From the NCBI GenBank assembly GCA_027296625.1, contig JAPUIX010000012.1, forward strand, positions 1 through 39,860: a DNA stretch of 39,860 bases. Reading direction: 5' to 3'. Source of the DNA: Gammaproteobacteria bacterium. GTDB lineage: Bacteria > Pseudomonadota > Gammaproteobacteria > JAKEHO01. The notes under the pieces were generated by a model, which did no database searches, was not told where the DNA came from, and saw only the letters and a program-made list of their open reading frames with translations. Both the position numbers and the translations under genes were made by a program. This document shows, piece after piece, positions 1 to 39,860 of the stretch; position 1 is the stretch's first letter, and the number at the start of each line of letters is the position of its first letter.

Positions 1-1
1 T

Positions 2-961
2 AAGGAGTCGCGCAAACAACTTGATCGCACTCTGAGCAAGAAGGTAGAGGTAGAAAATGAGTTGAGTGGCGCCCGCGAGCAGGTGGAATCTCTCGAAGCT
101 AGCCTGCGGGAGCTAGAGCAGCAACGAATCACTTGTGAACAGGAAGTTCAGGAATTTCGGGACGAATTAGATCAAGTTAGAATGGCAAGACAGACTACAC
201 GCGTTCGCATGCAGACACTAAGGGAGCAACTCGATAGTGCGGGATTTCAGCTCGATGAAATACTGTCCTCTTTACCAGAGGATGCCGAAGACGCCACGTG
301 GCAAGAACGCCTAGATGCTGTCAACCGAAAGATTGATCGATTGGGCGCCATCAATCTTGCCGCAATTGATGAATTCTCGCAGCTGTCTGAGCGCAAGACC
401 TATCTTGATAGTCAGCATGATGATTTGCATGAGGCGCTTACGACCCTAGAAAATGCTATTCGTAAGATCGATCGTGAAACACGGACTCGATTCAAGGAGA
501 CTTTTGACAAGCTAAATACGAACTTACAATCGATGTTCCCACGTTTATTTGGTGGCGGGCATTCATATCTAGAACTTACCGGCGATGACCTATTGCAGAC
601 TGGCGTGACCGTGATGGCAAGGCCGCCAGGAAAGCGCAACACGAACATTCACCTGCTTTCTGGTGGCGAAAAAGCATTGACGGCCGTAGCACTGGTATTT
701 GCAATCTTTGAGCTCAATCCGGCCCCATTTTGTCTTCTTGATGAAGTGGATGCACCGCTCGATGATACTAACGTGGCGCGCTTCTGTGATCTGGTCAAGT
801 CCATGTCGGAACGGGTGCAGTTTGTATTGGTTACCCATAATAAGATCACCATGGAAATCACCGAACAGTTAGTGGGAGTGACGATGCAGGAGGCAGGGGT
901 CTCGCGTCTCGTCGCGGTTGACATGGATCAAGCGGTGGAGCTCGCAACGGCAACGGCCTAA
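2..961 (+). CDS. smc: Chromosome partition protein SMC, C-terminal part (5' truncated by window)
   Basis: The frame is open to the left edge, so only the last 319 residues of a protein usually near 1,150 residues are present. SMC is the ATPase core of the condensin-like complex that compacts and helps segregate chromosomes. The fragment begins with heptad-rich coiled coil (returning arm) and ends in the C-terminal half of the ATPase head. The ABC signature LSGGEK lies at 656-673, followed by the Walker B stretch FCLLDEVD at 728-751 and the D-loop. The TAA stop is 2 nt before the zipA ATG, so the two genes are probably cotranscribed, as in pseudomonads. The N-terminal Walker A half and the hinge are outside the window. 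A TTG at 62 is an internal codon, not a start, because the frame continues upstream. Confidence 0.95.
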
Positions 962-963
962 CT

Positions 964-1740
964 ATGAATGACCTGCGGTTGATACTGTTAGGCGTCGGTT
1001 TGCTCCTCATCGCAGGCATTTACCTTTGGGAGAATGCTAAGGTGCATCGTGCCAAACCCGGTAGCGAGCCTCGGGTCAATGAAGCAGGGGATCTGATCGA
1101 TCTGGTAATAGCTCCCCAGCCTGATGACGATAAGCACGGCAGGGCTGCACTGAGTGACCTTGACCGTCCACTGATGGCATTCAAATTCAATGAGGCCGCC
1201 CAGGTTACTTCAGCCGATTTCATTACCATGGCGCCCGAGGCCGCGCTGAGCGATGAAGCGCACACATCAGATGAGCGTCATGCAGGTGATACATCACGCA
1301 TTGGACAACAGGATCTAAATGAAGAGCACATCATCTTGCTATATGTCACAGCCGCAGATGGTAAGACCTACCGGGGAACTGAAATTGTGAAGGCGGTGGA
1401 GGAAGTAGGAATGACCTATGGGTCCATGGGCATATTCCACCACTATGGTGTTGATAGCGAATTATCCGAGCAACCATTATTTAGCCTGGCGAATATGTTG
1501 GAGCCGGGTCACTTCGATCTCACCCACGTAGAAACCCTCATTACGCGGGGGCTTGCTGTTTTCATGCGCTTGCCTGGGCCGATGCGAGCAAAAGATATAT
1601 TCTCACTCATGTTAGACGTCACGAAGCGCCTTGCTGATGTGCTTGGTGGCGATGTGCGGAGTGCGGATCATCAATTGCTTAAAGAAAACGATATCAAAGC
1701 GATTCATGCCAGGATTGCATCCATTGGCGGCGAACAGTAA
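964..1740 (+). CDS. zipA: Cell division protein ZipA
   Basis: ZipA is an inner-membrane protein that tethers FtsZ to the membrane at the division site and is restricted to gammaproteobacteria. The 258-residue product has one N-terminal membrane segment (about residues 4-22, LRLILLGVGLLLIAGIYLW) followed by a basic patch. An acidic, low-complexity linker comes next. The C-terminal ZipA/FtsZ-binding domain starts near residue 118 with a DLNEEHIILLYV stretch and runs to the end, and includes an MTYGSMGIFHHY segment typical of the family. The start ATG lies 2 nt after the smc stop, and ligA follows after about 130 nt. The smc-zipA-ligA order supports the call. Confidence 0.93.
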   Translation: MNDLRLILLGVGLLLIAGIYLWENAKVHRAKPGSEPRVNEAGDLIDLVIAPQPDDDKHGRAALSDLDRPLMAFKFNEAAQVTSADFITMAPEAALSDEAHTSDERHAGDTSRIGQQDLNEEHIILLYVTAADGKTYRGTEIVKAVEEVGMTYGSMGIFHHYGVDSELSEQPLFSLANMLEPGHFDLTHVETLITRGLAVFMRLPGPMRAKDIFSLMLDVTKRLADVLGGDVRSADHQLLKENDIKAIHARIASIGGEQ

Positions 1741-1869
1741 GGTTCCGCTGTGATTATTTGCGAGGCGCCCAACTGGGTTTTATTAAACTGCACTGCAAAC
1801 CCGCTAGCGATCTCTCAGGATCCTTGATCTTTAGGCTGCCCATGTCCAGGGGCACCCTGCTCTGGTTGA

Positions 1870-3891
<2,022 letters not shown>

Positions 3892-3994
3892 GTTATAATG
3901 ACCCCTTACCCAGTTCGAGCCGCCCTGCATTCGTCGTAACGCTCGACGTCGGGATCGCCGTCCCGTGTCTGCTTGTACAGTCCGCAAGTCGCCC

Positions 3995-5623
3995 TTATGC
4001 AGCTACGTGGCCTGCATGCGATGGGTCTGGCCACAGGACCGTATCATGCGGCGGTTGCTTCAGATCGGGCTCTGGATAGTCTCGGGTGTAGTGGAGGCCA
4101 CGGCTCTCTCTGCGCTGGAGCGCCGAACGAATGATGAGGTCGGCGACCTCGACGAGGTTGCGCAGCTCAATGAGATCGTTTGTAACCCGGAAATGACCGT
4201 AATATTCAGCGATTTCCGCCCGCAGCAGGTCAATGCGGTGTTTGGCCCGCTGTAGTCGTTTGGTTGTGCGTTCGATGCCCACGTAATCCCACATAAAGCG
4301 CCGGAGTTCGTCCCAGTTGTGGGAAACCACCACTTCTTCGTCGGAATCCGTAACCCGGCTTTCATCCCAATCGGGCAATTCATCTGGCTCCGGCGCACGC
4401 CCTAACGCCGCGCAGATTTCTTTATATGCTGAGTGTGCAAATACAACACACTCCAAGAGCGCATTGCTTGCGATCCGGTTGGCACCATGTAAACCCGTAC
4501 ATGCCACTTCACCGATAGCATATAAACCCGGAATATCGGTTCGTCCATATCGATCTGTGACGATGCCGCCACAGATGTAGTGGGCAGCGGGGACAACCGG
4601 AATAGGTTTCTTGGTTAAATCAAACCCGAATTTCAGGCAGCTCGCGTAAACTGTCGGGAAATGGGATTCGATGAAATCAGCCGGTTTGTGACTAATGTCG
4701 AGGTAGACACTGTCACTTCCGAGACGCTTCATTTCATGATCGATAGCCCGCGCGACAATGTCACGTGGAGCAAGTTCTGCACGGGAGTCGAAGCGGTCCA
4801 TGAACGGCTGGCCGTCGGGCAGCAGCAGCTTGCCACCCTCGCCACGAATGGCCTCGGTGATCAGGAAGGATTTGGCGCCCGGGTGATACAGAATTGTTGG
4901 ATGAAACTGGATGAATTCCATGTTGGCGATTGGGCACCCAGCACGCCACGCCATGGCGATACCATCCCCTGTGGAAACATCGGGATTGCTGGTAAAAAGA
5001 TATACCTTACCCGCGCCGCCCGTCGCAAGAACGACAAAACATGCGCGAAATACAGAGACTCTGTCGTCTTCTCGATCGTAGACATAGGCGCCGAGACAAC
5101 AGTTCGTGGGGAGTCCGCGCTTGGGACCTGTAATGAGGTCAATAGCGACGTGGCGCTCGAACAGGTCAATGTGGCGATGGGCGCGTGCTTTACTCTCAAG
5201 TGTTCGCTCGATGGCTGAGCCGGTGGCGTCTGCCGCGTGAGCGATACGCCGATGACTGTGTCCGCCTTCTTGGTGCAGGTGATAATCCATGCGACCGTCG
5301 GGCTTACGGACCTGGGTGAAATCGACCCCCAGATCAAAAAGCCATTGAATGCTGTCGCGACCGTGGGCGACCACAAACTCGACTATTTCACGTTTACAGA
5401 GCCCAGCACCCGCGTTGAGGGTATCCTCAACGTGGGACCCCACGGAGTCGCAAGCGTCGAGCACCGCCGATATGCCCCCCTGCGCGTATAGGGTTGCCCC
5501 CTCTTGCACCGACCCCTTCGAGAGTACCGCAACTCGGACGTGCTCAGCGAGTTGCAAGGCCAGACTCAGACCGGACGCGCCGCTGCCGATGATGAGTACA
5601 TCATAGTGGTACTGGTGAGCCAT
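3995..5623 (-). CDS. nadB: L-aspartate oxidase NadB
   Basis: NadB oxidises L-aspartate to iminoaspartate with FAD, the first step of bacterial NAD synthesis. The 542-residue length fits the family (E. coli about 540). The N-terminus holds the dinucleotide-binding motif GSGASG at residues 13-18. Downstream are the ATGGAGKVY and [14 protein letters not shown]/substrate stretches, the catalytic-region HPT motif, and the C-terminal flavin motif [20 protein letters not shown]-terminal helical domain follows. The gene is divergent from rpoE, as in E. coli and Pseudomonas, with 138 nt between them. No NadA or NadC gene is in the window, and no strong ribosome-binding site is visible. Confidence 0.96.
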
Positions 5624-5683
5624 TGGGCTTAAGCTGATATAATCAATTTTTTGCGTAACTTACTGATTACGGCGCTTTCTTGC

Positions 5684-5710
5684 GAACTTTATTGGTTAAA
5701 AATGGTCTAT
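5684..5710 (+). promoter_or_regulatory. Sigma-E type promoter of the rpoE operon
   Basis: GAACTT at 5684-5689 and TCTAT at 5706-5710 are separated by exactly 16 nt. This matches the sigma-E (RpoE/AlgU) consensus, roughly GGAACTT-N16-TCTGA. A start near 5716 would give a leader of about 46 nt before rpoE. It implies that sigma-E activates its own operon, as known in E. coli and P. aeruginosa; that step is inference here. Confidence 0.8.
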
Positions 5711-5761
5711 GGTTAAGGCCGCAGGGAGCTGCCGTGATAATAACATAAGAGGGAAGCCCGA

Positions 5762-6337
5762 ATGGGCGACAGCAGCGCCGATCAACAGCTGATCCGGCGG
5801 GTACAGCAAGGCGACAAAAAGGCATTCGACCTGCTGGTACTGAAGTATCAGCACCGGATCATCAATCTGGTATCAAGGTTTGTCCGGGACCCGAATGACG
5901 CTTTGGATGTTGCACAGGAGGCCTTTTTTAAGGCATATCGGGCTTTACCGAGCTTTCGTGGTGATAGCGCCTTCTATACCTGGATGTACCGGATTGCCAT
6001 CAATACAGCCAAGAATTATCTGGTCGTACAGTCACGAAGGCCGGTTGAGCGGGAGCAGGACCTTGCTGAAAGTGAACAAATTGCACTAGAGTCTGCTCTA
6101 AATGATATTGCGACGCCAGAGCATATGCTCCTAACGGATGAAATTGGGACGACGATCCTCAAAGCAATCGAAGACTTGCCCGAAGATCTTTCCACGGCAA
6201 TTACCCTGCGCGAAGTGGAAGGCCTGAGTTATGAAGAGATCGCAGCGGTGATGGCATGTCCAATTGGCACGGTGCGATCACGGATATTTCGCGCACGGGA
6301 AGCCATCGATAAACGTTTAAAACCGTTACTCGAGTAG
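5762..6337 (+). CDS. rpoE: RNA polymerase sigma-E factor (RpoE/AlgU)
   Basis: This ECF sigma factor directs RNA polymerase to envelope-stress genes and is held at the membrane by RseA. The 191 residues equal the E. coli length. Region 2 occupies about residues 20-95 with the core-binding and -10 recognition stretch DALDVAQEAFFKAYRALPSF. Region 4 (about 135-185) carries the helix-turn-helix LSYEEIAAVMACPIGTVRSR. An AGAGGGA ribosome-binding site lies about 8 nt before the ATG. The gene heads rpoE-rseA-rseB-rseC-mucD and follows a sigma-E promoter. Confidence 0.97.
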   Translation: MGDSSADQQLIRRVQQGDKKAFDLLVLKYQHRIINLVSRFVRDPNDALDVAQEAFFKAYRALPSFRGDSAFYTWMYRIAINTAKNYLVVQSRRPVEREQDLAESEQIALESALNDIATPEHMLLTDEIGTTILKAIEDLPEDLSTAITLREVEGLSYEEIAAVMACPIGTVRSRIFRAREAIDKRLKPLLE

Positions 6338-6352
6338 GAATGAAAGAAGACC

Positions 6353-7069
6353 ATGAATGAGAAAGCCCGTAAACAGTTATCCCTGTTGATGGATGGTGAG
6401 CTGTCGGACGCCGACAGCAAAAACCTTATTCGCGCTTTACTAAGCGATCGCGCCCTTCGGGCAGCATGGGAACGCTATCACCTCATCAGCAGCACATTGA
6501 AATCCAGCACACCCACAGCATATGGCCGCACGCTTGTCGACAGAGTCAGCGATGCCCTATCAGAGGAACCAACGGTGCTGGCACCGCAGTGGCACGTTAA
6601 TCGGTTTGTCAAGCCTGTCGCGGGCTTTGCTATTGCCGCCTCTGTGGCAGCAGTGGCAGTACTGACCGTGCAGCAAAATAACTCAAACGTTAACCCTGAA
6701 CGCGTCGAGCAGGTTGTGCAACATCAGCCGGTGACCGATGGTTCCGGTGAGAGGCCACCGCAGTCAGCTCAACCGAAGCGCGTCGTGATAGCGGGCACTG
6801 AGACACCGGTCCAGCGCTTGGTTCAAAGCCCCCCGGTCGTGACCGTAAGCAGCAGCGATAGTCCGCAGTCGGTTGTGCGCCCGCAGGTTACAGGCGTGGT
6901 GACGGTGGAGTCACAGCCGGTCATCGGACCTCAATGGATTCAGGGACAGTCAGCAGTTGCATCACGCCTCAATAGTTACCTAGTCAATCACAATGAGTAT
7001 GGGGCGAATATCGCTATGCAGGGAATGCTTCCTTATGTGAGAATTGTCACATATGAACCAAGCGAGTGA
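6353..7069 (+). CDS. rseA: Anti-sigma-E factor RseA/MucA
   Basis: RseA is a single-pass inner-membrane protein whose cytoplasmic N-terminus sequesters sigma-E. DegS- and RseP-type proteolysis releases the factor under envelope stress. The 238-residue product shows the conserved anti-sigma N-terminus (about residues 1-70, with LSLLMDGELSDADS and AAWERYHLIS). One membrane segment lies at about 87-107 (PVAGFAIAASVAAVAVLTV), followed by a Gln/Pro/Val-rich periplasmic part. It sits 15 nt after rpoE, and its end overlaps the rseB start. No degS or rseP gene is in the window. Confidence 0.92.
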   Translation: MNEKARKQLSLLMDGELSDADSKNLIRALLSDRALRAAWERYHLISSTLKSSTPTAYGRTLVDRVSDALSEEPTVLAPQWHVNRFVKPVAGFAIAASVAAVAVLTVQQNNSNVNPERVEQVVQHQPVTDGSGERPPQSAQPKRVVIAGTETPVQRLVQSPPVVTVSSSDSPQSVVRPQVTGVVTVESQPVIGPQWIQGQSAVASRLNSYLVNHNEYGANIAMQGMLPYVRIVTYEPSE

Positions 7070-8057
7070 CGGCAAAGCACGCCATCAAGCCTTTTGTTTC
7101 TACAGGCTGTTTTTATTCGTACTGATATTCCCCAGCAGCGCTCAGGCGACTGATACCTCTGTTACTGCTCGGACCATCTTGGACAAGATGTCCCAAGCCA
7201 CGCAACGGCTGAATTATGATGGGACGTTTGTCTACCGACATGGTGATGAGATGGACACGATGCGCATTATTCATAAGGTGGAGGATGGCAGGGAATATGC
7301 GCGACTCGTGTCCTTAACTGGGGTCGCCCGTGAGGTAATCCGTGACAATGAGTCAGTGACGTGTATTTTCCCGGATGAGAAAGCGGTGATGGTGGAAAAG
7401 AGCCGGCCACGTAAGCTCCTGCCCGCTAGGCTCCCGGAGCCAATTGAAACCGTTGGTGAGTTTTATACTTTCTCGCTTGCGGGAACGGATCGCATCGCCG
7501 GCCGATCCACGTGGATCGTCAGCATCAATCCAAAAGACCAGTTCCGTTACGGATACCGGTTATGGGTTGACCTGGAAACCAACCTGCTGTTGAAATCTGA
7601 GTTGCTGAATCACAATGGAGACACACTGGAACAAATTCTGTTTACGCAGATCAGTTTGCCTGAGGACATCCCTGAGTCCCTATTGAAGCCTGCGATCTCA
7701 GGTAAGGATTATACATGGTACACCCGTAGCTCAGAGGCCTCTGCCGCAAGAGCCGGCAACGGGCAATGGAAGGTTACGTGGTTGCCCGGCGGTTTCGCGA
7801 TGAGCGATTATGAAATACAACCAATGGCAATCAGCCGGATGCCGGTTGATCATATGATGTTTTCTGATGGGCTTGCGATGATTTCGGTGTTTATCGAAGA
7901 ACAAGAGCAAGTTAGCGACACCTTGGAAGGCCTTTCACAGATGGGCGCAGTGAACGCCTTTGGTATCCTAGTGGGGGGGCATCAGGTGACCGCAGTCGGC
8001 GAGGTACCGCGGGTAACGGTTGAGAAGATCGCTACATCCGTCGTCCAGCGTAATTAG
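7053..8057 (+). CDS. rseB: Sigma-E regulatory protein RseB/MucB
   Basis: RseB is the periplasmic protein that binds RseA and protects it from cleavage, releasing it when mislocalised lipids or LPS are sensed. From the ATG at 7053 it has 334 residues. The signal peptide covers about residues 10-32 (hydrophobic YRLFLFVLIFPSSAQA, cleavage after A32). The rest is the MucB/RseB two-domain fold (LNYDGTFVYRHGDEMDTMRI near the N-terminus, GGFAMSDYE near the start of the C-terminal domain). The start overlaps rseA by 17 nt, suggesting translational coupling. A TTG at 7044 is a weaker alternative start. Confidence 0.93.
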   Translation: MNQASDGKARHQAFCFYRLFLFVLIFPSSAQATDTSVTARTILDKMSQATQRLNYDGTFVYRHGDEMDTMRIIHKVEDGREYARLVSLTGVAREVIRDNESVTCIFPDEKAVMVEKSRPRKLLPARLPEPIETVGEFYTFSLAGTDRIAGRSTWIVSINPKDQFRYGYRLWVDLETNLLLKSELLNHNGDTLEQILFTQISLPEDIPESLLKPAISGKDYTWYTRSSEASAARAGNGQWKVTWLPGGFAMSDYEIQPMAISRMPVDHMMFSDGLAMISVFIEEQEQVSDTLEGLSQMGAVNAFGILVGGHQVTAVGEVPRVTVEKIATSVVQRN

Positions 8058-8063
8058 TCATCC

Positions 8064-8510
8064 ATGATAACGCGGCGCGCCCGTATCATTGCCCAAGACG
8101 GCGATTTTGTTTGGGTTGAACCTTGTCAGCTTCGTTGCGCCGCGTGCAGTGAGGGCAGGGCATGTGGCGTAGCTGCCATCACTGACCTCCTATCGCGTAG
8201 GAAACCTAGGATCAAGGCCTATAATAATGCGGGCGGCCGTATGGGTGAAGAAGTTACTATTGGTATTGATGAACGCCGTGTCATGGTTGCATCATTGGCA
8301 GTGTATCTTGTGCCCGTACTTTCAATGCTCGCTGGTGCCATGGTTGGACAGCTTGCCATCGATTCATTTGGGTGGGTTGAATCGGATGCTGTGCCGGTCG
8401 GATGCAGTGGCTGTGGCCTGTTGAGTGGTTTCCTTTGGCTGCGTGGCTTTACCAGGCGCCGTCTTGGGGGCCGATCAAGGGAAGTATTGGTGCTGTCATC
8501 TAATCGTTAA
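8064..8510 (+). CDS. rseC: RseC/MucC family membrane protein
   Basis: RseC is an inner-membrane protein with a minor role in sigma-E control; its E. coli homologue also takes part in keeping SoxR reduced. The 148-residue protein has a cysteine cluster near the N-terminus (C21, C25, C28, C34) typical of the family. Two membrane segments follow, about residues 73-97 and 109-128, and the C-terminus is basic. It lies 6 nt after rseB. The next gene, mucD, starts 22 nt downstream of its stop. Confidence 0.9.
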   Translation: MITRRARIIAQDGDFVWVEPCQLRCAACSEGRACGVAAITDLLSRRKPRIKAYNNAGGRMGEEVTIGIDERRVMVASLAVYLVPVLSMLAGAMVGQLAIDSFGWVESDAVPVGCSGCGLLSGFLWLRGFTRRRLGGRSREVLVLSSNR

Positions 8511-8532
8511 CGAAATGGCTGCAGGAAAGCAC

Positions 8533-9972
8533 ATGAAACACTTGAATTTGCATCACGCCTCAGTGCTGTCAGTCGCCTTTTTTGGCTCGCTGTTTTATTT
8601 GCAAACAGCCTTCGCGAGAAACCTACCTGACTTTACGGCTCTTGTCGAAAAGAACAGTGCTGCCGTTGTAAATATCAGCACGTCGTTCAAACAGGCGTCC
8701 AGGCAATCACTGCCGCCAAGATTTAGCATCCCTGATATCCCTGAGGACAGCCCGTTGCACGAATTCTTCCGCCGATTCTTTGGGGAGATTCCTGAGGGAT
8801 CAGAAGGGTTTGAACCCAGATCGTCGCTCGGATCCGGATTCATCGTCTCAAAGGACGGGTATGTGATTACCAATTATCATGTTGTCAAGGATGCCGACGA
8901 AATTATCGTGCGAATGAGCGACAGACGTGAGTTTGTTGCTGAGGTAATTGGAACGGATGAACGCAGTGATATCGCAGTATTGAAAATTAGTGCGGATAAT
9001 CTGCCTGCAGTTGAGGTTGGAACGGCCGCGGACTTGAAAGTTGGAGAATGGGTGTTAGCTATTGGATCACCCTTCGGTTTCGATCACTCCGTTACCGCAG
9101 GTATTGTCAGCGCGAAAAGGCGCAGTTTACCGAATGAAAACTATGTGCCATTTATTCAGACAGACGTGGCTATTAATCCAGGGAATTCAGGTGGTCCGCT
9201 TCTCAATCTCGATGGTCAAGTCGTCGGTGTGAATTCGCAAATCTACAGCCGCACAGGAGGGTTTATGGGGTTGTCTTTTGCAGTTCCGATCGACGTCGTC
9301 ATGAACGTGTATGAGCAGCTCAGGGAACAAGGCCATGTTACACGCGGCTGGCTTGGCGTTCTTATTCAAGATGTCACGAGAGAACTTGCAGAGTCTTTTA
9401 GCATGAAGAAGCCGCACGGTGCACTTGTCGCCAAAGTATTGGCTGATAGTCCAGCGGACGGCGCAGGGATACAAGCAGGTGACATTATCGTTGCCTATGC
9501 TGGAAATTCAATTAATTTTTCGTCTGATTTGCCACCGCTCGTGGGCAATAGCCGTGTCGGTAGTGACGTGCATGTGAAGATTATACGAAACGGCAAACCG
9601 CAACTGGTGAAGGTTCATATCGCTGAGTTACCTGAAGATGATGATCTGAAGCTAGCCTCAATGGGCAAACCCGGCGGTGTTACCGACAACCGTCTCAATA
9701 TTGTTGTGCGAGATCTCACTGACAAACAGCGAGAGCAGTTAGAGATCCAAGAAGACGGTGTTGTCGTAGACAGGCTAAAAGATGGTCCAGCTAAACAAGC
9801 AGGGATTCGCAAGGGTGATGTGATCTTGCTGCTTAATAACGTCAAGGTTAAAGATGTTGATCACTTTAAAACGTTGGTAGCGAGCTTGCCCGCAGGTAAG
9901 TCCGTGCCCATCTTAGTTCAACGACGTGGCGGTCCGATCTTTCTAGCGATGAAGCTTGTGGAGGAGGAATGA
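8533..9972 (+). CDS. mucD: Periplasmic serine protease MucD/DegP family (HtrA)
   Basis: This HtrA-family protease degrades or holds misfolded envelope proteins and in Pseudomonas damps the sigma-E response. The chosen start (ATG 8533) gives 479 residues, with an AGGA ribosome-binding site 6 nt upstream. A signal peptide covers about residues 1-29 (ending in TAFA). The catalytic triad is visible as H116 (NYHVVKDAD), D146 (RSDIAVLKI) and S219 (NPGNSGGPLL). Two PDZ domains follow (from about 275 and 385). The open frame extends upstream into rseC, but that part lacks a signal peptide. It is the last gene of the sigma-E operon, as in Pseudomonas. E. coli places degP elsewhere. Confidence 0.94.
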   Translation: MKHLNLHHASVLSVAFFGSLFYLQTAFARNLPDFTALVEKNSAAVVNISTSFKQASRQSLPPRFSIPDIPEDSPLHEFFRRFFGEIPEGSEGFEPRSSLGSGFIVSKDGYVITNYHVVKDADEIIVRMSDRREFVAEVIGTDERSDIAVLKISADNLPAVEVGTAADLKVGEWVLAIGSPFGFDHSVTAGIVSAKRRSLPNENYVPFIQTDVAINPGNSGGPLLNLDGQVVGVNSQIYSRTGGFMGLSFAVPIDVVMNVYEQLREQGHVTRGWLGVLIQDVTRELAESFSMKKPHGALVAKVLADSPADGAGIQAGDIIVAYAGNSINFSSDLPPLVGNSRVGSDVHVKIIRNGKPQLVKVHIAELPEDDDLKLASMGKPGGVTDNRLNIVVRDLTDKQREQLEIQEDGVVVDRLKDGPAKQAGIRKGDVILLLNNVKVKDVDHFKTLVASLPAGKSVPILVQRRGGPIFLAMKLVEEE

Positions 9973-9974
9973 AC

Positions 9975-9996
9975 ATCCTTGCTAAACAGGCAGGAT
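9975..9996 (+). terminator. Candidate terminator hairpin after mucD
   Basis: An imperfect inverted repeat, ATCCT-T-GC (9975-9982) with GC-AGGAT (9990-9996), starts 2 nt after the mucD stop. It encloses a 7-nt loop with one bulged T. A modest T-rich stretch follows (GTCTTTAATTT), but not a proper T-tract. It could end the sigma-E operon. The rest of the gap to lepA (to 10268) holds AT-rich sequence that may contain the lepA promoter; I could not place it firmly. Confidence 0.35.
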
Positions 9997-10268
9997 TAAG
10001 AGGTCTTTAATTTGGCACAATCAAACGTTTAACGTGATCGCAGGTTCGTAATCGGTTAAAATCAGGCCACGCTGCAACCGTCCGGTTTAATTGGCTGAAT
10101 ACTCATTTAACGGGTTAACAAGTAATACGTAATAACATAGATACCCGCGCCATTACCTGTCTGATACTGTGCTATGGCATACCCGCCGGCCGCTCCAAAA
10201 GGCAGACTTCCTAGCAGGTAACTAACTTTCTCCCTGTTTTTTCACGGGGGTTGTTCATTCATTCTTTA

Positions 10269-12065
10269 ATGCAACACATTCGAAACTTTTCTATTATCGC
10301 GCATATCGATCATGGGAAATCGACGTTAGCTGATCGATTTATACAGATCTGCGGTGGTCTGACTGAACGTGAGATGTCGGAACAGGTTCTTGACTCAATG
10401 GAGTTAGAGCGAGAGCGTGGAATCACGATTAAAGCGCAAAATGTCACGTTGCAGTTTATGGCGAATGATGGCTGTAAATACCAGGTAAACCTAATTGATA
10501 CCCCAGGACATGTTGATTTCAGCTATGAGGTCTCTCGCTCTTTGGCAGCTTGCGAAGGTGCGTTGCTAGTAGTGGACGCAGCCCAAGGGGTCGAGGCGCA
10601 GAGTGTTGCAAACTGTATCACGGCGATTGAACAGGGGCTTGAAGTTATACCCGTTTTGAACAAGATCGATCTTCCTGCAGCAGCGCCGGAAAAAGTCATT
10701 CAAGAGATTGAGGAGATCATTGGTATCGACGCTAAGGATGCCATCCGGGTCAGCGCAAAATCAGGCCAGGGGGTGCGAGAGCTTTTAGAGGTGTTGGTGC
10801 GGCGTGTACCTCCGCCAAGAGGCAGTAGCGATGCACCACTGAAGGCACTGATCGTTGACTCATGGTTTGACAAATATCTGGGGGTGGTATCACTTGTGCG
10901 GGTTGTCGATGGGCATTTATCAACAGGACAAAAGATTCGTGTAATGTCGACAGGAAAGGAGTTTCAAGTAGATCAGGTAGGGATATTTACTCCTAAACGA
11001 ACGTCTCGTAATCGCTTGGAAACTGGTGAAGTCGGATATGTCACTGCGGGAATTAAGGACATTGATGGTGCACCCGTGGGTGATACATTGAGTGACGTTA
11101 ACGCTGAAATAGGTGGCCCGTTGCCTGGTTTTCAGGTGATTAAGCCGCGCGTCTTTGCTGGGCTCTTTCCAGTAGACTCTAGTGACTATGGAGCCTTACG
11201 CGAGGCATTGGCTAAACTGCGCTTAAACGATGCTGCCCTACATTACGAACTGGAATCCTCTGAGGCGCTCGGATTTGGGTTTCGATGTGGGTTTCTAGGG
11301 ATGCTGCATATGGAGATCGTTCAAGAACGCCTTGAGCGCGAGTACGGATTAAACCTAATTACGACTGCACCCACAGTGATCTATGAGGTGTTGACCGCTC
11401 GTGGGAAGCAGTGCCTAATCGATAATCCAGCACAGCTACCGGCTCCAGACCAGATCAGTGAAATTCGCGAACCGATTATTCGTGCTGATATCCTTGTACC
11501 ACAGAAGCATGTAGGTAAAGTCATCTCGCTCTGCATTGAAAAGCGAGGCGTACAAAAGAAGCTACAATACCTTGGAAACCAGGTATCGCTTAGTTTCGAG
11601 TTACCGATGAGTGAGGTAGTATTAGATTTTTTTGATCGATTGAAGTCGGTAAGTCGCGGCTATGCATCATTTGACTATTCATTTTTGCGCTTTCAGCAGG
11701 CGGATATGGCAAAAGTTGATATCCTCATAAATGGGGCTAAAGTTGATGCGTTATCAACGATAGTGCATCGTGATCAGATTAGATCGCGTGGTCGCGAATT
11801 AACGGAAAGAATGAAGGAACTCATTCCGAGACAGATGTTTGACGTCGCGATTCAGGCTGCGGTTGGTTCGCATATCGTGGCGAGAGAAACGGTTAAAGCA
11901 CTACGCAAAAATGTTACAGCCAAATGCTATGGTGGCGATATCACGCGTAAGAGAAAATTGCTGGAGAAACAAAAAGCCGGCAAAAAACGAATGAAGCAGT
12001 TCGGGTCGGTGGAAATACCGCAGGAGGCCTTCATGGCAGTCTTACAGGTTGGAAAGAAGAAATGA
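10269..12065 (+). CDS. lepA: Elongation factor 4 (LepA)
   Basis: LepA is a ribosome-associated GTPase that remodels stalled or mistranslocated ribosomes and influences initiation. From ATG 10269 it has 598 residues, as in E. coli (599), and begins with the expected [15 protein letters not shown]. GTPase motifs are G1 AHIDHGKS (residues 11-18), DTPGH (77-81) and NKID (131-134). The unique C-terminal LepA domain ends in Lys-rich sequence. An in-frame TTG at 10251 would add six residues but is not supported by family length. No good ribosome-binding site is seen. The stop overlaps the lepB start (ATGA). Confidence 0.96.
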
Positions 12066-12883
12066 GTTTGGATTTTGCAACTGTCATGGTACTGCTTGTT
12101 GTAGTGAGCGGCTTGATTTGGGCCTTTGATTCACTCGTATTAGCACCCAGGCGTCGTCAGGCCTTAGCTATGCTTGGCGATACGGTCGATGTCGAGCAGT
12201 CGAAGCAACTAAGCCGCCACCCTGTGCTTGTGGAATATGCCCGTTCATTTTTCCCTATATTTATCATTGTATTGATTTTGCGGTCCTTTGTTGTTGAACC
12301 GTTCCGTATTCCATCAGGCTCTATGATGCCGACACTTTTGATCGGGGACTTCATTTTAGTAAATAAGTTTAATTATGGTATTCGCCTCCCCGTGCTCAAT
12401 TCGAAGGTTATCGATATCGGGGCACCGTCACGAGGGGACATCGTTGTCTTTCGATATCCGGAAGATCCATCAATTCCATTTATTAAACGAGTTGTTGGCT
12501 TGCCAGGCGATGAAATAGCCTATTACGATAAGACGTTATATATCAACGGCAAACCATCAAACCAGACAGTTCTGGGAACATATAGCGGCAATGGGGCAGG
12601 CGCAATGATGACTGGTGCCTCATTGCGGGAAGAAAGCCTTGATGGAATCGAACACGAGATTCTGTTGGCTCCGGATCGCCGATCCCTTGATTTACCACCG
12701 ATCGTGGTACCTGAAGGACAATATTTTGTGATGGGCGACAACCGTGATAATAGCAAAGATAGTCGCTACTGGGGCACAGTACCGGAGGAAAATTTGATAG
12801 GAAGAGCATTTCTGACTTGGATGAACTGGGACAGTAAGAATGGTGGTGTGACCTGGGAGCGGATTGGTATGGCAGTACAGTAA
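12062..12883 (+). CDS. lepB: Signal peptidase I (LepB)
   Basis: LepB cleaves signal peptides from exported proteins at the outer face of the inner membrane. The 273 residues include two N-terminal membrane segments (about 6-24 and 62-78). The catalytic serine is S87 ([10 protein letters not shown]) and the catalytic lysine is K142 ([11 protein letters not shown]). The conserved box [14 protein letters not shown] lies near residues 220-235. The start overlaps lepA by 4 nt, so the two are translationally coupled. Confidence 0.96.
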
Positions 12884-12907
12884 CTTGTAGAGATAAAAGG
12901 AACACAT

Positions 12908-13324
12908 ATGATGAAACTGGCTAAAAAACAACATGGCATTACGGGAATCGGATGGCTTGTTATCCTCGGTTTGATCGCCTTCTTTAGCCTTGTCACTCTA
13001 AAAGTGTTTCCACTCTATTATGAGAGCTTTCGAGTGGCAGCCGGCATGAAGGCCGTCGCAGAAAGACGTGATATCGGTCGCCTCACAACGAGGGATATTC
13101 AAAAGTATTTAGCACGGAATCTCGAAGTCAGCGGCGTAAGGCGATTTAACGAACGAAATATCAAGAATTCCCTTACAGTAACGAAACTCAAGAATACTAA
13201 TAAGCGTAAGTTGACTATGAAGTACGAATTGCGAAATGACCTGTTTGCAAATCTTGCTATTGTTTTAAAGTTCAATAAAACTGTGGATTTATCATCGAAT
13301 GGAGTGCCTCAATCGCAACGTTAA
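12908..13324 (+). CDS. DUF4845 family membrane-anchored protein
   Basis: A 138-residue protein of unknown function, of the DUF4845 family that commonly sits between lepB and rnc in Pseudomonas-type gammaproteobacteria. It has an N-terminal type IV-pilin-like or signal-anchor segment (GITGIGWLVILGLIAFFSLVTLKV, residues about 10-33). A small charged domain with a conserved VFPLYYESFRV stretch follows. An AAAGGA ribosome-binding site precedes the tandem ATG-ATG start. Its annotated C-terminus lies in the region where rnc appears to have a one-base problem, so its last residues are uncertain. Confidence 0.85.
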   Translation: MMKLAKKQHGITGIGWLVILGLIAFFSLVTLKVFPLYYESFRVAAGMKAVAERRDIGRLTTRDIQKYLARNLEVSGVRRFNERNIKNSLTVTKLKNTNKRKLTMKYELRNDLFANLAIVLKFNKTVDLSSNGVPQSQR

Positions 13325-14034
13325 CGCAAATCCTTGGTCATCACTTTAAAGAGATAAAATTGCTCCGCGAAGCGTTGACCCACCGCAGTACGAGGGATAA
13401 AAATAACGAACGACTGGAATACTTAGGTGATGCGCTGCTCGGCTTCATTATTGCTGAAGCCTTGTACAAGCGCTTTCCTACGGCAACTGAAGGTGAATTG
13501 ACACGCCTACGAGCGGCATTAGTAAAGCGCGATACTCTAGCCTCCCTTGCCAGGGAGCATGAAATCGGAAGCTACCTGAAAATGGGTAGCGGTGAACTAA
13601 AAAGTGGCGGCTGGCGGCGCGACTCAATCCTGTCCAATGCCTTAGAAGCCATTATCGGCGCCATTTACCTAGATGCAGGCATGACGGTCTGCTGTGAGAA
13701 AGTCCTCAATATATACAAGGAGCCCTTGGCGTTGGTATCGCTTGAGGGTATTGCCAAAGATCCCAAGACCCAATTGCAGGAATACCTTCAGGCCCGGCAA
13801 TTACCTTTGCCATCCTACCAAGTCATTGCGGATGAAGGCGAAGCCCATGCTAAGACTTTTACGATACAGTGTGAGGTCGCTGGCCTACGGGCGCCCGTCC
13901 TAGCCCAAGGACTCAGCAAGCGACGCGCAGAGCAGTCCGCAGCAGCGGAGGCGCTGACGCAGTTGCAGGAAAACCGCGCGAGACCCCAGAGTAGCCGTAT
14001 AGTTAATAAAGAAGGTCACTCAGATGCTGGATAG
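13300..14034 (+). CDS. rnc: Ribonuclease III (start codon disturbed)
   Basis: RNase III cuts double-stranded RNA in rRNA and mRNA maturation. The signature ERLEYLGDALL is at about 13408-13440, KSGGWRRDSILSNALEAIIGAIY follows in the catalytic domain, and a dsRNA-binding domain fills the C-terminus from DPKTQLQEYLQ. The first canonical start in frame, TTG 13360, would remove conserved N-terminal sequence. The same frame reads S-A-S-I-A-T-L-T-Q-I-LGHHF upstream of it, clearly RNase III-like. That frame has no ATG, GTG or TTG before a TAA at 13276. An ATG at 13299 is displaced by one base: dropping one G of the GG at 13301-13302 would put it in frame. I begin the feature at the homologous codon (TGG 13300). 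It may be a sequencing indel or a real frameshift. The end overlaps era by 11 nt. Confidence 0.88.
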   Translation, partial: WSASIATLTQILGHHFKEIKLLREALTHRSTRDKNNERLEYLGDALLGFIIAEALYKRFPTATEGELTRLRAALVKRDTLASLAREHEIGSYLKMGSGELKSGGWRRDSILSNALEAIIGAIYLDAGMTVCCEKVLNIYKEPLALVSLEGIAKDPKTQLQEYLQARQLPLPSYQVIADEGEAHAKTFTIQCEVAGLRAPVLAQGLSKRRAEQSAAAEALTQLQENRARPQSSRIVNKEGHSDAG

Positions 14035-14923
14035 TCAAAACGAGCAGTGCGGCTATGTAGCAATCATTGGGCGACCTAATGTGGGGAAGTCCACATTGCT
14101 CAACAGGCTAATCGGGCAGAAGATCAGTATTACCTCCCGAAAACCTCAAACAACCCGTTACCGTATTCTTGGCATAAAAACCGTGGAACGTCGTCAAGCG
14201 ATCTATGTGGATACACCAGGACTACAGAAGTCGCCGCGAGGGACTATGAATCGCTACATGAACCGCGAAGTCTATAGCGCCATAGTGGGAGTCGATTTTA
14301 TCGTACACATTATTGAAGCGTTGTCTTGGACGGAAGAAGATGACTATGTCATTTCCCAGTTAAAAACTTTATCTTTGCCCGTGATTCTTGCAATCAATAA
14401 GATTGATAAGGTCAAGGATAAGTCAGAACTGTTACCGTATCTTGATAAAATTAGGCATACATTGGACTATAAAGAGATTTTTCCTATATCAGCGCGCAAA
14501 GGAGACAATGTGAAAGCGCTTGATCAATGCATTCTATCCCAATTACCTCGCGGGCCACTATGCTATCCCGTTGATCAACTGACCGATCGCAGCGAGCGTT
14601 TTTTCGCCGCTGAGCTCATTCGCGAAAAGTTAATGCGAATGTTGGGAGCGGAAGTGCCTTATCACCTAAGTGTCGTAGTTGATCAATTCACACGACAAAA
14701 AGGCGTTTTACAAATCATGGCTACGATCTGGGTAGAGCGTCCAGGGCAAAAACAAATAGTTATCGGCAAAAATGGTAGCGTGCTAAAGGAAGCAGGAGAG
14801 CAAGCCAGAAAAGATATGGAAAGAATGTTTGGTAGTAAGGTCTTTCTACGCACTTGGGTTAAGATTAAAAAGCGATGGTCCGATGATATGCGTGCCCTAC
14901 AGGAACTGGGTTACCATGCGTAA
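14024..14923 (+). CDS. era: GTPase Era
   Basis: Era is an essential GTPase that binds the 3' end of 16S rRNA and assists 30S assembly. The 299 residues hold G1 GRPNVGKS (16-23), G2 within KPQTTRYR (40-47), G3 DTPG (63-66), G4 NKID (125-128) and the G5 SARKG. A C-terminal KH domain follows (VIGKNGSVLKEAGEQAR from about residue 246). It overlaps rnc by 11 nt, with an AAGG ribosome-binding site upstream. The rnc-era-recO order is widely conserved. Confidence 0.97.
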   Translation: MLDSQNEQCGYVAIIGRPNVGKSTLLNRLIGQKISITSRKPQTTRYRILGIKTVERRQAIYVDTPGLQKSPRGTMNRYMNREVYSAIVGVDFIVHIIEALSWTEEDDYVISQLKTLSLPVILAINKIDKVKDKSELLPYLDKIRHTLDYKEIFPISARKGDNVKALDQCILSQLPRGPLCYPVDQLTDRSERFFAAELIREKLMRMLGAEVPYHLSVVVDQFTRQKGVLQIMATIWVERPGQKQIVIGKNGSVLKEAGEQARKDMERMFGSKVFLRTWVKIKKRWSDDMRALQELGYHA

Positions 14924-14967
14924 ATGTCTCTTATAACTTTACCAGGTTGTGAATTAGATCGAGAATA

Positions 14968-15729
14968 GTGCGAGTTTCGTTAAATCCCGCGTATGTCCTA
15001 CACCGGCGTGCTTATCGGGAAACTAGTTTGTTGGTGGAGGTATTCTCAGCGGAGCAAGGCCGCGTTGCGCTTGTTGCCCGCGGGGTCAGGCAAAAGCGTT
15101 CAAAGAATCGCAACATATTACAGCCCTTCCAGCGACTGCAAGTTGCATGGTCTGGTAAAGGCGAATTGGGCACGCTAACGGCTGTCGAACCTGACGGCCG
15201 CTTTCGCCCGCTCTGTGGCAAACGACTGATCGCAGGATTCTATTTAAATGAACTACTATTACGCTTGCTTCATCGTCATGAACGTCATTTAGAGTTATTC
15301 AACTCATATCATGACGCTGTTACCCACCTTACAGAGCCCGAAGATGAAGAGAAAGTGCTTCGGGTCTTTGAGAAACGATTGTTACGAGCAATCGGTTATG
15401 GTTTGCGCTTGGACCATGAGGTGCAATCTGGCAAGGCCATCCATCCGAATGAAGCGTATTACTACCAACTTGATTCGGGTCCTCTGGCGTCGGCACCAAA
15501 GACCTCTAACTATATAAAGGTGCAAGGAGAAACGTTGTTAGCTATTGCTGAAGAGCAATTTAACGATAATGATGTTCTTCGAGAGGCAAAGCAACTTATG
15601 CGATTTGTTCTGACTCAATACGTTGGGACTAAACCTCTCGCCAGTCGAGAACTCTACTACGCCTATCTAAAAAATACGCCTGATAAGGGTTTAGGAGATA
15701 AATATAGAGCGGGGAAGGGGCCTTCATAA
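14968..15729 (+). CDS. recO: DNA repair protein RecO
   Basis: RecO works with RecR and RecF to load RecA on SSB-coated gaps. The 253-residue protein has an N-terminal OB fold (AYVLHRRAYRETSLLVEVFS, then GRVALVARGVRQ). A helical domain contains the Leu-rich LNELLLRLLHRHERHLELF stretch. The usual C-terminal zinc cysteines are not apparent, as in other gammaproteobacterial RecO proteins. A GTG start preceded by GAGAA is used, 44 nt after era. Confidence 0.92.
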   Translation: MRVSLNPAYVLHRRAYRETSLLVEVFSAEQGRVALVARGVRQKRSKNRNILQPFQRLQVAWSGKGELGTLTAVEPDGRFRPLCGKRLIAGFYLNELLLRLLHRHERHLELFNSYHDAVTHLTEPEDEEKVLRVFEKRLLRAIGYGLRLDHEVQSGKAIHPNEAYYYQLDSGPLASAPKTSNYIKVQGETLLAIAEEQFNDNDVLREAKQLMRFVLTQYVGTKPLASRELYYAYLKNTPDKGLGDKYRAGKGPS

Positions 15730-15868
15730 TTCAAACCCCAAATGGAGCAAATTGCGCTTCGATTGTGTACGTCCTATATCTTCGCTGCCAGAATCACGTA
15801 CTTAGTGGTGCCTGCTGGCCCTTCCTGCTCATACTCGGTGCAACTGCATGTCGATTTTAGAACATGGC

Positions 15869-16600
15869 ATGGAAGAGATTTTACTTGGTGTAAATATTGA
15901 TCATGTCGCAACCCTCAGGGAAGCCCGTGGGACACGTTACCCGGAACCGGTTCAGGCGGCATGTGATGCGGAGCAAGCTGGCGCCGATGCCATAACGATT
16001 CATTTACGTGAAGATCGGCGACACATACAAGAACGGGACGTCTATCTCCTCAAAGACGTGCTATTAACCCGCATGAATTTGGAAATGGCGGTTACCGAGG
16101 AGATGTTAACTATTGCTGAAAAGGTTCGCCCCCAAGACTGTTGTTTGGTCCCTGAACGTCGTGAGGAGCTGACTACTGAAGGGGGCCTGAATGTGGCGAC
16201 TCAAAAGGAAAGACTAAGAGACGCATGCTTGCGACTTAGCGAGGCCGGCATCCGAGTCTCACTCTTTATTGATGCAGATCCAATGCAGATCGAGGCCGCA
16301 TCCGAGGTAAGCGCATCAGTGATAGAGATTCACACGGGCCCATTTGCTGATAGCTGGCCTTCAGCATCGAGCGAGCAAGAGCTTCAAACGATCATCGATG
16401 CTGTTCGCCAAGGAGTGGCGGCAGGGCTGTATGTCAATGCAGGACATGGTCTGAATTACCAAAATGTGCAAGCCATCGCTGCAATTCCCGATATCCAAGA
16501 ACTAAATATCGGGCATAGCATTGTCTCGTGTGCGGTGTTTACAGGGCTTGGCAATGCTGTAAGAGAGATGAAGCGGCTGATGCGGGAGGCACGGCAGTGA
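15869..16600 (+). CDS. pdxJ: Pyridoxine 5'-phosphate synthase PdxJ
   Basis: PdxJ condenses 1-deoxyxylulose 5-phosphate with 3-amino-1-hydroxyacetone phosphate to make pyridoxine 5'-phosphate. The homologous N-terminus [18 protein letters not shown] follows the ATG at 15869, giving 243 residues, the family length. An ATG at 15848 would add seven residues. Further motifs are [29 protein letters not shown], and GHGLNYQNV near the C-terminus. The TGA stop overlaps the acpS GTG (GTGA). About 140 nt separate it from recO. Confidence 0.95.
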
Positions 16601-16980
16601 TCTTCGGAATCGGGGTTGATATCGTTCATATTAGTCGGATGCAGGAAAATCTTGATCGTTATGGCGTTCGATTTGCGCGTCGGATCCTAGCGAAGAAAGA
16701 ATACGTCGAGTATGGCCGTACGCGAAACCCCGCCCGCTTTCTAGCCACACGTTTTGCGGCCAAGGAAGCGCTCGTCAAAGCATTCGGCACGGGGTTCCGC
16801 GGCGGTCTCTTTCTAAAACAGATCGCAGTCGTTCATGACGATCTCGGTCGCCCAAGTCTGCAATGCAGCGGCCGCGCCTTGGAGATGCTTACAGGGTCTG
16901 GCATTGCACAAACTCACCTTAGTCTGGCCCATGAGCTTGACCATGCCCTTGCCTTTGTTGCCTTGACCAAATCAGTGTAG
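16597..16980 (+). CDS. acpS: Holo-[acyl-carrier-protein] synthase AcpS
   Basis: AcpS transfers 4'-phosphopantetheine from CoA to the serine of apo-ACP, here the ACP made from acpP at 28.5 kb. The GTG at 16597 overlaps the pdxJ stop by 4 nt and is preceded by a GGGAGG ribosome-binding site. It gives 127 residues, as usual. Motifs are [14 protein letters not shown] at the start (Mg-binding aspartate) and [15 protein letters not shown] in the middle. The open frame extends upstream into pdxJ, but that part is unrelated to the family. Confidence 0.95.
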
Positions 16981-17176
16981 GCGAGAGGGGGCGCGAACGA
17001 CTCATTCGGAACCGACAGACCGTGGCAAGCTGGGCCTTTTTCCCTTTCATGGCACACGCTTTAACAATAAATTAGTTTATATAGTTGTTGTTAGTTCCTG
17101 TTTAATAAAATGTTTGCCTGAAAAGTGCCAAAGAAAGTCAGCGATTGAGGCGCGATCTGCGTCTTGTCGAGATGAT

Positions 17177-17193
17177 GGGGGGTTCAACCCCCC
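17177..17193. terminator. G6/C6 hairpin between acpS and rne (candidate terminator)
   Basis: Six G (17177-17182), TTCAA, then six C (17188-17193) form a very stable stem 7 nt beyond the rne stop in the convergent acpS/rne gap. Neither side has a full T-tract; the plus side continues GTCCTTGTTACTCTTT. It may slow or stop transcription from both directions. The rest of the 220-nt gap shows nothing else that I recognise. Confidence 0.4.
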
Positions 17194-17200
17194 GTCCTTG

Positions 17201-19612
17201 TTACTCTTTAGCTTCTTCTGGGGTCTGGGAGGGCGCCGATTTCGCGGCACTGGGGTGATCCTCAGCATCACGACCCGATTCTGTCTGGACACCGTCTGGC
17301 GTACGGCCCGCCGGCGCGACATCGCTATGCTCGGCCCTATGGATATCCACTGGCACATCAGGGATATCGGGTAACGCTGGGGGGGAGGTGGACGGGGTGG
17401 GGCGCCCGGGCGCTCGTTGCCTATCGTTTCCTCGCATTGATGCCTGGGATTCGCCTGTGTCTGTGACGCCGCTCCGGTCCCGGGCAGCGCCTTGGCTCGT
17501 CAAATCACCGGGTTCAGTGGCGCGCGCGACAGGCTCATGGGCGCCTTGATTTGCCTCCTCCGTTGGCTGTCTTGTGGCTTCCACGCTGGGATCGACCTTA
17601 GCGGCAGCAGGTGGCCGCCGCCGCCGCCGACCGCCTCGGTGTCCGCGGCGCGCCCCAGCACGTCTTGTCTGAGTCGTCTCTGAATCTGCCCTCTTATCAC
17701 CAGCGAAGGCGACGCCCCTGTCGCCATTGTCATCCCGACGCATATCGGACCGCCCATCCTCACTTCGATCGGGGGTTTCGCGCCTATTGGGCTTAGCCGC
17801 TGCATTGCGCCGTGAGGGTTCACGCCCGGTCGCCGGCGTGCGCCCGCGTGTGGGAGTGCTACGGCGACGTCGCTGAGGAGTCCGGGTGCTCCTTGTCGCC
17901 GGCTTGCCTTCCTTCTGAGCTTGTGCCCCAAAAAGACTGATCATCAGACGCTTAAGGAAACCTGGTCCAGGTCGAGTAGCCCGTTTGCTAGCAACAGGGA
18001 CGGGTTTTTCAGGTATGACCTGCATAACAGCGGGGGTCTCAGGGCGCGGCCTATCCGTGCTGAGGGCCTCTGTCTCGGCATCCTCCGTTGCCGGTGCTAG
18101 TTTGTAACTGACCTGCTTATATTCTTCACTGTCGGCTTCACTCTGCCGAACACGTTGCAACGTGTATTGTGGCGTCTCCAGGGCAGGATTTGGGATCAAA
18201 ACAATCTCGACCTGCAGGCTTTCTTGTATCCCCTGCATCGCCTGGCGTTTCTCATTCAACAAGAATGTTGCGGTGTCGACCGGGAGCTGTGCGATAACCT
18301 TAGCAGTCATCTCCTTCATGGCCTCTTCTTCGATGAGCCGTAGCACCGATAAGGCAAGTGATTCCACGCCACGGATGGTGCCCTGGCCACTGCAGCGAGG
18401 GCACATGATGTGACTCGATTCCCCCAGGGATGGACGCAGACGTTGGCGCGACATCTCAAGGAGCCCGAACCTTGAGATTCGGCCAATTTGCACGCGCGCC
18501 CGATCTGACTTAAGGAGTTCTTTTAACCGGTTTTCAACTTCACGCTGGTTATGGCTCGAGGCCATGTCGATAAAGTCGATGACGATTAAGCCCCCAAGGT
18601 CACGAAGCCGCAATTGGCGGGCGATCTCATCGCAAGCCTCCAAATTCGTATTGAAGGCTGTTTCCTCGATACCCCCACCTGCAGTCGCGCGGGCGGAGTT
18701 AATATCGATAGTGACAAGCGCTTCGGTGTGATCGATGTGAATACCCCCGCCGGAAGGCAGTCTGACGGCGCGAGAAAACGCTGACTCAATCTGGCTCTCA
18801 ATCTGATACCGTGTAAACAGCGGGACGCTATCTTCATAAAGTTTGAGCCTATGGAGGTTATGAGGCATAACCTGCTGCATGAAGTCACGAGCTTTTTCGT
18901 AGACGGCGCGATTATCTATCAATATCTCATTGATTTCGCTGCGAAGAAAATCCCTTATTGCGCGGTAGATGCCCTCGCTTTCTTGATAAACCAGAAAAGG
19001 CGCACTACGTTCAGCGGCCGCACTCTCTATCGCGCCCCATAAGTGCAAAAGATAATCAAGATCCCATTGGAGCTCCTCAGGCGACTTGCCAACACCGGCG
19101 GTGCGCAGGATGAGTCCCATTCCTTGTGGGATATTCAGCATGCTCATGGCTTCCCTTGCCTCGGCGCGTTCGCTACCCTCGATTTGGCGTGACACGCCTC
19201 CAACTCGAGGATTGTTGGGCATCAGAACAAGATAGCGGCCCGCAAGGCTAATAAACGTAGTCAGCGCAGCACCCTTGCTCCCACGCTCTTCTTTTTCAAC
19301 CTGAATAACGAGCTCTTGTCCCTCGGCAAGGGCGTCTTTGACGTTAATGCGTCCGCCCTTTGCATCAGGGGCGTCCTTAAATAGGGAACGGGCAACTTCT
19401 TTGAGGGGGAGAAAGCCGTGCCGCTCGGCGCCAAAATCCACAAACGCTGCTTCGAGGCTGGGCTCGATGCGAACGACACGCCCTCTATAAATATTTGACT
19501 TCTTCTGTTCGCGGCTTGTTGACTCAATCTCGAGATCATAGAGCCGCTGGCCATCCACTAGCGCCACACGCAACTCTTCCGGCTGAGTTGCGTTGATCAG
19601 CATTCTGTTCAT
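17201..19612 (-). CDS. rne: Ribonuclease E
   Basis: RNase E is the essential endonuclease that starts mRNA decay, processes rRNA and tRNA, and scaffolds the degradosome. The N-terminal catalytic half closely tracks E. coli numbering. It starts [19 protein letters not shown], then the S1 domain. The magnesium-binding aspartates are D303 (VTIDINS) and D346 (IVIDFID), and the zinc-link is C404-x-x-C407 (CPRC). The C-terminal half is a disordered Arg/Pro/Glu-rich tail with an arginine cluster ([12 protein letters not shown]) likely to bind RNA. At 803 residues it is shorter than E. coli's (1,061). The start is preceded by AGGG on the minus strand and by a long leader. Confidence 0.96.
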
Positions 19613-20117
19613 TGTTACATCCCTATCGTGCGCTCAACCACAGTCCTGTGGCTGCGAAATTCTGCAAGGGTTTTTGCTGCCCCGTGCTGCTGGGCCCGAA
19701 TGATCAGGCTCGTGGGAGCGCATTTTTCGTCGCTCATTGATTCGGGTTGAGCGACGGTTAACCCCGTGTATTTTCAAGTAATTGCAATACGTCCGTAAAT
19801 CGTTGCAACGAGCCGATCGGTTTCTGAATCGCTCCATGCAAGCCACTCGCTTATGAGACCCCAACAAGGGCTACAGACACCGGTAACCTCAGCTATTTAG
19901 GTTCACGCCAGCCGGCGTTTGCCAGGGACTCTCTGCGTGCTCGGTTGCTCGTGCCAGGGTTAACGCAGCCTACGACCCTATCAGAAGGGGAATCGACGCA
20001 GAAACCCCTTTAGACCGTGGTTTTTTGGCGCACCACCCGGCACCGACCAACACAGGCACTTGGCACATATACCATTCGGTGCCCTTCAAAGATCTCAGGG
20101 AAACGCCCCGAAAATCT
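19613..20117 (-). promoter_or_regulatory. Long 5' leader of rne (gap between rne and rluC)
   Basis: This 555-nt gene gap has no credible ORF. If the promoter proposed at 20124-20152 is used, rne carries a leader of about 500 nt. In E. coli the 361-nt rne leader mediates RNase E autoregulation through hairpins, so the same role is inferred here. Visible inverted repeats are 19728-19756 (9-bp stem), 19638-19651 (CCACA/TGTGG) and 19985-20010 (AAGGGG/CCCCTT). Confidence 0.5.
19728..19756 (-). promoter_or_regulatory. Hairpin in the rne leader
   Basis: CGTCGCTCA (19728-19736) and TGAGCGACG (19748-19756) form a perfect 9-bp stem with an 11-nt loop, about 115 nt upstream of the rne ATG. It is a candidate for the autoregulatory hairpin recognised by RNase E. 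On the minus strand it is followed by AAAAATG, too short for a convincing T-tract terminator. Confidence 0.5.
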
Positions 20118-20123
20118 GTGGAT

Positions 20124-20152
20124 AATATAACAGTGTTAACAGATTACGACAA
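20124..20152 (-). promoter_or_regulatory. Candidate sigma-70 promoter for rne
   Basis: On the minus strand TTGTCG (20152-20147) and TATATT (20129-20124) are spaced by 17 nt. Transcription would start near 20117. The site sits just upstream of the rluC start, so it could interfere with rluC expression. Confidence 0.45.
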
Positions 20153-20167
20153 CTGCAGAACCAAGCA

Positions 20168-21127
20168 ATGAATCAGACTTTTTCTCCGCGTAAACCGAGC
20201 GTACGCTACCTGGCCATTGAAAACAGCCACGCCGGGCGTCGGATCGACAATATGCTTATTAGTGAGCTTAAAGGAGTACCGAAGAGCCGTATCTACCGCA
20301 TGCTCAGAACGGGAGAAGTGCGAGTGAATCGGGCGAGGGTGCGCCAGGATTACCGTCTAAAGGCGGGCGATGTTGTGCGGATACCGCCTGTGCGCACAAA
20401 AGTGGGCAAGGCACAATCCGACCCCCCGGCGCGACTGTGTCGGCAGATCGATCACAGCGTTCTCTTTGAAGATGAGCGGCTTCTTGTGCTCAACAAGCCA
20501 ACAGGAATTGCCGTCCACGGTGGTAGTGGTTTGAAGTTTGGCATTATTCAGGTCCTGCGGGCAGCGAGACCCAATATCGACCGTTTGGAACTGGTCCATC
20601 GCCTTGATCGGGGTACATCGGGCTGTTTAATCATTGCGAAAGAGCCACGCGTGCTGCGCCAGCTCCATAAAATGCTACGTGATGGGCAGATTGACAAGCA
20701 TTATCTCGCACTGCTTGGCGGTCGTTGGCGCGGCAAGGAAAGAAAAGTGACGGGAACATTACGGAAGAATGTCCAGCGATCGGGTGAGCGCATGGTGGAA
20801 GTGCGATCAGATGGAAAGTTGGCGGTCAGTGTATTTATGCCAACGGCGCGATACCAAGATATGACCCTGGTGGAGATTAAACTCTCGACCGGGCGAACAC
20901 ATCAGATCCGCGTCCACGCTGCACTTATCAATCACCCTGTTGCCGGTGATCGGAAATATGGCGATTGGGAAGTCAATCGTCAGGCCCGGGGATACGGCCT
21001 AAAGCGCTTGTTCTTGCACGCAAACAGACTAAGCTTCAGACTCCCTGAGCACGGTGACCGTATCTCTGTCGAGGCGCCGTTGCCCCAGGACCTATCCGAA
21101 GTGTTAGACAGGTTGCAAGGTGGGTAG
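20168..21127 (+). CDS. rluC: Ribosomal large subunit pseudouridine synthase RluC
   Basis: RluC makes pseudouridines 955, 2504 and 2580 in E. coli 23S rRNA. The 319 residues equal the E. coli length. An S4 RNA-binding domain (about 22-80, GRRIDNMLISELKGVPKSRIY) precedes the RluA-type catalytic domain. D147 in HRLDRGTSG is the catalytic aspartate. TGRTHQIRVH and VAGDRKYG follow. It is divergent from rne, as in E. coli and Pseudomonas, and overlaps the HAD gene by 8 nt. RluD is a less likely alternative given the position next to rne. Confidence 0.93.
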   Translation: MNQTFSPRKPSVRYLAIENSHAGRRIDNMLISELKGVPKSRIYRMLRTGEVRVNRARVRQDYRLKAGDVVRIPPVRTKVGKAQSDPPARLCRQIDHSVLFEDERLLVLNKPTGIAVHGGSGLKFGIIQVLRAARPNIDRLELVHRLDRGTSGCLIIAKEPRVLRQLHKMLRDGQIDKHYLALLGGRWRGKERKVTGTLRKNVQRSGERMVEVRSDGKLAVSVFMPTARYQDMTLVEIKLSTGRTHQIRVHAALINHPVAGDRKYGDWEVNRQARGYGLKRLFLHANRLSFRLPEHGDRISVEAPLPQDLSEVLDRLQGG

Positions 21128-21788
21128 CGGCCGCGATTTTCGCCTGTTGGTTTTTGATTGGGACGGCACGCTCATGGACTCGGAGGCGCGTATTGTGTCA
21201 GCGATGCAGACAGCAATTGCTGAGGCGAAGCTTCCACCGCCAAGCAACCGACAGGTACGCAACATCATCGGATTGGGGCTGGACGACGCAATTCGCCAAC
21301 TTTACCCGGAGACTAAGGCGCATATTCGAGACCACCTTGCGGAATGCTATCGCGTTCATTTCCGCCACGCAGATAGCGTTTCAACACCACTGTTTCCTGG
21401 TGCGAGGGAAACCCTGCATACGCTGCATGTCACGGGTTATCTTTTAGGGGTTGCCACAGGTAAAAGCCGGCGCGGTTTGAACCGTGCGTTTGAAGAAACT
21501 GGGGTTGGACCGCTGTTTCATGCATCGCAATGTGCCGATGAGGCATTCTCAAAGCCGCACCCACAAATGCTTAAAGCCATTATGGATAAATTGGGAGTCG
21601 ATACCCAAGATACCCTCGTTATCGGCGATAGCGAATACGATCTACAGATGGCAAACAACGCTGGGACTGCATGCTTAGCCGTGAGTTATGGCGTACAATC
21701 GCCCGAACATTTGCTAAAATATAAGCCTTTAGATGTTCTCGAAAATATCGTTGCTCTACCCGAGTGGTTAATTCGAATCAAGGCTTGA
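21120..21788 (+). CDS. HAD-IA family hydrolase (phosphoglycolate phosphatase-like)
   Basis: A 222-residue haloacid dehalogenase-superfamily phosphatase. Motif I is DWDGTLMDS with nucleophile D13 and acid/base D15. A small helical cap follows. Motif II is ATGKSRRG, the conserved lysine lies in SKPHPQM, and motif IV is IGDSEYDLQMA. The substrate cannot be told; the fold resembles Gph. The same gene sits between rluC and sppA in Pseudomonas. The GTG start at 21120 overlaps rluC by 8 nt. Confidence 0.88.
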   Translation: MGSGRDFRLLVFDWDGTLMDSEARIVSAMQTAIAEAKLPPPSNRQVRNIIGLGLDDAIRQLYPETKAHIRDHLAECYRVHFRHADSVSTPLFPGARETLHTLHVTGYLLGVATGKSRRGLNRAFEETGVGPLFHASQCADEAFSKPHPQMLKAIMDKLGVDTQDTLVIGDSEYDLQMANNAGTACLAVSYGVQSPEHLLKYKPLDVLENIVALPEWLIRIKA

Positions 21789-21844
21789 TTGCCCGGTCAT
21801 TGAGATTATGATTCAAGACACCGAGTACAGGATGCCTGACTGAA

Positions 21845-22810
21845 ATGAATCAACAGGATCAGCAAACCTCGACTGCCGATCGACCAGGACAGACGAATTG
21901 GGAACGCGATCTGATCACGCGCATCGCGATGGCGGGGCTTGACGAACAGCGGCGCGCACGCCGTTGGGGTATTTTCTTTAAGACGTTGTTGTTCATCTAC
22001 CTGTTTGCGCTGTTATTTGCGTATCTCCCGGACGACTGGAGTCAAGCCAAAATTGGCAAGGGTAAACATACAGCGCTGATTGAAATCGATGGGATCATCG
22101 CAGCAGATAGCCAGGCAAGTGCTGATAATATCGTCAGTGGGCTTCGAGCAGCCCTTGAAGACAGTAAAACTGCCGGTGTCATCCTACGGATCAATAGCCC
22201 GGGGGGAAGCCCCGTGCAGGCGGGCTACGTCAACGATGAGATTGCGCGCTTGCGCGATATATATCCCGAGATTCCGATTTATGCAGTGATCAGTGACACT
22301 TGCGCATCTGGAGGCTATTACATCGCTGTTGCTGCAGATAAAATATTTGTTAATAAAGCCAGTATCGTTGGTTCTATTGGAGTGGTGTTAGATGGTTTTG
22401 GGTATCTCGGTGCGATGGAGAAAATTGGGATTGAGCGACGATTAATAGCGGCGGGCAAGCACAAGGGCTTTCTTGATCCGTTCTCGCCACTGCAACCGGA
22501 TGATGTGCGTCACGTCCAATTAATGCTAGATAATATTCATAGTCAATTTGTCAAAGTTGTTAAAGAGGGGAGGGGAGACCGGCTGAAGGATGATCAGAAG
22601 ATCTTCAGCGGACTCATCTGGACTGGTGAGCAAAGCCTCGAGCTCGGACTGGTTGACGCGTTAGGCAGCGCCGGTTATGTCGCGAGGGAAGTCATTGGGG
22701 CCGAAGAAATTGTCGATTTCACGCCGACAGAAAGTTACTTTGATCGTTTCGCCAGGCGGTTAGGCACCGTCCTAGCAGAAAAACTGAGCACTAGACTGCA
22801 ATTCAAGTAG
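21845..22810 (+). CDS. sppA: Signal peptide peptidase SppA, short form (S49)
   Basis: SppA degrades cleaved signal peptides in the inner membrane. This is the short, single-domain form: 321 residues against 618 for E. coli. One membrane segment is at about 44-61. The serine nucleophile is S155 (CASGGYYIA) and the likely general base is K207 (AGKHKGFLDPF); the 52-residue spacing matches short SppA enzymes. The INSPGGSPVQAG stretch forms the oxyanion region. It follows the HAD gene by 56 nt and converges with maf. Confidence 0.93.
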   Translation: MNQQDQQTSTADRPGQTNWERDLITRIAMAGLDEQRRARRWGIFFKTLLFIYLFALLFAYLPDDWSQAKIGKGKHTALIEIDGIIAADSQASADNIVSGLRAALEDSKTAGVILRINSPGGSPVQAGYVNDEIARLRDIYPEIPIYAVISDTCASGGYYIAVAADKIFVNKASIVGSIGVVLDGFGYLGAMEKIGIERRLIAAGKHKGFLDPFSPLQPDDVRHVQLMLDNIHSQFVKVVKEGRGDRLKDDQKIFSGLIWTGEQSLELGLVDALGSAGYVAREVIGAEEIVDFTPTESYFDRFARRLGTVLAEKLSTRLQFK

Positions 22811-22818
22811 GCCTCCAG

Positions 22819-22832
22819 CCGACGGTTGTCGG
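22819..22832. terminator. Small hairpin between convergent sppA and maf
   Basis: CCGAC (22819-22823), GGTT, GTCGG (22828-22832) form a 5-bp stem in the 26-nt gap between the sppA and maf stops. There is no T-tract on either side. It is a weak candidate for a shared terminator. Confidence 0.25.
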
Positions 22833-22836
22833 TTGA

Positions 22837-23445
22837 TTATGGTACGTAGATCCCCTCATTCGCAAGCATCGTCACGAGCCGAATAAGAGGTAATCCCAGC
22901 AGCACTGTGGGATCATCACCGGCCATCTTTGTAAACAGAGCAACGCCCAAACGTTCGGATTTTATACTGCCTGCGCAGTCATACGGTTGTTCAAGCGCTA
23001 GGTAGCGGTCAATCTGCGCGTCTGTAAGAGCACGAAACTGGATGCTGTAGCGCACGCAATCGACCTGAACTCTGTCTAAAGCCGAATTTAGTAAACATAA
23101 ACCCGCTAGAAACTCCACGTGTTGCCCGCTGGCTTTCCTAAGCTGTTCTCTCGCCTTTTCAGGGGTTCCGGGTTTCCCCATGATCTCGCCCCCGACCAGG
23201 GAAATCTGATCCGAACCAACAATAAGCGCCCGAGGATAGGTTTCTATCTGAGCTTTCGCCTTTGCTTGAGCTAACCTGACTACGAGCTGTTCCGGTGACT
23301 CCCCTGGCTGGGTAGACTCATCGATTCCCGGATCAAAGCTGTCAAAAGCCAGCCGTAATCGTTTAAGGAGTGCCGTTTTATGTGGCGAGGTGGAAGCCAG
23401 AATCAGTCGCGGTTTGTTATGAATCGAAGATTGCGTAGTGCCCAT
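22837..23445 (-). CDS. maf: Maf-like nucleotide pyrophosphatase (YceF type)
   Basis: Maf-family enzymes hydrolyse non-canonical nucleotides; the YceF branch prefers 7-methyl-GTP. With the ATG at 23445 the protein has 202 residues. It begins shortly before the signature LILASTSPHKTALLKRL (about residues 14-30), followed by IVGSDQISL with a catalytic aspartate. The frame runs on upstream to a GTG at 23508, but that extra part is not family-like. GAGG abuts the chosen ATG without the usual spacing, so the start is uncertain. The gene lies between sppA and yceD as in Pseudomonas, on the opposite strand. The YceF assignment rests on this context. Confidence 0.87.
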   Translation of the reverse strand: MGTTQSSIHNKPRLILASTSPHKTALLKRLRLAFDSFDPGIDESTQPGESPEQLVVRLAQAKAKAQIETYPRALIVGSDQISLVGGEIMGKPGTPEKAREQLRKASGQHVEFLAGLCLLNSALDRVQVDCVRYSIQFRALTDAQIDRYLALEQPYDCAGSIKSERLGVALFTKMAGDDPTVLLGLPLIRLVTMLANEGIYVP

Positions 23446-23564
23446 CCTCAATGAGTTTACCTGAATGTCGCATACGTTATACGCATTCTCCCCGATATTC
23501 GGCTTCACCGCGGTCGCTCTATTCAGCCGGCCAGTGTCTTAACTCCTTGGTAGTATTATGGTTT

Positions 23565-23593
23565 TTGACACATTGCCGCGTGCACTATAATAT
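23565..23593 (+). promoter_or_regulatory. Strong sigma-70 promoter abutting yceD
   Basis: A perfect TTGACA at 23565-23570 is followed by TATAAT at 23586-23591 (15-nt spacer) or TAATAT at 23588-23593 (17-nt spacer). Transcription would begin near 23598-23600, within about 5 nt of the yceD ATG (23603). The transcript would therefore be leaderless or nearly so. Confidence 0.75.
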
Positions 23594-23602
23594 GGCCTGA
23601 CA

Positions 23603-24118
23603 ATGCTGCACTGCCTGCCGGTAACAATTGACCCGTTGCATCTTGCGGAGGTTGGGAGCACCCTTTGCGGGCGTCTTGGCCTTCATCGGATGGCACGTCT
23701 CAGGCCAAGCCTCTATAAAGCTGAAGGCGAGGTCGAGATCGCATTGGAGTTTGGTAAGGACTCCGAGGGGTATTCTTGTTTGACGGGCCAGCTGATGGCT
23801 TCTGTACAAGTTGTATGTCAGCGTTGCTTACAACCCATGCAACTGTCGGTCGAAGGTGATATCAGATTGGGGCTTGTTTCGAGTGCTGAAGCGGCTGCAC
23901 AGTTACCGGCGTACTATGAGCCGCTCATCGTCACAGAAAAGGCAATGTCGTTAGCGGAGATCATTGAAGACGAACTGATATTGGCCTTACCCATTTCACC
24001 AATACATTCTCAGGATGTATGTCTAGCCGGTAGTGCCTTCGAGCATGAGCAGGCTCCCCCTTATTCTCGCCCATTTGATGCATTGTCAGTATTGAAGCAC
24101 AGTCATCGTACCGATTAA
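23603..24118 (+). CDS. yceD: YceD/DUF177 family protein, 23S rRNA accumulation protein
   Basis: YceD (DUF177) is a small conserved protein nearly always encoded next to rpmF and linked to 23S rRNA accumulation. The 171 residues begin LPVTIDP, matching the family N-terminus, which supports the ATG at 23603. A CQRC motif lies near the middle, followed by the conserved acidic stretch [16 protein letters not shown]. The start lies only 10-12 nt after a -10 box, leaving no room for a ribosome-binding site. rpmF follows after 17 nt. Confidence 0.92.
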
Positions 24119-24135
24119 AAGGAGACCAGAGACCA

Positions 24136-24321
24136 ATGGCCGTACAAAAAAAGCGCAAGACGCCGTCTAAACGTGACATGCGTCGCGCCCACGATGCTTT
24201 GACACCACCAACTATCAGTATCGAGCCAAAAACAGGTGAAATCCATCTGCGTCACCATATTAGTCCCGATGGCTATTATCGCGGCCGCAAAGTGATCGCT
24301 ACCCCGGGTGAAAAAGAATAA
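24136..24321 (+). CDS. rpmF: 50S ribosomal protein L32
   Basis: Ribosomal protein L32, 61 residues, with the usual [20 protein letters not shown] start and a GYYRGRKVI near the end. It is of the cysteine-free type, with no zinc-binding cysteines. A strong AAAAGGAGA ribosome-binding site lies upstream. It forms a unit with yceD and is followed by plsX after 326 nt. Confidence 0.96.
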
Positions 24322-24647
24322 AATTTCCGACGCCGCAAGTACGAATCGATTTTGCATCACAGACTATATGAGTCAACATTATTCCTGGCTTTCAAGCCTT
24401 TCCTTTATGTGCAGGCATGTTCTTCGCTCTGCCATCCTGGTATCAGTTGACTGCAGCTTTCGACAATGGTTGTCATTTGTTGGTAGGACCCAAAGCGTTC
24501 TATTCTCCGTTTTTTGGGGGCGCGAATTCGTAAAATGCGCTCCTCCAACATCTCTGAGATCCTAAGCTTATCTTTGCAGGTTCATAGAAAGCCCATGCAC
24601 GACAACAGCCAATTTTATATGTTGTTAGCCTGGTATAGAGGCAAACA
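24322..24647 (+). other. Non-coding gap between rpmF and plsX
   Basis: This 326-nt stretch has no gene I can support. An 85-residue frame starting inside rpmF (24308-24565) resembles no family and looks accidental. A short inverted repeat GACAA-TGG-TTGTC lies near 24460. No clear promoter hexamers or T-tracted hairpin were found, although a promoter for plsX-fab would be expected here. An AGAGG ribosome-binding site for plsX is at its right end. Confidence 0.5.
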
Positions 24648-25670
24648 TTGAAACCTTCCATCGCCCTAGATGCAATGGGTGGCGATCACGGCCCCGCCGC
24701 GGTAATTCCGGCCGCATTGCATATGCTGAAAAAGCACAGCGATTTGCAGCTAATTCTTGTCGGCCACCAAGACATCTTGCGACAAACCTTGCGCGATAAC
24801 CATGCGAATGAAGAGGAGCGACTTATAATTCATCACGCATCTCAACGTGTGCAAATGAATGATCTGCCTGCTCAGGCGCTGAGGAACAAAAAAGATTCTT
24901 CAATGAGGGTCGCAATCAACCTCGTACACGATGGAGTTGCACATGCCTGTGTCAGTGCCGGGAACACTGGAGCACTCATGGCAACGGCTCGATTCGTGTT
25001 GAAAACGTTACCCGGGATTGATAGGCCGGCGTTTTGTACGATGATGCCAGCGATTAATGGGCACACCCACCTACTTGATCTTGGTGCAAATGTCGATTCA
25101 ACCTCAGAACAGTTGTTTCAGTTTGCCGTCATGGGTGCCGTTCTGACAAGCGCAGTAGACAATAGCCCCGATCCGCAGGTTGCCTTGCTAAATGTCGGAG
25201 AAGAAGACATGAAAGGTAATGAACGAGTAAAGGAAACAGCGGCGTTGTTAATGGAGAGTGATCTGAACTATGTCGGATTCGTTGAAGGTACGGATATCTT
25301 TAAAGGTATAGTGGATGTCATCGTATGCGATGGTTTTGTAGGAAATGTTGCAATAAAAGCCAGCGAAGGTGTAGCAGAGATGATCGCTCATTATGCTAAA
25401 GAAGAATTTGAAAAATCGATCTATGGCCGACTTGTCGCCCTATTTTCAAGGCCGGTGATAAAGTCACTACGCCGAAAAACTGACCCGCGCCGCTATAACG
25501 GGGCGAGTCTACTTGGTTTGCGTGGGATAGTTATAAAGAGTCACGGCAGAGCCGATAAAGTTTCTTTTGCCCATGCAATTCAAGAAGCGATAATTGAGGT
25601 TCAAAAAAATGTACCCAACCGAATTAGTTCACTGCTCAAGTCGCTACTGATAGAAAGGCAGGCAGTTTGA
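24648..25670 (+). CDS. plsX: Phosphate acyltransferase PlsX
   Basis: PlsX converts acyl-ACP to acyl-phosphate for phospholipid synthesis. The 340 residues start with [12 protein letters not shown], the family signature. Further motifs are [11 protein letters not shown] and LLNVGEE, with [17 protein letters not shown] in the C-terminal half. The start is a TTG at 24648, 6-7 nt after AGAGG. The TGA overlaps the fabH TTG by 4 nt, coupling the two. The plsX-fabH-fabD-fabG-acpP-fabF order is the common gammaproteobacterial one. Confidence 0.96.
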
Positions 25671-26635
25671 ATTACTCCCGTATCTGTGGCATAGGCAGCT
25701 ATCTGCCAGAACGCATATTGACTAATGCCGAACTCGAAAAGATGGTGGATACCTCTGACAAGTGGATTTCAATGCGAACCGGTGTGCGTAAGCGCCACAT
25801 TGCAGCTGAGGATGAAACCACGTGTGATCTTGCCGAACATGCCGCACGCCGCGCCATCGAAGCTGCCAGCATCACGGCGAATGACGTAGATCTCATCGTG
25901 GTTGGTACAACGACACCCGACATGGTTTTTCCAAGTACGGCTTGCCTTTTGCAGCAGCGTCTTAATATCCATGGTTGTGCAGCTTTTGATATCCAGGCGG
26001 TATGCACCGGTTTTATATATGCGCTTGACATTGCTGATAAGTTCATTAAGACCGGTGCCGCAAAACGGGCCCTGGTGGTTGGCGCCGAGACCCTATCTCG
26101 CATTGTCGATTGGACCGATCGGAGTACCTGTGTCTTATTCGGGGATGGCGCTGGTGCGGTGGTGCTGGAGGCCAGCGACGAACCAGGTATCATTTCGTCT
26201 CATTTGCATGCTGATGGAAAATATCAGGAACTTTTAATTGTGCCCTCAGGCATTTCTAAGGGATACGATCGCGTCCAAAATGGTACTGCCTATATCAAGA
26301 TGCAGGGCAATGAGGTGTTCAAGGTTGCCGTGAATACACTCAGCCGAATCGTAGATGAGACACTTACGGCAAATGATATGAAAAAAGAGGACTTAGATTG
26401 GTTAGTGCCACATCAGGCGAACATACGCATTATCAGCGCTACGGCTAAAAAGCTTAATATACCCATGGACCGTGTGGTGGTAACGATCGATCAACACGCC
26501 AACACATCGGCTGCGTCTGTACCCCTGGCCTTGGACACTGCTGTACAAGACGGCCGCATCAAACGTGGGGAGATCCTCTTGCTTGAGGCATTCGGAGGCG
26601 GGTTTACCTGGGGTTCAACCCTTCTTCGATATTAG
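25667..26635 (+). CDS. fabH: 3-oxoacyl-[ACP] synthase III (FabH)
   Basis: FabH starts fatty-acid synthesis by condensing acetyl-CoA with malonyl-ACP. The 322 residues carry the triad C113 (AVCTGF), H249 (PHQANIRI) and N279 (QHANTSAAS). [11 protein letters not shown] lies in between and FGGGFTWGS at the end. The start is TTG 25667, overlapping the plsX stop (TTGA). Its place inside the cluster is E. coli-like. Confidence 0.96.
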
Positions 26636-26653
26636 ACCATCGATCAATCCAGT

Positions 26654-27592
26654 ATGGCACTTGGCATTGTCTTTCCCGGGCAGGGCTCACAATCCGTCGG
26701 TATGTTAGATGAGCTTGGTAGCGATCATCCACAGATAAAAGAGACATTTACCGAGGCCTCTGAGGTGCTTGGATATGACCTTTGGCACCTAGTGATTGAC
26801 GGGCCGGCGGACGAACTAAATCGTACCGAAAACACGCAGCCGGCCATGTTAGCCGCCGGGGTAGCCGTATGGCGCATCTGGTTAAAGAGAGGCGGGCAGC
26901 TCCCAGCCAGGGTGGCGGGGCACAGTCTGGGTGAATACACTGCCTTGGTGTGCGCTAATGCCCTGCCATTCGAGGATGCCTTGATCCTGGTTGCTGATCG
27001 GGGCGCCTACATGCAAAATGCCGTCCCAAACGGGACTGGCGCCATGGCGGCTATATTAGGGCTCGATGACGCACAGGTTATTGATGTATGTCAGCAGGCC
27101 GCACAAGGAGAGGTCGTTTCTGCCGCGAACTTTAATTCGCCCGGGCAGGTTGTAATAGCAGGCCATGTACAGGCGGTTCAACGTGCTTTGCAAACGGCGC
27201 GCGCAAGTGGCGCCAAGCGTGCTGTGATGCTCGCAGTGAGCGTCCCATCCCATTGTGAACTGATGATTCCTGCCGCAGATCTCCTTGCGGAGCGGCTCCG
27301 CAACATACCCCTTGAAAGTCCATCAATCCCCGTGATTCATAATGTGGATACTTCAATTCGCAATGAGCCTGAAGCCATCACACAGGCGTTGGTGAAACAG
27401 CTTTACCATCCAGTGTGTTGGGTAGGAACGATTCAAAAGATGGTGCATAGTGGCGTCGACCGGATTATCGAGTGCGGCCCTGGCAAGGTATTGACTGGAC
27501 TTAATAAGCGCATAGATCGACATCTCCACAGCCTACCGTTATCCAATCCTGCAAGCCTCGCTGAGGCATTAACACATGCATCGGCATCGTAG
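26654..27592 (+). CDS. fabD: Malonyl-CoA-ACP transacylase FabD
   Basis: FabD loads malonyl groups from CoA to ACP. The 312 residues include FPGQGSQSVGM at the start, nucleophile S91 in GHSLGEY and histidine H200 in SVPSHCELM. The C-terminal region has ECGPGKVLTGLNKRI. It follows fabH by 18 nt and precedes fabG by 9 nt. Confidence 0.97.
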   Translation: MALGIVFPGQGSQSVGMLDELGSDHPQIKETFTEASEVLGYDLWHLVIDGPADELNRTENTQPAMLAAGVAVWRIWLKRGGQLPARVAGHSLGEYTALVCANALPFEDALILVADRGAYMQNAVPNGTGAMAAILGLDDAQVIDVCQQAAQGEVVSAANFNSPGQVVIAGHVQAVQRALQTARASGAKRAVMLAVSVPSHCELMIPAADLLAERLRNIPLESPSIPVIHNVDTSIRNEPEAITQALVKQLYHPVCWVGTIQKMVHSGVDRIIECGPGKVLTGLNKRIDRHLHSLPLSNPASLAEALTHASAS

Positions 27593-27601
27593 GGCGTCAC
27601 G

Positions 27602-28345
27602 GTGACACTGAAGGATCAGATTGCCCTGGTCACAGGATCAAGCCGTGGAATTGGTCAAGCGGTTGCACTTGAACTTGGACGCCAAGGTGCGTTCGTCATC
27701 GGTACGGCAACGTCAGCAAAGGGACTGCGTAGTATTGAAATCACCCTCAATGATCATGGAATTGCGGGCAAGGCCCTTGTGTTAGACGTGGCTGATCCCC
27801 AGTCAGTCGCTTCCGTTACGCAGACGCTCGCTGCCGAAGAACACACGCCTACGATCCTTGTGAACAACGCTGGCATCACACGTGATAATGTTCTTGTACG
27901 TATGAGCGAAGAAGAGTGGACGTCGGTCATTAATACCAATTTAACCTCGGTTTACCGGCTTTGTAAGGCCTATTTGCGCACCATGATGAAGGCACGTAAT
28001 GGGCGGATCATCAATATGACGTCGGTGGTAGGGCTATCAGGCAATGCTGGGCAGGTAAATTATGCCGCTGCAAAAGCGGGGATTATCGGTTTAACCCGGG
28101 CGCTGGCGAGAGAAGTCGCCTCGCGGGGCATCACCGTCAATGCCGTTGCACCAGGATTTATCGATACGGATATGACGCGTAACCTCTCGGACAGCCAGCG
28201 CAGTGCAATACTTGAGCAGATCCCTTTGAACCGTCTTGGACAGACAAGTGAGGTTGCTGCGACCGTGGCCTTTTTGGCGTCCCCCGCCGCGGCCTACATT
28301 ACGGGTGAGGTGGTGAACATTAACGGCGGTATGTACATGGGTTAG
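27602..28345 (+). CDS. fabG: 3-oxoacyl-[ACP] reductase FabG
   Basis: FabG reduces 3-oxoacyl-ACP with NADPH. The 247-residue short-chain dehydrogenase has the cofactor motif TGSSRGIG (11-18), NNAG (88-91) and the catalytic S141, Y154 and K158 (YAAAK). GFIDTDMT follows, and the C-terminus VVNINGGMYMG is typical. A GTG start is used, 9 nt after fabD. A 154-nt AT-rich gap with its own promoter separates it from acpP. Confidence 0.97.
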   Translation: MTLKDQIALVTGSSRGIGQAVALELGRQGAFVIGTATSAKGLRSIEITLNDHGIAGKALVLDVADPQSVASVTQTLAAEEHTPTILVNNAGITRDNVLVRMSEEEWTSVINTNLTSVYRLCKAYLRTMMKARNGRIINMTSVVGLSGNAGQVNYAAAKAGIIGLTRALAREVASRGITVNAVAPGFIDTDMTRNLSDSQRSAILEQIPLNRLGQTSEVAATVAFLASPAAAYITGEVVNINGGMYMG

Positions 28346-28422
28346 CTATGTAACATTTTTCATTAAATGTATTATTTAACAATATGATTGTAAAACATTA
28401 ACCAAGGTCCACTTTGTGTCGC

Positions 28423-28450
28423 TTGCAAGTTAACGTGTTTTCACTAAACT
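28423..28450 (+). promoter_or_regulatory. Candidate sigma-70 promoter for acpP
   Basis: TTGCAA (28423-28428) and TAAACT (28445-28450) are spaced by 16 nt in the AT-rich fabG-acpP gap. The start would lie near 28457, about 43 nt before acpP. A separate promoter fits the high cellular demand for ACP. Confidence 0.45.
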
Positions 28451-28499
28451 TAGACCTCGCAGTTTTGCCTGCGCATCATTGAGGGAGGATTTAGCCGTT

Positions 28500-28736
28500 A
28501 TGTCTAGCGTGCAAGAACGTGTCAAGAAGATCGTTGTCGAACAGTTAGGCGTTAAGGAGGAAGAGGTGACGACGGAGGCATCATTCGTAGACGATTTAGG
28601 AGCAGATTCCCTTGACACAGTCGAATTGGTGATGGCATTGGAAGAAGAATTTAAAACAGAAATTCCGGATGAAGAGGCCGAGAAGATTACAACAGTGGAG
28701 CAAGCAATCGATTATATCTCTGCAAATTTGGAGTAA
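28500..28736 (+). CDS. acpP: Acyl carrier protein
   Basis: ACP carries growing acyl chains on 4'-phosphopantetheine. From the ATG at 28500 it has 78 residues. The prosthetic-group serine is S37 in [12 protein letters not shown], followed by the acidic recognition helix [27 protein letters not shown] ribosome-binding site lies about 11 nt upstream; an upstream in-frame start at 28479 would overlap it and is rejected. A terminator follows the gene. Confidence 0.98.
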
Positions 28737-28757
28737 CGACTTACAAATCCACCAGGG

Positions 28758-28799
28758 GGCCGCGTTCACTGTGTATGAGGCGCGGCCTTTTGTTTTGTG
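28758..28799 (+). terminator. Intrinsic terminator between acpP and fabF
   Basis: GGCCGCG (28758-28764) and CGCGGCC (28781-28787) form a perfect 7-bp GC stem, followed directly by TTTTGTTTTGTG. It lies 21 nt after the acpP stop and 18 nt before the fabF start. Partial readthrough would give much acpP and less fabF mRNA. Confidence 0.8.
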
Positions 28800-28817
28800 T
28801 AAATCGAGTATTTTGAC

Positions 28818-30059
28818 ATGAGTAAAAGACGTGTAATGGTAACCGGCCTTGGCTTGATAACCCCAGTGGGTAATACGGTTGAGTCCACTTGGAACAATCT
28901 ATTAGCCGGCCGAAGCGGTATCGCTCCAATTACACATTTTGATACTTCGGAGTTTACGGTCCGATTTGGCGGTTCTATTAAGGATTTCGACGTAACTCAA
29001 TATCTTTCCCCCAAGGATGCCAGAAAAATGGACCTGTTCATCCATTATGGGATGGCGGCTGGCATACAAGCAATTGAAGATGCCGCTCTGGAAATAACTG
29101 AAAAAAACGCTGAACGTATTGGTGTTGCTATTGGTTCAGGTATTGGTGGTTTGCCAAGTATCGAGAACGGACACAATACGTATTTGCAAAGCGGTCCAAA
29201 AAAAATGTCACCATTCTATATTCCAAGCAGCATCATCAATATGATCTCAGGAAATTTATCTATCAAGTTCGGCCTCAAAGGGCCGACTTATGCCATCGTT
29301 AGTGCCTGCTCGACCGGTACACACAACATCGGTGATGCGGCGCGTATGATCAAATATGGCGACGCAGACGTTATGATTGCTGGCGGAGCAGAGATGGCTA
29401 CGTCGCCAACTGGGTTAGGTGGGTTCGCTGCCGCACGAGCGCTATCACAGCGCAATGATGAACCCGAAACTGCCAGTCGGCCGTGGGACAAAGACCGCGA
29501 CGGCTTTGTTCTGAGCGATGGTGCGGGTGTCATTGTATTAGAGGAGTATGAGCATGCAAAAACGCGTGGGGCGCAGATCTACGGGGAGCTAATCGGCTAT
29601 GGAATGAGCAGCGATGCCTATCACGTTACGGCGCCACCGGAAGGCGGAGAAGGGGCGGTTCGCTGTATAGAAAATGCACTCCGCGATGCTGAAATCAACC
29701 CCGAGCAAGTCGATTATATTAATGCGCACGGCACGTCGACGCCTCTTGGCGACAGGGTAGAGACCGAAGCTGTCAAGACAGTGTTTGGCGATCACGCTTA
29801 TTGTCTTGCTGTAAGTTCAACGAAGTCCATGATCGGGCATCTGTTAGGCGCAGCGGGTGGCGTCGAAGCTATCTTTTCGCTGCTATCAATTCAGGATCAG
29901 GTCGCACCGCCAACGACTAATCTATTTACACCGGATCCTGACTGCGACTTGGACTACGTCCCAAATGAAGCTCGCAAGATGAAGATCGACGTTGTACTCT
30001 CGAACTCTTTCGGCTTTGGGGGAACAAACAGTACGCTTGTCTTTAAACGTTTGACTTGA
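28818..30059 (+). CDS. fabF: 3-oxoacyl-[ACP] synthase II (FabF)
   Basis: FabF elongates acyl-ACP with malonyl-ACP. The 413 residues show the C-H-H triad: C164 (SACSTGTHN), H304 ([11 protein letters not shown]) and H341 ([12 protein letters not shown]). [13 protein letters not shown] lies at the C-terminus. It follows the acpP terminator, so it is read by readthrough or from an unseen promoter. A 164-nt gap with no clear feature precedes pabC. Confidence 0.97.
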
Positions 30060-30223
30060 GCATTGCAGTGAGTGTCATCAGCAGGGCATTGCTATCTTCC
30101 CGTCACCCAAGGCCGCTGCAACGTTGTCTGATAATCTCTTTGAAGCGTCTTTGAAAAGCGCCGCTGTATTGTCAACATAACTATCTGCCTATTCCGCGTT
30201 CTCAAAAGGACAAGGAGATTGGT

Positions 30224-31048
30224 TTGGTCCTCATAAACGGAACACCTTGCGAATATATTGCCGTTCATGAGCGAGGTCTACATTACGGTGATGGTCTATT
30301 TGAGACGATGCCGGTGGTCGATGGGAAGCCCCTGTGTTGGGAACGACATATTAACCGTCTTCATCACGCCTGCGAGCGGTTGCGCATTCCATTTCCCGGT
30401 GAACGATTGCTTGTTGACGAGGCACAGCAAGTGTGTGCCGCAGTTAAACACGGTGTCTTAAAGATCATTCTTACGCGGGGAAGCGGCGCTCGCGGCTATC
30501 GTGCGCCCATCGACGCCGAACCCACCCGCATCATTGCGGAGTACCCCTGGCCGAATTATCCACAGGCGTATTACACCCACGGCATTACGGTCCGTTTGTG
30601 CGATACGCGCTTAGGCCGTAACAAGGATCTTGCTGGCATCAAGCACCTGAATCGATTGGAGCAAGTGCTTGCCCGTAGTGAGTGGGACGATCCCTCTGTA
30701 GCAGAAGGATTAATGCTGGACACTGAGGATTATGTCATTGAAGGCACGATGACCAATCTTTTTATGGTATCAAATGAGGAACTCGTCACGCCTGACTTAA
30801 TGTTCTGCGGTATCGCTGGCGTGATGCGGAGCCTTGTGATAGATGCTGCGCCCAAACTTGGAATAGCATTAAAAGTAACGAATTTACGTCTAGGGGATCT
30901 AATGAGCGCGGAAGAGGTATTTTTATGTAACAGTGTAGTTGGCATATGGGTAGTAAGGCAACTCGACCAACACGAATATCCTTTTGGTAGTCTGGCAAAC
31001 CGGATGATCGAGCACCTTCACGAAGAAAGGGTTTTAGCAATTGGCTGA
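30224..31048 (+). CDS. pabC: Aminodeoxychorismate lyase PabC
   Basis: PabC is a class IV PLP enzyme that releases pyruvate from aminodeoxychorismate to give p-aminobenzoate for folate. The 274 residues have HERGLHYGDGLFETM at the start and the PLP lysine K140 in LAGIKHLNRLEQVLAR. EGTMTNLFMV follows. The start is TTG 30224 with AAGGAG upstream. It overlaps mltG by 8 nt. The pabC-mltG-tmk-holB order is standard. Confidence 0.94.
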   Translation: MVLINGTPCEYIAVHERGLHYGDGLFETMPVVDGKPLCWERHINRLHHACERLRIPFPGERLLVDEAQQVCAAVKHGVLKIILTRGSGARGYRAPIDAEPTRIIAEYPWPNYPQAYYTHGITVRLCDTRLGRNKDLAGIKHLNRLEQVLARSEWDDPSVAEGLMLDTEDYVIEGTMTNLFMVSNEELVTPDLMFCGIAGVMRSLVIDAAPKLGIALKVTNLRLGDLMSAEEVFLCNSVVGIWVVRQLDQHEYPFGSLANRMIEHLHEERVLAIG

Positions 31049-32075
31049 AACGCGCCATGTTGCAATCACAATCTTAGCCATTTCCCTTTTATTGGCAGGC
31101 TTTTTCGGAGTTTGGCTTTGGACAGACGTTCAGCGTGCAATGAACACCCCGATTGCATTAGATCATTCTTCCCTGAGATACGCCATTAAGCCCGGCATGA
31201 CCCTCCGAGCCGTGGCATATGAGCTGGCTGATCTTGGCGTACTTAAACATCCCAATTACATGATTTTGGTGGGACGCTTACAGGGCAACGAAGGGGAAAT
31301 CAAAGTAGGCGAATATGAATTTAGCCCGGCTTCAACACCATTACAGATGCTAGATGACTTCGTTAAAGGGAAGGTGCTTCAATATGCTTTAAGACTCATT
31401 GAGGGATGGACTTTCTCAGAGGTCCTGGCGGCTGTCAAAAACGATGAATATTTGATTCATCATCTAACGGACTATGATCACGAAGCGGTCATGACCAAAC
31501 TGGGCCAACCTGGCGTTCACCCGGAAGGGCGATTTTTCCCCGATACCTATTTTTTCCCCTTGGGCACCACAGACATCGATTTTCTGCTGTGGGCGCAAAA
31601 GACGATGGATGAAGTCCTCGCCGAAGAATGGACACGACGGGATTTCGATCTGCCGTATAATTCGCCTTATGCAGCATTAATTATGGCATCAATCATAGAA
31701 AAGGAGACGGGTGTAGCCGAGGAACGTTCTAAAATCAGTGGCGTTTTTGTGCGGCGACTGCAGCGCGGCATGAAGCTGCAAACAGATCCAACCGTGATCT
31801 ACGCCCTTGGAGATCAATTCGAAGGTAACATCAAGCGAACACACCTGGACATTGACAGCCCCTATAATACTTATCGCAACCGAGGTCTTACGCCGACCCC
31901 CATTGCAATGCCGGGCGCGGATTCTATCCATGCAGCCCTACATCCTGCGGCGGGTGACGCCCTCTATTTCGTCTCGAAAGGTGACGGCACCCACCATTTT
32001 TCAGGATCACTCGCTGAGCACAAGCAAGCAGTGAAAAAATATCAATTAAATAGTATGTCTATAACGCGCGAATAA
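31041..32075 (+). CDS. mltG: Endolytic murein transglycosylase MltG (YceG)
   Basis: MltG cuts nascent glycan strands at the inner membrane and limits their length. The 344 residues have one N-terminal membrane segment (about 7-27). The YceG catalytic domain contains E220 in MASIIEKETGV, aligned with the catalytic glutamate of E. coli MltG (E218), then LQTDPTVIYALG and NTYRNRGLTPTPI. The start is TTG 31041, overlapping pabC by 8 nt. Confidence 0.95.
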   Translation: MAETRHVAITILAISLLLAGFFGVWLWTDVQRAMNTPIALDHSSLRYAIKPGMTLRAVAYELADLGVLKHPNYMILVGRLQGNEGEIKVGEYEFSPASTPLQMLDDFVKGKVLQYALRLIEGWTFSEVLAAVKNDEYLIHHLTDYDHEAVMTKLGQPGVHPEGRFFPDTYFFPLGTTDIDFLLWAQKTMDEVLAEEWTRRDFDLPYNSPYAALIMASIIEKETGVAEERSKISGVFVRRLQRGMKLQTDPTVIYALGDQFEGNIKRTHLDIDSPYNTYRNRGLTPTPIAMPGADSIHAALHPAAGDALYFVSKGDGTHHFSGSLAEHKQAVKKYQLNSMSITRE

Positions 32076-32102
32076 TATATTAAAGACAGCGACCCCCAGA
32101 AA

Positions 32103-32720
32103 ATGGGTTATTTTATTACACTTGAAGGTATAGAAGGGGCAGGGAAGAGTACTAACGCAAGATTGCTCAGTGAGCACATTGAGCAATCCGGCAGGCAAGT
32201 TCTGTTAACAAGAGAACCGGGTGGCACGCAGGTTGGTGAGACCATACGAACTTTATTATTGGACAGCCACCAACTGAATATCACAGCGGATACAGAGTTA
32301 CTATTGATGTTCGCTGCTCGTGCCGAGCATTTAGATAAGGCGATCAAACCTGCATTGTGCGCGGGTAAGGTCGTTGTATGTGACCGCTTTACGGATGCGA
32401 GTTATGCATACCAGGGCCATGGAAGGAGTATTCCCACAGAACGCATATCAGTTTTGGAATCCTGGGTACAAGGCGATCTAAAACCTGATCTGACCCTCCT
32501 GTTAGATGTGCCGGTAGAAATTGGAATCAAGCGCATTAGCGCGCGCGGCAGTGCAGATCGCTTTGAGCGCGAGAGAGCAGAATTTTTCGAAGCAGTCCGT
32601 GACTGCTACATATCTCTTGCGAAGACTGACGCTGAACGGATCCGAATCATTGATGCTACGTTGCCGCTGTCTGAGGTACAGGCCAAAATTCGATCACTTG
32701 TTGACAGTGTGCTGACATGA
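32103..32720 (+). CDS. tmk: Thymidylate kinase
   Basis: Tmk phosphorylates dTMP to dTDP. The 205 residues have the P-loop GIEGAGKST (9-17), the TREPGGTQVGE stretch, and VCDRFTDASYAYQGHGR. The lid region has RISARGSADRFERE. The ATG is 27 nt after mltG. The TGA overlaps the holB ATG by 4 nt. Confidence 0.96.
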   Translation: MGYFITLEGIEGAGKSTNARLLSEHIEQSGRQVLLTREPGGTQVGETIRTLLLDSHQLNITADTELLLMFAARAEHLDKAIKPALCAGKVVVCDRFTDASYAYQGHGRSIPTERISVLESWVQGDLKPDLTLLLDVPVEIGIKRISARGSADRFERERAEFFEAVRDCYISLAKTDAERIRIIDATLPLSEVQAKIRSLVDSVLT

Positions 32721-33724
32721 CTGAGATCTTGCCTTGGCATAAAGGCGCGTGGGAGACTCTTCTGGAAGCCCGCCGCGCAGGCCGATTTCCTCACGCATTG
32801 TTGCTCACTGGTCCGAGGGGCATCGGGCTCGGTCAATTTTCAAGACAACTGGCCGCAGGCTTGTTGTGCCGTGAGCCGCTTGCGAATGGATTGGCGTGTC
32901 ATGCTTGTAAGGCGTGTCGGCTGATTGAAGCGGGCTACCATCCCGATCTCTTTATCGCGATGCCAGAAGCGGAGGGCAAACCAATCAAGATCGATCAGAT
33001 CCGGGAATTGATCGAGTTCGTCAGTCTAAAAAGCCAATACGAACGCGACAAAATAGGCATTATCGATCCAGCGGATGCGATGAATCGAAATGCCGCCAAC
33101 AGTTTGCTGAAGACCTTGGAAGAACCACCGCCTCAGTCGCGCATGTTACTGCTTAGCCACCGGCCATCATTTCTTCCGGTTACCGTCCGAAGCCGATGTC
33201 AACGGGTTGACCTCATTGCTTCGCCACGATCTGAAGTGATCGCATGGCTTGCGAGCCGGATGAAGGCGCCGCACGAACCGGAGGACCTGCTTTCGCTGGC
33301 AGGCAATGGGCCACTCGGGGCCCTGAGAATGCTGGAAGAAGGGGCCTACACCCTGCCACAGGCGCTTCTCGACGACTTAGAAGCCCTATCGCTAAAGCGG
33401 TCGGATCCGGTGACGATCGCACAAAAATGGCTCAGCGTTGGGCCAGCTGAAGTGATTGGGTGCTTAATGAGGCTCACAGTCGACATGGCGCGCCTGAAAC
33501 TGACAGCGGATCCGCCAACCCTTACTAACAGAAGCGCTCGGAACCGCTTGAAAGTATTGATAAAACCGCTAGACTTAACTCAGGTATTGGATTGCTACGA
33601 GCGGCTATCGCAGCATCACGTGCTACTAAGCGGCTATTCCAACGTAAATGCTCAAAGTCTGCTAGAAGACGTTACCATTCAGTGGGCGGAGTATAGAGAC
33701 ACCAACGAGAGGAGCATCTTGTGA
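32717..33724 (+). CDS. holB: DNA polymerase III delta' subunit (HolB)
   Basis: HolB is the delta' subunit of the clamp loader. The 335 residues keep a degenerate nucleotide-binding loop (GPRGIGLGQFSRQ, 32-44) and a zinc module with C51, C61, C64 and C67. The NSLLKTLEEPPP stretch and the VRSRCQRV arginine-finger region follow. It overlaps tmk by 4 nt and pilZ by 4 nt. Confidence 0.94.
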   Translation: MTEILPWHKGAWETLLEARRAGRFPHALLLTGPRGIGLGQFSRQLAAGLLCREPLANGLACHACKACRLIEAGYHPDLFIAMPEAEGKPIKIDQIRELIEFVSLKSQYERDKIGIIDPADAMNRNAANSLLKTLEEPPPQSRMLLLSHRPSFLPVTVRSRCQRVDLIASPRSEVIAWLASRMKAPHEPEDLLSLAGNGPLGALRMLEEGAYTLPQALLDDLEALSLKRSDPVTIAQKWLSVGPAEVIGCLMRLTVDMARLKLTADPPTLTNRSARNRLKVLIKPLDLTQVLDCYERLSQHHVLLSGYSNVNAQSLLEDVTIQWAEYRDTNERSIL

Positions 33725-34080
33725 CCGCAACTGCTGGCCGAGATCCACGTCAAGGTATTTTATCGCTCACTATTCGCGATAAGAGTGCTTTGTATGCAGC
33801 GTATATGCCGTTTATTAAGAATGGCGGCCTGTTTATCCCTACGGCGAAGAAATACAAGATCGGGGATGAGGTCTTCCTCTTGTTGACGCTGATGGACAGC
33901 AAGGAAAAGCTACCCGTTGCCGGTCGTGTGGTGTGGATTACCCCTGTCGGCGCCCAGGGCAACAAGAGTGCGGGCATTGGTGTCCAGTTCAGTGAGCTGG
34001 ATAAGGGTGCAACGCGCAATAAGATCGAAACCCAGCTAGCCGGTGCCCTGAAGTCCGATAGAAACACCCACACGATGTAA
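33721..34080 (+). CDS. pilZ: Type IV pilus-type PilZ domain protein
   Basis: A 119-residue single PilZ domain in the position of Pseudomonas pilZ, between holB and tatD, where it is needed for type IV pilus assembly. The segment FIPTAKKYKIGDEVFLLLTLMD and the VVWITPVGAQGNKSAGIGVQF motif are typical. The N-terminal RxxxR arginines that bind c-di-GMP are not seen, as in the original PilZ protein. A GTG start overlaps holB by 4 nt. The TAA overlaps the tatD ATG by one base. Confidence 0.92.
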   Translation: MTATAGRDPRQGILSLTIRDKSALYAAYMPFIKNGGLFIPTAKKYKIGDEVFLLLTLMDSKEKLPVAGRVVWITPVGAQGNKSAGIGVQFSELDKGATRNKIETQLAGALKSDRNTHTM

Positions 34081-34868
34081 TGGCGGGCTTGTTAGTCGAC
34101 TCGCACTGCCACCTTCCTCTCCTAGACTTACATGACCTTGGCGGCAGCCTAGATGCTGTGCTCTCCAGTGCACGTGAGTTCGGTGTTGGCCACTTCCTAT
34201 GCGTCTCGGTTGATCTCGCCAGTTTCCCTGACGTGCTGCGTCTGGCGCACACGTATGACAACGTTTTCGCATCCGTAGGTGTCCATCCAAACGCCGAGGC
34301 AGGAGAAGAGCCCACCGCCGACGAACTCGCCCAACACGCGTCCGACGCACGCGTCATTGCCATTGGCGAGACAGGGCTTGATTACTATCGCAGCACAGGC
34401 GAGCTGGATTGGCAACGGGATCGGTTACGGATCCACATTGCCGCCGCAAAAAAAGCTCGTAAGCCATTGATTATACATATGCGGGAAGCCGCACAAGACC
34501 TGCTGTGCATCCTGGAAGAGGAGGGCGCCGAGAAGGTCGGTGGCGTGATGCACTGCTTCACGGGGGACAACGATACCGCCCAGCGGGCCATGGCGATGAA
34601 TTTCTATATCTCCTTCTCCGGCATCGTTACCTTTAAGAACGCCACGGCGCTGCAGGAAGTTGCCGCCGGGATACCGCTTGAGCGCTTGCTCGTTGAAACG
34701 GATGCGCCGTATTTGGCCCCCGTTCCGCACCGTGGCCAACAGAACCAACCGGCGTATGCGCGGCACGTGGCTGAGTCCCTTGCTCAGCTCCGGAATATGC
34801 GGTTTGCTGAGCTCGCCGAGGCCACGACCCAGAACTTCTTTGCGCTCTTCAAAGGCGCGCTGCCCTGA
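34080..34868 (+). CDS. TatD-family metal-dependent hydrolase (YcfH type)
   Basis: A 262-residue TatD-family nuclease/hydrolase. Metal ligands are visible in DSHCHL (D7, H9, H11). Further motifs are GETGLDYYR, PLIIHMREA, GVMHCFTG and LLVETDAPYLAP, in the canonical order. The family cleaves DNA or D-aminoacyl substrates; the exact role of the YcfH branch is not settled. It ends the holB-pilZ block and converges with the class V enzyme 13 nt away. Confidence 0.93.
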   Translation: MAGLLVDSHCHLPLLDLHDLGGSLDAVLSSAREFGVGHFLCVSVDLASFPDVLRLAHTYDNVFASVGVHPNAEAGEEPTADELAQHASDARVIAIGETGLDYYRSTGELDWQRDRLRIHIAAAKKARKPLIIHMREAAQDLLCILEEEGAEKVGGVMHCFTGDNDTAQRAMAMNFYISFSGIVTFKNATALQEVAAGIPLERLLVETDAPYLAPVPHRGQQNQPAYARHVAESLAQLRNMRFAELAEATTQNFFALFKGALP

Positions 34869-34881
34869 TCCCGGGGGGACC

Positions 34882-36015
34882 CTACAGGGCAAGGAGACAC
34901 TCAAGGGCCCGGTCGAGCTTGGCTCTTGGCGTGTAGAAATGCGGGGAAAAGCGGATCGCGCCTTGGCGCAGCGCGCAGATAACGCCGGATTGTGTGAGCT
35001 TCCGATGAACCGTTTTTAGGTCCACCGTTTCTGGGCGAAAAGCGACGATGCCCGCATAGCGCCCCGGCGCCTTCGGGGTTCGCAAGGTAAACTGACTTTT
35101 AGAACCAATAACATCAATAAGATATGATGAATTCTTAAGAACATTTCTCTCAATCTGCTCCATGCCAATCTCCTGGAAAAGGGTGAGACTGGCGGATAAG
35201 GCGTGGACGCCCAGCATATTGGGGCTGCCGCATTCGAAACGACGCGCCGTAGGCGCCACTCGCCAGTCCCGCCGGTCGTAATCAAGATAATCTTCGGTCA
35301 TATGCCAACCATATTCGTTAAGGTTCAGCCGCTCGCGCAATGCGCTCCGGCAATAAAAGAGCGCCAAGCCCTCCGGTCCCATCATCCATTTATGCCCATC
35401 GGCCATGACGAAATCAGCTTTAACAGCCTGCACATCAAAGCGCACGGCGCCCAAGCTCTGAATCGCATCGACACAAAATAAGATATTGTTGTCGCTGCAG
35501 AAATTGCCTAGCTCGCTGAGATTAAGCTGTATCCCCGAGCCGTACTGCACTGAGCTGATTGTCAGTAGGTGCGTGTTCTCGTCACAAGCGGCGATGAGCG
35601 CTTGTTCAGGTTCCTTAACTCCTTCGATGGCGACTTCGCGAAATTCGACGCCCAAGGGCGCCAGCGCCTGCCAAACGATGCGATTTGAGGAAAATTCCTG
35701 GTCGCTGGAGACGATATTCTGCCCACGTTGCCAGTTGAGGCCACTGGCGACAAACGACAGGGCTTCCGAGGTATTTTTTAAAAGCGCAATATCGTCGGCC
35801 GACGGGGCGTTAATCAGCGCCGCCAGCTGCTCGCGCAGCCCCGTCTCCTGCGCGATCCAGGCGGAATAGTTCAGTGCGCCACGAGTAATGTTCTCCCGGG
35901 CAAATTCCTCGATGGCACGGGCGGCACGCCGCGGCCAAGGCGAAACACCCGCGTGATTGAGATAGATGACGTCATCGGGTTGCGGGAACTCAATCTCAAG
36001 CTTCACAGAGGCCAT
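34882..36015 (-). CDS. Class V PLP-dependent aminotransferase / desulfurase-like enzyme
   Basis: A 377-residue fold-type I PLP enzyme of the NifS/isopenicillin-N-epimerase superfamily. It begins VIYLNHAGVSPWPRRA. D183 (FCVDAIQSLG) and K209 (ADGHKWMMGPEG) are the cofactor aspartate and lysine, and the C-terminal substrate-binding segment is GAIRFSPHFYTP. The cysteine loop of true cysteine desulfurases is not seen where it would be expected, so a desulfurase role is doubtful. The substrate is unknown. No Isc or Suf genes are nearby. It marks the end of the conserved housekeeping order. Confidence 0.85.
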   Translation of the reverse strand: MASVKLEIEFPQPDDVIYLNHAGVSPWPRRAARAIEEFARENITRGALNYSAWIAQETGLREQLAALINAPSADDIALLKNTSEALSFVASGLNWQRGQNIVSSDQEFSSNRIVWQALAPLGVEFREVAIEGVKEPEQALIAACDENTHLLTISSVQYGSGIQLNLSELGNFCSDNNILFCVDAIQSLGAVRFDVQAVKADFVMADGHKWMMGPEGLALFYCRSALRERLNLNEYGWHMTEDYLDYDRRDWRVAPTARRFECGSPNMLGVHALSASLTLFQEIGMEQIERNVLKNSSYLIDVIGSKSQFTLRTPKAPGRYAGIVAFRPETVDLKTVHRKLTQSGVICALRQGAIRFSPHFYTPRAKLDRALECLLAL

Positions 36016-36367
36016 GATTCACGACGTCATCCGAGGACCGGTCGGCATTCTAGCAGGGAACCCCATCTTCAGCAGCCAGCGCACGGCGGAAATCGCCGCC
36101 CTGGATTTCGCATGTGCCGTGGGCGAAAATCGCCGCTAAAGTACGAACACGGCTCATGCTAAATAAGTCCGTCATCCCCGAACCGGACACGGAGGGCGCG
36201 GGGTCGGTCTATGCAACCTGAAATCTGCAGTGCAGTCACGGAAATCATGGGAAAGGGGGTATTTTAGGCGGCTTCGAGTCGACCCATAAGAACAGCTAAA
36301 AGGCCGAAGGGGTATATGGGCATCGGCAATGGGCACTTGTTGAGGGGGCATCACCTTGGCTACTTCG

Positions 36368-36383
36368 CATAATGTATATTATG
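36368..36383. promoter_or_regulatory. AT-rich palindrome, possible operator
   Basis: CATAAT (36368-36373), GTAT, ATTATG (36378-36383) is a 16-nt inverted repeat in otherwise GC-richer DNA, about 250 nt before the 721-residue protein. It is a candidate binding site for a dimeric regulator. The protein is not known. Confidence 0.3.
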
Positions 36384-36574
36384 TTAAATCACAATCCTAT
36401 CCAACGGCGCTCATCTAAAGCCGTACACATCACCCAAAGAAACCAAACCAGGCTGCCCCCCTTCAGCTATCCAGTCGGCCGTTACCGCCACCAACGTCTG
36501 TGATGTGAAGGGAGTCTCAAACTCCAGCAATACAATAAGCTAGAATACTCTCTAACGACAGAACATGAAGTTTT

Positions 36575-36615
36575 GGGCGGGGCTACGTCCCTGTTAAGCA
36601 ACCGCCCCATGGGGC
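36575..36615 (+). promoter_or_regulatory. Nested GC-rich inverted repeats in the putative leader
   Basis: GGGCGG (36575-36580) can pair with CCGCCC (36602-36607). GCCCC (36604-36608) could instead be engaged by a second GGGGC at 36611-36615, so the two pairings compete. The element ends about 15 nt before the start codon at 36631. It could act as a translational switch or attenuator. No known riboswitch class is recognised. Confidence 0.3.
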
Positions 36616-36630
36616 TCACAACAAAATCTG

Positions 36631-38796
36631 ATGGTGACAGCCTACCGACAAGGGGCCAAAGCCCCCTTTTGGACCAAGCTCGCCGGCCTTCTCGTCGTGA
36701 TCGCAAGCTTCAGTGCTACCCCATTACATGCCGCGCCCCCCGAACCGGAACCCGACGCGCAGCCAACGCCTGCGGGGGAAACCGAACCGACAGTGCCTGA
36801 AGCACCCGCACCCGACCCAGCGCCCCCCCGCGTGCCACCCCCAGAGACCTCAGAGCCCGGCCTAGAAGAGACAGAAGAGCCAACGGAGGACCTTGGCGAG
36901 GCGGCCCCGGAGGGCCCAGAATCCTACATCGACCAGCTTATTGGCGAGGAGCTCACTGAGGAGGAGTTGGAAGCGCTGGATGCCGAGGAACTGGCCGTCC
37001 CTGGCGTCGGCAGGGAGTCCCTGACCATGGAATACCGCTTGTTTCACCAAAATATCACCGATATTGACCCCGAATTTGAAAACGGCCTGGCGGCCTTCTG
37101 GCGGCGCGAAACTGTGAACTACGGGCACCTCAGTGTGGATGTCTTGGGTAAATACGTCATCAATGACCTCAGGGAGGATGGCGAGAATCGCACCGGTGCG
37201 AGCTTTACCCTCCGACAGGACGAGTTTGCCCTGACGAATCGCTTGCTGATGGATAACTTCCTTGGGGATGCCCGCGCCGTCACCAATCCGCTCATGAGCC
37301 AAAGCTTCCGGTTTCAACTGCCCTCCTCCATCATCCGTGGCGGCAGCAGCGCCCTCTACAGCGACAAGACGGAATTTCGCGTCACAGGTGGCCAGGTCGG
37401 CCGCCTCGACGGCATCGCCACACCCACCTTTGAAAACCAGGGCGACACCCTCTGGGGGCTTGGCCTAACCCATGAGTTTGAGAAAAACATGAGTTTTGGG
37501 CTGCAGGGCTGGTCCTTGATCGACAACCCACAAATTCCCAATCACGAAAGCGTCGCTGGCGCCATCCAGTACGACAACGCCGAGGCCCGGCAACGTCACC
37601 AGTTGCATAGCCTCTATGACACCACGGGCAACTGGGGCGCGTGGTACGACGGCGACAGCTGGGTCAAGCGCTGGCGGCACCGCTATGGGCTGTTTCGCTT
37701 CGACCCCGGGCTCTTGTGGACCGACGTGCAGATCGTCAATGATCGCCAGGGGCTCTACTGGCGCGGTGAGAAGCGGACCTTCCGGCGTAACTGGAGCGCC
37801 GCTATCGACTATGTCGAGACCAACATTGACGCGGATCCAACGCTGGCCGGGCAAGAACTCTACACCGGCTTTCTCAGCACCGGCTGGCGCGTACGTCGCA
37901 AGACCCAGTTAGGCGGGATCGTGAATCTCGCTTTTCGGCGCCCCGGCGAGGGGCTGCCCTCGGATTCAACAGACGCCTATCGGGTGACGGGCTTTATCGA
38001 CCAGGGGTCCCGGTTCGGTCAGAGCCGCCTCCAGCTCGTCCTCGGTAAAACAATAAATGATCAGAATCCAGACATCGACAACTACCAGATCACCTGGGAC
38101 CAGGGTTGGGCGGTCCCGAGCACCCATCGCCTCGGTACCACCGTCTCCTATGAACGCGAGGAGGAAAACGGTGATAACACCGACCGCACGACGCTGCAAA
38201 GCACCTATGCCCGCGACATCACGGCCAACCTCAATGTCAATGGCAGCGTCAACTTCGTGATGGTGGACGGCGATACCGCAGGTGAGAACCGGGCGCTGAA
38301 CTTCAATTTCGGGCTCTTCTGGCAATTCTTCAGGAACTGGTCGGCGAACTTCTCCATCAACTACGACCGCAACGTCACAGAACCGCCTGCCGGGGCTCGC
38401 CTGACCCTGGAGGACACGCGCATATTCTTCACGCTGAGGCGCACCCAGGTCGGTGGCGGTGCGCCGCGGGTGTACGGGCGCCAAACCGGCGAGCATGGCA
38501 AGGGCCGCCTGGTGGGCCGGGTCTTTATGGATGAGAATCGTGACGGGCGGTGGCAGCCGAGCGAGCCGGGCATCCCAGGGCTGACCGTTTATCTGGACGG
38601 GCGTTTCGCAGGCCAGACGGACCCCGATGGCCGCTACGAGATCTGGCCGGTGGCCGCTGGCGAGCATCAGGTGTTTATTGCGCTCGAAGACGTACCGCTC
38701 CCCTGGGGGCTCGTGGAGGAAACACCGAGACGCTTCCAGGTCCTGGTCCGCGATGCCACCGAGATCGATTTCCCGCTGGTGAGGCTCGACCAGTAG
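36631..38796 (+). CDS. Secreted outer-membrane beta-barrel (usher-like) protein with C-terminal SdrD-B-like domain
   Basis: A 721-residue exported protein of no family I can name with certainty. The signal peptide is about residues 1-34 (hydrophobic LAGLLVVIASFSA, cleavage after PLHA). Residues 35-97 are Pro/Glu-rich and 98-121 form a very acidic helix. Residues about 126-615 are a long series of alternating, aromatic-rich beta strands like an outer-membrane barrel. From about 622 comes one SdrD-B/Cna-B-like domain, with the calcium-type loop D634-x-N636-x-D638 and EPGIPGLTVYLDG, then DPDGRYEI. Barrel size and the terminal Ig-like domain recall an usher, but the usual N-terminal usher domain is absent. 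The neighbouring PapD-like chaperone supports a role in surface-fibre assembly. No cysteines are evident in the mature protein. Confidence 0.75.
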   Translation: MVTAYRQGAKAPFWTKLAGLLVVIASFSATPLHAAPPEPEPDAQPTPAGETEPTVPEAPAPDPAPPRVPPPETSEPGLEETEEPTEDLGEAAPEGPESYIDQLIGEELTEEELEALDAEELAVPGVGRESLTMEYRLFHQNITDIDPEFENGLAAFWRRETVNYGHLSVDVLGKYVINDLREDGENRTGASFTLRQDEFALTNRLLMDNFLGDARAVTNPLMSQSFRFQLPSSIIRGGSSALYSDKTEFRVTGGQVGRLDGIATPTFENQGDTLWGLGLTHEFEKNMSFGLQGWSLIDNPQIPNHESVAGAIQYDNAEARQRHQLHSLYDTTGNWGAWYDGDSWVKRWRHRYGLFRFDPGLLWTDVQIVNDRQGLYWRGEKRTFRRNWSAAIDYVETNIDADPTLAGQELYTGFLSTGWRVRRKTQLGGIVNLAFRRPGEGLPSDSTDAYRVTGFIDQGSRFGQSRLQLVLGKTINDQNPDIDNYQITWDQGWAVPSTHRLGTTVSYEREEENGDNTDRTTLQSTYARDITANLNVNGSVNFVMVDGDTAGENRALNFNFGLFWQFFRNWSANFSINYDRNVTEPPAGARLTLEDTRIFFTLRRTQVGGGAPRVYGRQTGEHGKGRLVGRVFMDENRDGRWQPSEPGIPGLTVYLDGRFAGQTDPDGRYEIWPVAAGEHQVFIALEDVPLPWGLVEETPRRFQVLVRDATEIDFPLVRLDQ

Positions 38797-38809
38797 GCCC
38801 TTCTCCCCC

Positions 38810-39658
38810 CTATTCCAGCACGGCATCAATATTGATGCTGCCCCCGTCCCATTCGATGGGTCCCTTGAGCTTCATGGGCATCTTGAACGCAACCGCCTTA
38901 TCACTGTCTTCAATGTCCGCCGGCCAGAGCGGTATGGCCCGGGTCGCCCCGGGCAGGATGGGGGATGGCGAGACCACCAGGTCCAGCAATTGACCGTTGG
39001 CATCTTCGGCTTCCAGTAGCCCTGCCGGGCGTCCATGGGCATTGCCAGCGTTGTGAAAGACGGCCACCGGTACCGGGCGCCCGTCCACCTCTTGGAGGCG
39101 GACTTCCTGAAACTGAAGATTCGGCTTGGCATCGCCCACGCCCACATAGACGACTATTGCGATCTGGCCTGCGATGGGAAAGCGAATATCCCCCATCTCG
39201 GCGAAGATGTCGGCCTCCGGTGGCGGGGCCACCAGGATTGCAAAGCGGCACTCGCCGGCCGGGGCATCCGGTGGAATATGGACCTCAAAGCGGTAGTTTT
39301 TACGCCCCCCCGGGGGAAGCTTTAGACGGCGTCGTTCGATGCGCACCCAGGGACGGCAGCTGCCGGGCTGCAGGGCTTCGGGATGGATGATGATGCCGCC
39401 CTCCTTGTTGAGGTCCCAATCGGCAGTCCGCAACACATACTCCCCGATGTCATTGCCGGCATTGCCGATCTGCACCACCTCCCGAACCTTCTCACCGGGT
39501 TTGCCCTGCAACTCAAAACGCGGCGGCGAGATGATGGCGGCAAACTCGCCTGCAAACAGGGCCTCTGGGACCATGGACGCGGCCACCAGCAGCACCAGCG
39601 CTGCGATGCGGACCTGACACACGATTTCTGTTTTCAATTTAATCGACGTCGATCTCAT
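38810..39658 (-). CDS. PapD-like periplasmic chaperone
   Basis: A 282-residue protein with a signal peptide (about 1-37, ending ALFA) and two Ig-like domains of the pilus-chaperone type. Near the N-terminus is ISPPRFELQGKPGEKVREVV with R47, the position of the conserved chaperone arginine. The middle has CRPWVRIERRRLKLPPGGRK, matching the PapD F1-G1 loop region with its basic residues. A second domain starts near residue 175. C101 and C137 could form a disulfide. The ATG at 39658 overlaps the end of the upstream gene by 20 nt, suggesting coupling; a TTG at 39670 is an alternative. It converges with the beta-barrel gene, 13 nt between stops. Confidence 0.78.
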   Translation of the reverse strand: MRSTSIKLKTEIVCQVRIAALVLLVAASMVPEALFAGEFAAIISPPRFELQGKPGEKVREVVQIGNAGNDIGEYVLRTADWDLNKEGGIIIHPEALQPGSCRPWVRIERRRLKLPPGGRKNYRFEVHIPPDAPAGECRFAILVAPPPEADIFAEMGDIRFPIAGQIAIVVYVGVGDAKPNLQFQEVRLQEVDGRPVPVAVFHNAGNAHGRPAGLLEAEDANGQLLDLVVSPSPILPGATRAIPLWPADIEDSDKAVAFKMPMKLKGPIEWDGGSINIDAVLE

Positions 39659-39860
39659 AAATCGGGTCAAAACTGAGCGGCACCACTAAATCGCGGGAAT
39701 CAATATACATGGTAAAGTCGAAGATATCCGTCATCAGGGGTGCCGGGATCGGGCCTTCGAAGATCTGGTGGCGATTGCCCGCCACCACCGATCCATTGTT
39801 AAAGATGCCCTGCGTCTTCCACTCCAAGCGGATGGCGTTGGGGCTCCTCAAACCCCGGAT
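39639..39860 (-). CDS. Unknown protein, C-terminal 73 residues (5' part beyond the window)
   Basis: A minus-strand frame open to the right edge, ending with TAA at 39639-39641. The visible residues are beta-rich and acidic at the end (FDPIYEIDVD), with RLEWKTQGIFNNG and TDIFDFTMYIDSRDL. I do not recognise a family. It overlaps the chaperone start by 20 nt, so it is almost certainly coexpressed with it. A fibre subunit or other chaperone client is plausible but unproven. Confidence 0.55.
   Translation of the reverse strand: MRGLRSPNAIRLEWKTQGIFNNGSVVAGNRHQIFEGPIPAPLMTDIFDFTMYIDSRDLVVPLSFDPIYEIDVD

Follow-up and report, generated by a model that had tools for sequence, protein, structure and literature searches.

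From conserved gene neighbourhoods, predicted folds and profile comparisons, we infer that the locus at the right end of the window is very likely a divergent, minimal chaperone–usher pilus system. The window is the whole of a 39,860-nt contig (C12) belonging to a 2.42-Mb draft gammaproteobacterial genome that is 97.7% complete. The gene set of this locus is conserved in other genomes, its large outer-membrane protein and a pilin-like subunit have predicted barrel and pilin folds, the C-terminal part of the barrel protein is homologous to ushers, and three usher domains are absent. A first-pass annotation had raised the possibility of an undescribed branch of chaperone-assisted export, and this idea is supported by a fold search, profile comparisons with controls, genomic co-occurrence and the presence of pilin-like neighbours. 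No papers describing the system were found in the open-access literature, which does not prove that none exist; the system is widespread and apparently undescribed.

Locus structure and genomic context

Three genes occupy the right end of the contig (Table 1), the last of which is interrupted by the contig end. The barrel and chaperone genes are convergent and separated by 13 bp, while the third gene overlaps the chaperone gene, which probably starts with the ATG at 39658 and not with the TTG at 39670. These open reading frames and their coordinates agree with those originally annotated. A complete version of the locus is present in a same-genus genome (L017), with identities of 72% and 77%. 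In L017, pilin1 (205 aa) is followed by a short pilin-like gene, pilin2 (174 aa), the third gene (164 aa) and the chaperone, on which the barrel converges, and the flanks consist, as in the window, of aminotransferase and TatD-like genes. The left end of contig C10 carries on the L017 gene order, and the pilin1 and pilin2 genes of the window genome are lost in the gap that separates C10 from C12. This arrangement is kept in the same-genus genome and far beyond it and is therefore not a product of chance. Promoter and terminator scans of the sister locus gave results at or near chance level.

Table 1. Features of the locus at the right end of the window
Feature	Position	Strand	Basis
Usher-like outer-membrane barrel protein (P0001), 721 aa	36631..38796	+	ORF, AlphaFold, PDB fold search, hhalign
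Putative signal peptide, residues ~1–35	36631..36735	+	Hydrophobic stretch LAGLLVVIASFSATPLHA followed by APP
Acidic Pro/Glu-rich segment, residues ~36–97	36736..36921	+	Predicted disordered; not conserved
Y-x-D-Q-L-I box, residues 99–104	36925..36942	+	Family alignment; proposed docking or gating motif
Predicted beta-barrel, 26 strands, residues 129–608	37015..38454	+	AlphaFold/DSSP
Single C-terminal beta domain (SdrD_B/CarboxypepD_reg-like), residues 624–718	38500..38784	+	Pfam, hhalign, FimD-type alignment
Two-domain periplasmic chaperone (P0002), 286 aa, exported	38810..39670	-	ORF; hhalign; invariant residues in 28 relatives
Third gene, 3' part, ~73 codons, of a ~165-aa secreted protein	39639..39860	-	Third-gene profile match, E=4e-25

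Pilin-like subunits and the third gene

A search for pilin-like genes beyond the contig end had been suggested, and such genes are present in L017, where the predicted fold of the subunit best resembles that of chaperone–usher pilins. The 16 best PDB matches to the pilin1 model (pLDDT 89.8) were Fim, Pap or Csu subunits only, with Csu subunits among the top matches. Although the Foldseek E-values were modest (0.01–0.2, with a TM-score of ~0.33), the exclusivity of these matches to a predicted structure appears telling. The mature N-terminus of pilin1 contains alternating hydrophobic residues (L48, F50, V52 and I54) and its C-terminal strand is conserved, a combination that, on sequence grounds, would be expected for subunits undergoing donor-strand exchange. 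Pilin2 is a homologue of pilin1 (hhalign prob 99.4). No usable Pfam or NCBIfam name was obtained for pilin1. A lone, weak NCBIfam match (E 0.057) was to a 'Pam pilus' pilin, for which the open-access literature yielded no paper.

An origin of the pilins from WxL domains was considered and rejected, being weak both by Pfam, which gave no hit to this domain in the pilins, and by hhalign (pilin1: prob 45, 33 columns; pilin2: prob 0.2). The third gene, a full-length copy of which lies at L017:8715-9209, resembles nothing known and went undetected in some Thiothrix loci; it is therefore probably accessory.

Relationships of the chaperone

The second protein had initially been described as 'PapD-like'. 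Pfam PapD_N gave no hit at E<=1 among 13 members of the family, including the window protein, and similarity appears only in profile–profile comparison, where the chaperone family matched a FimC/PapD set across both domains (hhalign prob 75.3, E 2.5e-5, 186 columns). Judged by sequence, the chaperone is nearer to the WxLIP proteins of Firmicutes than to PapD. The hhalign match to WxLIP proteins reached prob 97.2 over 176 columns, mainly in domain 1; the only PDB matches to the chaperone profile were Enterococcus faecium WxLIP structures (9i25 and 9i1y, E ~1e-4); and WxLIP_PGBD (DUF916), which is homologous to chaperone domain 1, was matched by 6/13 members (best 4.2e-5).

These proteins being the strongest sequence relatives of the chaperone, the locus might instead encode a Gram-negative equivalent of the WxL/WxLIP surface complex known from Firmicutes, in which the chaperone-like protein would remain bound to small WxL-like proteins at the peptidoglycan and the role of the barrel would be to anchor or display this complex, not to export a fibre. 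A match of the barrel N-terminus of one relative to the FimV core (6.8e-6) suggests peptidoglycan contact in some members and would fit such a role. WxLIP proteins are, however, membrane-anchored and Gram-positive (PMC10599100), whereas the chaperone has a signal peptide and an outer-membrane barrel partner, and its family has no equivalent of the membrane helix with which WxLIP proteins are described as ending (PMC10599100); DUF3324, which accompanies WxLIP_PGBD in WxLIP proteins, gave no hit in the chaperone and its sequence contains no C-terminal hydrophobic helix. The confinement of the match mainly to domain 1, the absence of detectable WxL domains from the subunits, the resemblance of the predicted pilin fold to chaperone–usher pilins and the usher kinship of the barrel also speak against this alternative, which we consider improbable.

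Conserved residues were compared with those of characterized chaperones. A cysteine pair (C105 and C141) is common to all 28 aligned members. Position 51, a candidate counterpart of the basic residue Arg8 in strand A of FimC/PapD, is arginine in 22/28 members and lysine in 6/28. No conserved lysine that might match FimC/PapD Lys112 occurs among the positions tallied in the 165–176 strand of these 28 sequences. The invariant R214 ends a domain 2 motif, N-x-G-x-A-x-x-R, that aligns with N-T-G-N-A-T-L-R of EcpB, a chaperone from the archaic and alternative systems (Csu, Ecp and CFA/I). The EcpB arginine, Arg148, is the counterpart of a residue in the network by which non-classical chaperones anchor the subunit carboxylate (PMC4654587). 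The EcpB anchoring residue Tyr169 aligns with a proline. The overall match to EcpB was non-significant (hhalign prob 10), so that the alignment of R214 with Arg148 is a lead only. Comparison of the barrel with EcpC gave no match.

Predicted fold and kinship of the barrel protein

Classical ushers comprise a 24-strand barrel, a periplasmic N-terminal chaperone-binding domain, a plug inserted in the barrel and two periplasmic C-terminal domains; in current models, the N-terminal domain receives the chaperone–subunit complex, the plug seals the pore and the C-terminal domains provide a second binding site (PMC3650583). The 721-residue protein of the window was annotated as exported and barrel-like. 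It has a signal-peptide-like start, and structure prediction by AlphaFold with 35 relatives gave a barrel of 26 strands and not some other fold (pLDDT 85 overall and >90 across most of residues 129–608). The ten best matches to this model among 350,542 PDB chains were all FimD/PapC ushers (E 5.8e-14 to 1.4e-9), in alignments spanning ~660–707 columns, and the best non-usher match had an E-value of 6.5e-8. TM-scores against ushers were low (0.29–0.39) and the FimD translocation domain alone, a barrel-and-plug fragment, scored about like other large porins; the fold alone is therefore no proof of kinship.

Profile comparison provided a second line of evidence. An initial hhalign run against three mixed 'archaic' usher-like barrels was discarded because this set was too mixed, and larger sets were used together with control barrels. 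The barrel family matched 15 ushers with prob 93.2 (E 3e-7) and seven members of a 'bridge' family of usher-like proteins (L051, L052, L141, L142 and L144–L146) with prob 97.0 (E 1e-10), while the bridge set matched ushers with prob 99.4 (E 1e-21) and the controls, LptD and BtuB, remained at prob <1. The homology with the bridge family lies in the C-terminal domain and last strands, the domain alone giving prob 96.9. Like the window protein, bridge proteins L051 and L052 carry a CarboxypepD_reg/SdrD_B-like domain at the C-terminus, but they are 935–1069 aa in length, their N-terminal parts are longer and they match PF00577 weakly, and the chaperone beside L051 exceeds the Pfam PapD_N cut-off, unlike that of the window. 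The signal against the ushers was likewise located in the end domain and last strands, and a FimD-type alignment spanned 57 columns where the C-terminal domain of ushers lies. The end domain of the window protein corresponds to usher C-terminal domain 1, and by descent of its C-terminal part the protein belongs to the chaperone–usher superfamily. Fold search and controlled profile comparison together uphold the usher-like architecture of barrel plus end domain that had been noted from the sequence.

The end domain had been described as single and SdrD-B-like. Only one such domain is present, with an SdrD_B match (E=2e-4, 21.9 bits) that is under the Pfam cut-off of 29.7; the same model was matched by 13/13 scanned relatives (best 7.7e-11). 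Naming the barrel after SdrD_B was considered and rejected, as this domain is widespread and aligns at the position of usher C-terminal domain 1.

Several parts of a classical usher are missing. PF00577 gave no match at E<=1 in the window protein or in 13 scanned members. The longest stretch between predicted strands is 18 residues (216–233), leaving no plug-sized insert, and the model contains no second C-terminal domain. Residues 1–96 are disordered in the model (pLDDT <50) and residues 95–130 match nothing in ushers, so that no usher N-terminal domain was found. As each of these three defining domains was looked for and none is present, the protein falls outside the usher family as defined; it is very probably a reduced usher that has kept the pore and one C-terminal domain.

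The barrel could alternatively be a large porin-like or receptor-like protein that carries an SdrD_B domain and has no usher kinship, the chaperone and small proteins forming a separate, co-travelling system. Without its C-terminal domain, the barrel matched the usher profile weakly (prob 21.6); MtrB (6r2q) had the top query TM-score (0.42) among the 50 matches listed, and other porins reached E ~1e-7. With the C-terminal domain included, however, the best usher match is about six orders of magnitude ahead of the best non-usher, co-occurrence with the chaperone spans two clades and two gene orders, and the even strand count would leave both ends, and with them the C-terminal domain, on the periplasmic side, which is also their location in ushers. 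We regard this alternative as highly improbable.

The N-terminus of the barrel protein

It had been proposed that an acidic segment replaces the N-terminal chaperone-binding domain of ushers. This proposal did not survive comparison with relatives, in which the segment is absent or different: the length, charge and composition of the N-terminus differ widely across 46 relatives, and the acidic Pro/Glu-rich stretch is limited to the lineage of the window. The conserved element is a Y-x-D-x-x-[I/L/M] box directly ahead of the barrel, which is present in 45/46 family members; Y99 and D101 do not vary in 35 sequences. The shortest full-length relatives have only ~50–60 residues ahead of the box, signal peptide included. 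We propose that the box may be a docking or gating element. Besides the FimV-like example mentioned above, the N-termini of three relatives look LysM-like by eye.

Distribution and gene order

Of 369 genomes from the window's class, 13 matched the chaperone profile strongly. The barrel adjoins the chaperone in all 13 class loci read, including that of the window, and pilin-like genes are present wherever the contig reaches. A scan of the contigs of 84,980 species with the chaperone alignment produced 44 loci, among them isolates of Thiothrix, Variovorax, Ramlibacter, Pseudacidovorax, Xenophilus and Caenimonas. The barrel lies beside the chaperone in 40 of the 44, together with pilin-like genes, and the remaining four are barrel-less, with the cluster at a contig edge. 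Conservation of the pair across genomes, which the first-pass annotation had set as a test, is therefore extensive. A single-protein query with the window barrel gave no match in genome contigs on which the chaperone alignment succeeded, and a search of plasmids for relatives found none.

These data contradict the idea, also raised at the outset, that the chaperone works with an ordinary usher encoded elsewhere and that its neighbourhood is incidental, which is the least probable of the alternatives: a Pfam usher is also present in 6/32 carrier genomes (a lower bound, since many carriers are drafts and Pfam may miss divergent ushers), but none was found in the window's own genome, which is 97.7% complete, or in 26/32 carriers, and the pair is conserved wherever this could be checked.

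The genes are convergent in 17 and on the same strand in 23 of the 40 barrel-bearing loci, and on a chaperone tree the two layouts separate almost cleanly into two deep clades. The window's group of 21 rows contains 20 convergent loci and one exception; L060_13081, which falls in the other tree group, is a same-strand copy. This near-clean split indicates that the convergent orientation is old and stable and is not an accident of assembly. The view that the layout is unlike a usual fimbrial operon thus holds for the window's clade, as a stable trait, and fails for the other clade, in which the genes form an ordinary same-strand operon.

Discussion

Compared with the classical FimC/FimD and PapD/PapC systems, the locus has the same gene set, namely a chaperone, a large barrel of the outer membrane that ends in a beta domain, and predicted Ig-like subunits with a putative N-terminal extension, and these systems supply the best PDB fold matches for both barrel and pilin. 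It differs from them in giving no match to PF00577, PapD_N or the fimbrial families of Pfam, in lacking the N-terminal domain, plug and second C-terminal domain, in a predicted 26 strands instead of 24, and in the frequently convergent layout of the loci studied.

In a chaperone–usher pilus system of this kind, the two-domain chaperone would hold the small secreted subunits (pilin1 and pilin2) in the periplasm and hand them to the barrel, which would polymerize the fibre and export it via donor-strand exchange, with each subunit inserting its N-terminal extension into the groove of the one before it. Docking of the chaperone would probably involve the remaining C-terminal domain, the box that follows the signal peptide, or both, and the product may be a visible pilus. 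A further reading, which we hold to be quite possible if still tentative, is that usher catalysis can proceed with neither an N-terminal docking domain nor a plug, that the short box and one C-terminal domain recruit chaperone–subunit complexes so that the N- to C-terminal handover thought central to ushers is unneeded, and that the chaperone links the PapD chaperones of Gram-negative bacteria with the WxLIP proteins of Gram-positive bacteria. The relationships of the chaperone suggest that PapD-type chaperones and WxLIP proteins share a common origin.

If these interpretations are true, a widespread family with one C-terminal domain and neither N-terminal domain nor plug would represent the minimum for fibre assembly, and would offer a simple system for testing what this process requires. 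As no current Pfam or NCBIfam name reveals the system, many environmental bacteria thought to be fibre-less, such as Thiothrix, Variovorax, Ramlibacter and their relatives, may make such fibres.

Chaperone cysteines and relatives

Two cysteines of the chaperone P0002 (window 38810-39670, reverse strand), C105 and C141, are invariant in 28 of 28 chaperones and possibly form a disulfide in domain 1. Chaperone relatives were also found without a barrel. Three of these (L136, L137 and L140) belong to genomes of the same phylum outside the class of the window's genome, and no barrel was seen nearby; likewise, none was present beside the chaperone-like gene of L048 within the stretch read.

Relatives of the locus components
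Feature	Stretch	Position	Remark
Orphan chaperone relative	L136	7865-8893	Adjoins maf-like genes
Orphan chaperone relative	L137	7768-8622	Adjoins maf-like genes
Orphan chaperone relative	L140	8226-9254	Adjoins maf-like genes
Orphan chaperone-like gene	L048	7614-9335	Followed by 269-aa protein with pilin-like end
Divergent usher-like barrel	L051	4297-7104	
Divergent usher-like barrel	L052	11769-14978	
Divergent usher-like barrels	L141-L146		
Divergent usher-like barrel	L138	4794-7412	Placed from size and context only
Barrel relative, long N-terminal part	L061	2751-5465	
Barrel relative, long N-terminal part	L056	10830-13634	
Barrel relative, long N-terminal part	L045	9895-12213	

Barrel relatives

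Both L051 and L052 carry a CarboxypepD_reg/SdrD_B-like domain at the end of their divergent barrels, which score under the Pfam usher cut-off. By eye, the long N-terminal parts of the L061, L056 and L045 relatives are LysM-like in appearance, and one barrel relative in the family alignment has a FimV core match (6.8e-6).

Other records

A WxLIP-like reading frame with 61% identity to its Enterococcus faecium counterpart was observed in CP069367.1 (101986-102450), a record titled Klebsiella pneumoniae plasmid, which may be mixed or misnamed.

Locus arrangement and completeness

One genome carries the locus twice in adjacent copies (L060, 5856-16250), the first convergent and the second all on one strand. 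For the window, the left end of contig C10 from its own genome (L154, 1-1884), set against L017, 4525-6388, carries on the gene order of the sister genome; the pilin genes missing from the window therefore fall within the contig gap that adjoins its right end.
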